From: Candidatus Gastranaerophilales bacterium | GTDB lineage: Bacteria > Cyanobacteriota > Vampirovibrionia > Gastranaerophilales > Gastranaerophilaceae | Direction: 5' to 3' | Assembly: GCA_944326565.1 (NCBI GenBank) | Contig: CALVEL010000001.1 | Location: forward strand, 310,001-374,000 | Length of the DNA stretch: 64,000 nucleotides | Part shown: positions 1 to 64,000 of the stretch, in pieces | Position numbering within the stretch: the first letter of the stretch is position 1 | How the letters are laid out: the number at the start of each line of letters is the position of its first letter | The notes under the pieces: generated by a model | What the model saw: the letters and a program-made list of their open reading frames with translations, nothing else | Database searches by the model: none | Told to the model about the DNA's origin: nothing | Position numbers and translations under genes: made by a program

Positions 1-200
1 CTACCCAAAAAGTTCTTGGCGGTACATTATTTACCGTAGGTCTGCTTGGAGCATTGTCATTTTTAAGTCCTAAAAAATGGGTAACTGCATTATTTACAGT
101 ACCAGTAGGCGGTATAATGGCATATTTTGGAGCAAATATGTTTAATATGGCTAGAGCTTTAGATAAGTTGAAATCAGTTTCAAATCCCCCGCAAGCATAA
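1..200 (+). CDS. Membrane protein, C-terminal fragment (5' end outside window)
   Basis: An open frame enters from the left edge and stops at TAA 198-200, leaving 65 readable residues. The fragment has two hydrophobic stretches (around VGLLGALSFL and ALFTVPVGGIMAYF) joined by a short SPKKW turn, then a charged tail, so it probably ends in two membrane helices. I do not recognise the family. The next gene has its own Shine-Dalgarno site 65 bases on. No clear terminator hairpin was seen between them. Confidence 0.6.
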   Translation, partial: TQKVLGGTLFTVGLLGALSFLSPKKWVTALFTVPVGGIMAYFGANMFNMARALDKLKSVSNPPQA

Positions 201-280
201 TAAAAATATAGCCTGATAAGAGTTTTTAAAAAATCCTTTTTGTTTTATGCTATTATTGAATTCAAAAAGGAGAGGTTTTT

Positions 281-694
281 ATGAAAAAAAATATTATTAT
301 AGTTGCATTGGTACTTATAGTTCCCCTTGTCGCATTTTGGTTTTTAAGTAATTCAACTTCTACATCTGCAAAAACAGATATGCGAACAAAACAAACTGAA
401 AGTATTGCAATAGGCAAACCTCAAGTATTAAAATTCACCTCAACAATGTGTCTTGACTGTCAGACTATGAATAAATTGTTTAAAGAAGTATTTCCACAAT
501 ATGAGGATAAAATAGTTTTGACTGAAATTTCAGTACAAGATGGCAGTGATTTTACAAATGATCAGATTAAAAAATATAACATAACACTTGTACCTACAAT
601 GATATTTTTAGATTCTGATAATAAGCAAGTAAGACGAGTAGAAGGTGCAATCGAAAAAGACGTATTGGAAAATTATCTGAAGGAACTTAAATAA
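281..694 (+). CDS. Membrane-anchored thioredoxin-fold protein
   Basis: Likely a membrane-tethered extracytoplasmic thiol-disulfide protein of 137 residues. Residues about 4-23 are a single hydrophobic anchor, followed by a linker and a thioredoxin-like domain. The redox motif is C57-L-D-C60, preceded by F-T-S-T-M. A later V-P-T-M stretch corresponds to the cis-proline loop of thioredoxins. AAAGGAGAGG lies just before the ATG. Its stop overlaps the start of the CcdA-like gene by one base, so the two are translationally coupled. CcdA proteins pass electrons across the membrane to such thioredoxins, which makes this gene the natural partner. The final substrate (cytochrome c maturation or general disulfide reduction) cannot be read from the sequence. 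Confidence 0.85.
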   Translation: MKKNIIIVALVLIVPLVAFWFLSNSTSTSAKTDMRTKQTESIAIGKPQVLKFTSTMCLDCQTMNKLFKEVFPQYEDKIVLTEISVQDGSDFTNDQIKKYNITLVPTMIFLDSDNKQVRRVEGAIEKDVLENYLKELK

Positions 695-1398
695 TGGAAA
701 ATTACATAGAACTTTTTACCCAAAGCGGGAGTTTACCATTACTTTTTTGGCTGTCTTTTTTAGGCGGAGTTGTCGCTTCGATATCACCCTGCTCTTTGGC
801 AATGATCCCTTTAATTGTTGGATATATAGGCGGATATTCAAAAGAAAAATCAAGTAAAACTCTTTTACAAATGATTTTCTTTGTGCTTGGGACCGCAATA
901 GTATTTTCAATAATAGGGATAATTTGCGCTTTAACCGGGAAAGTTTTTGTAGCATTTGCCGGCGGATATTTTGGACTTTTGTTAGCTTCAATAGTTATGA
1001 TTATGGGGCTGAAACTTGTGGGAATTTTAGATTTTGATATGCCGGTTATAATAAAAGAAATGCCCAAAAATGAGGGACATAATACTTTTTTATATCCGAT
1101 AATTTTAGGTGCAGTATTCGCTCTTGCTGGAACTCCATGTTCTACTCCGATTCTTGCTGCAATAATGGCGTTTGCATCACTATCAGCAAGTCTTGCTCAG
1201 TCTGTTGTTATGCTGTTTCTGTTTGCGATAGGACAAGGTATAATCCTTATACTAGCTGGATTTTTGACATCAAAGCTGAAAAATTGGAAAAACTTTTATA
1301 AAATTTCTGATATTTTACTAAAGTCAAGCGGTGTACTTTTAATATTGGCTGCATTATATATTTTTTATAAGATTTTTCTCCCATTTATTGTAAAATAA
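694..1398 (+). CDS. ccdA: CcdA/DsbD-type transmembrane electron transporter
   Basis: Polytopic membrane protein of 234 residues, about six helices, of the cytochrome c biogenesis CcdA / DsbD transmembrane family. The two membrane-embedded redox cysteines expected for the family are visible: C33 in S-I-S-P-C-S and C149 in G-T-P-C-S-T-P, each in a proline-containing helix start. It moves reducing equivalents from cytoplasmic thioredoxin to an outside thioredoxin-like protein, here most likely the product of the gene it overlaps by one base upstream. No cytochrome c assembly genes lie nearby, so a general reductive role is equally possible. Confidence 0.88.
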   Translation: MENYIELFTQSGSLPLLFWLSFLGGVVASISPCSLAMIPLIVGYIGGYSKEKSSKTLLQMIFFVLGTAIVFSIIGIICALTGKVFVAFAGGYFGLLLASIVMIMGLKLVGILDFDMPVIIKEMPKNEGHNTFLYPIILGAVFALAGTPCSTPILAAIMAFASLSASLAQSVVMLFLFAIGQGIILILAGFLTSKLKNWKNFYKISDILLKSSGVLLILAALYIFYKIFLPFIVK

Positions 1399-1440
1399 CT
1401 AAAAACGAGTTAGAATATATGCATACATAAAGATTTTAAA

Positions 1441-1484
1441 GCTTTGCTAAGATGTATAAAAGGGATATTAGTTAATGCAAAGCA
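1441..1484 (+). repeat. Inverted repeat ahead of ribH
   Basis: GCTTTGC (1441-1447) and GCAAAGC (1478-1484) form a 7-bp stem with a 30-base loop, ending four bases before the ribH Shine-Dalgarno GGAGA. It could be a leader hairpin. It lacks the conserved bases of an FMN riboswitch, so no ligand is proposed. Confidence 0.3.
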
Positions 1485-1497
1485 TATGGAGAAAAAT

Positions 1498-1956
1498 ATG
1501 AAAACATATGAAGGTCAATTAGTAGCAGGAAATGGAAAATTTTGTATAATATTATCACGTTTTAATGATTTTATAGGCTCAAAATTATTGTCAGGTGCAA
1601 TAGATGAGCTTAAACGCCATGGTGTGTCTGATGATAATATAGATTTAGTAAAAGTTCCCGGAGCTTTTGAAATTCCGATAGCAGCTCAAAAATTTGCGAA
1701 AAGCGGCAAGTATGATGTAATAATAACACTTGGTGCCGTAATAAAAGGTTCTACTCCGCATTTTGATTATGTGAGTGCTGAAGTTTCTAAAGGTGTAGCC
1801 CAGGTAAGTCTTCAAACAGGAATTCCTGTCATATTCGGTGTGCTGACAACTGATAATATTGAGCAAGCAATAGAAAGAGCAGGTACCAAATCAGGAAATA
1901 AAGGTGCAGATGCTGCAAAATCAGCTATCGAAATGGCAAATTTAATGAAACAATAG
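1498..1956 (+). CDS. ribH: 6,7-dimethyl-8-ribityllumazine synthase
   Basis: Penultimate step of riboflavin synthesis: condenses 5-amino-6-ribitylaminouracil with 3,4-dihydroxy-2-butanone 4-phosphate in a cytoplasmic multimer. Family marks are S-R-F-N near the N-terminus, [21 protein letters not shown] (with the catalytic histidine), I-P-V-I-F-G-V-L-T and a C-terminal G-N-K-G region. The start at 1498 is chosen because GGAGA sits six bases upstream and it gives 152 residues, the usual size; an upstream TTG at 1444 would add an unconserved tail. No other riboflavin genes are in the window. Confidence 0.95.
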
Positions 1957-1972
1957 GAGTGTGAATTTTTAA

Positions 1973-2374
1973 ATGGTAATGAATGTAAAAGCAATAAGAA
2001 ATTTATTTGAAACAGCATCTTATCTTTCTGTTCCATACAGTAAATCCAGTAAGGCATCGTCAGATATGGTTAGTTTTTATAAACAAGGTGCAGAAAACCC
2101 CTCAGTTGCCAAAGCAATTGCTGCAAGTGTAGTTACTGAAAAGTTGAGATTACCAGTAAGAACTTATCCTAATTGGTTTTTACATTATAAAAATTTGAAT
2201 AAAAATCCTATGGTGAAAGCAGAACGTGAAAATTTTGAGAATATATATAACAAAATGTATCCTCGCACAGGTAGATTAAGAGAAGTGCTAATTGATAATT
2301 CAAGACTTTCTTTTGTGAGAACTCTGCCTAAAATGAACGATTTGCAAAAACAATCTATAAATAAACAAATTTAA
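1973..2374 (+). CDS. Conserved-looking protein of unknown function
   Basis: A 133-residue basic protein that I do not recognise. It has no signal peptide or membrane helix. It is rich in K, R, N and S, with a central R-L-P-V-R-T-Y-P-N-W-F stretch and an N-terminal segment of repeated serines. AGGAG lies 13 bases before the first ATG; a second in-frame ATG (1979) would fit the spacing less well. It follows ribH by 16 bases and precedes murQ, so it may be co-transcribed with either. Confidence 0.6.
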   Translation: MVMNVKAIRNLFETASYLSVPYSKSSKASSDMVSFYKQGAENPSVAKAIAASVVTEKLRLPVRTYPNWFLHYKNLNKNPMVKAERENFENIYNKMYPRTGRLREVLIDNSRLSFVRTLPKMNDLQKQSINKQI

Positions 2375-2414
2375 AGTGTTTTATTAGTGTTTATATTATA
2401 AAAGGAGGTATCGC

Positions 2415-3311
2415 ATGAGTGACATTATTACAGAATTTAGAAATGAAAATACTAAAGATATTGATATTCTTCCAACAATAGAAATAGTCAAGAAAATGAA
2501 CGATGAAGACAAAATAGTTGCTCTTGCGGTGGAAGATGAAGCTGAACATATTGCAGAGGGTATTGATTTAATTGCTAAACAATTTTTAAAAGGTGGGAAA
2601 TTATATTATTTCGGAGCCGGGACTTCAGGACGTCTTGGTATTTTAGATGCTTCAGAATGCCCTCCAACATTTAGTGTTCCAAAAGATATGGTAACAGGAT
2701 TTATAGCAGGGGGAGATGGAGCAATAAAACATTCTATAGAAGGTGCAGAAGATAATCCTGATTTTGGTTATGCAGACGCAGCAATTCTAAAACCTGATGA
2801 TGTTGCTGTTGTAATTTCAGCAAGCGGTAATCCGAAATATCTTTTAGGAGTCCTAAAACGCGCAGATGAAGTAGGCTGTAAGACAATAGGTATTACTTGC
2901 AATCCAAACGGCAGAATAGCTGATGAGGCAGGGCTTGTAATCTGTGCAGAAGTAGGTCCGGAAGTAATTGCAGGCTCAAGCCGTCTTAAAGCAGGTACTG
3001 CTCAAAAGATGATATTGAATATGCTCTCAACAGGTGCTATGATTAAAATAGGTAAGACCTATGAAAACTTCATGATAGATTTGCAGGCAGTCAATGAAAA
3101 ATTGAAAGATAGAGCAATTAGAATTGTTGCCCAAATCGCTGATGTACCGCATAGTGAAGCACTATCGGCACTTTTAAAATGTAATTGGGAAATAAAAACT
3201 GCTATTGTGACATTGGAAATGAAATTGGGTATAGAAGATGCTCGAGCAGAGTTAAAAAAACATAGAGGTGTTTTACGTAAGCTTCTCAATACAAAAACAA
3301 CAGCAGTTTAG
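2415..3311 (+). CDS. murQ: N-acetylmuramic acid 6-phosphate etherase
   Basis: Cytoplasmic enzyme of cell-wall recycling that removes the lactyl ether from MurNAc-6-phosphate to give GlcNAc-6-phosphate and lactate. The 298-residue SIS-domain protein shows the family signature Y-F-G-A-G-T-S-G-R-L-G followed by L-D-A-S-E-C-P-P-T-F (with the catalytic Glu) and a later S-A-S-G-N-P SIS loop. S-S-R-L-K-A-G-T-A-Q-K is also typical. A strong AAAGGAGGT precedes the ATG. The usual partners (MurNAc transport, anhMurNAc kinase) are not adjacent. Confidence 0.96.
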   Translation: MSDIITEFRNENTKDIDILPTIEIVKKMNDEDKIVALAVEDEAEHIAEGIDLIAKQFLKGGKLYYFGAGTSGRLGILDASECPPTFSVPKDMVTGFIAGGDGAIKHSIEGAEDNPDFGYADAAILKPDDVAVVISASGNPKYLLGVLKRADEVGCKTIGITCNPNGRIADEAGLVICAEVGPEVIAGSSRLKAGTAQKMILNMLSTGAMIKIGKTYENFMIDLQAVNEKLKDRAIRIVAQIADVPHSEALSALLKCNWEIKTAIVTLEMKLGIEDARAELKKHRGVLRKLLNTKTTAV

Positions 3312-3344
3312 TATATAATTGAATAGAAAAGAGGATAAGAATAT

Positions 3345-4346
3345 ATGAAATTAACAGTAATCGGAGCAGGATGTTGGGGGCTTACTTTAGCGTGGCTATT
3401 AACTGACAATTTTGATGAGGTGACTGTATGGGGCAGAGCTATAGATTTATCAGAAGATTTAGTAAAAAATAAGCATGCTTCAAAGCCTCTTGAAGTTCAA
3501 TTAAAAGATAAGGTTGAAATAACATCAGATTTAGAAAAAGCGATTTCAGGTGCTGATATTATATTGAATGTTGTTGCAACATCTGGTACTCGAGACGTCT
3601 GTGAAAATCTTAAAAAAGCAGGAATAAAACCTGAACAAATTTTAGTAAATGCTTCAAAAGGAATAGAATTACCTTCCCTAATGAGAATGTCTGAGGTAAT
3701 AAAAGATGTTCTTCCTGACCAAAAACTTGCGATTTTATCAGGTCCTACTCTGGCTAAAGAAGTTCTTGCAGGACTTCCAACTGCTGCATCTGTTGCTTGT
3801 GAAGATATTAAAACGGCAGAATTTGTTCAAAAAACATGTTCAGTCCCTTCAAAATTCAGATTGTACACTAATACAGATGTAATAGGTGTGGAATTAGGCG
3901 GTAGTTTGAAAAATGTAATAGCGATTGCTTCTGGATTTGCAAAGACAATGGGATTGGGTGATAATTGTACAGGATCGCTTTTGACAAGAGGGATGGCTGA
4001 AATTGTAAGAGTAAGCATCCAACTTGGAGCTAATCCTTCTACATTGTATGGCTTGTCAGGCATGGGCGATTTGATAGCAACTTGCTCAAGTCCTATGTCA
4101 AGAAATTATACAGTTGGATCAATGCTTGCAAAAGGTAAAAAAATTGATGATATACTAAAAGAGCTTGGTTCTGTCGCTGAAGGTGTTAAAACATCAAAAG
4201 CTATTTGCGAATTAGCAAAAAAATTGGATATAGATGTGCCCGTATCTTCAGCAATTTACGAAGCTGTATATACCGATATTACACCACAAGCTTTGCTTGA
4301 AAAATTGATGAACAGAAAATTGAAAGAAGAAGAAAGATACGTATAA
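3345..4346 (+). CDS. gpsA: NAD(P)-dependent glycerol-3-phosphate dehydrogenase
   Basis: Makes sn-glycerol 3-phosphate from dihydroxyacetone phosphate for phospholipid synthesis. The 333-residue protein starts with the dinucleotide-binding G-A-G-C-W-G-L-T-L-A loop. It carries the G-P-T-L-A-K-E-V segment and the catalytic-lysine region G-G-S-L-K-N-V-I-A-I-A-S-G, then G-L-S-G-M-G-D-L. Its stop and the start of ricT share one base (TAATG), so the two are translationally coupled. Confidence 0.96.
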   Translation: MKLTVIGAGCWGLTLAWLLTDNFDEVTVWGRAIDLSEDLVKNKHASKPLEVQLKDKVEITSDLEKAISGADIILNVVATSGTRDVCENLKKAGIKPEQILVNASKGIELPSLMRMSEVIKDVLPDQKLAILSGPTLAKEVLAGLPTAASVACEDIKTAEFVQKTCSVPSKFRLYTNTDVIGVELGGSLKNVIAIASGFAKTMGLGDNCTGSLLTRGMAEIVRVSIQLGANPSTLYGLSGMGDLIATCSSPMSRNYTVGSMLAKGKKIDDILKELGSVAEGVKTSKAICELAKKLDIDVPVSSAIYEAVYTDITPQALLEKLMNRKLKEEERYV

Positions 4347-5272
4347 TGAAATTTGCTGTAAATTACATAAAAAACACATTTTACCCGCTGGATGTTCCTG
4401 AAAATATTAATCTTGAAGACGGACAAATGGTATTAGTGCGAACTGATAAAGGAGAGGAAGCGCTAAAAGCTTTTCTTGTCAATTCAACAATTTCAAAATT
4501 GTGGGAAAAATCCAAAAATAAACCGGAGCCTTTGACTGTTATAAGGACTCTAACCCAAAGAGATTTACAAACATTAGATGAAATAAAAAAAGAGGAAGTA
4601 ACAGCATTTTTCAAGTGTCAAGCTCTGGTGCAGCAGCATAAACTTGTAATGAATTTGGTACAATGTCGTATAACATTCGATAGAAGAAAAATCACATTTT
4701 ATTATACGGCACCTGAAAGAGTCGATTTCAGAGCCTTGTTGAAAGATTTGACACAAACTTTTACAAGAGTAAGAATTGATTTAAGACACATTGGAGTAAG
4801 AGATGAAACTTCAATTTTGGAAGGAACAGGTATTTGTGGAAGACCTTTCTGCTGTTCAAGTTTTTTGAGAAAATTTGCTACGATAAACGTAAAATTAGCA
4901 AAAGATCAAGGTATGCCGATAGCACCCGGAAAAATTTCAGGAACTTGCGGCAGACTGTTATGTTGTCTTACTTATGAATATTCAAACTATATTGATGCAG
5001 CAAAAGGTATGCCGCCGGTCGGATCAACAGTTATGACCTCAGACGGACTTGGAAAAGTTTGCTACCTACAATTCTTGAGCGGAAAAGTTGCTGTAAAAAT
5101 GGAAGATGGCAAAGTGAAAGAATTTCCAAAAGCTGATATCGAAATGGTTGATGCTGATGTCAATGTCGAAATTGATATTCCAGTGATGAATACATACTCG
5201 GATGAGTCCGATGCAAATATTGATATTCGTCAGTTGGAAGATGACAAAAACAGCTCGACCGGTAATGTGTAA
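4346..5272 (+). CDS. ricT: PSP1/YaaT-family protein (RicT-like)
   Basis: 308-residue member of the PSP1 C-terminal family. In Bacillus the homologue RicT works with RicA and RicF in an Fe-S complex that affects RNase Y-dependent mRNA processing. The diagnostic cysteine clusters are present: G-I-C-G-R-P-F-C-C-S-S-F and G-T-C-G-R-L-L-C-C-L-T-Y-E-Y, around residues 170-210. The last 40 residues are acidic and probably disordered. RicA and RicF are not in the window. A terminator hairpin follows directly. Confidence 0.88.
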   Translation: MKFAVNYIKNTFYPLDVPENINLEDGQMVLVRTDKGEEALKAFLVNSTISKLWEKSKNKPEPLTVIRTLTQRDLQTLDEIKKEEVTAFFKCQALVQQHKLVMNLVQCRITFDRRKITFYYTAPERVDFRALLKDLTQTFTRVRIDLRHIGVRDETSILEGTGICGRPFCCSSFLRKFATINVKLAKDQGMPIAPGKISGTCGRLLCCLTYEYSNYIDAAKGMPPVGSTVMTSDGLGKVCYLQFLSGKVAVKMEDGKVKEFPKADIEMVDADVNVEIDIPVMNTYSDESDANIDIRQLEDDKNSSTGNV

Positions 5273-5287
5273 TTATTAAAATTTTTG

Positions 5288-5327
5288 AAATCAGGAAAAC
5301 ATTTTATATTTCCTGATTTTATTTTCA
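5288..5327 (+). terminator. Rho-independent terminator after ricT
   Basis: AAATCAGGAAA pairs with TTTCCTGATTT (11 bp, 10-base loop), followed by a T-rich tail. It separates the gpsA-ricT unit from pseudopilin gene A. Confidence 0.85.
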
Positions 5328-5357
5328 AATATTATTTATTTAAAATAATAAAAGTAC

Positions 5358-5386
5358 TTTTCATTCTGCAAAAAATAATGTATAAT
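5358..5386 (+). promoter_or_regulatory. Candidate sigma-70 promoter of pseudopilin A
   Basis: TTTTCA, 17 bases, then a perfect TATAAT at 5381-5386. The expected transcript start near 5393 leaves a roughly 30-base leader before the AAGGAG and ATG at 5423. The G run is inside the coding region, so changes there would act on translation, not on this promoter. Confidence 0.55.
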
Positions 5387-5422
5387 AAAAAAGTAAATAT
5401 AGAAAAAGAGAAGGAGCTGGAA

Positions 5423-6334
5423 ATGCAGACTATACTTGAAAAACGGGGGGGGGGGGCACCCGAGAATAAGCTCCTCAGAGGAAATTTTTTAGGATTTGCA
5501 TTAGAATTATTGAGGTTTAAAAAACATATTTTACCCTGTCATTTATTGAGCGGAGCTCTACTGATCTCAAAAAAGAATGAGCAGAAGATTCTTTGCTTTG
5601 CTCAGAATGACGAAAAGTGTGCCTTTACTTTAGCAGAAGTTCTGATAACTTTAGGAGTAATCGGGATAGTAGCGGCCATGACATTGCCTTCTTTAATCAG
5701 CAATTGGCGTTATAAACAACTTGAGACGGCATTTAAAAAAGCCTATTCTGTTCATTCTGCTGCTTTATCATTGGTAAAAGCTGAGGTTGGTGTTGATAAT
5801 CTTAAAGCAGAGTTTGCTAAATATGATAGGGTAAGTCAGTCATATTCAAGGGCTAATGAATTTATATCATTGTATAATGACAAATTGCATGTAATCGGGA
5901 AATGCGTGTATAACGAAAAAATAAGAAATTATAATAATACAGATGATGCTTACGTAGATATTGGTACAACAAAAATTGATTATATGTTACCTGATGGTAG
6001 TTGTTATAAGGCTGTAGTCAATGGTGCTGAGGTAAGTATAACTATAGATATCAATGGCGCAGGAGCAAAACCGAACAGATTAGGTCATGACATTTTTGTA
6101 TTTAGGGTTGATACAAATGGGATGCTATCACCTGTAAAGATGTCTAAATTATACACTGATGAGGAGTTGGAAGATAAGTGGAGTGGACAACCTGCAATGT
6201 CCGCACAGGTCGGAGATCCATGTTCCATAAAATCCAAACAAAAAGGTAATGGTATGGGGTGTGCATGGTATGCCTTAAACGATATCAATCCTGATGATAA
6301 CAGCAAACGTTATTGGGAAAACTTACCAAAATAG
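5423..6334 (+). CDS. Pseudopilin A with long G-tract leader (in frame, 12 G)
   Basis: Type IV pilin-like/pseudopilin protein of 303 residues. The prepilin-peptidase motif is A67 | F-T-L-A-E-V-L-I-T-L-G with the conserved Glu at +5, followed by the hydrophobic N-terminal helix and a globular domain. The C-terminal half has D-I-N-G-A-G...P-N-R-L-G-H-D-I-F-V-F and a G-x-G-x-x-C-A-W-Y segment shared with pseudopilins B and D. The start at 5423 is fixed by AAGGAG six bases upstream. The leader is abnormally long (67 residues, against about 5 in C and D). It is coded by a run of 12 G, a sequence shared with pseudopilin B, and a palindromic repeat. With 11 G it would end after R-I-S-S-S-E-E-I-F; with 13 G it would stop four codons after the run. 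This copy is therefore in the ON frame. No secretion or pilus assembly genes are adjacent. Confidence 0.85.
   Translation: MQTILEKRGGGAPENKLLRGNFLGFALELLRFKKHILPCHLLSGALLISKKNEQKILCFAQNDEKCAFTLAEVLITLGVIGIVAAMTLPSLISNWRYKQLETAFKKAYSVHSAALSLVKAEVGVDNLKAEFAKYDRVSQSYSRANEFISLYNDKLHVIGKCVYNEKIRNYNNTDDAYVDIGTTKIDYMLPDGSCYKAVVNGAEVSITIDINGAGAKPNRLGHDIFVFRVDTNGMLSPVKMSKLYTDEELEDKWSGQPAMSAQVGDPCSIKSKQKGNGMGCAWYALNDINPDDNSKRYWENLPK
5445..5456 (+). repeat. Homopolymer run of 12 G in pseudopilin A leader
   Basis: Twelve consecutive G in otherwise AT-rich DNA, at codons 8-12 of the gene. It reads Arg-Gly-Gly-Gly-Ala in the open frame. Such runs slip during replication, so the reading frame downstream would change at high frequency. 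Confidence 0.9.
5537..5612. repeat. REP-like imperfect inverted repeat inside pseudopilin A leader
   Basis: Arm 1 TGTCATTTATTGAGCGGAGC (5537-5556) and arm 2 GCTTTGCTCAGAATGACG (5595-5612) are imperfect reverse complements sharing the GTCATT...TGAGC core. A smaller TGAGCA/TGCTCA pair is nested on the arm-2 side. The arrangement resembles short palindromic intergenic repeats found in many bacteria, but here it is read through as codons of the leader. Confidence 0.6.
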
Positions 6335-6337
6335 TTT

Positions 6338-6937
6338 CTATTTTACAGCTTTGAAAAATTCATCAGATATCAATTGAGAATATCGCTTTTTCTCATTTGC
6401 TGATACCAAAAGTCTTTGTTCGCCGTCTTTATTTTCCGTAACGGAAATAATGCCGGCGACTTCGCCTATCGGAAGCTTTTTGGCTTTTGCTTCAAATTTT
6501 ACATAAGGCGCATCTTTTCCATAAGAATTCAAAGTCCCGCGTTTGGTAATTTTTAAGTCTTCAACCTGAAATGCTTGATATTTTACTTTGCTTGTTAAAC
6601 TTTTCAGTTTTTCATCAATTTTATTTGATTGAATATCTTCTTTTGTCAAAATAGGTTTGTTATTAGTATCGACTACAATAAGTTTTTGACCGGAGGCTCT
6701 ATGCTCTGCTACGACACCATTATAGCCCATAATACCTGCAGCTCGTTCAAGTTCAAATTCGTCATTGATTTTTGAAAAATCGCCGACTTTTTGTGCTCTT
6801 TTAACAAGCTCATTTTGAGGCGGGTTAAGAAAATTATCAAGCATATCTTTAGCTAACCTTCCGCCGCCTATGGACATAAAACCTATAAATGCAAGAGCTA
6901 ACAGTATCGCCATGCAAATATTTTTTAAGCATCCCAT
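6338..6937 (-). CDS. Membrane-anchored protein of unknown function
   Basis: 199 residues. Residues about 5-25 form one hydrophobic anchor or uncleaved signal; the rest is a soluble, charged, probably extracytoplasmic domain with alternating beta-like segments (Q-K-L-I-V-V-D, G-I-I-S-V-T-E). I do not recognise a family. AAGGGAA lies before the ATG. It is divergent from mutS and tail-to-tail with pseudopilin A, three bases away. Confidence 0.65.
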   Translation of the reverse strand: MGCLKNICMAILLALAFIGFMSIGGGRLAKDMLDNFLNPPQNELVKRAQKVGDFSKINDEFELERAAGIMGYNGVVAEHRASGQKLIVVDTNNKPILTKEDIQSNKIDEKLKSLTSKVKYQAFQVEDLKITKRGTLNSYGKDAPYVKFEAKAKKLPIGEVAGIISVTENKDGEQRLLVSANEKKRYSQLISDEFFKAVK

Positions 6938-6960
6938 GTGTTATTTCCCTTATTTCATGA

Positions 6961-6966
6961 TATAAT
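6961..6966 (+). promoter_or_regulatory. -10 box close to mutS start
   Basis: TATAAT ends 12 bases before the mutS ATG and no Shine-Dalgarno sequence lies between them. The mRNA would have a leader of only about five bases. No convincing -35 box was seen. Confidence 0.45.
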
Positions 6967-6978
6967 CCAATTATAGCT

Positions 6979-9555
6979 ATGTCAAAATCAGAAATCAATC
7001 AAATAAATTCATGGGATGTAAAAATAGAAGATTTAACACCAGTTATGCAGCAGTATATGCAGATAAAACGGCAAAATCCTGATGCGGTTTTGCTTTATAG
7101 GCTGGGTGATTTTTATGAAACTTTTTTTGAAGATGCAATTCTAATGTCTAAAGAGCTGGAGTTAACACTCACTGGTCGAGACGCCGGTGTTGTATACGGC
7201 AGGATTCCTTTAGCAGGAATTCCAGTCAAGGCAGTTGTAGGATATTTGGAAAAGTTGGTTCAAAAAAATATAAAAGTTGCAATCTGTGACCAGCTTGAGG
7301 ATCCAAAGTTTGCAAAAGGACTTGTTAAAAGAGGTGTGACAAGGATTATTACATCGGGCACGCTTACAGAAAGTGACTTTTTGAAACAAAATAAAAACAA
7401 CTATATTGCAGCAATGTTCAAAGATGAAAAGTCTGATATTTATGGTTTTGCATATTCAGATATTTCTACTGGTGAATTTAAAGTTACCCAAGCTCCTTTA
7501 AATCTTTTGATTTCAGAGCTTGCCAGATTACAGCCTGCGGAAATTGTTGCACCTGCAATACGAGGTGAAATAAAACCTTTCCAAATAGTACCTGAAGAAA
7601 AAGTTGATTTACCTGAAGGAATTGTAAAAGTATATAATTGTTCAAAAATCCCTGCAAATGTATTTGAATTTTCTATGACTGATGCTAATTTAAAAGCGCT
7701 ATTTTCTACAGCTGCACTGACTGCATTCGGGTATGAAAAGTATAAAATAGGATTTAGAGCAGCAGGAGCATTGTTTGCATATATTTGGGAGAGCATGAAA
7801 GAGAATGTACCTAAAATTGAGCGTATTGAATCTTATGAGCTTTCAGAATATATGATTTTGGATGCAAGTACAAGAAAGAATCTTGAGCTTGTTGAAACTT
7901 TGCGTGAAAAAAATAAATACGGGTCACTTTTATGGGCAATTGATCAGACAAAGACTAATATGGGAGCAAGGCTTTTAAGAAGTTGGATTTGTCAGCCTTT
8001 AAAACGAATATCAGATATTGAAAAACGTCAGAATGCTGTATCTGAATTTGTAGAAAAATCATCTACAAGAATTTCACTTATTGAAGCATTAGAAAAAATC
8101 TATGATATCCAAAGACTATCTACAAGATTGAGTAACAATTCAGCAAATCCAAAAGATTTTTTGAGCTTAAAATCATCTTTACAGATGCTGCCGGATTTGA
8201 TAGAAATTTCTTCAGAGTTGGACAATAATCCTTTTAAAAATATTATAGAATATGCAAATGAAATAAAGGATTTTGCTGATTTAATAGATCGCACGATAAA
8301 AGAAGATGCGCCTATGGTTATAAAAGAAGGCGGAATAATAAAAGAAGGTGTATCAGGGGAACTTGATTATTATCGTGATTTGTTGACAAACGGAGAAGGC
8401 TGGCTTCAGAATTTTGAAGAGCGAGAAAAAGAAGCGACGGGTATCAAAAATTTAAAAGTAGGATATAATAAAGTTTTCGGTTACTTTATTGAAGTTACAA
8501 ATTCATACCGTAACATGGTTCCTGATACATATATAAGGAAACAAACTCTTACTGGAGCTGAAAGATTTATTACACAAGAGTTAAAAACACATGAAGATGA
8601 TGTATTATCAGCAAGATTCAAAGCAACAGAATTAGAATATAAGTTATTTACGGATTTTAGAGAATATTCAAAAGAGTTTGTTTCTAAAATCAGAGAAATA
8701 GCAGAAAGCATTGCAACAGCTGATGTTTTGTCATCTTTAGCTCAAGTCGCTGTCGAAAATAATTATTGCAGACCTGAAATTGATGCATCAGGTGATTTCA
8801 TAGTGAGAAACGGCAGACACCCTGTGTTGGAAAAAATACTTCCTTTAGGTGAATATGTTGCAAATGATTTGGAGTTACAGAGCAATTCGGTTGACAAAAC
8901 GCAATTTATGATATTAACCGGTCCTAATATGGCAGGTAAATCAACATATATGAGACAGAATGCTTTAATTGCCATATTAGCTCAAATAGGTTCATGGGTC
9001 CCTGCTGATTATTTAAAACTTGGTATAATTGATAAAATTTTCACGCGAGTTGGGGCTTCGGATGATTTGACACTTGGTCAATCAACATTTATGGTAGAGA
9101 TGATTGAGACTGCATATATACTAAATTCAGCGACAGAAAACAGTTTTATTTTGCTAGATGAAATCGGACGTGGGACAAGTACATATGATGGTGTAGCTAT
9201 CGCTTGGTCAGTGGCTGAATTCATTGCTACTAAAATAAAAGCCAGATGTATTTTTGCAACTCATTATCATGAATTGAATGTTATGACAAAAACTTATCCG
9301 CAGATTAAAAATTTTAGAATTACTATTGCAGAGGAAAACGGAGAAATTGAATTTTTGCGTAAGATTGTACAGGGTGGAGCAAGCAAAAGCTATGGTATTC
9401 AAGTTGCCAAAATGGCAGGGTTGCCGACTTCTGTAATAAAAAGATCTCAAGATTTGATGCATAAAATGCAAAAAGATTTTTCTAATAATTTAGCAACAAA
9501 GAAAAAATCTGATAATACACAGCTTGAAGTTCCGCAATTGAATCTTTTTAATTAA
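6979..9555 (+). CDS. mutS: DNA mismatch repair protein MutS
   Basis: Mismatch-recognition ATPase of 858 residues. The N-terminal mismatch-binding domain has the Phe-x-Glu motif in Y-R-L-G-D-F-Y-E-T-F. The connector and lever domains follow. The ATPase core has Walker A T-G-P-N-M-A-G-K-S-T near residue 647, Walker B L-L-D-E-I-G-R-G-T-S and A-T-H-Y-H-E-L. The C-terminal tail ends Q-L-N-L-F, a beta-clamp-binding-like peptide. mutL is not in the window. Mismatch repair status normally sets the slippage rate of homopolymer runs, so an apparently intact MutS matters for the G-tract pseudopilins nearby. Confidence 0.97.
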   Translation: MSKSEINQINSWDVKIEDLTPVMQQYMQIKRQNPDAVLLYRLGDFYETFFEDAILMSKELELTLTGRDAGVVYGRIPLAGIPVKAVVGYLEKLVQKNIKVAICDQLEDPKFAKGLVKRGVTRIITSGTLTESDFLKQNKNNYIAAMFKDEKSDIYGFAYSDISTGEFKVTQAPLNLLISELARLQPAEIVAPAIRGEIKPFQIVPEEKVDLPEGIVKVYNCSKIPANVFEFSMTDANLKALFSTAALTAFGYEKYKIGFRAAGALFAYIWESMKENVPKIERIESYELSEYMILDASTRKNLELVETLREKNKYGSLLWAIDQTKTNMGARLLRSWICQPLKRISDIEKRQNAVSEFVEKSSTRISLIEALEKIYDIQRLSTRLSNNSANPKDFLSLKSSLQMLPDLIEISSELDNNPFKNIIEYANEIKDFADLIDRTIKEDAPMVIKEGGIIKEGVSGELDYYRDLLTNGEGWLQNFEEREKEATGIKNLKVGYNKVFGYFIEVTNSYRNMVPDTYIRKQTLTGAERFITQELKTHEDDVLSARFKATELEYKLFTDFREYSKEFVSKIREIAESIATADVLSSLAQVAVENNYCRPEIDASGDFIVRNGRHPVLEKILPLGEYVANDLELQSNSVDKTQFMILTGPNMAGKSTYMRQNALIAILAQIGSWVPADYLKLGIIDKIFTRVGASDDLTLGQSTFMVEMIETAYILNSATENSFILLDEIGRGTSTYDGVAIAWSVAEFIATKIKARCIFATHYHELNVMTKTYPQIKNFRITIAEENGEIEFLRKIVQGGASKSYGIQVAKMAGLPTSVIKRSQDLMHKMQKDFSNNLATKKKSDNTQLEVPQLNLFN

Positions 9556-9561
9556 AAAGTT

Positions 9562-10692
9562 TTATTTAAGCATATTTTGATAATACTCGTTATAAAAGTT
9601 GCCAAATTTGTCATTTAAAATTGCTTCGCGGCATTTTTGTGAAAATTCCACTAAAAATTGGATATTATGAATGGATAATAGAGTCGCAGCGGTACTTTCT
9701 CCGCATCTCCAAAGGTGTCTTATATAGGCTTTCGAATGGTTTTTGCAGGCATAGCAATTACAGCCTTCTACAAGTGGGCTATGATCATCTTCGAATGCTT
9801 TGACTTTAATATTTCTTTTACCTTCCCAAGTGAAAAATGAGCCATGACGTGCATTTCTTGTCGGAAGTACACAATCGAACATATCTACGCCATATTTTAT
9901 ACCGTCTAGAAGATCCTCAGGTGTCCCAACTCCCATTAGATATCTTGGTTTGTTTTGCGGTAAAAGAGGTGCGGTGAACTTTACAAAATGATTCATTATA
10001 TCTTTTGCTTCACCGACACTCAAGCCTCCTATTGCATATCCTACGGCATCATATGATGATATTACAGATGCACTTTCTTTCCGCAAATCATCATAAAAAG
10101 CGCCCTGTACAATCGGAAAAAGTGCTTGACGAGGGTTAGTTTTAGCATTGAAACATCTTTCAAGCCAGCGGTGGGTTCTTTCCATAGCTTTTTTAGCAGT
10201 ATCATAGTCACAAGGATAAGGAGCGCACTCATCAAATGCCATAATTATATCAGCTCCGATATCCTGTTGAATTTCCATTGATATCTCAGGATTTATAAAG
10301 TGTTTTTTACCATCTTTAGGATCTCTAAATTCTACCCCATCTTCGGTAATTTTTCTTAGGTGAGCAAGTGAAAATACTTGAAATCCGCCTGAATCTGTTA
10401 ATACAGGCTTATGCCAATTCATCCAGCCATGTATTCCGCCAAAATCTCTTATTCGTTTTGTGCCAGCTCTTAGATATAAATGGTAGGAATTTGCCAAAAT
10501 TATTTGAGCCCCGGTATCTGCTATTTGGTCGCAAGTAAGAGTCTTTACTGCTGAATTGGTACCCACAGGCATGAATATCGGCGTTTTAATTATTCCATGC
10601 GGGGTTGTAAAAACGCCAGCTCTTGCTCCTGTTTGTTTACAAATATGAGTCAATTCGTATTTAAAAAAATCATCTTCCGGCTTATGTGTCAT
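9562..10692 (-). CDS. tgt: tRNA-guanine(34) transglycosylase
   Basis: Exchanges guanine 34 for a queuosine precursor in tRNAs with GUN anticodons. The 376-residue TIM-barrel enzyme shows D-S-G-G-F-Q-V-F-S, the G-V-D-M-F-D-C-V-L-P-T-R-N-A-R-H-G segment with the nucleophilic Asp, and the zinc site C-N-C-Y-A-C...H. An AGGGA site precedes the ATG. It converges on mutS, six bases from its stop. No other queuosine genes are nearby. Confidence 0.96.
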   Translation of the reverse strand: MTHKPEDDFFKYELTHICKQTGARAGVFTTPHGIIKTPIFMPVGTNSAVKTLTCDQIADTGAQIILANSYHLYLRAGTKRIRDFGGIHGWMNWHKPVLTDSGGFQVFSLAHLRKITEDGVEFRDPKDGKKHFINPEISMEIQQDIGADIIMAFDECAPYPCDYDTAKKAMERTHRWLERCFNAKTNPRQALFPIVQGAFYDDLRKESASVISSYDAVGYAIGGLSVGEAKDIMNHFVKFTAPLLPQNKPRYLMGVGTPEDLLDGIKYGVDMFDCVLPTRNARHGSFFTWEGKRNIKVKAFEDDHSPLVEGCNCYACKNHSKAYIRHLWRCGESTAATLLSIHNIQFLVEFSQKCREAILNDKFGNFYNEYYQNMLK

Positions 10693-10710
10693 TTTATATC
10701 CCTATATTTT

Positions 10711-10741
10711 AAAAAAAGGCGTGAGTTATCACGCCTTTTTT
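10711..10741 (-). terminator. Bidirectional-looking terminator after ndk
   Basis: AAAAAAAGGCGTGA, GTTA loop, TCACGCCTTTTTTT: a 14-bp perfect stem with A and T runs on either side, between tgt and ndk. On the minus strand it ends the ndk transcript. Confidence 0.88.
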
Positions 10742-11215
10742 TTATTCTTCATCTAATTTTTCAATAACAATTTCTGCTATATTTTCATATTCATCACATA
10801 ATTCTTCGGGTTTGAAATAAATGGCAATTTCTCTTTCTGCACTTTCTTCGCAGTCAGAACCATGGACTACATTGTATTCTTTTACAAGTGCAAAATCAGC
10901 TCTGATTGTTCCTACTTGGGCTTCCAAGGGTTTTGTGGATCCCATAAGCTGTCTTGAGCCTGCAATTACGTCAAAACCTTTCCATACCATAGCAACAATA
11001 GGTCCGCTTTGGATGTATTCAATTAATCTTGGATAGAACGGTTTACCTTTATGTTCACCGTAATGTTTTTCCGCCATTTCAGGTGTTACATCAAGCATTT
11101 TCATACCAATCAATTTGAAACCTTTAGTCTCAAATCTTTTGATAATCTCACCAACTAAACCTCTTTTTACACCATCTGGTTTTACGGCGATAAAAGTTCT
11201 TTGTTCTCTCTGCAT
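10742..11215 (-). CDS. ndk: Nucleoside diphosphate kinase
   Basis: Transfers the gamma phosphate of ATP to nucleoside diphosphates through a phosphohistidine. The 157-residue protein begins R-T-F-I-A-V-K-P-D-G-V-K-R-G and carries the active-site N-V-V-H-G-S-D. The ATG at 11215 is chosen because GGAGG lies about seven bases upstream and overlaps the earlier ATG at 11230, which would add five residues. The C-terminus is slightly longer and more acidic than in the compact enzymes. Confidence 0.96.
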   Translation of the reverse strand: MQREQRTFIAVKPDGVKRGLVGEIIKRFETKGFKLIGMKMLDVTPEMAEKHYGEHKGKPFYPRLIEYIQSGPIVAMVWKGFDVIAGSRQLMGSTKPLEAQVGTIRADFALVKEYNVVHGSDCEESAEREIAIYFKPEELCDEYENIAEIVIEKLDEE

Positions 11216-11275
11216 TTGTATTTCCTCCATTCAAGGCTATTATATCATAAAAAGATTAATCTGACCAGTCTTTAT

Positions 11276-12607
11276 TTAGGATTGGATTGTACATTTGGAT
11301 GTTTTTAAGTTTTTTAATGTTTTGGTTAAGACTGCAAGCATAATTGAACATAATGTGATTGCTGCGATTAAAAGACCTATCCAAAAACCTTTTAATTTCA
11401 TATCATAGTGAAATGCAAGATAGCACCCGAGCGGTATAAATAATACCCAATAGGCTGTAAAATTTGATATAAGTACAATGTTAGTTTGTTTCATCCCTTT
11501 AAAAATACCGGATAATGCAACTTGCAATCCGTCAAATACTTGGAATGCTGCTACTATATATAAGATTGGCACACATATATCTATTAAATTTTGGTCTATT
11601 GTAAATAATCCTGTTAAAAATCTTGGGTAATTTGCAAAAATAATTGAACTGCATAGCATAAATCCGACTGACATAACAAGTCCGACAAAAGAGTATCTTT
11701 TAAGGTCATAATAGTTTTCAGCCCCGTTAGCAAATCCAACTTTTACAGCTATTGCATTAGATATTGCAAAAGGTACCATAAACGAAATTGTTGTCATTGT
11801 GCATATAAGGTTTTGTGCAGCTGCGTATATACCTGCAACTTTCCCCATAATTATTGCAACACAATTGAATGCTATAAATTCGATTATTATCGCAATTGAT
11901 ATGGGCATACCAATTTTCATTAAATTTTTGTAATAATCGAATTCTCTGTAATCTCTGAATTTCATTATTTTAAAACAATATATTAATAAAAATATTCCCA
12001 TAAAATATCTTACAATGAAACTTGCAATTGCAAGTCCTAAAACCCCAAGTGAGGGGATTGGACCAAATCCGAAGACTAAAATTATATTCAGCGCTATATT
12101 TAAAAATACCGAAAACACCGTAACCAAATTCGGTACAAGAACTATTTCGAAAGCTTGTAAGAATTCTTTGAGTGCAGCATGAAGGTATCCGCCAAATGTC
12201 GCAAAAGCAGTTACAAACATGTATTCCTTAATCATTGGTACAAGTTTTGGCTCAAATTTTATTAAATCGATTAAAGGTATCGTAGCGAGCACTCCAAACA
12301 TAATTATAATACCAAGAAGCATAGAAAATCTTATTGTAGGGTAAAAATATTTTTTTGCAGATTTTCTTTCTCCTCTGTAATTTGATAAAAGCGGAGATAC
12401 ACTAGCAATCAGACCTATTCCGAAAGTTTGGATACAATTTGTGATAGCTGTAGCTATACTAATTGCGGCTAACGTATCAGTAGAATGTCTGCCTGCAATC
12501 AATACATCACCTGCTCCGATTAGGATAAATCCCAAATTCCCCATAATAATCGGCAGGGCAATGTTTAATAGTTCTTTGGCATAGTGTCTAAATTTCATTC
12601 TGCTCAT
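11276..12607 (-). CDS. MATE-family multidrug/drug-metabolite exporter
   Basis: 443-residue inner-membrane protein with about 12 helices in two similar halves. The family pattern near the start is L-P-I-I-M-G-N-L-G and A-G-R-H-S-T-D-T-L-A-A-I-S-I-A, as in MATE transporters that export cationic compounds with Na+ or H+. The substrate is unknown. There is no strong Shine-Dalgarno site; a TATAAT (12617-12622) lies nine bases before the ATG, so the message may be nearly leaderless. It stands alone between ndk and the regulator remnant. Confidence 0.88.
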   Translation of the reverse strand: MSRMKFRHYAKELLNIALPIIMGNLGFILIGAGDVLIAGRHSTDTLAAISIATAITNCIQTFGIGLIASVSPLLSNYRGERKSAKKYFYPTIRFSMLLGIIIMFGVLATIPLIDLIKFEPKLVPMIKEYMFVTAFATFGGYLHAALKEFLQAFEIVLVPNLVTVFSVFLNIALNIILVFGFGPIPSLGVLGLAIASFIVRYFMGIFLLIYCFKIMKFRDYREFDYYKNLMKIGMPISIAIIIEFIAFNCVAIIMGKVAGIYAAAQNLICTMTTISFMVPFAISNAIAVKVGFANGAENYYDLKRYSFVGLVMSVGFMLCSSIIFANYPRFLTGLFTIDQNLIDICVPILYIVAAFQVFDGLQVALSGIFKGMKQTNIVLISNFTAYWVLFIPLGCYLAFHYDMKLKGFWIGLLIAAITLCSIMLAVLTKTLKNLKTSKCTIQS

Positions 12608-12659
12608 TATGTCTCAATTATACTACAAAAATTTTACAATTAGGATGTAATATTTTTAA

Positions 12660-12827
12660 AAGCGAAAAGAAAAATGGTTTTCTCAAAATCAGCTCGTTGA
12701 AAAGCTCGATATTTCACGCGAGCATCTTGCAAAAATTGAAACTGCAAAACGTTGTGTGAGTTTAGGGTTGCTGATTGATATTTCAGAAGCTTTGGAAATT
12801 CCTGTTAAAGATTTTTTTGATTTTTGA
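12660..12827 (+). pseudogene. Remnant of an XRE-type regulator (N-terminus lost)
   Basis: Read in frame from the stop at 12657 to TGA 12825-12827, the translation resembles the C-terminal two thirds of a small helix-turn-helix regulator. It contains F-S-Q-N-Q-L-V-E-K-L, then D-I-S-R-E-H-L-A-K-I-E-T-A-K-R, and finally S-E-A-L-E-I-P-V-K-D-F-F-D-F. The usual first helix and any start codon are missing, and an in-frame stop precedes it. I read this as a decayed gene, not an expressed one. A terminator follows at 12845. Confidence 0.7.
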
Positions 12828-12844
12828 TTGCTATTTAGTGTAAT

Positions 12845-12878
12845 AAAAAAGACCGATTTTTAAACCGGTCTTTTTTTA
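12845..12878. terminator. Bidirectional terminator between regulator remnant and accC
   Basis: AAAAAAGACCG and CGGTCTTTTTTT form a stem with A/T runs on both sides. It sits at the 3' end of accC on the minus strand and of the regulator remnant on the plus strand. Confidence 0.85.
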
Positions 12879-12881
12879 GAT

Positions 12882-14240
12882 TTATTTTTTATCTTTTCCT
12901 GTCCTTTTGTAGAAATCTTCAATAAAGCCTGTATTGAAGTTTCCGCTCATAAAGGCAGGATCTTCGATTATATCCTGATGGAATGGGATTGTCGTTTCAA
13001 CGCCTGTAATGACATATTCTTTCAGTGCTCTATACATTCTGCGTCTTGCTTCATTTCTCGTTCTGCCCCAGCAAATAAGTTTTCCTATCATACTGTCATA
13101 GTATGGCGGGATTTTGTAATCCTGATAAACATGAGAGTCTACTCGGATTCCAAATCCGCCCGGAGTTACATAACCTGTAATTTGACCGGGGTTTGGCATG
13201 AAATCTTTTTCAGGATTTTCTGCATTTATACGGCATTCAATAGCATGACCTCTCAAAATTATATCATCCTGAGTAAAGTCAAGCGGTTCACCAGATGCTA
13301 CCATGATTTGTTCTCTTACCAAATCGACATTTGAAATCATTTCGGTTACACAATGCTCTACTTGAATACGAGTATTCATTTCCATAAAATACCAGCTTCC
13401 ATCATGGTCAAGCAGAAATTCACAAGTACCAGCACCTTCATAATTGATAGCTTTAGCTGCTCTTACGGCTGCAGCTCCCATTTCTTTTCTTGTTGCTTCA
13501 TCTATTGCAGGAGATGGAGCCTCTTCCAATAATTTTTGGTGACGTCTTTGGATTGAGCAGTCACGTTCGCCTAAGTGAACTACATTGCCATATTGATCTC
13601 CCAAAATTTGTACTTCAATATGTCTTGGATTTTCTAAAAACTTCTCAGCATAGACATCAGGGTTTCCAAAGAAGTTTTGCGCTTCAGTCTGACATAGACT
13701 CATATTAACATCAACTTCTTCATCAGATCTGCAAATTCTCATACCCTTACCGCCGCCACCTGCAGTGGCTTTTAGAATAATCGGATAGCCGGCTTTTTTT
13801 GCAAATTCTTTTACTTCTTGAGGGGTTTTTAAAATCCCTGTACCAGGAGTTACAGGTACATTATTTTCTATCATAGTTTTGCGGGCTGTAGCTTTATCTC
13901 CCATTTTTTTCATAGCTTCAGCTGTAGGTCCGATAAATTTTATGCCATGTTTTTCGCAAATTTCAGCAAAATCGGCTCTTTCTGACATAAAACCGTATCC
14001 CGGGTGAATTGCATCAGCTCCTGATACTAATGCCGCTGAAATTATTGCAGGAATGCTTAGATAACTTTTTGCACTTTGTGCTGGACCTATACAATAAGCT
14101 TCAGTTGCAAGTCTCACATGGAGTGAATTAGCATCAGCTTGAGAATAAATTGCAACGGTTGGAATCCCTATTTCTCTGCAAGCTCTTATTATTCTTACGG
14201 CAATTTCTCCGCGATTTGCTATTAATACTTTTTTAAACAT
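12882..14240 (-). CDS. accC: Biotin carboxylase subunit of acetyl-CoA carboxylase
   Basis: ATP-grasp enzyme that carboxylates the biotin on AccB, the first half of malonyl-CoA synthesis. The 452-residue protein starts [13 protein letters not shown] and has the glycine-rich [12 protein letters not shown] loop and the [12 protein letters not shown] segment. Most homologues continue P-V-T-E there; here it is C-V-T-E. The start at 14240 is chosen for AAGGGATAAG just upstream and the family N-terminus; an ATG-less extension to 14285 runs through the terminator hairpin. It lies downstream of accB, separated by that hairpin. Confidence 0.96.
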
Positions 14241-14280
14241 ATTACTTATCCCTTTTTCATACCGATTTTTCGGCAGATAT

Positions 14281-14314
14281 AACAAAAGGTGAAAAGAATG
14301 AACTTTTCACCTTA
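14281..14314 (-). terminator. Intrinsic terminator between accB and accC
   Basis: On the minus strand AAGGTGAAAAG pairs with CTTTTCACCTT (11 bp, 5-base loop) and is followed by TTTTGTT. It lies just after the accB stop and upstream of accC, so it would lower or regulate accC transcription from the efp-accB promoter. Confidence 0.75.
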
Positions 14315-14327
14315 GATGTCTCTTTTA

Positions 14328-14777
14328 CTATTCTATATACATTAAAACCTGACCGAATTCTACAGGCTGTCCGTTTTCTACACAAATTTCGGTGATTGTA
14401 CCTGAAAATTCAGATTCAATTTCGTTCATAAGTTTCATTGCTTCAACGATACAAACAACATCACCTTGTTTTACTGTCTGTCCTACTTCTACAAATGGTT
14501 TTGCATCTGGAGATGGTGATTTATAAAAAGTTCCAACCATCGGAGATGTAAGAGGTTTTCCTCTTTTTACGTCCTCTTTTGCAGGAGCAGGAGCAGCCTG
14601 TGGTGCTGGAGCAGAAGATGCTACAGGAGCAGCAGCTGCTGATATAACAGGTGTAGCTGTAATTACCTCCTTGCGTATTGTAATAGCCTGTTCGCCATCT
14701 TCTAAAGAAATTTCTGTTAAAGCTCCATCAGCTAATACTTTTGCAAGTTTTTCTATATATTCTATATCAAATTTCAT
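14328..14777 (-). CDS. accB: Biotin carboxyl carrier protein of acetyl-CoA carboxylase
   Basis: 149 residues. An N-terminal domain (residues 1-35) is followed by an Ala/Pro-rich linker (about 40-70) and a C-terminal biotinyl domain with the biotin-accepting lysine in E-A-M-K-L-M-N. The domain order and length are typical of AccB. It works with AccC (next gene) and the carboxyltransferase AccA/AccD, which is not in the window. It follows efp by 35 bases; the efp-accB-accC order is common in bacteria. Confidence 0.96.
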
Positions 14778-14812
14778 TTTTTAACCTTTCATAATAAATT
14801 AATTGGTAAAGA

Positions 14813-15370
14813 TTATACTCTGTCTAAGTATTCATTAGATCTTGTATCTACTCTGATTACATCTCCGTTTGATACAAAGAAAGGAACGTTTACAACAGCG
14901 CCTGTTTCTAATTTAGCAGGTTTGGTACCGCCTTGAGCAGTGTTTCCTTTTTCAGCAGGAGGTGTATCTACTACTTCCAACTCAACGTGTGCTGGTATAT
15001 CTACACCGATAATTCTTGAATCGTGCATTAAAACTTGTACATTCATGTTTTCTTTTAAATATTTAAGACCGTCACCGATTTGGTCTTCAGATAAGTGCAA
15101 TTGATCATAAGTTTCGTTATCCATCATAACGAATTCAGCACCTTCTTTATATAAATATTGCATTTCACGTCTGTCAAGAGTCGCTTTTCCAACTTTTTCG
15201 CCTGCGCGGAAAGTTTTTTCAATAACTTGTCCAGTTTCTACGTTTTTCAATTTTGTTCTTACGAATGCTGCGCCTTTGCCCGGTTTAACGTGAAGAAATT
15301 CTACAACTGACCATAGCCCGTTATCGAGTTCTAATGTCAAACCTGTTTTTAAGTCGTTTACTGAAATCAT
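14813..15370 (-). CDS. efp: Translation elongation factor P
   Basis: Relieves ribosome stalling at polyproline stretches. The 185-residue protein has the three-barrel layout; the tip loop of domain I reads V-K-P-G-K32-G-A-A-F-V-R, placing a lysine at the usual modification site. The C-terminal signature V-R-V-D-T-R-x-x-E-Y-L-x-R-V is intact. A GGGGAAA site precedes the ATG. No EpmA/EpmB-type modification genes are nearby. It is the first gene of the likely efp-accB-accC unit. Confidence 0.97.
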
Positions 15371-15502
15371 ATTTTTCCCCTTTTTAAAGTCTAATCATCT
15401 AATCGTACATTGATATTAACACAAACATAGAAAACTTCAAATATTTGTAACAATTTTAGTGTTCTTGTTAACAAATATCATTGCAAAAAGCTATTATAGG
15501 GG

Positions 15503-15724
15503 CTATTTTTGTTTAAGTATAATTTCGTATCCTAATATATTACAAATATCCTGAAATTCAGAAAGTTTTAATCCGTTTCTTTTAATTTTACAGGAAAATG
15601 TGCTTTGAGGAATTGAGCAACCTTTTTGCTGCTCAAGTTTATCAAGCAGAATTTTTTGAGTTACATGTCCTTTTGCCATTACGAGGCGCAATATTTCGTC
15701 ATTATTCCAATCAGATATGTTCAT
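15503..15724 (-). CDS. Small helix-turn-helix-like regulator
   Basis: 73 residues from ATG 15724. The pattern (L-L-D-K-L-E-Q-Q-K-G, then I-P-Q-S-T-F-S-C-K-I-K-R-N-G-L, then L-S-E-F-Q-D-I-C-N-I-L-G-Y-E) looks like a compact lambda-repressor-like HTH in which the second segment is the recognition helix. This start is supported by TTGAAA-16-TATACT placed eight bases before the ATG, giving an almost leaderless message; a TTG at 15760 would overlap that promoter. The gene diverges from pseudopilin C with a 35-base palindrome between them, which suggests it may control that gene and itself. The function is inferred from context. Confidence 0.65.
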   Translation of the reverse strand: MNISDWNNDEILRLVMAKGHVTQKILLDKLEQQKGCSIPQSTFSCKIKRNGLKLSEFQDICNILGYEIILKQK

Positions 15725-15732
15725 ATGACAAA

Positions 15733-15760
15733 AGTATAGAGTATTGACAAAGTATTTCAA
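15733..15760 (-). promoter_or_regulatory. Promoter of the small regulator (near-leaderless)
   Basis: On the minus strand TTGAAA (15760-15755), 16 bases, TATACT (15738-15733), then eight bases to the ATG. It overlaps the -35 box of the divergent pseudopilin C promoter, so the two promoters would compete for polymerase. Confidence 0.5.
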
Positions 15761-15772
15761 ATTGTGTAATTA
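15744..15772 (+). promoter_or_regulatory. Promoter of pseudopilin C
   Basis: A consensus TTGACA (15744-15749), a 17-base spacer and TAATTA (15767-15772). The predicted transcript start near 15779 falls inside the palindrome 15775-15809. Confidence 0.6.
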
Positions 15773-15774
15773 AT

Positions 15775-15809
15775 ATTGATATATTCAATATAATATTGAA
15801 TATATCAAT
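15775..15809. promoter_or_regulatory. 35-base perfect palindrome, candidate operator
   Basis: Two 17-base arms around one central base. The left arm reads ATTGATATATTCAATAT and the right arm is its exact reverse complement. It lies just after the -10 box of pseudopilin C, between that gene and the divergent small regulator. It could bind the regulator as a dimer or multimer, or form a 17-bp hairpin at the 5' end of the pseudopilin mRNA. Confidence 0.7.
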
Positions 15810-15836
15810 ACATTTTTACATAAATCGGAGGTGCGT

Positions 15837-16544
15837 ATGAAAAAGGCATTCACAATGGCAGAAGTTCTGATTACACTTGGAATACTGGGAATAGTAATCG
15901 TGTTGACTTTCCCGATATTAATGGAAGGTTATAAAAAGCAAGTCATAGAGACTCGTTTAGCAAGATTTTATTCTGTTATAAACCAAGCAATTACAATGTC
16001 TGAAGTTAAAAACGGAGACAAAAAATACTGGGATATAAATAATAACGGGTGGGAAACCGATGAAGACGGAAATAAGGATATGTCTAAACCACCAAAATCA
16101 TTACCATGGTTTAACCAATATTTGAAAGATTTTGTAAAAGCGGCAAGAGTTGATTATGAAAATACCACAGAAGGGAAAGTAATGTTATATTTTCCTGATG
16201 GAAGTCTAGTTTTAATTTCTGAATCTTCTTGGATATTTTATCCTGAAGCTAAAGATTATGAGGTTATTGAATCCTCAGTTAATGGTACTGATAGGAATAG
16301 GGAAGTATCCGGAATTAAATATTTTACATTCTATTTTAGACCTTGGGATAAAAGTAATAAATGGCTGTATGGCAAAGGTGTTGAGCCCTATATGAATACT
16401 GGCTGGGATGGAACCCGTGAAATGTTATTAAGCGATGATATAATCGGCTGTAAAAAAACAGTTACAAATGAGCGTGCATATTGTACTAAGCTTATACAAA
16501 TGAATGGCTGGAAATTTCCTAAAGATTATCCGCTGAAATTGTAA
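15837..16544 (+). CDS. Pseudopilin C (ordinary short leader)
   Basis: 235-residue pilin-like protein. The leader is only M-K-K-A, then F-T-M-A-E-V-L-I-T-L-G with Glu at +5 and a hydrophobic helix. The end reads Y-C-T-K-L-I-Q-M-N-G-W-K-F-P-K-D-Y-P, matching the C-terminal C-x3-I-x2-x-G-W-x4-D-Y-P signature of pseudopilin B. The start at 15837 follows CGGAGG by five bases; a GTG six bases earlier lies inside that site. It has no G run. Its middle domain is Trp- and Asn-rich and differs from A, B and D. It is probably regulated by the adjacent divergent HTH protein. Cellular role (type IV pilus or type II-like secretion) is not decided by the neighbours. Confidence 0.85.
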   Translation: MKKAFTMAEVLITLGILGIVIVLTFPILMEGYKKQVIETRLARFYSVINQAITMSEVKNGDKKYWDINNNGWETDEDGNKDMSKPPKSLPWFNQYLKDFVKAARVDYENTTEGKVMLYFPDGSLVLISESSWIFYPEAKDYEVIESSVNGTDRNREVSGIKYFTFYFRPWDKSNKWLYGKGVEPYMNTGWDGTREMLLSDDIIGCKKTVTNERAYCTKLIQMNGWKFPKDYPLKL

Positions 16545-16551
16545 TTTTTTA

Positions 16552-16560
16552 TGCTAAAAT
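16552..16560 (+). promoter_or_regulatory. Extended -10 box close to rsgA start
   Basis: TG-C-TAAAAT ends six bases before the rsgA ATG with no Shine-Dalgarno site between, the arrangement expected for a leaderless message. Confidence 0.5.
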
Positions 16561-16566
16561 TACTCT

Positions 16567-17562
16567 ATGGCAGAAGGACAAATTTATAAAATTCATTCTG
16601 ATTTTTATTATATCGACAACGGAGCCGATACTTTTGAGTGCAAAGTAAGAGAAGTATTGAAAAAAGGTAAAGAAAAAATTCTTGTCGGGGATTTTGTGGA
16701 ATTTAGAGAGGGGTATATCGAAAACCTTATTCCCCGTAAAAATTTTATATCTAGACCTGCTGTTGCAAATATTGATCAAATAATAATAGTATCAGCATTG
16801 AAAGAGCCAGATTTAAGCTTTCAACAGCTTAACAGATATATTGCGCTTGCAAAGTATTACAAAATTCCTGTTGTGCTTTGTTTTAATAAGAATGATTTAA
16901 AATTTGACAAGCAGTTAAAAAACAAAATTCATGATATATATGAAAGTCTTGGGTATGAGATTGTGTACACTTCTGCGACAGAACATAAAGGCATTAAAGC
17001 ATTTGAGAGGATTCTAAAAGACAAAACAAGTGTTCTTTGCGGGAATTCGGGTGTCGGTAAATCAAGTCTTATCAATTCGATAAATCCGGAGTTGAAATTA
17101 CGTACAAAACAGGTAAGTGAAAAGACTCTAAGAGGTACTCATACGACAAGACATTCAGAGATTATAAAGATAAATGAGACTTCTAGGATTGTTGATACTC
17201 CTGGATTCAGCAATGTAAAATTTGATTTTATAATGCCTGCTGATGTTGATTTGTTGTTTGACGAAATAGCAAAATACAGAGATGATTGCAAGTATGCTGA
17301 TTGTCTGCATATTCACGAAGACGGCTGTAATGTATTAGCTCACATTTCAGAAATTGATGAGAGCAGGTATGAAAGCTACCTTGCTTTTGTGGATGAAGCC
17401 AAAGATTATAAAGAACGTGTAAAATATGAAGGAAGAAAAATTGAGCATTCTCAAAAAAATGTTCACAATAAAAAAATTGCAAAAATCAGTGAAAAGAAAA
17501 GACAAAGTGCAAGAAATACACTAAAACAGAAAATTGTTAGGGAATTGGATGATGAAAATTGA
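16567..17562 (+). CDS. rsgA: Ribosome small-subunit biogenesis GTPase RsgA
   Basis: Circularly permuted GTPase that checks late maturation of the 30S subunit. In 331 residues it has an N-terminal OB-fold, the permuted G4 F-N-K-N-D before the G1 loop G-N-S-G-V-G-K-S-S (about residues 159-167), then G3 D-T-P-G-F, and a C-terminal zinc site C-x4-C-x-H-x5-C. The start codon has no Shine-Dalgarno site but a -10 box six bases before it. Its 3' end overlaps the prenyl diphosphate synthase start by 14 bases. Confidence 0.95.
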   Translation: MAEGQIYKIHSDFYYIDNGADTFECKVREVLKKGKEKILVGDFVEFREGYIENLIPRKNFISRPAVANIDQIIIVSALKEPDLSFQQLNRYIALAKYYKIPVVLCFNKNDLKFDKQLKNKIHDIYESLGYEIVYTSATEHKGIKAFERILKDKTSVLCGNSGVGKSSLINSINPELKLRTKQVSEKTLRGTHTTRHSEIIKINETSRIVDTPGFSNVKFDFIMPADVDLLFDEIAKYRDDCKYADCLHIHEDGCNVLAHISEIDESRYESYLAFVDEAKDYKERVKYEGRKIEHSQKNVHNKKIAKISEKKRQSARNTLKQKIVRELDDEN

Positions 17563-18454
17563 AGAATTAACCGAAATAGTCAATCAAAAACTTGATGAAT
17601 ATATGGAAGTAGTTTATCCGCAAAAGATTTTTAAATCTATGAAATATACTGTGATGCTTCCAGGAAAACGATTAAGACCGATTATGTGTATTGAAAGTGC
17701 AAGATTATTTGGTGTGGATATTAATGAGGTTTTGCCGACAGCCTGCGCTATTGAAATGCTCCATGCACAAACTCTTATCCATGACGATCTTCCCTGTATG
17801 GATAATGACGATTATAGAAGGGGAAAATTAACTAACCATAAAGTTTTTGGTGAAGCTATTGCAGTGCTTGCAGGGGACGCTCTTTTAACTTATGCTCCGC
17901 AAATTATCCTAAAACATTCTAAAAAATTGAATTCTGAAACTATACTGAAAATACTCTCAGAATATTTTCAGGCTGCAGGAGCATATGGTGTAATTGCAGG
18001 GCAAGTTATGGATATAGAAGCAGAAAAACTCCATAGCCCTTATCAAGCTTATGATGTTGAAAATAAATATACAGAACAAGATGCAGAGCTTTTACATTTT
18101 ATTCATCTTCATAAAACGTCTGATTTATTCAAATTGGCTGTTCGTTGTGGTGCAATAATCGGTGGAGCAAGCGGAAATGAGTTAAATTCATTGACTGAAT
18201 TCGCAGAAAAAATGGGTATTGCTTTTCAAATTGCAGATGATATTCTTGATGAGACCTCAACTTTTGACAAGATGGGTAAAACACTGGGAAAGGATAAAGA
18301 AGCAGGTAAGCTCACCTATGTATCTCTTTATGGTATGGATAAAGCAAAATCTGATTTAAATAAACTAATTGAAGAATGTTCTAGTATATTAAATGAAAAT
18401 AATTTTAATTCGGAAATATTTGAAGTTATTTTAAACAAAATAAAAGCTTGTTAG
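17549..18454 (+). CDS. ispA: Polyprenyl (farnesyl/geranylgeranyl) diphosphate synthase
   Basis: All-alpha prenyltransferase of about 301 residues that condenses isopentenyl diphosphate onto an allylic diphosphate. The first Asp-rich motif is D-D-L-P-C-M-D from residue 79 (the D-D-x4-D form of short-chain bacterial enzymes) and the second is F-Q-I-A-D-D-I-L-D. K-x-x-K and the K-T-S-D-L-F segment are also present. AGGG lies six bases before ATG 17549; ATG 17552 is equally plausible. Product chain length (C15 or C20) cannot be fixed by reading. Confidence 0.93.
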   Translation: MMKIEELTEIVNQKLDEYMEVVYPQKIFKSMKYTVMLPGKRLRPIMCIESARLFGVDINEVLPTACAIEMLHAQTLIHDDLPCMDNDDYRRGKLTNHKVFGEAIAVLAGDALLTYAPQIILKHSKKLNSETILKILSEYFQAAGAYGVIAGQVMDIEAEKLHSPYQAYDVENKYTEQDAELLHFIHLHKTSDLFKLAVRCGAIIGGASGNELNSLTEFAEKMGIAFQIADDILDETSTFDKMGKTLGKDKEAGKLTYVSLYGMDKAKSDLNKLIEECSSILNENNFNSEIFEVILNKIKAC

Positions 18455-18551
18455 TTAAAAATATGTGGTGTGAATTTATATAAATGGATTTGCAAGTAGA
18501 TATTCTTATGTTAGAATAGATATACAAAGTTTTTAAAGAGGGCAGGAATTA

Positions 18552-19016
18552 ATGATAGAGAACATTTCAAATAGCGGTTATGAAGCACTGGCATCCGGAT
18601 TATTGGCAGCTTTTTTTGCTCAGGTTATAAAGTTTATAATATTTACAATCCAATCTAGGAAAATAAATTTTAAAATTTTTACTACTACAGGCGGTATGCC
18701 CAGTTCTCATTCAGCAGGTGTAATGAGCCTGTCAACTACCGTAGGGTTGGTTGAAGGGTTTGATTCAATGTTTTTCGCAATTGCTCTTGGGTATGCTCTT
18801 ATTACAATGTACGATGCTGCAGGGGTAAGACGTGCTGCAGGTAAAACGGCTGCTTGTTTGAATCGCATGATGGAAGATTTTTATAAACATGATGTCCAGG
18901 CTATTGGCGGAAAATTGAAAGAGCTTTTGGGGCATACACCATTTGAAGTTATAATGGGTGCAATTTTTGGTGTTTTATTCGCTTTTGCTTTTCATCAGTA
19001 TTTGTTGAATTATTAA
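18552..19016 (+). CDS. DUF212 / YuiD-like PAP2-related membrane protein
   Basis: 154 residues, about four membrane helices. It carries the DUF212 signature T-T-G-G-M-P-S-S-H-S-A-G-V, which resembles the acid phosphatase/haloperoxidase active-site strand, followed by Y-D-A-A-G-V-R-R-A-A-G and L-G-H-T-P-F-E-V. The activity of the family is not established; a lipid phosphate phosphatase role, for example on isoprenoid phosphates next to a prenyl synthase, is a guess from context. GAGGGCAGG precedes the ATG. Confidence 0.85.
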   Translation: MIENISNSGYEALASGLLAAFFAQVIKFIIFTIQSRKINFKIFTTTGGMPSSHSAGVMSLSTTVGLVEGFDSMFFAIALGYALITMYDAAGVRRAAGKTAACLNRMMEDFYKHDVQAIGGKLKELLGHTPFEVIMGAIFGVLFAFAFHQYLLNY

Positions 19017-19129
19017 GGGCTTGCTTTTTTTATTCTTCATGTAATAATATAATTGTTGAGGGTTTATAGATTTATTTCTATATCCGAAGTTTGTACCCTT
19101 AGAAAAGAAAGAGATACTCCGAAAAGTAA

Positions 19130-22100
19130 ATGGGTGTTGAAGAATTTAATTACAAGTATATAAAAGAAAAAGCAAGTGCCGGAAGCTGGAGACGCGGATA
19201 TGAATACCATTTAAAAGATATGGTATTTGATACATACCCTGAAAAAAACTTTTACATGGGCAAAGTAAAAGGCAATTTCCAAGATTTTTATAAAACGGAC
19301 TTGATATTTAAAAAGAATAAAGTAGAGGCTCGCTGTAATTGTCCTTTGAAGGAAGAGTGGTGTAAGCATGCTGTTGCAGTAGGGTTAAAAGCTATAGATG
19401 AGCATGCTTATGAAGATTGGCTTGAGACAAAATTTGGAATAGAGCCAAATTTTCCTGATGAAAATACTGCTTTGACAGAACCACCTAAAGGTAACTATAT
19501 ATTTCACTTTAATCCAAAAAGAAAAGCAAATTTTTTCTCAGTGCTTGTGATGTCAAGAGATACAGGAAAAGTTGTTCGGCAAATAGAACCGATTTTAAGA
19601 GCCTTGATAGAAGCTCAAAAGCAGGATAAAAATTTTGAGATTAATAATTCACAAAAAGTGGAAGTTGCTATATTTCAGCAGTTATTAACAATTTCAAGAC
19701 AAGACAAAAAAGCAGGGTGGTATGATATCCCGATTACAAAATTTGGGCCTATGTTTACTTTACTCTCAAAAGCTGATGAAGTATTAGATGAAAAAACAAA
19801 AGATCGTTTAAAATTCACAGATGAAGAGTGGCGTCTCAAATTATTTGTAAATACTGGCGCGCAAGGGGCAATATTACTATCTCTTGAATGGATAAGACCT
19901 GATAGAGATGATGTAATACCTTTTGAAGAAGTCAGATATTTTTCAAGACATTTAAAATGGGGCAGATATAAAAATCTTATATTTCCTACAAACGTTGCGA
20001 TGCAGGCTTTACCTCAAAATCTTATTAAATCAACATTTACGGATTTGAAAGATTCTGATGGCGGTAAATTTATATACGAAGAATTACCTCAGCTAAGAGA
20101 AATTATGGACGTGGAAATTGCTGAAAATATAAGCAAATTAATGTTGGAAGAACGTCCGCCTTTAAATATTGTGACTTTGGGTATAGATTATGATCAATCT
20201 CTTAAAGCAACATTAGAATTTGAATATGATGGTGTTAAAGTACCGTTTTCAAAGACTGCTGAAAAAACACCTTATATTACGATTAAAAAACAAGGAGAAG
20301 ATTTAGTATATTGGATAAAAAGAAATTATCAGCACGAAATTGAAGCATATCATATGTTGCTTGCTTGTAAATTTGTACCAATGCAGACTAATAACCTTGC
20401 TTTGGAAAAAGAGAATGCAATTGATTTTTATAATTATTACATAAAACAGGCAGGAGAAGGTTGGAAATTTGAAGAAAAAGATGATATGAATTTCTTTAAA
20501 TTGATGGAAGAACCTTTCAGACTATGTGCAAAAATTGATTTTAGTGAAGAACAAAGTGACAGCTTTGATATAACATTGTATGGTCAAGTCGGAGATGAAA
20601 TAATATCTTTTAGCGATATATACGATACAATTCAGAGTGGAGAAAAATACAGCAGGATAAGAAGTCTTGGTTTTGTGGAATTCCCTGCTCAAAATATATA
20701 TGCAATGATGAGAGCATTCAACTCATTTGATGTATATCGAAATGCGGATGATAAATTTACCGTAAAGACCTATCGCGCAGGTCTAATAAGTGAATTAAAG
20801 AATTTAGATGTAGAGCTTGTATTAAGTGATGAGTTCAAAAAATTCTGGGAGCAGATGTCCTCATTCTCAACTACAGAAGAACTTGATTTGCCTAAAGATA
20901 TAAATGCAGAATTCAGAGAATATCAAATCAAAGGTTTCAGCTGGCTTTGGTTTATGTATAAGTATGGATTAAACGGAATTTTGGCTGATGATATGGGGCT
21001 TGGAAAAACATTGCAGGCTCTTGCGGCTATTCAAAAGGCGAAAGAAGTTGACGGTTCAGCGCCGACATTAGTAATTTGTCCGACAACAGTTGTGTTTAAC
21101 TGGGAAGCTGAAATACAAAAGTTCGCCCCGACACTAAGCTGTTTAAAATTATCGGGAGTTGACAGAAAAAATTTCTTTAAAGAAATACCTAGCTATGATG
21201 TTGTAATTACAAGCTATGCTCTTGTAAGAAGAGATATAGAAAAGCTTCAAAAATACAATTTTAGGTATATAATTTTGGATGAATCTCAAAATATAAAAAA
21301 TGCTTTATCTCAAACAGCTCAGGCAGTGAAAAAACTTAATGGTGAGCATAAACTTGCACTTTCAGGTACTCCTATTGAAAATAAATTGGAAGAATTATGG
21401 TCTGTATTCGACTTTTTGATGCCAGGATTTTTGATGAGTGTGTCTGAATTTAACTATCGTTATGTAAACCCGATTATGGAACGCGGAGATAAGACGGTGG
21501 AAAAACGTTTGAAATTGCAAATTTATCCTTTCATATTACGCCGTATGAAACGTGATGTTGCAAAAGATCTTCCTGATAAGGTTGAAAATATTGCTTACTG
21601 CGAATTGACCGATGAGCAAAAAGATTTCTACTTACAAGTGCTTGATAGTACAAAAGAAGAACTCTTTAAATCAATTGAACAAAACGGACTTGAAAAGAGC
21701 AGATTATCAATATTCTCAGCACTTCTCAGATTGCGTCAAATATGCTGTCACCCGAGATTGTATGATAAAGAAAATGTTAAACATATTATGTCTTCTGGTA
21801 AATTTGAAAAACTTAAAGTTATGCTTGAGGAAATTATCTCAGAAGGTCATAGGGTGCTTTTATTCAGCCAATTTGTCAATATGCTTGATATCGTAAAAGA
21901 TTGGCTTGAAAGAGAAGGTATTGATTATGAATATCTGACAGGTAAGACAAAAGACAGACAAGCTGCTGTAGAAAGATTTAACAGCAGTAATATTCCAATA
22001 TTCTTAATCAGTTTGAAAGCCGGTGGTACGGGCTTGAATTTAACAGGTGCTGATTATGTAATTCATTATGATCCTTGGTGGAACCCTGCTGTAGAAGATC

Positions 22101-22303
22101 AGGCGACAGACAGAGCTTACCGTATAGGTCAGACTAAAAAAGTATTTGTATATAGATTGATTACGAAAAATACGGTTGAGGAAAAAATCCAAAAACTTAA
22201 AACTGTTAAACGCAACCTTGTAGACAGCGTAATTTCAGTAGACAGAAATATTGTAAAATCACTTACAATGGATGATATTCGAGAAATCTTCTCAGCCGAG
22301 TAG
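19130..22303 (+). CDS. SNF2-family helicase with N-terminal SWIM zinc finger
   Basis: 1057-residue DNA-dependent ATPase. A SWIM finger (C-N-C-P-L-K-E-E-W-C-K-H) lies near residues 68-80, then a long bacterial SNF2-associated region. The two RecA-like lobes follow: motif I D-D-M-G-L-G-K-T near 620, motif II D-E-S-Q near 716, S-G-T-P-I-E-N-K, F-S-Q-F-V, and motifs V/VI K-A-G-G-T-G-L-N-L and Q-A-T-D-R-A-Y-R-I-G-Q. Such proteins remodel protein-DNA complexes or RNA polymerase; the specific target is unknown. There is no strong Shine-Dalgarno site. No nuclease or methylase gene sits beside it, so it does not look like part of a defence island. Confidence 0.92.
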   Translation: MGVEEFNYKYIKEKASAGSWRRGYEYHLKDMVFDTYPEKNFYMGKVKGNFQDFYKTDLIFKKNKVEARCNCPLKEEWCKHAVAVGLKAIDEHAYEDWLETKFGIEPNFPDENTALTEPPKGNYIFHFNPKRKANFFSVLVMSRDTGKVVRQIEPILRALIEAQKQDKNFEINNSQKVEVAIFQQLLTISRQDKKAGWYDIPITKFGPMFTLLSKADEVLDEKTKDRLKFTDEEWRLKLFVNTGAQGAILLSLEWIRPDRDDVIPFEEVRYFSRHLKWGRYKNLIFPTNVAMQALPQNLIKSTFTDLKDSDGGKFIYEELPQLREIMDVEIAENISKLMLEERPPLNIVTLGIDYDQSLKATLEFEYDGVKVPFSKTAEKTPYITIKKQGEDLVYWIKRNYQHEIEAYHMLLACKFVPMQTNNLALEKENAIDFYNYYIKQAGEGWKFEEKDDMNFFKLMEEPFRLCAKIDFSEEQSDSFDITLYGQVGDEIISFSDIYDTIQSGEKYSRIRSLGFVEFPAQNIYAMMRAFNSFDVYRNADDKFTVKTYRAGLISELKNLDVELVLSDEFKKFWEQMSSFSTTEELDLPKDINAEFREYQIKGFSWLWFMYKYGLNGILADDMGLGKTLQALAAIQKAKEVDGSAPTLVICPTTVVFNWEAEIQKFAPTLSCLKLSGVDRKNFFKEIPSYDVVITSYALVRRDIEKLQKYNFRYIILDESQNIKNALSQTAQAVKKLNGEHKLALSGTPIENKLEELWSVFDFLMPGFLMSVSEFNYRYVNPIMERGDKTVEKRLKLQIYPFILRRMKRDVAKDLPDKVENIAYCELTDEQKDFYLQVLDSTKEELFKSIEQNGLEKSRLSIFSALLRLRQICCHPRLYDKENVKHIMSSGKFEKLKVMLEEIISEGHRVLLFSQFVNMLDIVKDWLEREGIDYEYLTGKTKDRQAAVERFNSSNIPIFLISLKAGGTGLNLTGADYVIHYDPWWNPAVEDQATDRAYRIGQTKKVFVYRLITKNTVEEKIQKLKTVKRNLVDSVISVDRNIVKSLTMDDIREIFSAE

Positions 22304-23533
22304 TTATTCATATCTTAAAGCATCAATAGGGTTCAAAAGAGATGCTTTATAAGCAGGATAATATCCGAAAATTACCCCGATAGCCCCTGAAAATCCAAGT
22401 GATAAAAATATTGAAAAACTTGATATAGAAATTGACATCCCTGCAAATATCTGTAGAAGTTTTGCGCCAAATACACCTACTGCAACCCCTATAAGTCCTC
22501 CGATAATAGAGAGCAGGAATGATTCTATTAAGAATTGTATTCTGATATCAGATGCTTTTGCCCCTATTGCCATTCTTATGCCTATTTCTTTAGTTCTTTC
22601 TGTTACTGATACAAGCATAATATTCATAATGCCGATACCTCCGACAAGCAGTGATACTGAAGCTATTGCTCCTAAAAGCAGTGACATAGTTTTTGCTGAT
22701 GATTTTATAGTCTCCTGCATTTCTGCTAAATTTCTTATTTCAAAGTCATCCTCTTGATTTTTTCCTATATTATGGCGTCTTCTAAGAATATCATTTATAT
22801 CACTTTCAGCTATCGGTAACGCTTCATCACTGATTGCTTTTACGTTAATCATTTTAACGGATCCTGGAAAATCAGTACCAAATACCTTTTTTTGAGCTGT
22901 GGTAATTGGTATAAAGACCAAATCGTCCTGATCCATTCCCATTCCACTTTCACCTTTCGGTTTTAAAAGTCCTATGATTTTAAATGGTACGTTACCGATT
23001 CTCATTGTTTTATTAATTGGGTCCATATCACCGAAAAGCTCTGTGGCTACGGTATTTCCAATAATTGCAACTTTTGTACTGTTTTTTATATCAACGGGAA
23101 TAAAATTTCTGCCGTCAATTATTTCATAATTTCTGATAAAAAGATAAGATGCAGTAGTTCCAGCTACAGTAGATGCCCAGTTTTGATTTCCGTATGTCAA
23201 TTGCAGACTTTGACTTGAGTAAGGAGCGACAGCAAGTACACCGTTAGCATTGCTTTCTATCACTTCAGCATCTTTAAGAGTAAGAGTGGGTTTTGTACCT
23301 GCTCCCATCCTTACACCGCCTGTGTTAGCTGAGCTTGAGCGAATCATCAACAGGTTACTTCCCATTGATTCCATATCTTTTGCAATTCTTTCGCTTGCGC
23401 CAGAGCCTACAGCAAGCATTATGATTACTGCACTTACACCAATTATTATACCTAATGAGGTAAGCATAGAGCGCATTTTGTTTATTTTTAGCGATATTAC
23501 CGCCATTTTGAAGGTTGATTTAAAATCTATCAT
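22304..23533 (-). CDS. MacB-type ABC transporter permease (FtsX family)
   Basis: 409 residues: one N-terminal helix (about 20-45, with the L-G-I-I-I-G-V-S-A-V pattern), a large extracytoplasmic MacB core domain, then three C-terminal helices. The K-E-I-G-I-R-M-A-I-G-A signature typical of the coupling helix region of MacB/LolC permeases is present. It forms a tripartite exporter with the upstream ATPase, the MacA-like adaptor and the TolC-like channel. Unlike E. coli MacB, the ATPase is a separate gene. Converges on the SNF2 gene one base from its stop. Confidence 0.92.
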   Translation of the reverse strand: MIDFKSTFKMAVISLKINKMRSMLTSLGIIIGVSAVIIMLAVGSGASERIAKDMESMGSNLLMIRSSSANTGGVRMGAGTKPTLTLKDAEVIESNANGVLAVAPYSSQSLQLTYGNQNWASTVAGTTASYLFIRNYEIIDGRNFIPVDIKNSTKVAIIGNTVATELFGDMDPINKTMRIGNVPFKIIGLLKPKGESGMGMDQDDLVFIPITTAQKKVFGTDFPGSVKMINVKAISDEALPIAESDINDILRRRHNIGKNQEDDFEIRNLAEMQETIKSSAKTMSLLLGAIASVSLLVGGIGIMNIMLVSVTERTKEIGIRMAIGAKASDIRIQFLIESFLLSIIGGLIGVAVGVFGAKLLQIFAGMSISISSFSIFLSLGFSGAIGVIFGYYPAYKASLLNPIDALRYE

Positions 23534-23534
23534 T

Positions 23535-24224
23535 TTATTTTTTTTTTACCTCATCTGATATTATGTTTCCATCTTTAAATCGGACTACACGTTTGCAATA
23601 TTCTGCAATATCAGGTTCATGTGTAACTAAAATAATTGTTTTACCTGTTTTTTCGTTTAAATTTACAAAAAATTCCATAACCTCAATACTTGTTTTTGTA
23701 TCAAGATTACCTGTAGGCTCATCTGCGAGAATAAGAGGCGGATCGTTTACAATTGCTCTAGCTATTGCGACACGCTGCTGCTGACCTCCTGACATTTGGT
23801 TTGGCATGTGATCTTCTCTTGCTTCCAGTCCAACTATTTTTAGTGCATGTTTTGCTCTTTCAATTCGCTCTTCCTCGGGTATTCCTTTATAAATCATTGG
23901 TAATTCAACGTTTTCTAAAGCTGTTGTCCTTGCAATCAAATTGAAGCCTTGGAATACGAAACCCATTTTTATATTTCTTATTTCAGCCACTTCATTTGGA
24001 GTTAGATTAAGCATATCAATCCCGTCAAGATGGTAACTTCCAGAATTAGGTTTATCAAGAGTACCCAGCATATTCATAAAAGTTGATTTGCCGGAGCCTG
24101 AGGCACCCATTATTGCTACGAATTCACCTTCTTCAACGTTTAGTGAAACGCAATTTAGGGCATTGAAACAGTCTTCACCTGTTTGATAGGTCTTTATTGC
24201 ATCTTTAACTTCAATTAGTGCCAT
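23535..24224 (-). CDS. ABC transporter ATPase, MacB/LolD type
   Basis: 229-residue nucleotide-binding subunit. Walker A is G-A-S-G-S-G-K-S-T, the signature is M-S-G-G-Q-Q-Q-R, Walker B is L-I-L-A-D-E-P-T-G-N-L-D and the H-loop V-T-H-E-P. This is the LolD/MacB subclass, which drives mechanical export of substrate from the periplasm. It ends two bases before the permease gene begins and starts 12 bases after the adaptor, in one operon. Confidence 0.95.
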   Translation of the reverse strand: MALIEVKDAIKTYQTGEDCFNALNCVSLNVEEGEFVAIMGASGSGKSTFMNMLGTLDKPNSGSYHLDGIDMLNLTPNEVAEIRNIKMGFVFQGFNLIARTTALENVELPMIYKGIPEEERIERAKHALKIVGLEAREDHMPNQMSGGQQQRVAIARAIVNDPPLILADEPTGNLDTKTSIEVMEFFVNLNEKTGKTIILVTHEPDIAEYCKRVVRFKDGNIISDEVKKK

Positions 24225-24236
24225 TTTTATCCTTTT

Positions 24237-25412
24237 TTAAAACATTCCCGGACCGCGTCTTTTTGGGGCATTACTGCTAGAGGATATTTTTCCTTTAATA
24301 CCTGTGATTACAATGTCTTTTTCTTTTACATCTTTACCTTTAATTTCTGTAAAGTTGTCATCACTTGCTCCGATTTCAATATCATGTCTTACGGGTTTTT
24401 TCTTTTCCAAAAGCCATAGACCTTGGTTTTTATATTTTGTACCATCGGTGTTAGGTGTGAATTTTAAAGCAATGTTCGGAGCACAAAGTACGTTATCTCT
24501 CTTGTTTGTAATAATTGATACATTTGCTGTCATACCAGGTTTAAGTTTAAGATCTTCATTATTTACATCTACTATTACGGAGTATGTAACAACATTACTT
24601 GTGTTTGTTGAAGCTAGTCTAACTTGTGTAACTTTACCTTTGAAAAGATTATCAGCGTAACCGTCTAGGGTATAAGTTACGTCTTGACCTTCTTTAACTT
24701 TTCCGATATCAGCTTCAGAGACATTTACTTCAATTTGCATTTGAGTTAAGTCTTGTGCAATTGTAAAAAGTTCAGGAGCCTGAAAGCTTGCCGCAACGGG
24801 TTGTCCTAAGTCTATATCACGTGAAATTACAGTACCGTCAACAGGTGCAATAATTTTTGTATATCCAAGATTAGTCATTGCTGTTTTTAAAGAGGCTTGA
24901 TACTGTGCAATTTGAGCTTTCGCGGCACTTATTTGTGCTAAATCTGATTTGTAGGTGCTTTCAGCCTGATCAAGTTCACTTTTAGCTACAAAGTTTTTAG
25001 CATAAAGATTTTTATACCTTTGATACATTTTTTCATCGTATTCTGTTGTTGCCTGAAGTTTAGCAAGATTAGCTTGAGCATTTGCAATTTGGGCTTCATT
25101 TTGTTGTACTGTAGCTTCAAAGTTTGCAGGGTCAATTTGTGCCATAAGCTGTCCTTTTTTAACTTCAGAGTTGAAATCGACATAAATTTCTTTTATAAGC
25201 CCTGATACGGTAGATCCGACACTTACTGTATTTACAGGGTTAATTGTTCCTGATGCTTCGACTATTTCTGTTATAGTACATCTTTCGAGTGGTTGTGTTA
25301 TATAATGGACTTTGTTTTTAAAGTGTATATATACAGAAACAAGTGCAATTAATATTATAAATACTCCACCAGTGATAATGTATCTTCTTTTTAAAAGTTT
25401 TTTAATATTCAT
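24237..25412 (-). CDS. Periplasmic adaptor (MacA/HlyD family)
   Basis: 391-residue membrane-fusion protein. One N-terminal anchor (about 12-30), a lipoyl half with G-S-T-V-S-G-L-I, a coiled-coil hairpin rich in A, Q and K (about 85-170), the second lipoyl half with I-I-A-P-V-D-G-T-V, then a beta-barrel region and a basic C-terminal tail. It links the inner-membrane ABC pump to the outer-membrane TolC-like channel. Its ATG overlaps the stop of the TolC-like gene by one base. Confidence 0.92.
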   Translation of the reverse strand: MNIKKLLKRRYIITGGVFIILIALVSVYIHFKNKVHYITQPLERCTITEIVEASGTINPVNTVSVGSTVSGLIKEIYVDFNSEVKKGQLMAQIDPANFEATVQQNEAQIANAQANLAKLQATTEYDEKMYQRYKNLYAKNFVAKSELDQAESTYKSDLAQISAAKAQIAQYQASLKTAMTNLGYTKIIAPVDGTVISRDIDLGQPVAASFQAPELFTIAQDLTQMQIEVNVSEADIGKVKEGQDVTYTLDGYADNLFKGKVTQVRLASTNTSNVVTYSVIVDVNNEDLKLKPGMTANVSIITNKRDNVLCAPNIALKFTPNTDGTKYKNQGLWLLEKKKPVRHDIEIGASDDNFTEIKGKDVKEKDIVITGIKGKISSSSNAPKRRGPGMF

Positions 25413-26890
25413 TATTTTTTATCCTCTAAGTCAATTTTAACATCAGGTTTAAGGGCTATAGATTGTTCTAGTGCTGAACGAGCTACATTATAGTTATATA
25501 CAGCTTCTACATAGGCTTGTTGTGCATTATTGTAGTTTACTTTAGCATCCTGTAATTCAATGTAGTCACCAATTCCGACAAAATATCTGCCATCTGCAAG
25601 TTCTAAATTTTCTAATGTTTGTCTTACTTTTACTGCAAGCAACGGGATTTGTTTTTCTAATTGTATCATATCAATGTATGCCGCTTGGACTTCAAAATAA
25701 ATATCCTGTTTTAAAAGATCAATTTCATTTTGTGCTAGTTCTACTTGAATTTTTCCTGCTTCAATTTCGCTTTTTACTCCCATAATGTTAACGGAGGTGC
25801 TTAGAGATAATCCCATAGTGAATGAATTTGAGCTGTTTGTATCTCTGTATCCATAGCCTGCACTACCTGTTAATGAGGGGTAATATTGTCGTTTTATATA
25901 TAAAAGAGATTGTTTCATTGCTTTTAGTGTATTTTCATATGCTTTTAAATCTGGTCTGTTCTCAATTGCAATTTCTACTGATTTTTCAAATGTATATGGA
26001 AATGGTGTAAATTTAAAACTGTCTATTACATCAAGTTTTTCTACTGATGATGTAAGTGTTGCATCTTCAACTGTCTTAGGTAACTTACTCAAATCTCTTT
26101 TTTCTGATATTTTAGTCAAATTTACAGGAATTTCGTTTCTTTTAAAATTAAAAGTTTCGGTATTTTTTATTTCATATTCGGGGGCATAGGCTATATACAT
26201 TGAATTATTTAATTGTACAATAGCATTTTTATATAATTTTTCGGATTGTACAAGTGATACTTTAGAATCGCTCAAGTATACTTCAGCATTCACAAGATCG
26301 ATTTTAGAACGAAGTCCTTCATCAAAATATGCTTTTGTTCGTTGATAATTCCTTGTATTAATTTGTACATTTGCTCTATTTACATCCATTGCTGCTTTAG
26401 CTGCCAATACGGCATAATAATTGTTTTTAACCGTGTATATTGTTGATAAGACTGTATTATCAAAATTAAATTGGGTTGCAATTTGGTTAAATTTTTGCAT
26501 TTTTATTCTTGCATTAGTTTTCCCAAAATTCCATATTAATTGATTTATAGATGCTTCAGCGCTGTAGTAATTGTTATTGGTATTACGAAGTGTTGTATGG
26601 CTGTCGTTATAATTTAAGCCTGTTCCAATACCTATTGTCGGAAAAAATTCTGATTTTGCAAGACTTACATCAGTTTTACTTAATAAATAATTATATTTTG
26701 ATTTTTTTACATAGGGACTGTTTTTTAATGCTATATCAATACAGTCATCTATAGATAGCACCATTCCTTTTTGTACAGCAGCGACTTCTGATGCAAAAAC
26801 AGCAGGGGTAAAAGATATTGATAAGCCAGTAATTATTATAAAAATCTTTATTTTTATATTAAAGAGTTTCAATTTTTGATTAATCCTCAA
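25412..26890 (-). CDS. TolC-family outer-membrane efflux protein
   Basis: About 490 residues: a signal peptide (hydrophobic K-I-F-I-I-I-T-G-L-S-I, A-S-E-like cleavage region near 34) followed by the duplicated TolC/OEP domain with long helices, for example I-A-L-K-N-S-P-Y and I-A-I-E-N-R-P-D-L. It implies a diderm envelope. Only TTG starts are available: 26890, or 26872 which has GAGGA a suitable distance upstream; the choice is unsure. It is the first gene of the tolC-macA-ATPase-permease operon. Confidence 0.9.
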   Translation of the reverse strand: MRINQKLKLFNIKIKIFIIITGLSISFTPAVFASEVAAVQKGMVLSIDDCIDIALKNSPYVKKSKYNYLLSKTDVSLAKSEFFPTIGIGTGLNYNDSHTTLRNTNNNYYSAEASINQLIWNFGKTNARIKMQKFNQIATQFNFDNTVLSTIYTVKNNYYAVLAAKAAMDVNRANVQINTRNYQRTKAYFDEGLRSKIDLVNAEVYLSDSKVSLVQSEKLYKNAIVQLNNSMYIAYAPEYEIKNTETFNFKRNEIPVNLTKISEKRDLSKLPKTVEDATLTSSVEKLDVIDSFKFTPFPYTFEKSVEIAIENRPDLKAYENTLKAMKQSLLYIKRQYYPSLTGSAGYGYRDTNSSNSFTMGLSLSTSVNIMGVKSEIEAGKIQVELAQNEIDLLKQDIYFEVQAAYIDMIQLEKQIPLLAVKVRQTLENLELADGRYFVGIGDYIELQDAKVNYNNAQQAYVEAVYNYNVARSALEQSIALKPDVKIDLEDKK

Positions 26891-27001
26891 TATTACATTT
26901 ACATGTTACTAACGATTTTAATATATTAGTTGTTCATTTTAATCATTTATAAATATTATATTGAATAAATTTATTTGGATATCTGAAAAAATTATAAAAA
27001 T

Positions 27002-27029
27002 TTGCACATATGGGTATTTTATGTAATAT
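27002..27029 (+). promoter_or_regulatory. Candidate promoter for the glycosyltransferase pair
   Basis: TTGCAC (27002-27007), 16 bases, TAATAT (27024-27029), about 30 bases before the Shine-Dalgarno of the first glycosyltransferase. Confidence 0.4.
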
Positions 27030-27066
27030 TATAATAGGGTTAAGTAGCTGGAAAAGAGGAATGTAT

Positions 27067-27795
27067 ATGAGGAATGTTATTTGTATAAAATGGGGAAATA
27101 AGTTCGGAGCATCTTATGTTAACCGTTTATATAAGATGGTTGATAAAAATATGAGTAAGCCATATAGATTTATTTGTTTTACTGATGATGGTAACGGTTT
27201 GGAAAAGGGGATTGAAGTAAAGTCTTTGCCGGAGTTTGTCGAAAATAAATCTATTCCGGATAGAGGTTGGCGCAAGCTTTCTTTATTTAATGAAAAATTG
27301 GATGATTTGGAAGGTACAGCGTTATTTTTAGATTTAGATATTGTTATTAAAGAAGATTTGACTCCGTTTTTTGAAGCTGAAGGTGATTTTTTAATTGTAA
27401 AAGATTGGGATTTCCCTAATGATATTATCGGTAATTCTTCTGTTTTTAGATTTGAAATCGGAAAACATCCTGATGTTTTAGAAAATTTTTATAAGTTAGG
27501 TAATTCTATTTGTGATACTTACAGAAATGAGCAAGCTTATTTATCTTATGAAATGAAGAAAAAAGGGGTTCTTAAATATTGGGACAAGTCTTGGTGTGTT
27601 AGTTTTAAAAGACATTGTCTGTGGCCTTTTCCGTTAAATTTTTTCAGAGTTCCAAAAGAGCCGGATGGCGTGAAGATTTTGGTATTTCATGGTAGACCTA
27701 CACCTGAACAAGCTTATAAAGGTTATTGGGGTAAAGGTGGTTTCAGATATGTAAAACCTACCAAATGGCTTGATAAATACGGTAATTTTTCATAG
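27067..27795 (+). CDS. Putative glycosyltransferase (GT-A fold)
   Basis: 242-residue cytoplasmic protein with features of a GT-A glycosyltransferase: an N-terminal K-W-G-N-K-F-G-A-S-Y-V-N segment, F-T-D-D after the second strand and the metal-binding-like L-F-L-D-L-D-I-V near residue 85-95. The end has V-F-H-G-R-P-T-P. The start at 27067 is chosen because AGAGGA lies six bases upstream. It is followed 22 bases later by a GT8 gene, so the two probably modify the same glycan. Donor and acceptor are unknown. Confidence 0.75.
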   Translation: MRNVICIKWGNKFGASYVNRLYKMVDKNMSKPYRFICFTDDGNGLEKGIEVKSLPEFVENKSIPDRGWRKLSLFNEKLDDLEGTALFLDLDIVIKEDLTPFFEAEGDFLIVKDWDFPNDIIGNSSVFRFEIGKHPDVLENFYKLGNSICDTYRNEQAYLSYEMKKKGVLKYWDKSWCVSFKRHCLWPFPLNFFRVPKEPDGVKILVFHGRPTPEQAYKGYWGKGGFRYVKPTKWLDKYGNFS

Positions 27796-27817
27796 GTGGA
27801 ATTAAGGGAGAGTTTTG

Positions 27818-28717
27818 ATGATTAATATTTGTTTGGCGTGCGATGAAAATTATTCTAAACACGCAGGAGTTGCAATTGCGTCAGTTTTAGCAAATGCTGA
27901 AGAAGATGATAAGATATCGTTTTTTATATTATCAGATTCATTGAATGATGAATGCAAAAATAAAATTTTACAGTTAAAAAATATAAAAGATTGTGAAATT
28001 AATTTTATTGAAGTTGATAAAGCTTTGTTTAAGGATTATCAAAATATAAAAACTCATGAGTATATCCCTTTATGTGGATATTACAGACTAAAAATGGCAA
28101 CTTTATTAAATAATATTGACAGAGTAATTTATTTGGATTGCGATATTGTTGTTAATAAAAGTCTAAAAGAATTTTTCAATACTGACTTAACACAAAATAT
28201 TATAGCAGGTGTTTCAGATATTAATAAAAGGATGTTAAAGAAAAATCCTTTTTATATAAATACAGGAGTTCTACTTATAGATTTGATGAAAATTAGAGAA
28301 CAAAATATTGAAAATGATTTTTTAAATTGGACCATAAAGAATATAGAAACAATAAAAATGGGTGATCAAGAAATAATTAATGAGGTATTAAAAGGTAAAA
28401 TAAAATTGGTCGATGAAAAGTGGAATGTACAATCAAGTAATTTTACAAATCGATCAAGTTATACTTCTCATCCCTATATAATTCATTATGTCTCAAGAAG
28501 AAAACCATGGCATTTTGGATCATTTAGTTATCCTAAACGTACATACTTTAAGTATTTACAATTAACACCTTGGGCTTTGGATGATAAAGAAAAATCCCAT
28601 TGGTATTTGAAGAATGATATTATTTCGATGCTTAAATATATATTCCACAGACCGTTATTCTTTTTAAGGCCAAATTTTTATAAAGCTTTTTATTATACAT
28701 ATATAAGACCTTATTAG
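27818..28717 (+). CDS. Glycosyltransferase family 8 protein
   Basis: 299 residues, similar to GT8 enzymes such as LPS galactosyl/glucosyltransferases. Typical pieces are N-I-C-L-A-C-D-E-N-Y, then G-V-A-I-A-S-V-L-A-N, the metal-binding D-R-V-I-Y-L-D-C-D-I-V-V, N-T-G-V-L-L-I-D and G-D-Q-E-I-I-N. Starts at ATG 27818, after GGGAGAG. The C-terminal tail is basic and aromatic. It overlaps the stop of trkH by four bases, tail to tail. Confidence 0.9.
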   Translation: MINICLACDENYSKHAGVAIASVLANAEEDDKISFFILSDSLNDECKNKILQLKNIKDCEINFIEVDKALFKDYQNIKTHEYIPLCGYYRLKMATLLNNIDRVIYLDCDIVVNKSLKEFFNTDLTQNIIAGVSDINKRMLKKNPFYINTGVLLIDLMKIREQNIENDFLNWTIKNIETIKMGDQEIINEVLKGKIKLVDEKWNVQSSNFTNRSSYTSHPYIIHYVSRRKPWHFGSFSYPKRTYFKYLQLTPWALDDKEKSHWYLKNDIISMLKYIFHRPLFFLRPNFYKAFYYTYIRPY

Positions 28718-30189
28718 TCTTGTTGGAATTTTATACTCCAGAAATCTTTCTGAAATAATACTAAAAATGGTATAATTTCTAATCTTCCAACCAGCATTGC
28801 AATAATCATAATAAACTTAGAGGAAAAGTGCAGGCTATTAAAAGAACCCATTGGGCCTACAACATTTCCAAATGCTGGACCTATATTTCCAAGTGCAGTT
28901 ATTGAACTGGTGATCCCTATTGTGATATTTTGTTCAAGTATTGTAATTAAAACTGCACCCAGTGCAAAACATAAAAAATAGAAAAATACAAATACGACTG
29001 TTTGATTTAGTATTTCATGAGGGATTATTGTATTATCTATTTTCACATTCAAAACAGCGTTGGGGTGAAGAATTTTGACAAGAGAATTTTTCATAGATTT
29101 ATATACCAAAATCCATCTCATCATTTTAATACCACCACCTGCAGAACTTGCACAAGAGCCCATAAACATAACTATAAATAACAGCGCTTGCGGGATAAAA
29201 TGCCATTTAGCAAAATCTACACTTGCACTTCCTGTTGATGTTGTAATGCTTATGACCTGATAAAAAGCGTGAGTCAGAGCTTCTTTTATATTGTATCCGT
29301 CACAGAAAAATAGAGCGATAGCTATTAATAATGCCATAAAACATATCATTCCTAAATATGTTTTAAACTCTTCATTCTGAAATAACAAAGTAGGTTTTTT
29401 TTGAGTCAGTACTCTGTATTGTAAAATAAAACTTGCTCCTGCGATGAACATAAAAATCGTTGTAATCCAGTATATTAAATAAGAATTGTATCCTGCAATA
29501 CTTTGAGCATTAGGAGAGAATCCTCCTGCTGCAAGTGTTGATAGTGCATTGCAAACAGCATCAAATGTGGGCATTCCTGCTATATGCAAAAGAATTACTA
29601 AAATGATTGTTAACCCTGCATATATTTTCCATAACGCTGATGCTGTATTTCTAATTCTTGGCGTAATTTTATCTTCTGTCGGTCCGGGGGCTTCAGCAAA
29701 GAACATCTGTCTGCCTGCAACTGCAAATTGAGGTAAAATAGCAATAAACAATACTATGATTCCTAATCCACCTAACCACTGAGTAAGTGATCTCCAAAAG
29801 AAAAAAGTCTTTGGGTAATTAAAATCTGTTAGAATTGTAGCCCCGGTTGTGGTGATTCCTGATACAGACTCAAAAAGCGCATCAATAGGGTTCAATCCAT
29901 AAAATAAAAATGGTAATGACGATATTACTCCGAATAAAATCCAAGACATTGTAACAATAAGCAGTGCTTCAGATTTTTTTATATCATTAAGATTTTCGAC
30001 TAAGGATGCATTTTTAACTACTTTTCTGAGTGTAATTCCAGCTAGAATAGAAAATGCACCTGCTGTTAAAAATGGTAGAATAGATACATAATCTTTATAA
30101 ATCACTGCAATTATAATTGGAGTTAAAATAACAAACCCTATGTATTTTAAAATTAAACCGATAGCATTTGCAAGATAATTTAAACGCAT
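28714..30189 (-). CDS. trkH: Trk-type potassium uptake channel subunit
   Basis: 491-residue membrane protein of the TrkH/KtrB superfamily with four P-loop repeats. Selectivity-filter-like turns are visible as S-G-I-T-T-T-G-A-T, L-A-A-G-G-F-S-P, T-S-T-G-S-A-S and T-A-L-G-N-I-G-P. It takes up K+ under control of the cytoplasmic RCK protein encoded directly upstream (trkA), whose stop is one base from its start codon. Confidence 0.93.
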   Translation of the reverse strand: MRLNYLANAIGLILKYIGFVILTPIIIAVIYKDYVSILPFLTAGAFSILAGITLRKVVKNASLVENLNDIKKSEALLIVTMSWILFGVISSLPFLFYGLNPIDALFESVSGITTTGATILTDFNYPKTFFFWRSLTQWLGGLGIIVLFIAILPQFAVAGRQMFFAEAPGPTEDKITPRIRNTASALWKIYAGLTIILVILLHIAGMPTFDAVCNALSTLAAGGFSPNAQSIAGYNSYLIYWITTIFMFIAGASFILQYRVLTQKKPTLLFQNEEFKTYLGMICFMALLIAIALFFCDGYNIKEALTHAFYQVISITTSTGSASVDFAKWHFIPQALLFIVMFMGSCASSAGGGIKMMRWILVYKSMKNSLVKILHPNAVLNVKIDNTIIPHEILNQTVVFVFFYFLCFALGAVLITILEQNITIGITSSITALGNIGPAFGNVVGPMGSFNSLHFSSKFIMIIAMLVGRLEIIPFLVLFQKDFWSIKFQQD

Positions 30190-30190
30190 A

Positions 30191-31531
30191 TTATTTTACC
30201 TTAAAAAATTTCTTAATTTCAATAGCATCTTCCGCTTTTGTGAAAATGATTAAAATATCACCTGTTTTAAGTTCAGTCGTACCTTTAGGTATTATGACAG
30301 AATTATTTCTTGCTATCGTCCCGATAATAGCGTTTCTTGGAAACTCTAATTCCATAATTTTTTTATTATTAAAATCAGGTAATACTCCTATTTCTAATAC
30401 TTCACCCTGCCCTTGCTCGACAGTTGCAAGAATATCTACATCATTTTCTTGTAAATCATTTCTTACTTCATTTATAGCAGAATTTTTGGGTGAAATAGCA
30501 ATATCAATACCTACTTTTTCAAAAAGAGGAATATTTAAAACTTTAGAAACTCTTGCTATTACACGTTTTACTCCTAATTGTTTTGCAAGAAGTGAGCATA
30601 ATAAATTTCTCTCATCATTATTAGTTACACTAATAACTACATCGGAAGATCCAATATCTTCTTCATCAAGCATTTTAAGATCGGTACCATCACCATTAAT
30701 TACAAGCGTATTATGTAAATTTTCAGCAAGGCATTGACATCTTTCAAGATTTTTTTCAATAACTTTAGTCTTGATTTTTAAAGTCTCTAAGCTTTGAGCA
30801 AGCATCATCCCAACGTTTCCTCCGCCAATAATTGCAACATTTTTAACTTGCTCTTTTTCATGGAAAAAAGTTCCTGCTAAAATGTCAAGAGAATGAGATG
30901 TTCCCATAAAAATAAGTTTGTCATCATTAAGAATTTCAGTCTCTCCATTCGGTATAGATAATTGTCCGTCACGTGTAATGCCTACAATAAGAGTATCGTT
31001 TGTAAAACCGACATCTTTAATTTTTTTACCTGAAATAGAAAAATTATCTTTTACTTTGTATTCCAAAAGTCTAGCTTTACCATCTGCAAAATTCTCTACA
31101 TCCAAAGCATGAGCTACAGTTACAATCCTGAAAATTTCTTGAGTCAAAAGCTCTTCAGGCCAAATAATATAATCAATAAACACATCCGTAAAATAATCAT
31201 CACTTTTTTGATAAGTTAATGTGTTTTTATATTCTTCTTTACTTACAAAACATATGGTCCTTATTTTACCATACCTTTTAGCGGCAAGACAGGCAACAAT
31301 ATTTGCTTCATCCATTGAGGTACATGCGATAAATATATCAGCATTTTTTATATCGGCACACTCTAATACCTCAAGATCAGAGGCATTCCCTTGGACAAAA
31401 CTTATATCAAGTTTGTTGAATTCATCAGTTCTGTTTTCTTCTTTGTCAATAATTGTTATGTCATGGTCTTCAAAAAATTCAGTAGCAAGAAGACATCCGA
31501 CATCAGTCGCACCGTAAATTATAATTTTCAT
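30191..31531 (-). CDS. trkA: Trk potassium uptake regulator (RCK/NAD-binding)
   Basis: 446 residues with two RCK units, each a Rossmann RCK-N plus RCK-C domain. The first begins I-I-I-Y-G-A-T-D-V-G, the second N-V-A-I-I-G-G-G-N-V-G-M near the middle. It gates TrkH in response to nucleotide. There is no Shine-Dalgarno; TTGTAA-17-TAAAAT ends nine bases before the ATG, so the message is likely leaderless. It forms an operon with trkH. Confidence 0.94.
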   Translation of the reverse strand: MKIIIYGATDVGCLLATEFFEDHDITIIDKEENRTDEFNKLDISFVQGNASDLEVLECADIKNADIFIACTSMDEANIVACLAAKRYGKIRTICFVSKEEYKNTLTYQKSDDYFTDVFIDYIIWPEELLTQEIFRIVTVAHALDVENFADGKARLLEYKVKDNFSISGKKIKDVGFTNDTLIVGITRDGQLSIPNGETEILNDDKLIFMGTSHSLDILAGTFFHEKEQVKNVAIIGGGNVGMMLAQSLETLKIKTKVIEKNLERCQCLAENLHNTLVINGDGTDLKMLDEEDIGSSDVVISVTNNDERNLLCSLLAKQLGVKRVIARVSKVLNIPLFEKVGIDIAISPKNSAINEVRNDLQENDVDILATVEQGQGEVLEIGVLPDFNNKKIMELEFPRNAIIGTIARNNSVIIPKGTTELKTGDILIIFTKAEDAIEIKKFFKVK

Positions 31532-31540
31532 AACAGACAG

Positions 31541-31569
31541 ATTTTATACCAAATACATTTTTTTTACAA
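31541..31569 (-). promoter_or_regulatory. Promoter of trkA-trkH (near-leaderless)
   Basis: On the minus strand TTGTAA (31569-31564), a 17-base spacer, TAAAAT (31546-31541), then nine bases to the trkA ATG. Confidence 0.55.
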
Positions 31570-31580
31570 GTTTAGCAATA

Positions 31581-31850
31581 TTATACAAATTGTGCCAATA
31601 TTATTAGCAGCAGGTTGTGAATAACTTGAAGTGCTATAAAAGCAACCATGGCTGATATATCAATAATTCCAATTGGCGGAATAAATCTTCTGAATATCGC
31701 TAAATATGGCTCTGTTGACAGCCATATAAATTTAAATGGCTGTCGACTCCAATCAACTCTGCGAATCCAACTTAAAAGGAAACGCGATATGATTAGTATA
31801 TAGAATATTAAAAATATATTATTAATTCCGTATATTAAACCTCTAATCAT
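31581..31850 (-). CDS. YggT-family membrane protein
   Basis: 89-residue protein with two hydrophobic segments and the YggT pattern: S-R-F-L-L-S-W-I near residue 22-30, T-E-P-Y-L-A-I-F-R-R-F-I-P-P in the middle, then a second helix. Family members are small inner-membrane proteins linked to cell division or osmotic response; the exact role is unclear. AAAGGA precedes the ATG. It lies between mtnP and trkA on the same strand. Confidence 0.88.
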   Translation of the reverse strand: MIRGLIYGINNIFLIFYILIISRFLLSWIRRVDWSRQPFKFIWLSTEPYLAIFRRFIPPIGIIDISAMVAFIALQVIHNLLLIILAQFV

Positions 31851-31871
31851 AAAAATCCTTTATATTTATAA

Positions 31872-32675
31872 TTACATTTGAGAGCTTTTTTTTGTATTTG
31901 CACAATTACAATTATTTCGTTCTGTCGGAATTTTTTCAATCATCTTGAAGAGTAATGTCTTTAAGTTAGAAAGATTATTATTGAATACTTCAATCACCTC
32001 ATGATGCGATACTGGAGGAACGTCTCCTACAAGACCGGCATCATAATCTGTAATTAAAGAAATATTTACAGGACACATATCCATCTCTTTTACAAGATAA
32101 TTTTCAGGGAATGCAGTCATATTAATTACTTCCCATCCTTGATTTGTGAAAAATTTTGATTCTGCTTTAGTTGAAAATCTTGGTCCGTTAATTACGACAA
32201 CAGTTCCTGTTTCATGAATTGTAATTCCTAACTCTTTTCCTGTATCAATTGCAAGTTTTCTTAACTCAGGACAATATGTCTCAGCAGCAGATGGGTGTGT
32301 AACTATAGGTCCTTCAAAAAATGTTGATTTCCTTCCATCTGTCCAATCAACAAATTGATCACATATTACGAAATCTCCGGGTTTAACATGTTTTTGCAAA
32401 CTGCCTGCTGCACAAGGTGAAATTACTCTTTCTACACCTATAGATTTCATTGCCCATACGTTTGCTCTGTAATTAAGGAGGTGAGGCAAAATGGTATGAT
32501 TTCTGCCATGTCTTGGCATGAAAGCAACTTTATGGAGGCCGATTTTACCGATAAAAAGGTTATCGCTCGGCATTCCATATGGTGTCTCAACTCTTACTTC
32601 TTCTATATCATCAAGAAATTTATAAAAACCTGATCCGCCAAATACACCGATTGTTGCTAATTTTTTATTTTCCAT
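31872..32675 (-). CDS. mtnP: S-methyl-5'-thioadenosine phosphorylase
   Basis: 267-residue purine nucleoside phosphorylase-fold enzyme that splits methylthioadenosine into adenine and methylthioribose 1-phosphate. Family marks are G-V-F-G-G-S-G-F-Y near the start, P-R-H-G-R-N-H, the N-Y-R-A-N-V-W-A segment, N-G-P-R-F-S-T-K-A-E and N-M-T-A-F-P-E. The MTAP-type N-M-T and late T-D-Y-D-A favour MTA over inosine/guanosine substrates. The tail after residue 250 is Cys/Asn-rich and variable. AAGGAG precedes the ATG. Confidence 0.9.
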   Translation of the reverse strand: MENKKLATIGVFGGSGFYKFLDDIEEVRVETPYGMPSDNLFIGKIGLHKVAFMPRHGRNHTILPHLLNYRANVWAMKSIGVERVISPCAAGSLQKHVKPGDFVICDQFVDWTDGRKSTFFEGPIVTHPSAAETYCPELRKLAIDTGKELGITIHETGTVVVINGPRFSTKAESKFFTNQGWEVINMTAFPENYLVKEMDMCPVNISLITDYDAGLVGDVPPVSHHEVIEVFNNNLSNLKTLLFKMIEKIPTERNNCNCANTKKSSQM

Positions 32676-32771
32676 TATTCACTCCTTAATTTTTACCAGC
32701 TACTGTAAGTAAATTTTATCATGAAAATAGTTTATTACAAATTTACAAATTTGACTTGCTACTTGACAAAT

Positions 32772-32790
32772 AATTGTAATTTTTACAATT
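32772..32790. repeat. Small perfect inverted repeat upstream of transglycosylase
   Basis: AATTGTAA, three bases, TTACAATT. It lies upstream of the likely promoter at 32841 and might be an operator. Nearby AAACCC (32793-32798) can pair with GGGTTT (32811-32816), and AACCCC (32794-32799) with GGGGTT (32837-32842), as mutually exclusive hairpins. Confidence 0.35.
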
Positions 32791-32840
32791 GTAAACCCCG
32801 CATCATTAGAGGGTTTTGGCGGTCGTTTTGAATTTAGGGG

Positions 32841-32868
32841 TTGAAATTTAAAATTTTTGTAATATTAT
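32841..32868 (+). promoter_or_regulatory. Candidate promoter of the lytic transglycosylase
   Basis: TTGAAA (32841-32846), 16 bases, TATTAT (32863-32868). The resulting leader of about 95 bases contains a TCCTTG/CAAGGA hairpin (32901-32906 with 32934-32939). Confidence 0.4.
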
Positions 32869-32968
32869 AGTGTTATAAATTTAGTTCTTGGAGGTTAAAT
32901 TCCTTGAAAAAGAGAGGGAGTAGAAATAATTTCCAAGGATTCTCAATTTACAACCAGAGGATTACATT

Positions 32969-33577
32969 TTGAAAAAACTATTACTATTCACACTTGCACT
33001 GATGTGTATAGGTTTTTGTACCCCGGCAAACGCATCTGATGTAAATACCGTGAAAGCAGCAATAGTAAAACATGCATTAGAAATGGGTGTAGACCCTGCT
33101 ATTGCGTTGTCTATTGCTAGAACAGAGTCAGGTTTCAGACATGAAGCAAGAAGCAGTCATGGTGCAGTCGGTGTATTTCAGTTGATGCCATCAACAGCAA
33201 GAAGAATGGGTTTGAATCCTTATTCACTAAATGATAATATCCGTGGCGGTATTATGTATTACAAAATGATGTATAAGATGTTTGGTTCAATGGAGCTTGC
33301 ACTTGCAGCTTACAATGCAGGTCCCGGCAATGTAAAAAAATACAAAGCAGTACCTCCTTATGCAGAGACAAGACGTTTTGTAAACAAAATAATGACGGAT
33401 TATCATAATTATAAGGCAAATCCTGATCCTATAATGGTAAAGGCATCAAAACCTGTCACTCCGGCAAAAGCTTCAACTCCGGCTGTTAAAACTGAAGCTG
33501 TTAAATCAGTAAAAGTTGAGGTTGTGGAAGAAGCTCCAATTGAATTGGAAATAGAAGCTACAACTATAGCTATTTAG
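32969..33577 (+). CDS. Secreted lytic transglycosylase (SLT domain)
   Basis: 202 residues. A signal peptide (about 1-22, ending A-N-A-S) is followed by an SLT goose-lysozyme-like domain with the catalytic Glu in A-R-T-E-S-G-F-R, then G-A-V-G-V-F-Q-L-M-P-S-T-A and A-L-A-A-Y-N-A-G-P-G-N-V. It cleaves peptidoglycan strands to 1,6-anhydro products. A Lys/Pro/Val-rich tail follows the domain. The start is TTG, set by AGAGG eight bases upstream and by the signal peptide. Terminator at its 3' end. Confidence 0.9.
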   Translation: MKKLLLFTLALMCIGFCTPANASDVNTVKAAIVKHALEMGVDPAIALSIARTESGFRHEARSSHGAVGVFQLMPSTARRMGLNPYSLNDNIRGGIMYYKMMYKMFGSMELALAAYNAGPGNVKKYKAVPPYAETRRFVNKIMTDYHNYKANPDPIMVKASKPVTPAKASTPAVKTEAVKSVKVEVVEEAPIELEIEATTIAI

Positions 33578-33595
33578 GTTTTGTAGAAATCAGAT

Positions 33596-33629
33596 TAAAA
33601 AAAGAGCGGTTATTAACCGCTCTTTTTTT
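33596..33629. terminator. Bidirectional terminator between transglycosylase and M20 peptidase
   Basis: AAAAAAAGAGCGGTTA and TTAACCGCTCTTTTTTT pair perfectly, with A/T runs at both sides, between two converging genes. Confidence 0.9.
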
Positions 33630-33646
33630 AATAGTCATAATATCAA

Positions 33647-34807
33647 TTAATTTGAATACGCTTTATAAAATTCTTTTAGTAACTCTTGACCTTTAAGAAT
33701 AGAATTGTAATTTACGTTCTCATCTGATGAATGCATATTATTAACATCAGCAAGTCCGACAAGATAAGGTAAGAATTTTTCACCTTTTGAATTTGTTCTG
33801 TTTGCATAGATATGAGTCTCAGCTCCTGCGTGGAAAGATGAAATTTCAGGTGTTACTCCTGCTTTTTTGGCAACTGCTTCAAATAAAATAGGTATATAAT
33901 TATCAGAAGATTTCTCAAAAGGAGGCAAATGTTCAGCAAACGTTATTTCAGCTTCTGCAATACCATTATATTGATTATTAAAATCATTTATTTCAAAAAT
34001 CATTCTAGCTTTTAATTCTTCTTCCATTTGTCTGCTTGAACTTCTTATTGAATATGTAGCATCAGCAGTTGTATTTATAATATTTGTTACATTAAGATTT
34101 CCTGAAATAATTCCTCCAATATTACATGAGGTAACAACTTCTCCGTTTTCAGAATAATACACTCCTTGTGGAAGATTTGCTACGATATCAGCAATTAACT
34201 TAGCTGCATTTTCTCTTGTTGTATCAGCTATATCAATTCCTGAATGTCCGCCTTTGTAACTTTTAACGTGTATTTTTACTGTTGTATAGCTTGCGCCTGA
34301 TGTCATTAGTTGACCTAAGCTGTCACTATCAAGTACAAGTACATATTTTGAATTCAGTTTATCAAATTCAATATTTCTTATACCTGAAGCTCCGTTTTCT
34401 TCGTCTCTTGTAAATACCAGTTCTAACTCTCCATGAGGTATATCAGATTTTGCGAGTTCTTTAGCGAAGAAAAGCGCATTGGCAAGTCCTGCCTTGTCAT
34501 CTGCTCCAAGTGTTCTGCCTTTCGCTCTTATCAAATCTCCGTCAAGGTAAGTCTCAACTGGGCTTTCATCGCCTATTACATCCATATGTGCTGATAAAAG
34601 TAAAGTTGGTTTTGATGTGTCTGTTGGCGGGACTTTTATTATTATATTTTTATAAGCATCAAGTCTGCATTCAAGTGAATTTTTTTTGCAATATTCTTGG
34701 AGCCAATCTATAACTTTTTCTTCTTTTAAAGATGGAGAAGGGATTTCTGCCAAAGTGCAAAACAAATTTATTAGTTCATGTTCTTTTCTTATATCATCGA
34801 TTTGCAT
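33647..34807 (-). CDS. M20-family metallopeptidase (PepT-like)
   Basis: 386-residue zinc aminopeptidase of the M20 family, close to tripeptidase T. Metal-binding and catalytic pieces are S-A-H-M-D-V near residue 75, T-L-G-A-D-D-K-A-G-L near 100, F-T-R-D-E-E-N-G near 135 with the catalytic Glu pair, D-S-D and a late H-A-G-A-E-T-H. A dimerisation domain lies between about 180 and 290. It probably degrades peptides in the cytoplasm. TAAGGAG precedes the ATG. Confidence 0.88.
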   Translation of the reverse strand: MQIDDIRKEHELINLFCTLAEIPSPSLKEEKVIDWLQEYCKKNSLECRLDAYKNIIIKVPPTDTSKPTLLLSAHMDVIGDESPVETYLDGDLIRAKGRTLGADDKAGLANALFFAKELAKSDIPHGELELVFTRDEENGASGIRNIEFDKLNSKYVLVLDSDSLGQLMTSGASYTTVKIHVKSYKGGHSGIDIADTTRENAAKLIADIVANLPQGVYYSENGEVVTSCNIGGIISGNLNVTNIINTTADATYSIRSSSRQMEEELKARMIFEINDFNNQYNGIAEAEITFAEHLPPFEKSSDNYIPILFEAVAKKAGVTPEISSFHAGAETHIYANRTNSKGEKFLPYLVGLADVNNMHSSDENVNYNSILKGQELLKEFYKAYSN

Positions 34808-34936
34808 TATAAAAACTCCTTAAATTTTGTGTTGTTTTTTTATTATAGCACATAAAAATTATTTCATTCTATTAATTAATTTTTTTTTATATTATTATCA
34901 TAGCTGTATTTACTATAGATGTATTCAGGAGTGGAG

Positions 34937-36034
34937 ATGGATAAAATTTTTTCTGGAGAAATGACTTTACTAAAAGCGCTGGCAATTTTGCTTGTCGTTT
35001 CAGGACATTTGGAATTTTCTATTTTTGGAATGTTTCCGCCATATTCTTTTCAGCTTGCTTTATTTTTCTTTATTTCCGGAATGCTTTTCAAGGATAAATA
35101 TTTAGATGATGTATATACTTATTTCAAAAGAAGGATTAAATCTTTATTATTACCTTACTTTGGTTATGAAATAGTGTATCTTTTAATAACTTTGGCACTT
35201 GTCCCCGTAGTTGGTGAGTTTTTGGGTGATACTCCCTCATTAAAGACGTTTTTTATAACACCTTTTTTAAACGGGCATCAGCTTCTTTTATGTGCGCCTT
35301 TGTGGTTTGTTCCGCAATTGTTTATGACAATGATTGCATTTTTATTTTTATTGAGGATTTTTAGGCGTATTAATAATGAAAAAATAACTCTGATATTTTT
35401 CTTAATTTTGGGATTTTTCACGATACCTGTATGGAAAATGATACCTCATACAACGCTTGCGTTAGTTGTTATGCGAACGGCATTTTCTTTGTTTTTTGTC
35501 TATATTGGATATTATTATGTGAAGCATATTAAAGATAAGCACGATATATTTACACCAAAATGGTTTGGCGCAATTATTTTTTTCCAGTCTTTTTTGTGGC
35601 TGTTCAATAGAGATTTTGACCCCTACCATGGAATAGGGCTCAGTTATGTGTTGGTTTGGGGAAGATTTGATGAGCAGTTGATTGTACCGGTATTTACTTC
35701 TTTGACTGGAATTTGGGTGTCATTATTTGCTGTCAAAATTTTGTATCCTTATTTGAAAGATGTAAAATTAATACAGGATATTGGAAATTCTACATACCAT
35801 ATTATGGCAAATCATCTTTTTGTTATGTATCTGATTACCACGGTATTATTTCATTTCGCAGATTCACCATTAATGTTAAAAATAACAGGTTCACATGTAT
35901 TTACGAGGGGGGACAAAATATATTCTATATTTGACCCAGTGCAGATGACTTACTTATATTTTGTAGTTGTTGTATTAGTTACAACTTACTTTGCAAAATT
36001 TCAAAAATTTATATACAAAAAAATATTTCCTTAA
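34937..36034 (+). CDS. Membrane acyltransferase family 3 protein
   Basis: 365 residues, about ten helices, of the acyltransferase-3/OatA-like family that O-acylates sugars on the cell surface. The family opening is visible: L-L-K-A-L-A-I-L-L-V-V-S-G-H with the catalytic-type His, then F-F-I-S-G-M-L-F and R-R-I-K-S-L-L-L-P-Y. The start at 34937 follows AGGAG by six bases; the ATG at 34919 overlaps that site. The substrate is unknown. It ends three bases before the end of mutS2, tail to tail. Confidence 0.85.
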   Translation: MDKIFSGEMTLLKALAILLVVSGHLEFSIFGMFPPYSFQLALFFFISGMLFKDKYLDDVYTYFKRRIKSLLLPYFGYEIVYLLITLALVPVVGEFLGDTPSLKTFFITPFLNGHQLLLCAPLWFVPQLFMTMIAFLFLLRIFRRINNEKITLIFFLILGFFTIPVWKMIPHTTLALVVMRTAFSLFFVYIGYYYVKHIKDKHDIFTPKWFGAIIFFQSFLWLFNRDFDPYHGIGLSYVLVWGRFDEQLIVPVFTSLTGIWVSLFAVKILYPYLKDVKLIQDIGNSTYHIMANHLFVMYLITTVLFHFADSPLMLKITGSHVFTRGDKIYSIFDPVQMTYLYFVVVVLVTTYFAKFQKFIYKKIFP

Positions 36035-36037
36035 AAA

Positions 36038-38413
36038 TCATCTTAGAGAAATTACACTAATGCCGTCACCGCCTTCGCCGTCACCTCCAGGGCGAAATTC
36101 TTTTACATAGGGTGACGTCTTTAAGAAATCTCTAACGGCTGATTTTAAAGCCCCTGTGCCATGTCCATGTATCACCGATACTTCAGAAAAATTAGCAAGA
36201 CTTGCTTGATCAAGGAACAGTTCCAACTCATCAAGAGAATCTTCTACGGTTTTGCCTCTCAAATCAAGTCGATTTGAAAGTTCTGTACGTTTTAGTTCAA
36301 ATTTTTCTAAACTAACAGGAGTATACCCTGAAGATTTTTTTTCATACTTTTTATCATAAGGTGCAAGTTTTTCTTTTGTAATTTGGGTTTTTATGTTTCC
36401 CATCTGTACTAGGATTTTACCTTTTTTGTCCGGCATAGAAAGGATAGTTACTGTCTGGTGAATATCTTTTACAAGTAATTTATCACCGATTTTCAGTTTT
36501 TCAAAATCTATGGGAGCATATTTGTTTTTTTCATCAAATTTATCGAGTTTTTCTTTAAAACTCTGCTCAAGTTTTGTAAGACGTGAATATGATCTGCGAG
36601 CTATTTTTTCTGTCTTTTCTTTTCGCATATCATCTATTATTTCTTTTAATTCAGCTCTTGCAGATAACATTTCACTGTCAAATTTCATTTTTATGTTTTT
36701 AATTGTTTTTTTCTTATCTTTTTTAATGGCTTCTAAATTTTCTTCATATTCTTTTTTTAATTCATCGGCTTCTTCTTTGGCTATTTCTGTATTTTTAAGA
36801 TTGTCACTCAATTTTTGTTGTGTTTCTTGTAATTTCTCTACGACAAGAATTGAAGAATCTTTTTGAGATATAAGCATATCTTTAGCTTTTTCTGTGATAT
36901 CTTTCGATAGTCCCAAATTGGATGAAATTGCAATTGCATTACTTAGTCCAGGGATTCCTATTAAAAGTTTGTATGTGGGGTTTAGTGAATTTGAATCAAA
37001 TTCGACAGATGCGTTTTTAAAATACGTATTTGAATATTCAAGAGCTTTTAATTCTCCATAGTGAGTTGTAATCGTAGAAAAAGCTCCTTTTTGAGCCAAA
37101 TATTCCAAAATTACTTTTGCAAGCACAGAACCCTCTTGGGGATCAGTGCCTGCGCAAATTTCATCTAATAAAACATATGTTTCATCATCGGATTTTTCCG
37201 TGATCTCAATGATATTTTTCATGTGTGATGAAAAAGTTGATAAGCTTTGCAAAATACTTTGATCATCACCAATATCTGCAAAAACTTTTTTGAATGGATA
37301 AACCTTTGCCATTGTACAAGGCAGGAAAAATCCAGCTTTTGTCATTAAAATAAAAAGTCCGATAGTTTTTATAGTAACTGTTTTTCCGCCAGTGTTGGAG
37401 CCTGTAATTATTATTGATTTATACTCTTTTCCAATTTCAAAGTCATTTGATACTATGTTGTCTACTGTACCTATTAAAAGCGGGTGTCGCATATTTTCAA
37501 AACTTATAATTTTTTTATCAGTGACTAATTCAGGTTCAATTGCTCCAATTCTTGTTGCATATCTTGCTTTTGCAAAGTGAAAATCAATTTCGGCTAACGT
37601 CCGTTCGGTTATTTTTAAATCTGTCATCTTATCTTTCACAAGAGATGATAATTCGACTAAAATTCGCACTTCTTCTACATGAATTTCTGATTTAACTTCT
37701 CTGATTTTGTTGTTTATCGGAACAATTTCTTCAGGCTCTATATAAAATGTTTTGTTAGTTGCTGATACATCGTGGACAATCCCTTTTATTTTATTTTTTG
37801 AGGGCGCTTTAACTTGAAAAACAACTCTTTCATCTCTTGTTGTGTAAATATTTTCCTGCAAATGTTTTGAAAATTCCGCAGAATTTAAAAGGTCATTTAC
37901 TTTATTCCTGAGATTTTTTTCATTATCAAAAAGAGATGCCCATAGACCTTTTAATTCCGGAGTTGCATCTTTTTTTATTTCTAAATTTTCATCGAAAGTA
38001 TTGAAAATTCTATCTTCTAAATCTCTTGCTGATAAAAGATTTTGAGAAAGTTGTAATAGTTGATGAATTTTTGTGTTTTCAGAATAATCTTGTATAAATT
38101 TTTTGACTAACCTTGATGAGTGCAGAGTCTTAGCAACATCAATCAGTTCTTCTTCATTTAAGTAGCTTATATGTGCTCTATTTTGAATTTCATTTATATT
38201 AGCGACAAAACCTATCGGAATATCAATTGCATAATCAAGCAGACTTTTTGCTTCTTTTGTGTAATTTAATGCTTTTATAATATCTGAATATTCATTATAA
38301 ATTAGCGCATTCAATGACAGCTCTTTGCTTTGAGATGTTTTAGCAAACAGAGCAATTTTTTCTTGAATTTTATCAAATTCTAAAGTCTTTAAGGTCTTTA
38401 ATTGAATATCCAT
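36038..38413 (-). CDS. mutS2: MutS2 / endonuclease MutS2-Smr
   Basis: 791 residues: MutS-like core and clamp, ATPase with Walker A I-T-G-S-N-T-G-G-K-T and Walker B L-L-D-E-I-C-A-G-T-D-P-Q-E-G, a long Lys/Glu coiled coil (about 510-620), then a C-terminal Smr domain (D-L-R-G-K-T through V-I-H-G-H-G-T-G-A-L-K). MutS2 lacks the mismatch-binding domain; it has been tied to suppression of recombination and to rescue of collided ribosomes. A TTGCAA-16-TAAAAT promoter ends six bases before the ATG, with no Shine-Dalgarno site. Confidence 0.95.
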   Translation of the reverse strand: MDIQLKTLKTLEFDKIQEKIALFAKTSQSKELSLNALIYNEYSDIIKALNYTKEAKSLLDYAIDIPIGFVANINEIQNRAHISYLNEEELIDVAKTLHSSRLVKKFIQDYSENTKIHQLLQLSQNLLSARDLEDRIFNTFDENLEIKKDATPELKGLWASLFDNEKNLRNKVNDLLNSAEFSKHLQENIYTTRDERVVFQVKAPSKNKIKGIVHDVSATNKTFYIEPEEIVPINNKIREVKSEIHVEEVRILVELSSLVKDKMTDLKITERTLAEIDFHFAKARYATRIGAIEPELVTDKKIISFENMRHPLLIGTVDNIVSNDFEIGKEYKSIIITGSNTGGKTVTIKTIGLFILMTKAGFFLPCTMAKVYPFKKVFADIGDDQSILQSLSTFSSHMKNIIEITEKSDDETYVLLDEICAGTDPQEGSVLAKVILEYLAQKGAFSTITTHYGELKALEYSNTYFKNASVEFDSNSLNPTYKLLIGIPGLSNAIAISSNLGLSKDITEKAKDMLISQKDSSILVVEKLQETQQKLSDNLKNTEIAKEEADELKKEYEENLEAIKKDKKKTIKNIKMKFDSEMLSARAELKEIIDDMRKEKTEKIARRSYSRLTKLEQSFKEKLDKFDEKNKYAPIDFEKLKIGDKLLVKDIHQTVTILSMPDKKGKILVQMGNIKTQITKEKLAPYDKKYEKKSSGYTPVSLEKFELKRTELSNRLDLRGKTVEDSLDELELFLDQASLANFSEVSVIHGHGTGALKSAVRDFLKTSPYVKEFRPGGDGEGGDGISVISLR

Positions 38414-38419
38414 AAGGAA

Positions 38420-38447
38420 ATTTTACAATTAAAAGCCTTTTTTGCAA
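38420..38447 (-). promoter_or_regulatory. Promoter of mutS2 (leaderless arrangement)
   Basis: On the minus strand TTGCAA (38447-38442), 16 bases, TAAAAT (38425-38420), then TTCCTT and the ATG at 38413. The predicted transcript starts at or next to the start codon. Confidence 0.6.
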
Positions 38448-38543
38448 GTGATTGTGAAGTTTTTAAATTAATTCTTGCATTGATTACGTTTTTTAATTAC
38501 AATACTGATATTAATAGTAAATTATTTAAGAAGGGGATATAAA

Positions 38544-39917
38544 ATGGCTGTAGAAAGACAAAGAGTAATTGAGCAGGATAAAATTCAAAGACGTTCAAAT
38601 TTTGATCCGGTAGAGAGTAATCTTACACCTGAACAGGTAAAGCTGGAAGCATCAAGATGTTTGAATTGCAAGAATCCTCAGTGCGTAAAAGGTTGTCCTG
38701 TAAATATTCAAATACCTCAGTTTATTCAAGCGATAAAAGAAGGTGATTTGGATAAAGCAGGAGAAATAATAAGACAGACAAGCATGTTGCCATCAGTATG
38801 CGGAAGAGTTTGCCCTCAGGAAAGACAATGTGAAGGTAAATGTATATTAGGTATTAAAGGTCTTCCTGTCTCAATCGGTGCTTTGGAAAGATATGTAGGT
38901 GATAATACAAGTGCTGATATGCCTGAAATTAAACCATCTGGCAAAAAAGTTGCTGTAGTTGGCTCAGGATGTGCAGGTATTACAGCTGCTGCTGATTTAA
39001 GAAAAGCGGGTCATGAAGTTGTTGTATTTGAAGCATTGCACAAATTGGGCGGGGTATTAAGATATGGCATTCCTCCATTCAGACTTCCAAGAACTGTATT
39101 AGATAGAGAAATTACAAACCTTAAAGCTATGGGTGTAAAATTTCATACAAATGTAATTGTTGGTAAATCTATTACATTAAAACAGTTGAAAGATGACGGT
39201 TTTGATGCAATATTTATCTGCTCAGGTGCAGGTTTGCCTAAAATGCTTCATGTACCTGGAGAGAACCTTAACGGAGTATTTTCAGCAAATGAATTTTTGA
39301 CTCGTGTAAACTTAATGCAAGCTGGCCAGCCAGATAGTCCGACACCATTAAGAGTTGGTAAAAAAGTTGCGGTATTCGGTGGTGGTAACGTTGCGATGGA
39401 TGCGGCAAGAACTGCTGTCAGAGTCGGTTTTGAAGAAGTTTATATTATCTACAGACGTACTGAAAAAGAACTTCCTGCAAGATTGGAAGAAATCCGTCAT
39501 GCTAAAGAAGAAGGTGTTGTATTCAAATTCTTATATGCACCGAAAGAAATTCTTGGACAGGACGGTTATGTAAAAGCTGTAGAATTAGAAGTAATGGAAC
39601 TTGGTGAGCCTGATGAAAGCGGACGTAGAAAACCTGTTCCAACAGGTAAAATAGAAACCGTTGAATTGGATACAGTAATTGTTGCGCTTGGTACAGGACC
39701 GAACCCGATTATTCAACGTTCAGCTGAAGCTGAAGGACTTGAAATTATTACGGATAAACGCGGATACATTACGGTAGATGGAGAAACTCGCTGTACAAAC
39801 ATTCCTACTGTATATGCAGGCGGGGACGTTGCACCGGTTGGAGAATCTAACGCAATTAACGCAATGGGTGCAGGTAAAAAAGCTGCTAAAGCTATCAACG
39901 AGCTTTTAGCAGAGTAA
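38544..39917 (+). CDS. gltA: NADPH-dependent glutamate synthase small-subunit-type oxidoreductase
   Basis: 457-residue FAD/NAD(P)-binding protein of the homotetrameric GltA/GltD-like group. The N-terminal region has two Fe-S cysteine clusters (C-L-N-C-K-N-P-Q-C-V-K-G-C-P and C-G-R-V-C-P...C-E-G-K-C). The FAD loop is V-V-G-S-G-C-A-G-I and the NADPH loop V-F-G-G-G-N-V-A-M-D; Y-A-G-G-D closes the FAD site. It transfers electrons from NADPH to a glutamate synthase or, as in NfnB-like proteins, to another acceptor. No large glutamate synthase subunit is adjacent, so the reaction is not certain. Confidence 0.88.
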   Translation: MAVERQRVIEQDKIQRRSNFDPVESNLTPEQVKLEASRCLNCKNPQCVKGCPVNIQIPQFIQAIKEGDLDKAGEIIRQTSMLPSVCGRVCPQERQCEGKCILGIKGLPVSIGALERYVGDNTSADMPEIKPSGKKVAVVGSGCAGITAAADLRKAGHEVVVFEALHKLGGVLRYGIPPFRLPRTVLDREITNLKAMGVKFHTNVIVGKSITLKQLKDDGFDAIFICSGAGLPKMLHVPGENLNGVFSANEFLTRVNLMQAGQPDSPTPLRVGKKVAVFGGGNVAMDAARTAVRVGFEEVYIIYRRTEKELPARLEEIRHAKEEGVVFKFLYAPKEILGQDGYVKAVELEVMELGEPDESGRRKPVPTGKIETVELDTVIVALGTGPNPIIQRSAEAEGLEIITDKRGYITVDGETRCTNIPTVYAGGDVAPVGESNAINAMGAGKKAAKAINELLAE

Positions 39918-39926
39918 GTTTGTTTT

Positions 39927-39980
39927 ATAACGTCACTTTTTATATTTCTAGTTATGGAATATATAAGTGACGTTATTTTT
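39927..39980 (+). terminator. Terminator after the glutamate synthase-like gene
   Basis: ATAACGTCACTT (39927-39938) pairs with AAGTGACGTTAT (39965-39976) as a 12-bp perfect stem, followed by TTTTT. The secreted-protein gene starts 12 bases later. Confidence 0.8.
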
Positions 39981-39991
39981 ATGAGGTAGTT

Positions 39992-40885
39992 GTGAAAAGA
40001 TTAGTTGTTGCTATATTTGCTTTATATTTGACGATATCACCAGTATTTGCACTACAGCTTGATATGTCAATAGATGAGGAGATAAGAAAAAATTATAATC
40101 CCTCAAAACTTGAGCAGCAAAATCTTCCCCCGCTTCCAAAAACGGTAACTCCAACTAAAACAGTAACATCGCAACCCAAATCAACAACGACAACGACAAC
40201 TCAGACTGTTGCTCCGCCTAAAATGACACCGACAGTGACTGAACCAGTTAAGAAAAAAGTTAATAAAAATCTACCAGGGACTACTCTTGTAGAAGATGAT
40301 TTTACTGCGATAAAAATAAAAAAAGGTACAAAGTTTCGTTTAAAATCAAATAATCTTGTATCTGATTACCTGAAAGAAGGTTCAAAAGTAAGCTTCACTT
40401 CTTTAACTCCGGTTTACCAAAGGTACGTGACAATTCCTGCGGGAACAGTCTTTACAGCATCTGTTGAAGACTCGCATCTTCCCCAAATTACCGGTAATGG
40501 AGGACTTGTCGTATTAAGAATTGAAAGCGTGAAATTTAACGGACGTACCTATTCAGCACATGGCAAAGTCACAAAAGCAAATCATAAAAAAATATTTATA
40601 AATAACATAAAAGGCAAACGTGAATATTGGAAAGGAGTTATGAACCAAATTGATAAAGGTGAAGCTTTTTATCAAAAAACAAGAGCAACTTCTAAAAAAC
40701 TTGCTGATAACCCGATAGGAGTAATTATTTCACCGCTCCCCACGATTGTCGGAGCTGTTACTTACGTTGTGAATTTTGCAGGCTCACCGATATTTTCAAT
40801 TGGTCATAAGGGAGGAAGAGTTTCAATCCCTGCCGGAAGCGAATTTGAAATCAAATTGCAGGAAGATGTTTATTTAAGCTTGTAA
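39992..40885 (+). CDS. Secreted protein of unknown function, paralogue of the one at 57.8 kb
   Basis: 297 residues with a signal peptide (about 1-20, ending V-F-A). A Pro/Thr-rich linker (about 45-90) precedes a domain that matches the protein at 57840-58778. Both have K-G-T/R-x-F near the start, a central G-N-G-G or G-G-T-G turn, V-K-F-x3-T-Y, and a closing I-P-A/E-G-S/T-E-F-E-I-K-L. The start is GTG with GAGG five bases upstream. I do not recognise the family. It overlaps the YjbR-like gene by 16 bases, tail to tail. Confidence 0.75.
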   Translation: MKRLVVAIFALYLTISPVFALQLDMSIDEEIRKNYNPSKLEQQNLPPLPKTVTPTKTVTSQPKSTTTTTTQTVAPPKMTPTVTEPVKKKVNKNLPGTTLVEDDFTAIKIKKGTKFRLKSNNLVSDYLKEGSKVSFTSLTPVYQRYVTIPAGTVFTASVEDSHLPQITGNGGLVVLRIESVKFNGRTYSAHGKVTKANHKKIFINNIKGKREYWKGVMNQIDKGEAFYQKTRATSKKLADNPIGVIISPLPTIVGAVTYVVNFAGSPIFSIGHKGGRVSIPAGSEFEIKLQEDVYLSL

Positions 40886-41220
40886 TCCTTTCTTTTTGAG
40901 GCTGTCAAATCATAGCTTATTTTTATAAGTTTTGAAAGTGCTTTTTTATCAATATTATTCACATCAACCTTAATCCAGTGTTTTTTATTCATATGCCAAG
41001 CACTTGTAATCGCAGGATATTCATCCTTTAAAACAGCCGCCAAATCAGGATTGCACTTCAGGTTTACGCACAATCTTCCCTCAAGCTTGTAAATCAAAAC
41101 AAACCACTTGTTATTATCGGTATGACGGATAACAGTTGTTTCATCGTCATCTTTAAATGGACAATCAGCTTGAGTATCTTTTGAAATTAGAGATAATTTA
41201 ATCAAATTTTCTTTATTCAT
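40870..41220 (-). CDS. YjbR/MmcQ-like protein
   Basis: 116-residue single-domain protein of the CyaY-like MmcQ/YjbR family. The usual features are K-W-F-V-L-I-Y near residue 45, L-C-V-N-L-K-C-N-P, and P-A-I-T-S-A-W-H-M-N-K-K-H-W-I-K-V-D near the end. Family members bind DNA weakly or are of unknown role. The start at 41220 is chosen for the GGGGGAAA directly upstream; a TTG at 41232 would only add four residues that overlap that site. Confidence 0.85.
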   Translation of the reverse strand: MNKENLIKLSLISKDTQADCPFKDDDETTVIRHTDNNKWFVLIYKLEGRLCVNLKCNPDLAAVLKDEYPAITSAWHMNKKHWIKVDVNNIDKKALSKLIKISYDLTASKRKDYKLK

Positions 41221-41292
41221 TTTCCCCCGCAAATTTACAAAAAAATATTAGCACAAAATTCCCCTCTAAGCGTATGATTTATTGTTACAAAG

Positions 41293-41321
41293 TTGTCACA
41301 AATCTTAATTTAGATTATAAT
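41293..41321 (+). promoter_or_regulatory. Promoter of membrane pyrophosphatase gene
   Basis: TTGTCA (41293-41298), 17 bases, perfect TATAAT (41316-41321). The best sigma-70-like match in the window, 40 bases before the ATG, in keeping with a highly expressed membrane pump. Confidence 0.7.
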
Positions 41322-41360
41322 ATTTGGCGTGAAACGACTTAATTTAAAGAGGGAGAGTTT

Positions 41361-43808
41361 ATGTTTAAGAAATTACTTTCATCCGGAGCAATGGCCGCTC
41401 TTTTTGCTGCCTTGTTCTGTACAGTAACGCCTGCCCTTGCAAGCGAAGCTGATTTAGTTGTTCCGAGTATTAAAGACGCAAGCCTTTCAAGTTACAATCT
41501 TCTTTTAATAGGGATTGTAATTTCGGTAATCGGCTTGATATTCGGATTTATTGAATTTTTAAGAATTAAAAAATTGGAAGTTCACGCAGCAATGGCTGAT
41601 GTTGGAAATACAATTTTTGAAACCTGCAAAACTTACTTGATTCAACAAGGTAAGTTTTTACTTGTATTAGAAGTGCTTATTGGTTTATGTATAGCATTTT
41701 ACTTCGGCTATTTGCAGGGAATGCCTTTGAAAAACGTTTTAATTATTTTGGGCTGGTCCGTAATCGGTATTTTAGGCTCATATGCCGTTGCCTGGTTCGG
41801 AATCAGAATGAACACTTTAGCAAATGCAAGAACTTCATTTGCATCGTTAAAAGGACAACCTCTAAATGTTTTGAATATACCTCTAAAGGCAGGTATGTCA
41901 ATCGGTGTATGCCTTGTATCAGTTGAATTGATTTTGATGTTGACAATTCTATTATTTGTCCCCGGAGAAATTGCAGGTGCTTGCTTTATCGGATTTGCAA
42001 TAGGTGAATCTTTAGGCGCATCAGCACTTCGTGTTGCCGGCGGTATTTTCACAAAAATTGCTGATATCGGCTCAGATTTGATGAAAATTCAATTCGGTAT
42101 AAAAGAAGATGACCCGAGAAACCCAGGTGTTATAGCAGACTGCACAGGCGACAACGCAGGAGATTCTGTAGGGCCTACTGCAGACGGTTTTGAAACTTAC
42201 GGTGTAACAGGTGTTGCTCTTGTTTCATTTATCTTGCTTGCAGTTGCAGGTTCTGAAAACCAAGTTCAACTTTTAACCTGGATTTTTGTAATGAGATTTT
42301 TGATGATTGTAACTTCAGTTGTTGCATACTGGATTAACGGTGTTGCTGACAGAATTTACGCAGCAAAAGCTCAAAAATTCGACTTTGAAAAACCTTTAAC
42401 CAACCTTGTTTGGTTAACTTCAATATTATCAATCGGTATGACTTTCGGAGTAAGCCACTGGCTTCTTGGAGGATTGGAAGGAAATTTATGGCTAATTCTT
42501 TCTTGCATAATTTCTTGCGGAACTTTGGGTGCGGCATTAATTCCTGAATTTACAAAGATATTCACATCACCAAAAGCTAAACATACTGAAGAAGTTGTAA
42601 CAGCATCCCGTGAAGGTGGTGCATCTTTAACAATCCTTTCAGGTATTGTAGCAGGTAACTTCTCAGCATTCTGGATCGGTATGGTAATAGTTCTTTTGAT
42701 GGGATTAGCTTATGTTGCATCAACATTCATTCCATCAGAATTAATGATTTATCCGTCAGTATTTGCTTTTGGGCTTGTAGCATTCGGTTTCTTGGGTATG
42801 GGACCTGTTACAATTGCAGTTGACTCTTACGGTCCTGTAACAGATAACGCTCAGTCAGTTTACGAATTATCTTTAATCGAAGATATTCCAAATATCTCAG
42901 AAGAAATAGAAAAAGATTTCGGATTCAAGCCCGATTTTGAAAATGCTAAAAAATACTTAGAAGAAAATGATGGTGCAGGAAACACCTTTAAAGCGACTTC
43001 AAAGCCGGTACTTATCGGGACAGCAGTTGTGGGTGCTACGACAATGATTTTTTCTTTAATCTTAGTCATCAAATCAACACTAGGGTTAGAGCCTGAAATG
43101 ATTTTGAATGTATTAAATCCTTATACATTATTAGGATTCCTCGCAGGCGGAGCCGTAATTTACTGGTTTAGCGGAGCTTCAATGCAGGCTGTTACAACCG
43201 GAGCATATTCTGCAACAGAATACATTAAAGATAACATCAAACTCGGTGAAGCAGATGAAAAGAGTGCAAATGTTGCAAACTCAAAAGAAGTTGTAAAAAT
43301 TTGTACACAATATGCACAAAAAGGTATGATAAATATCTTTATTGCGCTATTTGCATTTGCACTTGCCTTTGCATGTCTTTCAGCACCAAGCTGTATGACA
43401 TCAGCACCTGTAGCATTCTTTGTAAGCTACTTAATAGCAATCGCAGTATTTGGCTTATTCCAAGCTGTATTTATGGCAAACGCTGGCGGATGCTGGGATA
43501 ACGCTAAGAAAATCGTAGAAGTTGATTTGGCGGAAAAAGGAACTCCGCTTCACGAAGCAACAGTAGTTGGTGATACAGTAGGTGATCCTTTCAAAGATAC
43601 TTCATCAGTTGCAATGAACCCGATTATCAAATTCACAACATTATTCGGACTTCTTGCAATGGAAATCGCAATTTCTGCAAGCTTCAGAGAAATAGCACCT
43701 ATTGCAGGATGGATATTCTTAATTATTGCATTGATTTTCGTAATCAGATCTTTCTATGCAATGAGGATTCCTTCAAAAGCTGAAGTGAAAACTGAAGCTG
43801 AAGGCTAA
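41361..43808 (+). CDS. hppA: Membrane-bound ion-translocating pyrophosphatase
   Basis: 815 residues, about 16 helices. It couples hydrolysis of pyrophosphate to pumping H+ or Na+. Substrate-site motifs are visible: E-D-D-P-R-N-P-G-V-I-A-D with G-D-N-A-G-D-S-V-G, the V-D-S-Y-G-P-V-T-D-N-A segment, N-A-G-G-C-W-D-N-A-K-K and V-V-G-D-T-V-G-D-P-F-K-D-T. The D-C-T-G-D-N-A-G-D-S-V-G-P form differs from the plant-type consensus. The first 28 residues look like a signal peptide (ending T-P-A-L-A-S), an addition absent from many homologues. Ion specificity and K+ dependence cannot be settled by eye. Confidence 0.95.
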   Translation: MFKKLLSSGAMAALFAALFCTVTPALASEADLVVPSIKDASLSSYNLLLIGIVISVIGLIFGFIEFLRIKKLEVHAAMADVGNTIFETCKTYLIQQGKFLLVLEVLIGLCIAFYFGYLQGMPLKNVLIILGWSVIGILGSYAVAWFGIRMNTLANARTSFASLKGQPLNVLNIPLKAGMSIGVCLVSVELILMLTILLFVPGEIAGACFIGFAIGESLGASALRVAGGIFTKIADIGSDLMKIQFGIKEDDPRNPGVIADCTGDNAGDSVGPTADGFETYGVTGVALVSFILLAVAGSENQVQLLTWIFVMRFLMIVTSVVAYWINGVADRIYAAKAQKFDFEKPLTNLVWLTSILSIGMTFGVSHWLLGGLEGNLWLILSCIISCGTLGAALIPEFTKIFTSPKAKHTEEVVTASREGGASLTILSGIVAGNFSAFWIGMVIVLLMGLAYVASTFIPSELMIYPSVFAFGLVAFGFLGMGPVTIAVDSYGPVTDNAQSVYELSLIEDIPNISEEIEKDFGFKPDFENAKKYLEENDGAGNTFKATSKPVLIGTAVVGATTMIFSLILVIKSTLGLEPEMILNVLNPYTLLGFLAGGAVIYWFSGASMQAVTTGAYSATEYIKDNIKLGEADEKSANVANSKEVVKICTQYAQKGMINIFIALFAFALAFACLSAPSCMTSAPVAFFVSYLIAIAVFGLFQAVFMANAGGCWDNAKKIVEVDLAEKGTPLHEATVVGDTVGDPFKDTSSVAMNPIIKFTTLFGLLAMEIAISASFREIAPIAGWIFLIIALIFVIRSFYAMRIPSKAEVKTEAEG

Positions 43809-43844
43809 CAAAAATATAGGGAATATGAGTATTTCTCATATAAA

Positions 43845-43880
43845 AAAGCGCTCAGACGAAAGTTTGGGCGCTTTGCTTAT
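43845..43880 (+). terminator. Terminator-like hairpin after hppA
   Basis: A 13-bp stem (43845-43857 with 43862-43874, two G-U pairs) capped by a GAAA tetraloop. The tail is only moderately T-rich, so it may also act as a transcript-stabilising hairpin. Confidence 0.7.
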
Positions 43881-43884
43881 AAAT

Positions 43885-43913
43885 TTGCAATTATGTAAAA
43901 TTTATATTATACT
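43885..43913 (+). promoter_or_regulatory. Candidate promoter of pseudopilin B
   Basis: TTGCAA (43885-43890), 17 bases, TTATAC (43908-43913). It leaves a roughly 30-base leader before GAGGAG and the ATG. Promoter and ribosome site look intact although the frame behind them is broken. Confidence 0.45.
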
Positions 43914-43952
43914 GATTTTGTTTTAATAGTACTAGCGCAAGAGGAGCAAATG

Positions 43953-44745
43953 ATGAAAACGCACACTATGATTGAAATTTTAGGGGGGGGGGGCACCCGC
44001 AAATAACGCTCCTGAGAGGCTTTTAGTAAAAAATAGAGCATTTACACTGGCAGAAGTACTGATAACCTTAGGCATAATCGGGATAGTTGCAGCTATGACA
44101 ATGCCGATTTTGATTGGAAAATATAAAAAGCAAGTTACTGTGACACAATTAAAAAAAGCATATACAGTATTAAGTCAAATGGTATTAAGATCACAAGAGG
44201 ATAACGGACCAGTATACTTTTCGACTTCTGAGCAAGTCGATCCTAATGTAGCAGAGAACTTTTTTAAATTATATTGGTTACCTTATTTCAATAGTCCAAC
44301 AGTTTCAAAAGTAGGTTTTAAACCTTATGGCGTTGATCTACCATATAAATATATGAATTATACTCAAGTTAATACAGGTGTTTATACAAAATATACAGAA
44401 GGAAGATTATTTTTTACAACAAACGATGGTACTTCATATTTTGTATTTATCATGACTTGGGATAAAGAATATGATGAAGATGGCAATATGATTTCTATAA
44501 TAGCTAGGTATAATAGTCAACAATATGTATATGTTGATTTGAATGGAATAAAACCTCCAAATACTTTTGGAAAAGATATATTTGGATTTGTTGTGTATTT
44601 TGATAAAAGTATAGTTAGACCTTATGGTAATGGTAAAACTACAGAACAAATTAATGAAGATTGCAGTCATACAGGTACAGGTAATTATTGTGCAGCAAAG
44701 ATAATGCAAGACGGTTGGGAAATAAAAGATGATTACCCATGGTAA
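43953..44745 (+). CDS. Pseudopilin B with G-tract leader (out of frame, 11 G)
   Basis: AGGAG lies six bases before ATG 43953. The frame runs M-K-T-H-T-M-I-E-I-L into 11 G and then stops at TAA 44004-44006. The pseudopilin itself lies one frame away: F-T-L-A-E-V-L-I-T-L-G from 44041, hydrophobic helix, globular domain, and the ending C-A-A-K-I-M-Q-D-G-W-E-I-K-D-D-Y-P-W. With 10 or 13 G the two join into one protein with a 29-residue leader and about 263 residues in all. No ATG, GTG or TTG exists in the pilin frame between the G run and the motif; the first ATG (44095) lies inside the hydrophobic helix, past the cleavage motif. The pilin part has no other stop, so I treat it as a switched-off or frameshifted gene, not a decayed one. 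Confidence 0.75.
43983..43993 (+). repeat. Homopolymer run of 11 G in pseudopilin B leader
   Basis: Eleven consecutive G at the same relative place as in pseudopilin A, and followed by the same GCACCCG sequence. Loss of one G or gain of two opens the frame into the pilin domain. Confidence 0.9.
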
Positions 44746-44795
44746 TTTGTTTGTGTTAGACTTATCTTGAAAGCAAATTAAAAGGAAGTGAAAAC

Positions 44796-45803
44796 ATGAG
44801 TTTAACAGTATATTTAGGGATAGACGTAGGATCAGTAACAACAAAACTTGCATTAGTTGATGAAAAAGGCAAGTATGTAGACAGTTATATGTTGAGAACT
44901 GCGGGAAAGCCTGTTATGGCTGTACAAAAAGGTTTAAAAGAATTATATTCTAAAAAACTGACTGATTACAACGTAATGGGTGTCGGGACAACAGGATCAG
45001 GTAGAAACCTTGCAGGTGCTTTAGTTGGTGCTGATATTATCAAAAATGAAATTACTGCGCATGCTGTAGCTGCAAGTATTAATGTGCCGGGTGTACAAAC
45101 TATTCTTGAAATAGGCGGTCAGGACAGTAAAATTATTATATTACGTGATGGTATTGTAACTGATTTTGCTATGAATACGGTATGTGCAGCAGGTACTGGA
45201 AGTTTTCTTGATCAACAGGCAAACAGATTGAATGTGCCTATTGAAAAATTCGGTGAAACAGCTCTTAAATCAACAAACCCAGCGCGTATTGCAGGCCGTT
45301 GCGGCGTATTTGCTGAAAGTGATTTAATCCATAAACAACAATTGGGCTATCCTGTTGAAGATTTATTATATGGACTTTGTCAGGCTTTAGTTAGAAATTA
45401 CCTTTCAAACTTAGCTTTGGGTAAAGAATTGTTGCCAATTATTACATTCCAGGGTGGTGTTGCGACAAACCAAGGTATGGTAAAAGCATTTGAAGAAGCT
45501 TTGGGACATAAAGTTGTAGTTCCTGAAAATCACCAGACAATGGGTGCAATTGGAGCTGCCTTATTAGCTATGGAAAATCATCAGTATACAGAAGCTCAAA
45601 CTAAATTCAAAGGTTGGGAAGTCGGTGATATGCATTTCCATTCTATTACCTGTGAATGTAACGGATGTTCTAATAATTGCGAAGTCATTACAATAGTAGA
45701 AGGTAATGACGAAATTCAGCATGTTGAAAAAATTAAAGATATCAAAGGTAATATCATCGCCCGTTGGGGTGGTACATGCGGAAGATGGGATATAACCAAT
45801 TAA
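44796..45803 (+). CDS. Stand-alone acyl-CoA dehydratase activase (BcrAD/BadFG/HgdC family)
   Basis: 335-residue ASKHA-fold ATPase. It opens G-I-D-V-G-S-V-T-T-K, has G-T-T-G-S-G-R, I-G-G-Q-D-S-K and C-A-A-G-T-G-S-F, plus R-C-G-V-F-A-E-S-D. Two cysteines in these motifs normally hold a dimer-bridging [4Fe-4S] cluster that delivers activated electrons to 2-hydroxyacyl-CoA dehydratases. The C-terminus adds a further Cys group (C-E-C-N-G-C-S-N-N-C), as in longer activase homologues. The dehydratase subunits it would activate are not in the window. AAAGGAAG precedes the ATG. Confidence 0.88.
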   Translation: MSLTVYLGIDVGSVTTKLALVDEKGKYVDSYMLRTAGKPVMAVQKGLKELYSKKLTDYNVMGVGTTGSGRNLAGALVGADIIKNEITAHAVAASINVPGVQTILEIGGQDSKIIILRDGIVTDFAMNTVCAAGTGSFLDQQANRLNVPIEKFGETALKSTNPARIAGRCGVFAESDLIHKQQLGYPVEDLLYGLCQALVRNYLSNLALGKELLPIITFQGGVATNQGMVKAFEEALGHKVVVPENHQTMGAIGAALLAMENHQYTEAQTKFKGWEVGDMHFHSITCECNGCSNNCEVITIVEGNDEIQHVEKIKDIKGNIIARWGGTCGRWDITN

Positions 45804-45946
45804 TCGTAAAGAATTGTAAAACTTTCAAATATACTTAAATCTATGGGCTGTATGTGTTATAGCCCATTTTTTAATATTTGTATTGTGCAATTTTATATAT
45901 AAAAAATATTTAATATATATATACTATAAATTATGAGGGTCATACT

Positions 45947-46954
45947 ATGGCTGATATTACAGTTTCAAATGGTCAAGGAATAACACAAGCAATAGCAAAT
46001 AATTTAGGGTTGTCTAAGGCGGATTGTAAAAAAATCAAGTTGTCAACCTGGCAGCAGGTCATGACTTTAGTTGACCAAAATAATACACAAAATAAGGTAG
46101 ACAATAAATCTTCAATTTTTACTGGTTCTAATAATGTTAATAAAATAGGTGATAAATCAACATATCAGACTAATTTTTTAGTAAATGACGGTCAAAAAAT
46201 ACAAATTGATGATGGTGTTTTGAGCAAAATTAAACAGCTATTGACCGGAAAATCAGAGGAGGTAAAAGCAGAGACTCCTGCAGAAATTAACAAAACAGAG
46301 ACCTCATCTGTTTCTCAAGTAGAAGCAAATATTCAGACTGAAACTGTCAATAAAGCAGCAGTTCCAACATCTGCATCTACACCAAGCGAGGCAAATATAG
46401 TTGCGGAAACTCCACTTGAAGGCGATGTAAAAACTGGTGAAGTTGCAAACGATTTATTTGCAAGAATGGGACAGGCTCAGGATGTTAAACTTTCTGTTAT
46501 TTCAGATGATATAAATACATTAATGTCAAAGAAAGATAAAACACCGGAAGAAAATGAACAAATGATGTCAGGACTAAAAGACGGATTTAAAAAACTTGGT
46601 GGTTCAATGACTAAGTTTATATCTTCCAAATATGGTGATGGCGGTGCAACAATTAGTAAAGAAGCATTTTTGAAATATCAAAATGATGGTCTTTCAGCTG
46701 CGGATGCAAAAACTTTGGAAAATTCAAATAATATAATGTTTGCAAGAATGGACATTGATGGTGATGGTGTAATTTCTGAAAAAGAAATGTCTGCATTCTA
46801 CTATGCAATGGATTTTGATGAAAATAACAGATCAAACGGTGCCATAGATAGTACATCATATGCAGCTAATGCAGTATTATTAGATGATCCGAATGAAAAT
46901 TTATTTGACCAAAAATTAGCATATACTTATAAAACTCTATATGGAGATGAATAA
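45947..46954 (+). CDS. EF-hand protein of unknown function
   Basis: 335 residues, no signal peptide. The first half is Gln/Asn/Thr/Glu-rich and probably mostly disordered. A canonical calcium loop is present at D269-x-D271-x-D273-G-x-I-x3-E280, and a second, non-standard Asp/Asn-rich loop begins near D289 (D-F-D-E-N-N). A pair of loops 20 residues apart fits a paired EF-hand. GAGGGT precedes the ATG. Role unknown; calcium sensing or dockerin-like assembly are both possible. It precedes the YkgJ gene by 25 bases. Confidence 0.75.
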   Translation: MADITVSNGQGITQAIANNLGLSKADCKKIKLSTWQQVMTLVDQNNTQNKVDNKSSIFTGSNNVNKIGDKSTYQTNFLVNDGQKIQIDDGVLSKIKQLLTGKSEEVKAETPAEINKTETSSVSQVEANIQTETVNKAAVPTSASTPSEANIVAETPLEGDVKTGEVANDLFARMGQAQDVKLSVISDDINTLMSKKDKTPEENEQMMSGLKDGFKKLGGSMTKFISSKYGDGGATISKEAFLKYQNDGLSAADAKTLENSNNIMFARMDIDGDGVISEKEMSAFYYAMDFDENNRSNGAIDSTSYAANAVLLDDPNENLFDQKLAYTYKTLYGDE

Positions 46955-46964
46955 TTTTATTTTG

Positions 46965-46973
46965 TGCTATTAT
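46965..46973 (+). promoter_or_regulatory. Extended -10 box at the first ykgJ-type gene
   Basis: TG-C-TATTAT ends six bases before the ATG, with no Shine-Dalgarno site, as for a leaderless message. Confidence 0.5.
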
Positions 46974-46979
46974 TGTTGA

Positions 46980-47651
46980 ATGAAAGACTTGGATTCAATT
47001 TTAGCTCATCAACGAGAAAAATTTCGTGAAGTATTCAGCTATTCAGTAACTGAATTGCAAAAGCGTATTGATGAAATTAAACCAAAAGATGTGCAGGAAG
47101 ATATTTTTACGGAATTCCCGCAGGATAGTTCTGGAAAAAAATGGCAAATAGCTGTTTTAAATATGCTTGAAAATGATATTTCAAAGGATATTTATTTGAA
47201 ATTTCAAGAGATTTTAAAAGATAGAAAAAGTTACCATTGTAATGGATGTGCGACATGTTGCAATCTCGCCTGTAGTGAGTATTCTCCAGAAGAACTAAAA
47301 AAAAGAGCTGAAAACGGTGACAATTTTGCAAAGCAATTTTTGAGTATTTTTATACCCTACTCATCAAAAGAAGAAGCAAGAAAAATTTATCCGGAATATA
47401 TAGAGCTTTTGGAAAAAAATAAAGAAAATCAAGTATATTTTTATCATTGTCCAAAGTTGACAGCAGATAATAGATGTTCTGATTATGAAAATCGTCCTCA
47501 AATTTGTCAAGATTTCCCTGATAATCCTTTGACTCTTTTGCCTGAGTCTTGCGGTTTTTGTAAGTGGAAAGAAAAATCTGAAAATATGACACTGCTGCTT
47601 CATGCTATGATAGAAATTGTAGAATATTACAAACAGAAAATCCCGCTGTAA
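46980..47651 (+). CDS. YkgJ-family cysteine-cluster protein
   Basis: 223 residues with the eight-cysteine cluster of the YkgJ/zinc-or-iron-binding family. Pieces are C-N-G-C-A-T-C-C-N-L-A-C, then Y-H-C-P-K-L, R-C-S-D-Y-E-N-R-P-Q-I-C-Q-D-F-P and S-C-G-F-C. The metal (Zn or Fe-S) and role are not known. A paralogue lies at 53903, sharing the I-F-x-P-Y-x-S stretch after the first cluster. It precedes rlmN, which is also an Fe-S enzyme. Confidence 0.85.
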   Translation: MKDLDSILAHQREKFREVFSYSVTELQKRIDEIKPKDVQEDIFTEFPQDSSGKKWQIAVLNMLENDISKDIYLKFQEILKDRKSYHCNGCATCCNLACSEYSPEELKKRAENGDNFAKQFLSIFIPYSSKEEARKIYPEYIELLEKNKENQVYFYHCPKLTADNRCSDYENRPQICQDFPDNPLTLLPESCGFCKWKEKSENMTLLLHAMIEIVEYYKQKIPL

Positions 47652-47680
47652 AAATAAAAAAAATAGAAAAGGATAAACTA

Positions 47681-48700
47681 ATGGAAATACTTTCAGGATT
47701 GTCTTTAGCTGAAATAGAACAAATAACAGATAATTTGCATGCCTCAAAATTCAGAGCACGTCAAATTCATAATTGGATTTATTTGAAATCTGTTAAAAAT
47801 ATTGATGAAATGACAGATTTGTCAGTAAAATTTAGAGATGAATTGAAAAAAGTTTCACTTGTCACTGATGTAAAAATAAAAGTGAAACAAGTAAGTTCTG
47901 ACGGTACAATAAAGTATTTGATAGAATATCCTGATGGAGAGTGTGTAGAGACTGTCTTGATGAGATTTGATAATCGTGCGAATTTAACGGCTTGTGTAAG
48001 CTCACAAATCGGCTGCGCCGTAAATTGTTCGTTTTGTGCAACCGGAAAGTGCGGATTTATAAGGAATTTAACATATAAAGAAATTATTGAGCAAGTGTTG
48101 ACAATCCAAAGAGATACAGGGCTAAAAGTTACAAATATAGTCTTTATGGGACAAGGTGAACCGCTTTTGAATTTAGATAATGTCTTGAAAGCTATGGAAA
48201 TTTTTAATGAAAATTTTCAAATCGGAGCTAGACGCCTTACAGTATCTACCAGTGGAATTGTGCCTCAAATATATAAATTGGCTGAAAATGATATGCAATC
48301 AACACTTGCAATATCATTGCATGCTCCAAATCATGAAATACGAAAAAAAATTATGCCGATAGAAAACAAGTATGATATGAAAGAGCTTAAAACAGCCCTT
48401 AAAAAATATGTAGATAAAACAGGCAGAAGAATTACTGTTGAATATCTTTTAATAAAAGATTTGAACGATTCTGCCGATGCTGCAAAGGAATTGGCAGAAT
48501 ATCTTTCTGATATAAAATGTAATATAAATTTAATTCCCTATAATCCGACTGCAAAAAATGATTATCAGCGTCCATCCAATAATTCGATCCAAAAATTCAA
48601 ATATCTGCTTGAGCATTCAGGTAAAAAGGTAACAGTGCGATTGGAACGCGGTGCAGATATTGATGCAGCTTGCGGTCAATTGCGTGGTAAAGTGGACTAG
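47681..48700 (+). CDS. rlmN: 23S rRNA (A2503)-C2 / tRNA (A37)-C2 methyltransferase RlmN
   Basis: Radical-SAM methylase of 339 residues that methylates A2503 of 23S rRNA and A37 of some tRNAs. The cluster-binding C112-x3-C116-x2-C119 motif sits in Q-I-G-C-A-V-N-C-S-F-C. The second catalytic cysteine is C331 in A-A-C-G-Q-L, and G-Q-G-E-P-L-L-N is present. AAAGGAT precedes the ATG. Its stop overlaps that of pseudopilin D by four bases, tail to tail. Confidence 0.96.
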   Translation: MEILSGLSLAEIEQITDNLHASKFRARQIHNWIYLKSVKNIDEMTDLSVKFRDELKKVSLVTDVKIKVKQVSSDGTIKYLIEYPDGECVETVLMRFDNRANLTACVSSQIGCAVNCSFCATGKCGFIRNLTYKEIIEQVLTIQRDTGLKVTNIVFMGQGEPLLNLDNVLKAMEIFNENFQIGARRLTVSTSGIVPQIYKLAENDMQSTLAISLHAPNHEIRKKIMPIENKYDMKELKTALKKYVDKTGRRITVEYLLIKDLNDSADAAKELAEYLSDIKCNINLIPYNPTAKNDYQRPSNNSIQKFKYLLEHSGKKVTVRLERGADIDAACGQLRGKVD

Positions 48701-49359
48701 TTTTCTTGTGTTTGCGGATACTTCATATTGTCGTGTTCCAAAATATATCTCGCACAGCCCCAGCCTTGTTTTTCTTCATAGCAGTCATCATTATTGTGAG
48801 GTGTTATTCTGTCTTTTAGAATATAAAATACAAAAATATCCTTTCCTAATTGATTAGGTAGTTTGGCACCGTTAAGATCGTACCAAATTAATCCACAAAC
48901 ATTAGCTGTACTAGCATCATTGTTTTTACAAGTATTAGAGTTGTTGTGTCTAATCCATAAATAACTACCATCATTTAATATCATTTTATAGTATAAATCT
49001 CCATTTCCATAATTGCTTGAAAAGCTGTTACCATTCAAATATTTATATCCATTTTGAGCGATGCAGTTTGAATTATTAGCACAATCCCTTATAACTTTGA
49101 GTTCAGATCTAAAATTGCTAACAAATTGTGTTGCACATTCTGCGTTATACTCTTCACAAAACCCCCATTCATCTACATATCCATGTTTACCAATGGACAT
49201 AAGTAGCGCCTGGCTCATTACGGAATAGAATTTTTTAACTTTTGCAACGGTTTCACGTTCTTTCGCATTATTAATTACAGTTGGCAGAGTTATTGCGGCA
49301 ATAATACCTATAATGCCAAGTGTTATAAGAACTTCTGCCATAGTAAATCCTTTTTTCAT
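48697..49359 (-). CDS. Pseudopilin D (ordinary short leader)
   Basis: 220-residue pilin-like protein with a M-K-K-G leader and F-T-M-A-E-V-L-I-T-L-G, Glu at +5, and a hydrophobic helix. Further on it has W-Y-D-L-N-G-A-K-L-P-N-Q-L-G-K-D-I-F-V-F, matching the same region in A and B, then a C-terminal G-W-G-C-A-R-Y segment. The paired cysteines suggest disulfide-stabilised globular folds. The Shine-Dalgarno is GAGAGGC. No G run. It diverges from the AbrB-like gene and lies between rlmN and dtd, with no pilus genes around it. Confidence 0.87.
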   Translation of the reverse strand: MKKGFTMAEVLITLGIIGIIAAITLPTVINNAKERETVAKVKKFYSVMSQALLMSIGKHGYVDEWGFCEEYNAECATQFVSNFRSELKVIRDCANNSNCIAQNGYKYLNGNSFSSNYGNGDLYYKMILNDGSYLWIRHNNSNTCKNNDASTANVCGLIWYDLNGAKLPNQLGKDIFVFYILKDRITPHNNDDCYEEKQGWGCARYILEHDNMKYPQTQEN

Positions 49360-49471
49360 ATCAGCCTCTCTTTAAATGTATATAACTGGTTAATAACATA
49401 GTATAGTATAAAACATGTTTTCTCTTTTGTAAAGTACATGTTATAGACAATGTTAGATATAGGTGTATAAT

Positions 49472-49648
49472 ATGGAGAGACGATTATTTAGAACCGGTAA
49501 CGGCTGGTCGCTATTTATTCCTAAAGTAATAATTGAATTGCTTAAAATAGATCCTGAAAGCGATACTATTGAAATGCAGATAGAAAATGATATTTTAAAA
49601 ATTAAGAAAGTTGAAAAAGATAATGAAAGCATTAATCCAAAGGGTTAA
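49472..49648 (+). CDS. AbrB/MazE-like small DNA-binding protein
   Basis: 58 residues with the swapped-hairpin pattern of the SpoVT/AbrB family: R-L-F-R-T-G-N-G-W-S-L-F-I-P-K-V-I-I-E-L-L, then I-E-M-Q-I-E-N-D-I-L-K-I-K. ATG 49472 follows AGGTG by six bases. It overlaps dtd by 26 bases, so they are co-translated. No toxin gene lies beside it, so it is not an evident MazEF antitoxin. AACATGTT at 49412-49419, between it and pseudopilin D, could be a binding site, though this is speculative. Confidence 0.7.
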   Translation: MERRLFRTGNGWSLFIPKVIIELLKIDPESDTIEMQIENDILKIKKVEKDNESINPKG

Positions 49649-50060
49649 AAAGGCATCTGTTACAATAGATAATGAATTATATTCCGAAATAGAAAAAGGC
49701 ATTCTTGTATTTTTGGGTGTAACCAAAGATGATACTATTGAAAACAGCCAAAAATTAGTGCAAAAAGTATTGGCATTGAGAATATTTGAAGATGAAAACG
49801 AAAAGATGAATTTTTCAATTTCTGATATAAAAGGACAAATACTTGTGGTTTCTCAGTTTACACTCTGTGCAGACTGCAAAAAAGGTACAAGACCTAGTTT
49901 TGATACAGCCGCTGCGCCAGATATTGCTGCTAAATTATATGAAAATTTTGTAGAGCAGCTAAAACAGTCAGGCTTAGTTGTAAAGACAGGAAAATTTAGA
50001 ACAATGATGGATGTTTCTTTAATTAATGACGGACCTGTAACAATTATGGTTGAAAAATAA
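49623..50060 (+). CDS. dtd: D-aminoacyl-tRNA deacylase
   Basis: 145-residue enzyme that removes D-amino acids (and glycine from tRNA-Ala) from mischarged tRNAs. The family motifs S-Q-F-T-L and N-D-G-P-V-T are present, as is the opening Q-R-V-K-K-A-S-V. ATG 49623 is chosen over a TTG at 49611 because it gives the standard N-terminus M-K-A-L-I-Q-R. It overlaps the AbrB-like gene in another frame. Confidence 0.95.
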   Translation: MKALIQRVKKASVTIDNELYSEIEKGILVFLGVTKDDTIENSQKLVQKVLALRIFEDENEKMNFSISDIKGQILVVSQFTLCADCKKGTRPSFDTAAAPDIAAKLYENFVEQLKQSGLVVKTGKFRTMMDVSLINDGPVTIMVEK

Positions 50061-50205
50061 TAAACCTATTGCAAATATTTTACTTTTATGTTATCATAAT
50101 TATATTAAGTATATTGATATTTATATTATTACCGAGGAGTAATTAATTTTTTAAATCGATTTTTTTTATTATGCAATTATTTTTTTTAATTAAGAGGCTT
50201 TTAAT

Positions 50206-51210
50206 ATGTATGTAAACAAGTGCGTTAAGTGCGGTCGCGAATTTGAGACGAAAAACCCCAAAAGAGTAATATGTCCGGATTGTTTGTATCCTGATAAGAA
50301 AATGATGATTAATCCGACATCTGATTCAGGTGATGGTATATCAGCTACAGGTCAGTCTTCAGGAGAAGGAGAAGTATTAAGAAGTTACAGCACAGAGGAA
50401 AGACCGCAATTCTACAGTAGTTATTCCAGCGGTGGAAATGAGCAACAAAATAATTACCGCCGTCCACAACAACGCAATTATAATAATCAAGGCGGTTACA
50501 GACGAGATAATAACAATCGTCAGGGATATAATAGAAATAATCAAGGGGGTTACAATAGGGATAACAGACGCGGAGGCTACAATCAAAGACCTCAGCAAGG
50601 CGGAGCAAGTCGTGGCGGGTTTAATCAAAATCGCCGACCTCAGCAAAATAGATTTAACAAACGTCCTAACAAGCCTAAAGCACCAAAACAGTTATTGGTA
50701 AGTAAGGAGCAATTAGAACAAATTGAATTACTTTATAAAGCTATGCTTCCGCTACCAAATCCGGATGCTCATGAAGTAATAGGTGAAAAAATCGGTCTTG
50801 AGCCAAGAAAAGTATTTTTCGGTATCAATTTAGTAAGACAAAAGTTGATGCTTCCAAAATTGCCATTTCCAAAACGCAAATTAGCAATTTCACCGGATCA
50901 GCTTTTTGCGATTAAAAATTTATATGAACCTTTGTTACCTTTGCCTCCAATAGGTTGTCATAAAATTATTGCAGCTCAATTAAAAATGGATGAATGGAGA
51001 GTCCATGTAGGTATCGGGTTAATTCGTTCTCAAATGGGCTTGCAACGTTGGAATCAAGACAGAGCAGATGTGCCTGAAGAATTTAAAAAACAACCAGAAG
51101 ATTCTAAAGAGACAGCTGTTGATGCTCAAGATTCAAATGATAAGCAAGAGGCTGAAAAACCAAAAAGAGGAAGAAAACCTAAAAAAGTTGAAGAAGCTCC
51201 TCAGTCATGA
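50206..51210 (+). CDS. Zinc-ribbon protein with RG/N-rich segment and duplicated domain
   Basis: 334 residues in three parts. Residues 1-35 are a zinc ribbon (C-V-K-C-G then C-P-D-C). Residues about 75-160 are Arg/Gly/Asn/Gln-rich with repeated N-N-Q-G-G-Y and R-R-P-Q-Q, a composition typical of disordered RNA-binding segments. Residues about 165-285 hold two copies of a roughly 54-residue unit (L-L-Y-K-A-M-L-P-L-P-N-P against L-Y-E-P-L-L-P-L-P-P-I, both followed by V-I/I-I and G-I-N-L-V-R / G-I-G-L-I-R). The acidic-basic tail ends P-K-R-G-R-K-P-K-K. Its stop overlaps the rimM start, so a role with ribosome or tRNA maturation is plausible. I do not know the family. Confidence 0.75.
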   Translation: MYVNKCVKCGREFETKNPKRVICPDCLYPDKKMMINPTSDSGDGISATGQSSGEGEVLRSYSTEERPQFYSSYSSGGNEQQNNYRRPQQRNYNNQGGYRRDNNNRQGYNRNNQGGYNRDNRRGGYNQRPQQGGASRGGFNQNRRPQQNRFNKRPNKPKAPKQLLVSKEQLEQIELLYKAMLPLPNPDAHEVIGEKIGLEPRKVFFGINLVRQKLMLPKLPFPKRKLAISPDQLFAIKNLYEPLLPLPPIGCHKIIAAQLKMDEWRVHVGIGLIRSQMGLQRWNQDRADVPEEFKKQPEDSKETAVDAQDSNDKQEAEKPKRGRKPKKVEEAPQS

Positions 51211-51719
51211 GTAAATTTATATCAGTAGGTAAAATACTTAATTTTCATGGAATTCAAGGAGAAGCTAAAGTTGGTTTTTCAAAAAATCAACAGGATTTTT
51301 TCAGCTCTTTGAAAGAAGTTTTTGTGAAAGAAAATGATGATTATTTTTCTTTAAAGATAAAAAATATTAGGTTTCATAAAACATTTGCAATTGTTAAGTT
51401 TGAAGGAATAAATTCAATAGAGGAACTATTGAAGTATAAAGGGGCATTACTTTTTGTAGAAGAAGTTACTATTCGAGAATCTTTAGATGAAGATGAGTTT
51501 TTAATAGATGAGCTTGTAGGACTTGATGTTGTTGATAAAGATGACAATAAGCTCGGTTTTGTAGTTGGAGTCTCTAATAATGGTGCTACAGATTTGCTTT
51601 CTGTAAAGACAAAATCTAAAAATATTTCATTAATACCTTTTGTAAAAGCTATTGTGACGACAGTAAGTTTGAAAGATAAAAAAGTCACTATTAATAATAT
51701 AGAAGGGCTTTTGCAATGA
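51207..51719 (+). CDS. rimM: 16S rRNA processing protein RimM
   Basis: 170-residue 30S-maturation factor. The N-terminal RimM domain has V-G-K-I-L-N-F-H-G-I-Q-G-E-A-K-V and a PRC-barrel follows (L-I-D-E-L-V-G-L-D-V through L-I-P-F-V-K-A-I-V). The start overlaps the upstream RG-rich gene by four bases and the stop overlaps trmD by four, so the three form a tightly coupled operon. Confidence 0.95.
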   Translation: MSKFISVGKILNFHGIQGEAKVGFSKNQQDFFSSLKEVFVKENDDYFSLKIKNIRFHKTFAIVKFEGINSIEELLKYKGALLFVEEVTIRESLDEDEFLIDELVGLDVVDKDDNKLGFVVGVSNNGATDLLSVKTKSKNISLIPFVKAIVTTVSLKDKKVTINNIEGLLQ

Positions 51720-52387
51720 GATTTGATGTATTGACTTTATTTCCTGAAATGATTGAGACTCATTGCAAATATAGTATTTTAAAAAGAGCGGTTGATGCCG
51801 GGATAATAGCAGTAAATACAATAAATCCAAGAGATTTTACTCTTGATAAGCACAGAAAAGTGGATGATACTCCATACGGAGGCGGTGCCGGCATGGTTTT
51901 AATGGCTCAGCCTTATGTGGATGCTTATGAAAGTATTGAAAAATTAGATAATTCTATAACAATTATGCTTTCGCCTCAAGGAGAGCCTTTGAAAGAAAAT
52001 TTGGTAAAAGATTTAGCAAATTTTGATCAAATAATATGTTTATGCGGTCATTATGAAGGGTTTGATGAAAGAATTAGGGATGTTATAAAACCTAAAGAAA
52101 TTTCTATAGGTGATTTTGTATTAACAGGCGGGGAACTACCTGCACTTTGCGTAATTGATGCAGTCAGCAGAAAAATAGAAGGAACTTTAGGTAAAATAGA
52201 AAGTGCTCAAGATGACAGTTTTTCTGATGGGCTTTTAGAATATCCTCAATATACAAAACCAAGAGAATACCGAGGTTTAAAAGTGCCAGAGGTCTTGTTA
52301 AACGGAAATCATAAAGAAATTAATGAATTTCGCCAAAATCAGAGAATTTTAAGGACTAAAATAAAGCGTCCTGATTTGTTAAATTAA
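51716..52387 (+). CDS. trmD: tRNA (guanine-37-N1)-methyltransferase
   Basis: 223-residue SPOUT enzyme that makes m1G37. It opens F-D-V-L-T-L-F-P-E-M, has P-Y-G-G-G-A-G-M-V and the trefoil-knot cofactor loops L-C-G-H-Y-E-G-F-D-E-R and S-I-G-D-F-V-L-T-G-G-E-L. Ends the rimM-trmD operon. rpsP and ffh, often found with it elsewhere, are not here; the RG-rich gene takes their place. Confidence 0.97.
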   Translation: MRFDVLTLFPEMIETHCKYSILKRAVDAGIIAVNTINPRDFTLDKHRKVDDTPYGGGAGMVLMAQPYVDAYESIEKLDNSITIMLSPQGEPLKENLVKDLANFDQIICLCGHYEGFDERIRDVIKPKEISIGDFVLTGGELPALCVIDAVSRKIEGTLGKIESAQDDSFSDGLLEYPQYTKPREYRGLKVPEVLLNGNHKEINEFRQNQRILRTKIKRPDLLN

Positions 52388-52399
52388 TTTTTTATATGC

Positions 52400-52864
52400 T
52401 TATTTTTGCAAAAATTTATTGGTGCCAAAGCCCAGTCCGTCTTTTATAAAACTAAACCCTGCATAGGCTGCTAGTGCAATACCGCTTCCACAGGCAAGCT
52501 TTTTACCTTTTGCTAAAAGAGCAGTTAAACTTAGAGTAATTGGTACAACATTTGATATCAGCATTGATCCAAGTCCAGAAAAGTATCCAATGCCAGAGTT
52601 AAAAAAGTTAAGAAAATTGCTGTCAAGCTGATATTTAAAAACTTTGTCTTTTACTTGACTTTTCAAAAGACTCGGACTATCAAGTCTTTGCGAGTTTTCA
52701 AATAAGTCCATAGAAACATTTGCATCTCTGCTTTGAGAGGTAACATCAGCTTGAAGTTTTCCGATTGTATGCGCATCACGAAAAATTAGTCCAAGTCCGA
52801 CTACTCCTGCTGTTTTTGCAAGGTATTTCCCGTAATTATTTTTTACTGCGCTAATTATATTCAT
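52400..52864 (-). CDS. Membrane protein of unknown function
   Basis: 154 residues with a hydrophobic stretch near residues 15-26 and two more in the C-terminal half (S-M-L-I-S-N-V-V-P-I-T-L-S-L and G-I-A-L-A-A-Y-A-G-F). I do not recognise it. GGTATAAG precedes the ATG. It lies 14 bases behind the HEAT-repeat-like gene and is probably co-transcribed with it; it converges on trmD. Confidence 0.6.
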   Translation of the reverse strand: MNIISAVKNNYGKYLAKTAGVVGLGLIFRDAHTIGKLQADVTSQSRDANVSMDLFENSQRLDSPSLLKSQVKDKVFKYQLDSNFLNFFNSGIGYFSGLGSMLISNVVPITLSLTALLAKGKKLACGSGIALAAYAGFSFIKDGLGFGTNKFLQK

Positions 52865-52878
52865 ATCTTATACCTTTT

Positions 52879-53775
52879 TTATTTTTTGTCTGTTTTTTCA
52901 GGGACTTCAAATTCTTTTTCAATAATGTTGCCTGACATTTTTAAAAGAATGTTTGTTGCTTGTGCTGCATCTTGACCATAGCCTGATGTCGAATTTTGCA
53001 TGTTTTTCAAAACGCCAACGGTATAGTCGTTACCTGTGCAAGTTCTGGAATCAAGCATGCTGAGTGCTAAAAATCTTATTTGTTGATTTGGATCTTGGAG
53101 CATTTTATTTATTAAAGCTGTTAAAGCAGGATCATCTTTTCTCGAGTCATCTTCTTGAAGTCTTGCAACAACTTCTTTTGCACCCATCATTCTGACTTCT
53201 TTATCTTGACTGTTTAGATAGTTTTCAAGATTTTTGATATATTCATCTGTTAATTCAACAATTTTTCTTTTTTCTATTTTTTTCTTATCATCTGTTTTAT
53301 TTGTGGTCTCTGAAGTTTCTTTTGTAGTAGTTGTTTTTTCGGTGTTTTCAGCAGAATTTTGAGTGCCTGCCGCATTAATAGCACCATTGGTTAATCCGTT
53401 ATTATTGCTGGTTTCATTAATAGGAGGCGTATTTATTGTGTTATTTACAACTGCATTTCCCCCTTGACCGCCTTGTGCTACAATTCCGCCTTGAGGGGGA
53501 ACAAATTGTTGGGTATAATAGTTGGATGGGTATGCAATTCCAGGCAAGCTTTGAGATTGCGGAAGGTTGCCAGTAGGATTTATACTGGGTATTCCGACTG
53601 AGGGATTATATATTTGGATATTTACACCTGCATAACTTGGTGGTGCTTGTGTCTGTAATTGTTGCGGGATATTTGTATATCCTTGGACTTGCTGAGGTCC
53701 AGAATTTTGTTGATTATAGGTCTGCTGAGTTACTTGTGGTAACGTTTGCTGTGATTGATTTTGTATTGATGTCAT
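52879..53775 (-). CDS. Q/N-rich protein with HEAT-like C-terminal region
   Basis: 298 residues. The first 120 are Gln/Asn/Pro-rich and low complexity (for example Q-Q-T-Y-N-Q-Q-N-S-G and V-P-P-Q-G-G-I-V-A-Q). A Thr/Lys/Glu linker (about 145-170) leads to an alpha-helical C-terminal part with HEAT-like pairs (D-K-E-V-R-M-M-G-A-K-E-V-V-A-R-L and D-P-N-Q-Q-I-R-F-L-A-L-S-M-L). HEAT repeats usually bind other proteins. There is no signal peptide. Function unknown; the next gene may be its partner. Confidence 0.65.
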   Translation of the reverse strand: MTSIQNQSQQTLPQVTQQTYNQQNSGPQQVQGYTNIPQQLQTQAPPSYAGVNIQIYNPSVGIPSINPTGNLPQSQSLPGIAYPSNYYTQQFVPPQGGIVAQGGQGGNAVVNNTINTPPINETSNNNGLTNGAINAAGTQNSAENTEKTTTTKETSETTNKTDDKKKIEKRKIVELTDEYIKNLENYLNSQDKEVRMMGAKEVVARLQEDDSRKDDPALTALINKMLQDPNQQIRFLALSMLDSRTCTGNDYTVGVLKNMQNSTSGYGQDAAQATNILLKMSGNIIEKEFEVPEKTDKK

Positions 53776-53890
53776 AACACTACCTTATTTTCCTACTTAT
53801 TTATTAAAAGTATTTTTTTAAATTTTTTTTGCTTAAATTATTAAAAGTTTAAGAAATGTTAAATATATTTTTTATCTAATGGATTTCTAA

Positions 53891-53896
53891 TATAAT
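53891..53896 (+). promoter_or_regulatory. -10 box at the second ykgJ-type gene
   Basis: TATAAT ends six bases before the ATG and there is no Shine-Dalgarno site between. No good -35 box was seen. Confidence 0.45.
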
Positions 53897-53902
53897 TAGA
53901 CT

Positions 53903-54484
53903 ATGGGAATTTACGAAGATAATTACTTATCCAAGCGTCCTCAAGAGCTTTGTCATATGTGTGGCAGATGTTGTCGTGTTGTGACGACATCAAAATCTTA
54001 TGAAGAATTAAAAGAGTTGGAAGCCAAAAACGATAATGGAGCGTGTGAATTTTTGAAAATATTTGTTCCATATCCTTCAATTGAAGCGGCTCGAGCTGTT
54101 GATAGTGAGCTTGTTGATAATGTAATTTCTCTTTTAAAAGAAGATGGGAATTATGATCCAAATAAAACAAGTTTTTATTATTGTAAATATCTATTAGATA
54201 ATAATTTGTGTTCAATTTATGAAGAAAGACCAGAACTTTGCAGACATTGTCCTTGTACTCCTTGGGCTATTGTGCCTCCTGGATGTGGATTTGAAGGGTG
54301 GCTTTTCTTAGAACGCGAAAAAGTAAAAGAAAAAATCAGAAAAGCCAAAGAAGAGCTTTTGGAATTAAAGCTTTTAAAGACCAGGAATACTGATGAAAAT
54401 ATTTTAAAAAAAATATCTTCAGTTGAACATAAAATACACTCTACAATTGAACTTTACAAAAAATATGGATCATATGACTGGTAG
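53903..54484 (+). CDS. YkgJ-family cysteine-cluster protein (second copy)
   Basis: 193 residues. The clusters are C-H-M-C-G-R-C-C-R-V-V near residues 15-25, Y-Y-C-K-Y-L, L-C-S-I-Y-E-E-R-P-E-L-C-R-H-C-P-C-T-P and P-P-G-C-G-F. A Lys/Glu coiled-coil-like tail follows (about 135-175). It is a divergent paralogue of the protein at 46980. Metal and role unknown. It faces the GH57 gene tail to tail. Confidence 0.82.
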   Translation: MGIYEDNYLSKRPQELCHMCGRCCRVVTTSKSYEELKELEAKNDNGACEFLKIFVPYPSIEAARAVDSELVDNVISLLKEDGNYDPNKTSFYYCKYLLDNNLCSIYEERPELCRHCPCTPWAIVPPGCGFEGWLFLEREKVKEKIRKAKEELLELKLLKTRNTDENILKKISSVEHKIHSTIELYKKYGSYDW

Positions 54485-54486
54485 AT

Positions 54487-56988
54487 TTAATTTGGCATTT
54501 TGGCAAGTTTTGTTTTGTAAAATTCTGTATTAATATTTAGTTTTGATCCAATATCAAGAAGCATATCAATAAATTTTTTGTCATTGGGTCTGTGCGAATT
54601 TTGGCTTGAATCAATTATATCGCCAATTTTATGATAAATTTTTGTGAAATATATATTTTGCGCTTCTGAAATATCAATTTCCAGTTCTAATTTTTCAACG
54701 TAATCAAATAGCTCAAGTACAACATCAGCTTGTTGTATTTCAAAACTGTATGCAAGACGGTTTATATTTTGAAGAATTTTTTTGCTGAAAATTTTATTTG
54801 AAGGCTGTTTATCAAGTTTAATTCCCATTTTTTTAGTTTCATAGTTAATATCGGAAGCCTCTTGAAGTATTGCAGGCTCAACAAATCCATTTGAATCTTT
54901 AATAAGTTCATTAAATTTTTTGCCTAAGGTGTATTCAGCTGCAATTTTAAATTCATTTGGAATTGATAATCCGAGATTTTGCATTTGATATATAGAACTT
55001 TTACCTTCGTTGTACATTTCTTGGTATATTTGAGCAAATTTTTGCATTTTGCCTTTAAGAAGTATTTGTAAAATTTTTCTCCTTTCTTCTATAAATATGT
55101 CTTTAAGAGTATAGTAATCTTTACCAAAGTATTCATCTAACGCTCTTATTATTTCGGTTAACGGATTAAGCATGAATGTTTTCATTAACTCGCTTTTCAT
55201 GTCATTATATTCGTTTTCTTCAGAATACTCTTTAATTGCGCAATGGAAGTCTCCACCGGAATATTGCATAAGAGCAAATACAAGATTAAGTTTTTGTAGT
55301 GTAATCATTGATTGTAATTCAATATGTCCGATTACCAGATTTGAATTACCTTTTTGAATTTTTTGGTAATCATGGCGTTTTATAGTATAGCAGTATACGT
55401 TTTCTTCATCTTCAAAATCCTGATACAATGAAGAAATAGCCCACAAACTAGCTATTTGTTTAGAAGTTACAATTGATGGTTTTACAAAGTTATTAAAGAT
55501 ATCTTTCCCTGTTCCATATTCATTAATGTTGCTTTTAGCTTCAGAAAGAATCTCTTTAAAATGGGTCTCAAAATCTTTTTTGGTAAATCTTGCAGCTAGC
55601 TGCATTGCTCGTGCTGCGTATTTCATTATTTGAACAGTCTCTATTCCTGAAATTTCAGAGAAAAACCACCCGCAGCTTGTATACATTAACATTGCTTGTC
55701 TTTGAATTTCCAATAATTCCATGGCTTTAACTTTTTGGTCATCTGATAAGTTTTGTAGAAAGTTTTCTCTTTGAAACTTTAAGACATTCATTATGTTTCT
55801 GTCTAAAATAACATCAATGTAGTTATTTCTGACTTCCCAGCAATTTTTGTTAAAATATTTAGGACCTTCTTCCTCAAAGACTTTAGACAATTCATCTCTC
55901 AGATAATCAAGAGCATTTCTTAGTGGTTTTCTCCACTTTTGATTCCAGCCAGGATGACCGCCTGTTGAGCATCCGCAATCTTCTTTCCAGCGACCTACTC
56001 CATGGAAACAACTCCAGCTTGAGGCTTGTTTTATATCTACTTCATAATCACTTCTGTATTTTTCAAGGTATTCACCGTAATTTGTTATTGTGAATCCTTC
56101 TTCTTTTGCTTTAATTTGCAGAACATATGCAAGAGCCATATCTCCAAATTTTGTATGGTGTCCATAGCTTTCACCATCGGTTGCTATATTTACTAATTGA
56201 GGATAATCTCGGCAATCGGATACACCTTCTTTAAGTCTTTTTGCAAACTTATTACCATCTTTTAAAAGTTCATCAAATGCAACAGAACGTGAAATTGCGC
56301 CATCATAAAAGAATAAATCAATATATTTGCCAGGTGCTGATTTGATGTAGTAGCGGTATGATCTTGCAGGATCGATATTACCCCAGCTTACATCAGACCA
56401 TTCTTTACTTTTTTCTTTTCTTATTTTTAAAGCTTGATATGGTGATAATACAGTAAATTTTATACCGTTTTCTTCTAGGATTCTTAAAGTATCGTCATCA
56501 ACGGCAGTTTCAGCAAGCCACATACCTTCAGGTTTTCTGCCAAAACGATATTCAAAATCTCTTATACCCCATTTTACCTGTGTTATTTTATCATTTTCAT
56601 TTGCTAGGGGCATAATTATATGGTTATATACCTGAGCCATGGCATTTCCATGTCCTGAATGTTCGTTCACACTTTCAATATCAGCTTTTATAATTCTTTC
56701 ATATGTAAGCGGAGCAAACTGTTCCATCCATGATAATAAAGTCGGACCAAAGTTAAAACTCATATGCTCATAGTTATTTACAACATCAAGAATTCTGTTT
56801 CTGCTATCTACTATTTTAGATACAGAGTTAGGATTATAGCATTCCTGGTTTATTCTTTCATTCCAGTCATGAAATGGCAGAGCGCTGTCTTGCAATTCAA
56901 TAGCTTCAAGCCAAGGATTTTCTCTTGGCGGTTGATAGAAGTGTCCATGTATTGTTAAAAATTTTGGGTTTGTTTTCTTATCTGTCAT
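54487..56988 (-). CDS. Glycoside hydrolase family 57 protein with DUF3536
   Basis: 833 residues. The N-terminal GH57 barrel begins I-H-G-H-F-Y-Q-P-P-R-E-N-P-W and has S-F-N-F-G-P-T, G-M-W-L-A-E-T-A-V (with the nucleophile-type Glu) and A-T-D-G-E-S-Y-G-H-H. The rest matches the DUF3536-type helical extension (C-S-W-F-F-S-E-I-S-like C-G-W-F-F-S-E-I-S-G). GH57 enzymes act on alpha-glucans (amylase, branching enzyme); the precise reaction of the DUF3536 group is not established. The protein lacks a signal peptide, so it is probably an intracellular glycogen or maltodextrin enzyme. AGGAG precedes the ATG. Confidence 0.9.
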   Translation of the reverse strand: MTDKKTNPKFLTIHGHFYQPPRENPWLEAIELQDSALPFHDWNERINQECYNPNSVSKIVDSRNRILDVVNNYEHMSFNFGPTLLSWMEQFAPLTYERIIKADIESVNEHSGHGNAMAQVYNHIIMPLANENDKITQVKWGIRDFEYRFGRKPEGMWLAETAVDDDTLRILEENGIKFTVLSPYQALKIRKEKSKEWSDVSWGNIDPARSYRYYIKSAPGKYIDLFFYDGAISRSVAFDELLKDGNKFAKRLKEGVSDCRDYPQLVNIATDGESYGHHTKFGDMALAYVLQIKAKEEGFTITNYGEYLEKYRSDYEVDIKQASSWSCFHGVGRWKEDCGCSTGGHPGWNQKWRKPLRNALDYLRDELSKVFEEEGPKYFNKNCWEVRNNYIDVILDRNIMNVLKFQRENFLQNLSDDQKVKAMELLEIQRQAMLMYTSCGWFFSEISGIETVQIMKYAARAMQLAARFTKKDFETHFKEILSEAKSNINEYGTGKDIFNNFVKPSIVTSKQIASLWAISSLYQDFEDEENVYCYTIKRHDYQKIQKGNSNLVIGHIELQSMITLQKLNLVFALMQYSGGDFHCAIKEYSEENEYNDMKSELMKTFMLNPLTEIIRALDEYFGKDYYTLKDIFIEERRKILQILLKGKMQKFAQIYQEMYNEGKSSIYQMQNLGLSIPNEFKIAAEYTLGKKFNELIKDSNGFVEPAILQEASDINYETKKMGIKLDKQPSNKIFSKKILQNINRLAYSFEIQQADVVLELFDYVEKLELEIDISEAQNIYFTKIYHKIGDIIDSSQNSHRPNDKKFIDMLLDIGSKLNINTEFYKTKLAKMPN

Positions 56989-57023
56989 TTCTTAACTCCT
57001 AGAATGCGTTCAATATTTCTTTT

Positions 57024-57542
57024 TTATTTTTTTTCAGTTTCTTTGGGTTTAGTGGTTAAAACTTTAAATTGTTCTACATCCATCCATACATCGCCTAATG
57101 CAGTAGAAAATACTTTACCTGCAAATTCGATTTCATCGCCAGCATTTAAGTCTATATGTTTTTCGGCTTCTGGGCGTTTTAAAAATATCTTGAGTTCTGA
57201 TAACGGTACATTATGATCAGTTACGTCAGGTCGTTGGATTAAAAAAGTTATATAATCCTCAGAACTTTTCATTGCTGGTTTGTAATCCAAGCCAAGTGTT
57301 GAAAATTTATCAAATTTTCCCTTAACTTTTACATATTTATTAAGGTAGAAAGAAGGGTTTTGAACCATATCAAGAGGTTGTACCTGCATATAATTTTTGG
57401 TAGCCGTAGGTGTTGTTACTGCAAGTAACGGATTTTCAAGATTTATGCCTGCATTGTTGCCTATTAAACTTCCAGTTGTTGCAAAAACGCTTAAACCTGT
57501 TGATAAAAATATTATTGGCAATATATATTTAATTTTACCCAT
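57024..57542 (-). CDS. Secreted OB-fold-like protein
   Basis: 172 residues with a signal peptide (about 1-22, ending V-F-A). The body has a pattern of short beta strands (Y-V-K-V-K-G-K-F-D-K, D-Y-I-T-F-L-I-Q-R, D-E-I-E-F-A-G-K-V-F) that recalls an OB-fold, of the kind seen in periplasmic tRNA_anti-like proteins. This is a fold guess only. GGGGAATAAA precedes the ATG. It is upstream of GH57 on the same strand. Confidence 0.6.
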   Translation of the reverse strand: MGKIKYILPIIFLSTGLSVFATTGSLIGNNAGINLENPLLAVTTPTATKNYMQVQPLDMVQNPSFYLNKYVKVKGKFDKFSTLGLDYKPAMKSSEDYITFLIQRPDVTDHNVPLSELKIFLKRPEAEKHIDLNAGDEIEFAGKVFSTALGDVWMDVEQFKVLTTKPKETEKK

Positions 57543-57839
57543 TTTATTCCCCTTTTTTGTCTCTCTACGATTAATATTCTACCACATAATTTAAATTTTT
57601 GTATAGTATATCGATTCGGTAATATATTCTGTTAAGTTTGATATTATCCATGCGGCTATTGCTTGATTTTCGCCTTATTACATCACAAATATTTTTACTG
57701 TAATCATTTTTTTATATGATTGTAATTTATTTTTGTTTAATACATTATGTATATACTAAAGCTATGGATTAGATATCCAAAATTTATAATTAAATATTTA
57801 TAAATTTTACCCCAACTTACAATATATAGGAATAAATAA

Positions 57840-58778
57840 ATGAATAATTTATTTAAAGTTATATTGCTCTGTGCAATACTCTCAAATACATTTACCCCAT
57901 GTTTTTCTGCAGATCTATCTATAAATGCGGCAAATGAGATAGCTCATTTGCCTTTGGCAGGAGTGCCAGTAGATAGAAATAAAAATAATATTTCGGAGGA
58001 TGGATTAAAAATGGAAACTCCTTATATAGAGCAGAATGAGTCTGATAATAATATAGAAAATGTCCCTGCGGATGTTACAGACTATTTAGAAGATGCAAGT
58101 AAATCCGTATGTCCTTTGGATAATAATTTAATACCTCAGGTCGGTACAATAGAAAATTTTAAATCAGCATATAAATGTCTTGCAGGCAAAGAGTTGTCAG
58201 CTATTATGCTGGAAAAGGGTAGAACTTTTGAGGTAAAGTCCATGCAAGCTATGTCTTATGAATCTGTTGGTGGAACAGAGGTTAAATTCGAATCTTTGTA
58301 TCCTGAGCGTGTTTTACTTGACAAAGCTCCACAAAAACTTGTATTTACAGGTGAAATAATAAAAAATAAACCACCCAGAAAAGGAGGAGGAACGGGAACT
58401 TTGAAAGTAATGATTAAAAATGTAAAATTTGAAAACATTACTTATCCTGCAGAAGCTTATATAACAAAAATGAATAAAAAAGGTGTATTTTTTGGGGCTG
58501 TTGCGGGACCTTCTAACTATAAAAATAATCTTACTGATACTGCAAATAATGGTACTATTCATACAATATATAAGGACCCATGCAAAACAACAGCTGATGA
58601 GTGTGTACATGCAGCAGCAAAGCCCTTTTATTTTTTGACCGGAGCATTACTTCAGACTGCAGATTTATTTATATCGCCAATAGTAGCCTTTTTTATACCA
58701 GGAAATGAGGTGTATATACCGGAAGGAACAGAGTTTGAAATTAAATTAGAAAATGATATTCCTATTCTTGAAATCTAG
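57840..58778 (+). CDS. Secreted protein of unknown function, paralogue of the one at 40 kb
   Basis: 312 residues with a signal peptide (about 1-24, ending C-F-S-A). The body aligns with the protein at 39992-40885 over about 200 residues, including the closing I-P-E-G-T-E-F-E-I-K-L. It has an extra insert with a cysteine pair (D-P-C-K-T-T-A-D-E-C). A G-G-G-T-G-T-L turn lies where the other has G-N-G-G. Family not recognised. ATG is preceded by a weak AGGAAT. ATACAT-T-ATGTAT upstream (about 57743) may be a small operator. Confidence 0.72.
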   Translation: MNNLFKVILLCAILSNTFTPCFSADLSINAANEIAHLPLAGVPVDRNKNNISEDGLKMETPYIEQNESDNNIENVPADVTDYLEDASKSVCPLDNNLIPQVGTIENFKSAYKCLAGKELSAIMLEKGRTFEVKSMQAMSYESVGGTEVKFESLYPERVLLDKAPQKLVFTGEIIKNKPPRKGGGTGTLKVMIKNVKFENITYPAEAYITKMNKKGVFFGAVAGPSNYKNNLTDTANNGTIHTIYKDPCKTTADECVHAAAKPFYFLTGALLQTADLFISPIVAFFIPGNEVYIPEGTEFEIKLENDIPILEI

Positions 58779-58851
58779 TTCAAAAATTAATTTTTCCTTA
58801 TGTTAATTGAGTTTTTTTCTTTTTGTGCTAATATTTGATTAAAGTTTAATG

Positions 58852-58872
58852 GAGTACTATGTATAAGTACTC
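58852..58872 (+). repeat. Hairpin ahead of PEP carboxykinase gene
   Basis: GAGTACT and AGTACTC form a perfect 7-bp stem with a 7-base loop, just upstream of the GAAGGAG ribosome site. It could set mRNA stability or translation. Confidence 0.4.
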
Positions 58873-58890
58873 AATAGAAGGAGAATTATT

Positions 58891-60552
58891 ATGGCTACAA
58901 AAGAATTTTTTACAAATTCAGAAGAGTTAAAACAGCTTATGTCAGCTGCAAGAGCTACGATTACTGCTCCTTTCTTCGGTAACAATGTAGAAGAAGTTAA
59001 GTCAGTATCTGAAGCTTACAAATTAGCAAAAAACAGCCCCGGAACTATTGAATTAACCGGCATGCCTGTTTACAAACCTGAAAAAATAGGTCTTCCCCAA
59101 GGTGCAAATCAATTATTGTTCAACGATGGTACTGTAGTTGGTCGTTGTGCTGCTGCAAGAAAAATCGTTGGCGAACCAAACTGCGATTTAAAATATTTGT
59201 TGCCAATTATTCGTGAAGCAATTTATGCAACACGCGATAAACTGATGTATAAAACTGAAGTTGTTGTTGGTTTGGAAGAAGATTTCATGGTAAAAGCTCA
59301 CTTGATGATTCCTGAAGGCTTTGAAAATATCATGTATTCTTGGATGTTAAACTTCCAATACATTAACGAAGCATATGCAAATATGTATGCTGAATCAAGA
59401 GAATTACCAGATGGTGACATATATGTATTCTCTGATCCTGATTGGTCACACCCTGATTTCCCATACGGTTTGACATTCTTTGATCCTGAACATAACTGTG
59501 CAGCTATTTTAGGTATGAGATACTTTGGTGAACACAAAAAAGGTACATTGACTTTAGCATGGGGATGTGCAGCTCGTAATGGTTATGCATCTTGCCATGG
59601 TGGTATGAAACGTTATAACTTAGATAATGGCGATTCATTCCAAGTTGCTGTATTTGGTCTTTCAGGATCAGGTAAATCAACTATCACTCATGCTAAACAC
59701 AATAACAAATACAATATTACAGTGTTGCATGATGATGCATTTATTATCAATGTTCATGACAAATATACAATCGCTTTAGAACCTGCTTACTTTGACAAAA
59801 CTGCAGATTACCCAATTGGTTGCGAAGATAATAAATATATCTTGACTCAACAAAACGCTGGTGCTATTCAAATGGCTGACGGTAAAGTTGTATCAGTTAC
59901 TGAAGATATCAGAAACGGTAACGGCCGTGCTGTAAAATCTAAACTTTGGTCACCAAACAGAGTTGATAGAATTGATCAACCTATTAATGCTATTTTCTGG
60001 TTGATGAAAGATCCTACAATTCCTCCTGTACTTAAATTATCAGGTGCTTCTTTAGGATCTGCAATGGGTGCTACATTGGCTACTAAACGTTCTTCAGCTG
60101 AAAGATTGGCTGCTGGTGTTGATCCAAATGCATTAGTTGTTGAACCTTATGCAAACCCATTCAGAGTATATCCTCTATCTGTTGACTATACAAGATTTAA
60201 ACAATTAATCGCTGATGGCGTTGATTGCTACATCTTGAATACAGGTGAATTTATGGGTACAAAAGTTAAACCGGCTCACACTTTAGGAATTATTGAAGCT
60301 ATCGTTGAAGGTACTGCTAAGTTCCACAAATGGGAAGGTTTCTCAGATATCGAAATTATGGATGTTGAAGGATTTGACGCTTCATTCTCTAATAAAGAAT
60401 ATGCTCAACAATTTGTTGCTCGTATGAACGACAGAATCAACTTCGTAAAATCAAGAGAAACAGAAAAAGCCGGTATTGATAAATTACCTGCTGATGCTTT
60501 GGAAGCTCTTGAAGCTGTTGTTAAGGAAGCATCTGCTGTTGCAGCTGTTTAG
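58891..60552 (+). CDS. pckA: ATP-dependent phosphoenolpyruvate carboxykinase-like protein
   Basis: 553 residues. Interconverts oxaloacetate + ATP and PEP + CO2 + ADP. The kinase-1a loop is G256-L-S-G-S-G-K-S-T264, and the downstream L-H-D-D-A-F and R-S-S-A-E-R-L segments fit PEPCK kinase-2 and later regions. The N-terminal domain (about 1-230) is more distant from the E. coli enzyme, so this is a divergent member and the direction of reaction (anaplerotic or gluconeogenic) is not clear. GAAGGAGAA precedes the ATG and a strong terminator follows. Confidence 0.82.
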   Translation: MATKEFFTNSEELKQLMSAARATITAPFFGNNVEEVKSVSEAYKLAKNSPGTIELTGMPVYKPEKIGLPQGANQLLFNDGTVVGRCAAARKIVGEPNCDLKYLLPIIREAIYATRDKLMYKTEVVVGLEEDFMVKAHLMIPEGFENIMYSWMLNFQYINEAYANMYAESRELPDGDIYVFSDPDWSHPDFPYGLTFFDPEHNCAAILGMRYFGEHKKGTLTLAWGCAARNGYASCHGGMKRYNLDNGDSFQVAVFGLSGSGKSTITHAKHNNKYNITVLHDDAFIINVHDKYTIALEPAYFDKTADYPIGCEDNKYILTQQNAGAIQMADGKVVSVTEDIRNGNGRAVKSKLWSPNRVDRIDQPINAIFWLMKDPTIPPVLKLSGASLGSAMGATLATKRSSAERLAAGVDPNALVVEPYANPFRVYPLSVDYTRFKQLIADGVDCYILNTGEFMGTKVKPAHTLGIIEAIVEGTAKFHKWEGFSDIEIMDVEGFDASFSNKEYAQQFVARMNDRINFVKSRETEKAGIDKLPADALEALEAVVKEASAVAAV

Positions 60553-60576
60553 TTGATTGTAACTAATATATAAAAG

Positions 60577-60612
60577 AAAAGACCTGAATTAGTTTTAATT
60601 CAGGTCTTTTTC
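60577..60612 (+). terminator. Terminator after PEP carboxykinase gene
   Basis: AAAAGACCTGAATT, six bases, AATTCAGGTCTTTT: a 14-bp perfect stem followed by T residues. Confidence 0.9.
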
Positions 60613-60703
60613 AATTAAAACAAGTTAAAAAATATAAAAAAAAGACTCAACATTTCTGCTAAGCCTTAGTATATCAAACGTGAAAACCATTGATATTTAT
60701 AAA

Positions 60704-60732
60704 TTTGTACATAGTATTGTAACTTATATAAT
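60704..60732 (+). promoter_or_regulatory. Promoter of candidate structured RNA
   Basis: TTGTAC (60704-60709), 17 bases, perfect TATAAT (60727-60732). No open frame follows for about 290 bases, so it should make a non-coding transcript or a long leader. Confidence 0.55.
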
Positions 60733-60739
60733 GAGAATT

Positions 60740-60863
60740 CTATTATTTTTAGGGAAGTAAGCTTGTAATATTTTAACCAAACCGCAAAAGAAAAAATCTT
60801 GTCGCAACCCCGAAAAAGTGCTTGGATACCACAAGCTTACATAATCATAATAACTTTTTTTTT
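60740..60863 (+). ncRNA. Candidate structured RNA of unknown class
   Basis: Directly behind a sigma-70 promoter lies a closing stem GTAAGCTTGT (60757-60766) with ACAAGCTTAC (60831-60840), 10 bp and perfect, enclosing 64 bases. Within it, AACCAA / TTGG can extend the helix, AAGA/TCTT can form a small hairpin, and A-rich single strands with CCGC and CCCCG alternate. A run of ten T at about 60854 could end it. It does not look like SRP RNA, 6S RNA, tmRNA or a riboswitch class I know. The 475-base gap between pckA and the next gene otherwise holds a palindrome at 60920 and no gene. Confidence 0.45.
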
Positions 60864-60919
60864 TCACTTTTTCACCACTCAAAAGAATAACTTTTATATG
60901 TAAAAACTAACGATGTAGC

Positions 60920-60937
60920 ACTAATTCTTAAGAATTA
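60920..60937. repeat. 18-base perfect palindrome
   Basis: CTAATTCTTAAGAATTAG, two 9-base arms without a spacer, about 90 bases before the start of the next gene. It may be an operator. A weaker inverted repeat (ATCCTA...TAGGAT) follows at about 60962-60987. Confidence 0.4.
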
Positions 60938-61027
60938 GAAATTTATTTTACGTTATATGTATGATCCTATTTTAATTGTGTTAGGATATACTGATCACTT
61001 TGGTGCGATATTTGGGAGTAAAATTTT

Positions 61028-61438
61028 ATGAGTAATCAGCAATGGAAAGAAGAGTTTTTAGAGGATGCATTAGGTTTAAAAAGAATTGGTAGAACAAAGC
61101 TCTTTAAAAATCGTGCATTACTAATCATATCGCCATCTTTGACATCTAATTGGTTTGGTATATCGCCAAAACAAAAGGAAATATTGGATAACGCACTTAA
61201 AAGAGGAATTAAATGTTACATATTAATAAGGCTTTGTAACGAGAAAGCTTTTTTGCTAACGGAGTATGTGGATATAAAACTAATGTTGGATAGGGCAACT
61301 CCAAGCAGTAATCATTATCATTTAAGTTTAAAAAGATGTAATAATAATTTTTATTATATAAAAAATAATAGTAATGTTGGAGCAATAGAGCTTAACCTAA
61401 TTTTTGATGAAGAAATTAAAAGGAGATTAAAAAAATGA
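61028..61438 (+). CDS. Small protein of unknown function
   Basis: 136 residues, basic, without a signal peptide or membrane helix. The middle resembles short alternating beta-alpha units (R-A-L-L-I-I-S-P, K-C-Y-I-L-I-R-L) and the C-terminus ends E-L-N-L-I-F-D-E-E-I. I do not recognise it. GGGAG lies before the ATG. It overlaps the next gene by four bases (ATGA), so the two are co-translated and may act together. Confidence 0.6.
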   Translation: MSNQQWKEEFLEDALGLKRIGRTKLFKNRALLIISPSLTSNWFGISPKQKEILDNALKRGIKCYILIRLCNEKAFLLTEYVDIKLMLDRATPSSNHYHLSLKRCNNNFYYIKNNSNVGAIELNLIFDEEIKRRLKK

Positions 61439-61908
61439 ATTTAAAATTATTAGTTGTGCTAGTTATTATTGTAATATCGTTGCCAGCTCATGCCGTTAAT
61501 TGTGAAAGAAGACCATGTCATAAAAAATGTATTGATACTCATAGATTAGAATGTTATTGTAAAGAAAGACCTAAAATATACTATGATTACGTTCCTGAGT
61601 ATAATGAAAATTGTGATGGTAATTATGAAAGTTATAGACTACGTTATTGTCGAGCGAAGAGAGATTACGATTCTAGACATCAAAATATTTTCAAAGATTT
61701 TATACCAGAATATGATCAGCTTTGTGATGGTTCTTATGAGCAGTATATACAAAAGCAGCAACTGTATTTGCAGAAAAAACAAATTGAGGCCTCTCAAAAT
61801 GTGAACATGATGGTTTATCCTATTGACTTAAACAATTATAACACACAACCAGTTCAGACCCAACCCGTTAGAATGCAACAGTTTCGACCAGTGAGATATT
61901 CTTATTAA
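61435..61908 (+). CDS. Small secreted Cys/Tyr-rich protein with internal repeats
   Basis: 157 residues with a signal peptide (1-20, cut after A-H-A). The mature part opens with a cysteine cluster (C-x4-C-x3-C-x7-C-x-C) and then two copies of a unit reading P-E-Y-N/D-x2-C-D-G-N/S-Y-E-x-Y, about 46 residues apart. The tail is Gln-rich. The number of cysteines suggests disulfides in an exported protein. Family unknown. It is probably coupled to the preceding gene and ends at a strong terminator shared with the facing tRNA gene. Confidence 0.65.
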   Translation: MNLKLLVVLVIIVISLPAHAVNCERRPCHKKCIDTHRLECYCKERPKIYYDYVPEYNENCDGNYESYRLRYCRAKRDYDSRHQNIFKDFIPEYDQLCDGSYEQYIQKQQLYLQKKQIEASQNVNMMVYPIDLNNYNTQPVQTQPVRMQQFRPVRYSY

Positions 61909-61920
61909 GAAGAGTCAACT

Positions 61921-61962
61921 AAAAAATAAAATACTCGTTATTGAATAAATAACGAGTATTTT
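61921..61962. terminator. Bidirectional terminator between secreted protein and tRNA-Gly
   Basis: AAAATACTCGTTATT (61928-61942) pairs with AATAACGAGTATTTT (61948-61962), a 15-bp perfect stem. On the minus strand a T run follows; it starts right after the encoded CCA of the tRNA. Confidence 0.88.
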
Positions 61963-61963
61963 A

Positions 61964-62039
61964 TGGAGCGGAAGACGAGACTCGAACTCGCAACAACCTG
62001 CTTGGAAGGCAGGGACTCTAGCCATTGAGTTACTTCCGC
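61964..62039 (-). tRNA. tRNA-Gly (anticodon TCC), CCA encoded
   Basis: On the minus strand the gene starts GCGGAAG and ends CTTCCGC, T and CCA, so the acceptor stem is a full 7 bp with U at position 73 and an encoded CCA. The anticodon stem-loop is CCTGC-CTTCCAA-GCAGG, giving anticodon TCC (glycine GGA codons). The T arm GCGAG-TTCGAGT-CTCGT is standard. Length 76 with CCA. No duplicated 3' end was noticed nearby, so there is no sign of an integrated element. Confidence 0.95.
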
Positions 62040-62147
62040 AAATATTTAATTATCAGTACATGACGATTTTATCTCAAACATATTTTTTTTGCAATATTTT
62101 TATTTTTTATGTTATTCTTTTGATAAGATTTTAAAGAGGATATTGTT

Positions 62148-63017
62148 ATGGATTTTATTGACAGCATAATAGAACATTTGGAAAAAATAAATAAACTGCT
62201 TGAGTCTACTCATTTTGATTTGATTGTTGGTGCAATCGTCAATCTTATCATAATGATTCTTTTGTTTAAGGCTGTAGATATTTTGGACAGAAGACTAAGA
62301 GAGAGAATGCTGAATAAAGACCATAACAGTCAGCTAGTTCAGTTTATTCCGATTTTAGGCAAGATTTTTAAGTTTTTGATAGTATTTTTTATTTTGGCCT
62401 CATTCTTGCAAAGTCATGGTTATTCTGTGACATCTTTAATTACAGGTTTCGGTATTACCGGTTTGGCTGTAGGTTTTGCTGCAAATGCCACGATTTCTAA
62501 TATTTTTGGTACTTTAGCAATTTTTAGTGACAAAGCTTATAGAATTGGCGATTATGTGAAAATAAACGGTATCGAAGGAACGGTTGAAGATGTAAATATA
62601 AGATCAACTAAAATAAGAACTTTGGATAATTTTTTGTATATTGTCCCTAACAGCAGTGTTGCAACGGGTAATATTTGTAATGTTACAGCTGCTAAAAAAA
62701 GAAGAATTGCCGAAGTATTTACTCTTACATATGATACTCCAGCAGAAAAACTTGAGCGCGCAATAAAAATAGTCGAAAATATTTTGAAAGAAAATGAAAA
62801 TATTCATGATGATTATGTAGTTTTTATAGACACTCTTGCTGATAGCTCAATTAATGTAAAATGTATTGCTTATACGAAAACAGGATCTTATAATGAGTGG
62901 AAAATAATTCAATCAGGTTTTATTTTGGAAGTAATAAAACAATTTAGAGCAGAAGGACTTGATTTTGCATTCCCATCAACATCTTTGTATATCGAAAAAG
63001 CCGGCGATGTTTTATGA
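62148..63017 (+). CDS. Small-conductance mechanosensitive channel (MscS family)
   Basis: 289 residues, with three membrane helices and a cytoplasmic beta domain. The pore helix reads G-L-A-V-G-F-A-A-N-A-T-I-S-N-I-F-G and is followed by I-G-D-Y-V-K-I and V-E-D-V-N-I-R-S-T-K-I-R-T. It opens on membrane tension to release solutes after osmotic down-shock. AGAGGA precedes the ATG. Its stop overlaps the start of rlmH by four bases. Confidence 0.93.
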   Translation: MDFIDSIIEHLEKINKLLESTHFDLIVGAIVNLIIMILLFKAVDILDRRLRERMLNKDHNSQLVQFIPILGKIFKFLIVFFILASFLQSHGYSVTSLITGFGITGLAVGFAANATISNIFGTLAIFSDKAYRIGDYVKINGIEGTVEDVNIRSTKIRTLDNFLYIVPNSSVATGNICNVTAAKKRRIAEVFTLTYDTPAEKLERAIKIVENILKENENIHDDYVVFIDTLADSSINVKCIAYTKTGSYNEWKIIQSGFILEVIKQFRAEGLDFAFPSTSLYIEKAGDVL

Positions 63018-63484
63018 ATATAAAAATAATTGCATTAGGAAAATTAAAAGAAAAGTTTTTAAAAGAAGGCATTTGTGAATTTCAAAAACGTCTGACGCCT
63101 TATACTAATTTAGAGATTATTGAATTGCAGCCTATTGAAATTAAAGATGAGCATTTGGTGGAAAAAATACTTGACGAAGAAGCTGATAAGATTTTAGCTT
63201 TTATAAAGCCGCAGTCTTATGTAATATCATTGGAGATTAAAGGTAAGCTGGTGACTTCTGAAGAATTTGCTGAAAAAATATCAAATGTAATGAATGATGG
63301 TATTAGTGAAATAATATTTGTAATAGGCTCATCATGCGGACTTTCTGATAAAATATCCAAACGTGCCGATTATAGGCTTAGTTTATCAAAAATGACTTTT
63401 TTGCACCAATTTACTAGATTGATTTTAATAGAGCAGATATACCGGGCTTTTAAAATTATGAAAGGGGAGACCTACCATAAATAA
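63014..63484 (+). CDS. rlmH: 23S rRNA pseudouridine-1915 N3-methyltransferase
   Basis: 156-residue SPOUT methylase that modifies pseudouridine 1915 in 23S rRNA. The start I-I-A-L-G-K-L-K-E, the F-V-I-G-S-S-C-G-L-S knot loop and the end F-L-H-Q-F-T-R-L-I-L-I-E-Q-I-Y-R-A-F-K...Y-H-K match the family closely. Coupled to the MscS gene by a four-base overlap. Confidence 0.95.
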   Translation: MNIKIIALGKLKEKFLKEGICEFQKRLTPYTNLEIIELQPIEIKDEHLVEKILDEEADKILAFIKPQSYVISLEIKGKLVTSEEFAEKISNVMNDGISEIIFVIGSSCGLSDKISKRADYRLSLSKMTFLHQFTRLILIEQIYRAFKIMKGETYHK

Positions 63485-63543
63485 TTTACAATTATCAGAA
63501 AAAATGATATAATTTGCCTATATAAATTTTAACGGAGAGAGAA

Positions 63544-64000
63544 ATGGAAAATTTTGAAATTAATTATTCGCTTGAAGAGTTAAAAAAGCGAACACATAAA
63601 GATTATTTATCAACAAAAAAAATGCTTGATATAGATGCCCCTGAATATCAAAATTTGGCTGATGGTGATAAAAAAGCTTTAAAAAATCTTGTAAAAGCTG
63701 CGTTTTTTATAGAAAAAATTTATCATCAACTTGATAATAGAAAAAATATTGAATTTAAGGAGTTTTTAAGAAAAGAGATTTTAAAAGGAAATGAGAGAGC
63801 TGAACTTACAAAAATTTTATTTGATGCACAAAAAGGTATGTGTGCTATAGATAGAGAATCTACAAAAATTAACTTAGCAAAAGGGATAACAGAATTGCCT
63901 GGAAAAGGACTTTATCCTGAAGATTTGACAAAAGAGGAATTTCATAAAATTCTAATAAAAATGCTTAAAGCAGGTAAAAACGAAGAGGTTCGAAAAATCT
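63544..64000 (+). CDS. N-terminal part of an unidentified protein (peptidase M49-like?)
   Basis: 152 codons are visible before the window ends. GGAGAGAG precedes the ATG. The sequence is helical and charged (A-L-K-N-L-V-K-A-A-F-F-I-E-K-I-Y) and includes L-Y-P-E-D-L-T-K-E-E-F. That segment, with the helical N-terminal half, recalls the dipeptidyl-peptidase III (M49) relatives; the zinc motif that would confirm it lies outside the window. Call it tentative. Confidence 0.55.
   Translation, partial: MENFEINYSLEELKKRTHKDYLSTKKMLDIDAPEYQNLADGDKKALKNLVKAAFFIEKIYHQLDNRKNIEFKEFLRKEILKGNERAELTKILFDAQKGMCAIDRESTKINLAKGITELPGKGLYPEDLTKEEFHKILIKMLKAGKNEEVRKI

Follow-up and report, generated by a model that had tools for sequence, protein, structure and literature searches.

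A G-tract separates start codon and pilin frame in a large family of Gastranaerophilaceae pilin-like genes, most of which lie in one out-of-frame register

Results

Organization of locus B

The window analysed is a 64,000-nucleotide stretch of a Candidatus Gastranaerophilales bacterium genome (assembly GCA_944326565.1, contig CALVEL010000001.1, positions 310,001 to 374,000 of the forward strand), and coordinates given below refer to it. It carries two pilin-like open reading frames with a run of G residues near the start, termed A and B. The features are:

5423–6334, + strand: pilin A, in frame, with a G12 tract at 5445–5456 and the same post-run block as B (PF07963 just below cut-off, TIGR02532 above)
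43885–43913, + strand: promoter-like sequence TTGCAA-17-TATACT (consensus scan 9/12, weak; 2 overlapping matches against 0.7 expected)
43942–43946, + strand: Shine-Dalgarno AGGAG (read from the sequence)
43950–43982, + strand: leader coding segment of locus B, ATGATGAAAACGCACACTATGATTGAAATTTTA (MMKTHTMIEIL; read from the sequence; the leader of the G009 orthologue is near-identical)
43983–43993, + strand: G11 tract, the putative switch of locus B (one of 28 G9+CACCC sites in the genome)
43984–44745, + strand: pilin B frame, out of frame with ATG 43950 (PF07963, TIGR02532)
43994–44006, + strand: genus-conserved block 3′ of the run, CACCCGCAAATAA, which includes the ATG-frame stop TAA at 44004–44006 (from the sequence)
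44008–44013, + strand: GCTCCT, a possible anti-Shine-Dalgarno arm (fold z-score not significant)

Pilin B displays profile matches to N_methyl PF07963 and TIGR02532, both above cut-offs, and a class III signal is present, with G/A at position −1, F at +1, E at +5 and a hydrophobic helix. The reading frame of the pilin stays open between 43984 and its stop codon at 44743–44745 and encodes the mature residue F+1 at 44041. The start of the locus, ATG 43950, is followed by a second in-frame ATG at 43953. One base fewer in the tract, or two more, joins the two frames. The pilin frame has no start codon 5′ of the N-methylation motif; its first is ATG 44095, which lies inside the pilin helix. A TTG start was considered and rejected: TTG is found in the pilin frame of many paralogues, but in B a TAG follows it.

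This organization agrees with an earlier reading made from the letters alone (the sequence-only reading). The Shine-Dalgarno, the ATG, the 11 G and a stop 11 bases past the run are borne out base for base, as are the intact pilin frame one frame away, the fusion of frames by removal of one G or addition of two, and the lack of an alternative start before the motif. The promoter-like sequence is also there, but it is weak.

Pilin A is read in frame from ATG 5423. Counting overlaps, the window has 9 matches to a run of 8 or more G, where 0.13 would be expected. Two further pilin-like genes, at 15831–16544 (which also matches DUF6613, PF20318) and 48697–49359, have no G run. A complete MutS gene (6979–9555) adjoins pilin A and a MutS2 gene is found at 36038–38413; mismatch repair bears on tract stability.

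Locus B in related genomes

Locus B lies between an H+-pyrophosphatase and a BcrAD-type ATPase, and a syntenic pilin is found there in G009, which is another species. The sequence-only reading had proposed a search of other strains for this locus with 10 or 13 G; the G009 orthologue matches locus B in tract length, 11 G, and in its out-of-frame register. Between the promoter and roughly codon 50 of the pilin the two sequences are near-identical, and beyond this they diverge. This mosaic (window 43983–44250 compared with L248 800–1010) suggests recombination or shuffling of the C-terminal part. G007 has no pilin at the site; G012 has one, with the contig end falling before the run.

Distribution of tract-bearing pilins

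The 1.87-Mb host genome has 28 G9+CACCC sites, compared with 0 for a reversed-pattern control, and all 28 sit between a Shine-Dalgarno/ATG and a pilin open reading frame. The pilin motif FT[LM][AST]EVLI occurs at least 64 times, and roughly half of these occurrences have a run. Nearly every paralogue has its own Shine-Dalgarno, ATG and tract. G-run sites occur in 13 of the 14 genomes of the window's genus; across the family, a G run precedes a pilin motif in 76 of 383 genomes and 13 of 41 genera, the control matching 0 throughout. Four relatives in which runs of 7 or more G were counted have 47–122 per genome. The tracts lie inside the start of the coding sequence, set the frame by their length and occur far beyond chance, as is expected of a poly-G translational phase-variation (contingency) locus. 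A search of viral contigs yielded no match.

In several genera, including g7, the coding-strand tract of pilin leaders consists of C rather than G (L359, L364, L373, L442–L466), the loci being mostly out of frame and in one fixed register. Leader modules between the run and the pilin motif are common to groups of paralogues, INRLHADHKN..KMNIILGNKEVSMKK and GFTQKPTDLKKEKVSIYPKALSKVFSKS, the groups being L001, L002, L009, L022, L026, L027 and L013, L014, L021, L025. In L372 and L391, G9–G11 runs lie just 5′ of long open reading frames that are not pilin-like.

Intact frames under purifying selection

Open reading frames of at least 190 codons are present in 80 of 83 phase-1 loci and 11 of 12 phase-2 loci of the genus, i.e. 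in 91 of 95 out-of-frame loci (~96%); phase 1 denotes a pilin in the +1 frame of its ATG. For 11 between-species pairs with both members out of frame, dN/dS is 0.06–0.38. In pilin B, 119 single substitutions could create a stop codon and none has occurred. The out-of-frame pilin frames are thus intact, under purifying selection and not decayed, as had been proposed for B from its sequence, and this selection implies that the pilin proteins are made at some time. Inactivation by frameshift, i.e. pseudogene formation, would fit the lack of an in-frame start in most copies but is hardly credible, as these same three observations already contradict it.

Registers are not random

Of 119 loci of the window's genus with an assigned start, 86 are in phase 1; 21 are in frame and the other 12 in phase 2. 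These counts come from loci that share descent within the genus, from start codons assigned through a Shine-Dalgarno match and from assemblies, which give the majority tract length only. Permuting run lengths among loci gives an expectation of 47/40/33 (phase 1/in frame/phase 2). None of 20,000 permutations reached 86 phase-1 loci, the largest value being 66; permutation within genomes gives an expected 53, and again none reached 86. When the loci are collapsed to 64 distinct spacing/leader architectures, 44 are still in phase 1. The in-frame share is below one third, both in this genus (21/119, ~18%, p = 2e-4) and in g38 (7/58, p = 4e-4). An ATG-to-run spacing of 22 occurs mostly with 13 G and a spacing of 23 mostly with 12 G; therefore the register is kept rather than the length.

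The preferred register differs between groups. In g38, where the search had no run-length bias, phase 2 accounts for 48 of 58 loci, 7 being in frame and 3 in the remaining phase, and the ATG-to-run spacings (15–39 nt) are nearly all multiples of 3 with G9 despite differing leaders. Nearly all sampled poly-C pilins of g7 are in phase 2 (13/16 over all poly-C loci). G231 shows phase 1 in 8 of 8 loci, G132 is mostly phase 2, and G054 is close to random. Between species, register is shared by 11 of 11 reciprocal-best orthologue pairs at 70–90% identity, and L024, L134 and L078, orthologues from three species, are all in phase 2.

Ascertainment bias from searching for G≥9 was rejected, since a recheck with G5 plus flank showed no shorter runs in the host genome and g38 runs are 9–11. 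Also rejected was a universal +1 frameshift, with which neither other genera nor the L024 family agree. A frameshift-type relation is fixed in several genera, but its direction differs between them, and G054 is random.

These registers do not fit free slippage, although a random spread is expected of contingency loci rather than strictly defining for them. The presence of in-frame and out-of-frame members in one genome is consistent with the proposal that A and B switch independently and were caught in opposite states. The proposal is too simple, because the registers are non-random, with one out-of-frame register per genus and ~18% of loci in frame, and because the 11 G of B are conserved in another species.

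Tract-length change between close copies

One example shows a change of tract length between close alleles. L190 (G005) and L102 (G006) display 98.3% identity over 2820 bp, and the only three gap columns are at the tract or its edges: one allele has G13 and is out of frame, the other has G12 and is in frame. This allele pair supports a slippage switch, and it is the single pair of close alleles with a polymorphism that changes the state, most orthologue pairs being alike. Among paralogues, loci of G054 with an equal leader spacing of 24 nt have G9, G10 or G11, and 5, 7 and 6 loci are in phases 2, 0 and 1. A search across collections for two versions of one species returned identical assemblies in all cases. 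The interpretation of B as the OFF state of a switch is partly supported: it gains from the shared architecture, from the intact out-of-frame pilin frames and from tract-length polymorphism between close alleles and paralogues; the non-random register speaks against free slippage.

A complement of the Shine-Dalgarno after the run

In locus B, AGGAGC at the Shine-Dalgarno is complementary to GCTCCT at 44008–44013. In the host genome a perfect 7-nt complement, AGGAGCT with AGCTCCT after the run, is found in 20 of 30 loci, compared with 0.6% in shuffled sequences, statistics that are weak as the loci are paralogues. Other complementary pairs are AAGGAGA/TCTCCTT in G034, and GGAGGTTAA/TTAACCTCC and TTAGAGGAGT/ACTCCTCTAA in g38; no such pair is present in five other groups. 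The stem is present in the minimum-energy fold, but z-scores of −0.45 and 0.08 are not significant, and a conserved RNA fold was rejected on these values. A hairpin that masks the Shine-Dalgarno, with the start codon and the run in its loop, is possible. Because paralogy weakens the statistics and the fold is not significantly stable, it is a lead only.

Discussion

The reading favoured here, probably though by no means surely correct, is that the pilins form a phase-variable repertoire in which selection maintains a default-off register. Many type IV pilin-like genes of Gastranaerophilaceae make up a large family in which a homopolymer tract of G (C in some genera) parts the start codon and a short leader from the pilin. 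Slippage of DNA polymerase would change the tract length and reversibly join or separate the two frames. Most members are in the preferred out-of-frame register, in which the pilin would normally not be made. Cells with a joining length would produce a prepilin with a leader of 20–60 residues, cut by prepilin peptidase before F+1. Selection may hold the default-off register, as its non-random frequency and conservation between species suggest, giving a repertoire of surface pilins with few on at once.

Two observations count against a default-off switch. Free slippage should give near-random registers, and 86/21/12 was found against 47/40/33; the same register is also seen in 11 of 11 orthologue pairs. 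Furthermore, the lower frequency of the second out-of-frame register compared with the in-frame state is not explained by default-off alone.

That rarity is accounted for if the conserved out-of-frame register is itself the expressed state, read constitutively by a change of ribosome frame or by RNA polymerase slippage on the G or C run. Such recoding would supply pilin at a low and fixed level; in-frame alleles would be high expressers and the third register a null. It would also fit the dominance of a single register per genus (86/119; 8/8 in G231; 48/58 in g38; 13/16 for poly-C), the g38 spacings in multiples of 3, and purifying selection on genes out of frame in both species. However, recoding would need a shift of the +1 type in the window's genus but of the −1 type in g38 and g7, and even the window's genus is not uniform, as L024/L134/L078 show; moreover, G054 holds all three registers about equally and no stimulatory structure is common to all genera. 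This explanation, the main rival, is a minority possibility, though one that carries some weight. Its extension to the whole pilin family as a three-level rheostat (low-dose recoded, high-dose in frame, null), with single-base slips converting one level into another, is likewise unlikely.

Out-of-frame pilins may instead serve mainly as recombination donors to expressed copies, like the silent pilin loci of Neisseria. The mosaic of B and its G009 orthologue and the leader modules common to several paralogues are in line with a silent store. Donors would have no need of the Shine-Dalgarno, ATG and tract that nearly every copy has, and the in-frame copies lie dispersed rather than at one expression site; this makes the explanation improbable.

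Errors of homopolymer length in assembly or consensus, with true lengths in frame, come to mind as the genomes are mostly metagenome assemblies, and in Bifidobacterium breve the reference length is itself a minority in culture (PMC9187656). Such errors would not track the ATG-to-run spacing (22 with 13 G, 23 with 12 G), nor would they produce matching registers in separately assembled genomes of different species, or uniform G8–G9 registers across several g38 assemblies. This explanation is very improbable.

The arrangement has parallels in known systems. In the poly-G contingency loci of Neisseria and Campylobacter, e.g. pilC, tract lengths vary between isolates. As in these, a poly-G of 8–14 near the start of a surface gene would switch the frame; in contrast to these, the loci described here favour one out-of-frame register and belong to a large multigene family of pilins, found in an uncultured sister group of the cyanobacteria. 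Programmed frameshift cassettes are found in prfB, dnaX and insertion sequences. They resemble the present loci in the fixed out-of-frame relation, the slippery run and, in several genera, the early zero-frame stop, but here the shift direction differs between genera, the tract length varies, and the relation is known from sequence alone.

A close precedent is provided by the sortase-pilus G-tracts of B. breve, bbr_0113 and bbr_1889, where the reference is out of frame and slippage was measured by deep sequencing (PMC9187656). Mixtures of tract length are present in culture, and the joining (ON) length is enriched in mice (PMC9187656). The short leader open reading frame, the tract (G10–G11 in B. 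breve), the out-of-frame reference, the joining by one base and the gut commensal habit are similar (PMC9187656). B. breve has sortase-dependent pilins at two loci per genome, whereas the pilins here are type IV pilin-like, with about 30 or more per genome, and their register, known from assembled genomes, is conserved across species.

No paper found in the literature search treats Gastranaerophilales together with phase variation, and papers on Gastranaerophilales that mention pilin do not treat a poly-G switch in their titles and abstracts. The poly-G pilin arrangement in this order is thus undescribed in the searchable literature.

Most pilins of the clade will be missed or cut short by automatic annotation. 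The non-random register presents a population-genetic puzzle, in that selection sees which out-of-frame state is held by a supposedly silent gene. The pili appear to be off by default and one copying slip from on, with most of the ~30 tract-bearing pilin genes out of frame by the same one base. This would place the uncultured gut Melainabacteria among the groups richest in homopolymer-switched surface genes.

Follow-up and report, generated by a model that had tools for sequence, protein, structure and literature searches.

In gonococcal pilE/pilS, antigenic variation is brought about by variable cassettes that are moved into one expression site; the pilin genes described here resemble that system in combining pilin diversity with probable recombination between copies, but in them it is the switch leader that is uniform, and many complete genes carry it. 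In its working, the system comes closest to opa of Neisseria, then to the poly-G gene pilC and the G-tract pili of Bifidobacterium. Each opa copy carries a CTCTT repeat in its leader-peptide sequence, and about 11 copies are present in the gonococcus (PMC3745409). As in opa, we find a dispersed family of surface proteins with a slippage-prone repeat in a leader predicted to be cleaved, each gene being set ON or OFF on its own; unlike opa, the products are type IV pilins, the repeat is a mononucleotide G tract, the copies number about 30, and a genome-specific leader is common to pilins with little similarity in their mature parts. The pilin leader thus works like opa without being a member of it, having neither the Opa protein nor the CTCTT repeat. 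Neisseria pilC, whose in-frame poly-G tract (G9-20) switches pilus biology by frameshift (PMC5953494), and other Neisseria poly-G contingency genes share with the present genes an in-frame tract of similar length; pilC, however, is a pilus-associated protein encoded in one or two copies, without a leader module shared over a pilin repertoire. The sortase-dependent pili of Bifidobacterium, with an intragenic G tract in the first gene of the pilus clusters and, for a G11 tract of B. breve, slippage of about 5% to minus one and 1% to plus one (PMC9187656), offer a comparable case of G-tract phase variation of pilus genes in a gut commensal, but with one or two clusters per genome and no repeated cassette. 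No report of phase variation in the group treated here was found in the open-access papers searched, most subscription papers lying outside the scope of the search.

The window, i.e. the whole stretch of 64,000 nt that was analysed, belongs to a genome of Candidatus Gastranaerophilales (1.87 Mb, 14 contigs; hereafter G000) and contains two pilin loci whose leader is, very probably, a common device for phase variation by frameshift, distributed and kept uniform through recombination and cleaved off before the pilin is mature. Their features are as follows.

5275-6338, + strand: gene unit of locus 1, whose presence varies among sister species
5412-5418, + strand: ribosome-binding site AGGAGCT of locus 1, complementary to AGCTCCT at 5469-5475
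5423-6334, + strand: prepilin coding sequence of locus 1 in the ON state, 303 aa, ATG start; predicted leader through residue 67, mature part from F68
5445-5456, + strand: G12 tract of locus 1; 12 G is ON, the G006 orthologue with 13 G is OFF
5457-5481, + strand: conserved post-tract leader block of locus 1, CACCCGAGAATAAGCTCCTCAGAGG
5482-5623, + strand: extra in-frame leader spacer of locus 1, with an interspersed-repeat-like stretch inside, translated ..ILCFAQNDEK..
5624-6334, + strand: predicted mature type IV pilin of locus 1, beginning FTLAEVLITLGVIG
43942-43947, + strand: ribosome-binding site AGGAGC of locus 2, complementary to GCTCCT at 44008-44013
43950-43982, + strand: pre-tract leader ORF of locus 2, ATG at 43950
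43983-43993, + strand: G11 tract of locus 2, OFF as assembled; the frame reaches TAA right behind the tract, inside AAATAA
43994-44019, + strand: conserved post-tract leader block of locus 2, CACCCGCAAATAACGCTCCTGAGAGG; the GCTCCT frame differs from that of locus 1
44041-44745, + strand: predicted mature type IV pilin of locus 2, 234 aa, FTLAEVLITLGIIG, with two near-invariant Cys

The block behind the G run had been pointed out at both loci in an earlier note on this DNA, and both are in place, each with CACCCG, AATAA, GCTCCT and AGAGG. The ON-frame reading GGGAP that the note gave is likewise present in both, although as assembled only locus 1 (G12) is in frame, running open from the ATG at 5423 to the stop at 6334, while locus 2 (G11) is out of frame. 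The similarity, said to end just past AGAGG, proves in the family to cover also the ribosome-binding site and the start codon and to reach, in most copies, about 45 bp beyond the tract; the small palindrome of CCT and AGAGG is incidental, since AGAGG occurs in just the two window copies of 30. Searching the whole genome for G9-CACCC returned 28 exact and two one-mismatch matches, and none for a reversed-pattern control; the full block pattern was found nowhere but at the two window loci, whereas the core is far more widespread. When read downstream, 29 of the 30 copies lead into the N-terminus of a prepilin, typically FT[LM]AEVLIT[LI]G, the thirtieth, at the end of a contig, being a fragment that resembles a pilin, and no copy in the window genome stands before a non-pilin gene. 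Between the two outcomes that the note had envisaged for further copies, a family-wide switch or a mobile repeat in other gene types, the 28 additional ones, all pilin or pilin-like, thus speak for the former.

Runs of at least eight G were matched nine times (overlaps included) in the window, where shuffles predict 0.13, and number 33 in the genome, where base composition predicts about 1.7; 32 of these 33 sit in pilin leaders, and of the three outside the 30-copy set two lie in the leaders of a second class (class B, see below) and one elsewhere. The latter, a G10 at G000:C9:36119, is the sole run of this length outside pilin leaders in the genome and has no clear gene assignment. Prepilin-motif matches in the window genome amount to 75 at E ≤ 0.1; about 30 of these roughly 75 prepilin genes, or some 40%, bear a tract, with the cassette where a short leader of the usual kind would otherwise be. 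The leader matches no Rfam family, and most database records that contain the block go by the name Candidatus Gastranaerophilales or Melainabacteria.

The assignment of the encoded proteins to the type IV pilins relies on profile matches, the N-terminal motif and the presence of a prepilin peptidase gene. PF07963 is above cut-off for both window genes in the genome profile search; in a separate search it was above cut-off for locus 2 (25.3 bits) and slightly below it for locus 1, in which TIGR02532 (IV_pilin_GFxxxE) is above cut-off at residues 67-88. F1, T2 and E5 are invariant in 23 aligned sequences, and the N-terminal motif, G or A followed by FTxxE, is present together with the hydrophobic helix. 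The structure model of the locus 2 pilin (pLDDT 87.7) consists of a helix at residues 3-55 followed by the strands of a beta head; profile matches to solved pilins cover the N-terminus only, and a Foldseek search with the model gave no hit among solved structures at E ≤ 0.001. The window genome has one prepilin peptidase gene (Peptidase_A24, 31.9 bits, above cut-off).

The repeated unit, about 100 bp long, is composed of a ribosome-binding site, an ATG, 7-11 codons, G10-13 and CACCCG..AATAA..GCTCCT. Conservation across copies sets in about 20 bp ahead of the ATG, proceeds through the ribosome-binding site, the MQTMIEI-like codons, the tract and about 45 bp beyond it, and finishes near the mature start; the upstream promoter regions show no conservation among copies. 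The ON reading is M..GGG-APENKLLVGKKIG followed by FTLAEVL, or variants of it, the cleavage site between G or A and F being predicted from the family rule. The codons of the APENKL stretch of the leader are invariant (bar GAA/GAG) in 21 of 21 copies, whereas the pilin N-terminus shows free variation among synonymous codons; moreover, GCTCCT is kept in all three frames relative to the pilin (43, 38 and 29 cases) and is therefore conserved as a nucleotide sequence, whether function or recombination maintains it. The AGCTCCT behind the tract is complementary to the ribosome-binding site AGGAGCT over 7 bp in most copies of the window genome and over 10 bp in G001; an RNA hairpin between the two would be a possibility suggested by the sequence, of which the flanking pairs do not covary beyond shuffles and the complementarity is no higher than that of a control in another genus (G056). 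Some copies have additional in-frame spacers of 94-95 bp in common, and repeat-like insertions occur in others, such as locus 1. Interspersed-repeat-like DNA lies in frame between leader and pilin at 5482-5623 of the window, at L031 and at L266-L285 of G012, its translated insert (ILCFAQNDEK, HSGLDPESINADRNRLRLGGRSDEG) stretching the predicted cleaved leader to at least 60 residues. Contigs frequently end at the leader cassette (C7, C14, C15, C19 and C20 of G001, and several ends in G003 and G008); given these breaks at a near-identical repeat, the tract counts of fragmented assemblies are probably underestimates.

A single frame runs on into the pilin, the others usually stopping within the leader (at TRK-stop or HPKISS-stop), and at simple loci no ATG lies between the tract and FTLAEVL, so that the tract is required for the pilin to be read. 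As in contingency loci, the length of a simple repeat in the coding region sets the downstream frame, and alleles of either state occur naturally, as seen between species: over the stretch from ATG to AGAGG, locus 1 (G12, ON) differs from its G006 orthologue (G13, OFF) in the G count alone; some close orthologue pairs retain the same count. At 29 loci of the window genome, 5 are ON, 22 carry one surplus G and 2 are in the third frame; with 24 of 29 thus OFF, the tract is evidently not maintained in frame as a glycine linker. Replication slippage, by adding or removing one G, would make the ribosome enter or leave the sole frame that continues into the pilin, a translational phase variation that probably switches these genes in living cells; as the leader precedes the predicted prepilin-peptidase site, tract length would leave the mature pilin unaltered. 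ORF calling places the start of locus 2 within the pilin, at 44095; OFF alleles can be missed or truncated by gene callers in this way, and tract-bearing pilins are therefore probably under-annotated.

Over nine genomes of the genus (139 loci, with tract lengths as assembled, where homopolymer counts may be off, and start codons beyond the window genome assigned by a simple rule), 22 loci are ON, 107 are OFF with one G more and 10 are in the third frame. That 107 share one OFF state, against a mean of 69 with tract lengths permuted (0 of 5000 permutations as high), implies that ATG distance and G count compensate each other and that the tracts are not freely randomising; this excess is the main feature that the phase-variation model does not fully explain. 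In our reading, the one-G-excess state is where loci preferentially rest, a single deletion short of ON, but the excess could alternatively reflect selection for that frame for another reason. The common OFF frame might even be the working state, with low, steady pilin synthesis by transcriptional slippage or ribosomal frameshifting and no change in the DNA; the compensation just described and the AATAA stop right after the tract, conserved in that frame in most copies, would agree with it. We regard this as unlikely, given the 22 loci that are ON and the 10 in the third frame, the ON state of locus 1 against its OFF orthologue, and the commonest state of genus g7 (G056), which is the other OFF frame; besides, DNA slippage of G tracts is documented, with losses exceeding gains (PMC9187656), and one G in excess would be a useful resting state under slippage as well.

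The preferred reading, in which leaders are exchanged between genes, draws on the mosaic structure of the copies. In ten genomes, the nearest neighbour is found within the same genome for 118 of 150 leaders as against 48 of 150 mature pilins (residues 21-220); of 188 within-genome pairs whose leaders are very similar, 159 have mature parts that are barely alike; and when homologues are compared across genomes, the leader is closer to that of another locus of its own genome in 175 of 195 cases. The tractless pilin C1:446076 shares 92.6% identity over 685 bp with its same-genome paralogue L014, a tract pilin, the likeness beginning just upstream of the mature start and the leaders being different, and the alignment of a tractless G000 pilin with its tract-bearing G001 homologue starts exactly at the F codon; leaders therefore appear to have been exchanged at the 5' end. 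Together with the further copies and the codon conservation, this supports the view of the earlier note that a conserved or recently copied leader unit lies ahead of different pilins, with the refinement that the window copies differ from the dominant leader version of the genome: they are nearest to their orthologues in other species (0.95 and 1.00) and thus represent two diverged members of the family. Like them, L005, L026 and L031 have escaped homogenisation and resemble the leaders of other-species homologues, as would be expected if whole units were inherited or transferred. It is very unlikely that ordinary family expansion suffices, with whole pilin genes duplicated, mature parts diverging under selection and leaders staying alike without any exchange of cassettes: it would suit the window leaders, inherited with their genes, and those groups that have both leader and mature pilin in common, but not the prevalence of own-genome leaders on homologous mature pilins, nor the near-invariance of synonymous sites in the leader and not in the pilin N-terminus, and the tractless paralogue would still need a leader replacement. 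To suppose that the leader is a mobile element, a transposed repeat landing before pilins by chance, seems highly improbable. Locus 1 does offer a clean presence/absence site, being absent in G001, G002, G008 and G010 (sister species), where the flanking genes are 0-4 bp apart, present in G006 and, in G012 (another sister species), occupied by a different tract pilin; what comes and goes, however, is the whole pilin gene and not the leader, and no target duplication is apparent at the empty-site junctions inspected. The co-orientation of copies along the chromosome would also suit such an element (138 of 141 main-class copies, on 42 contigs and with strands entered by hand, point the way of the majority on their contig; 20,000 random trials gave a mean of 99 and a maximum of 113), but the restriction to pilins in the window genome argues against it, as does a viral contig collection in which no copy of the leader was found. 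G003 has locus 2, and G008 has it from the pilin onward; in the remaining genomes examined, no pilin lies between its flanks.

Within the window genome, tract copies follow the G-rich strand, where the skew is clear, in 28 of 28 cases as against 14 of 32 tractless pilins (hand counts; Fisher 5e-7). Class B, the second G-tract pilin leader, reads GGAGAAAGTATGCAAAA.. then G13-14 then CT and is unrelated to the main one; its copies at G000:C2:202209 (-) and G000:C3:197191 (+), loci L114 and L122, are oriented opposite to the main class on shared contigs. The same opposition holds for G runs followed by CT in G012 (4 of 4), G000 (2 of 2) and G011 (7 of 8), their pilin status having been checked for part of them. 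Recombination between copies would spread the cassette and keep the leaders of each genome uniform, gene conversion being the probable homogenising process. A tentative extension, possible but doubtful, is that of a self-homogenising switch module, in which recombination pastes the leader onto constitutive pilin genes and renders them phase-variable; the co-orientation and the opposition of class B would then reflect effects of recombination or of the replication strand on the tract, and the G run might help to start the exchange.

Beyond this genome, G10CA runs occur in 113 of 288 sampled genomes of the family and in 27 of 41 genera, with a maximum of 115 per genome, several genera having none or almost none; G-tract pilin leaders with unrelated leader sequence are found in at least five other genera. 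A spot check of one random G10CA locus in each of 30 family genomes found that 10 open into a pilin, so that the G-run counts of other genera cannot be read as pilin counts. The maximum belongs to G249 (genus g7), counted over the whole genome, and its 115 runs, if linked to pilins, would amount to a still larger switchable repertoire.

The finding points to many switchable genes that have one type of switch in common, in a gut lineage of non-photosynthetic relatives of cyanobacteria whose surface biology is little known. With about 30 pilins switched independently, every cell could have its own set of fibres, and the switch itself would be a module that can be passed between genes.
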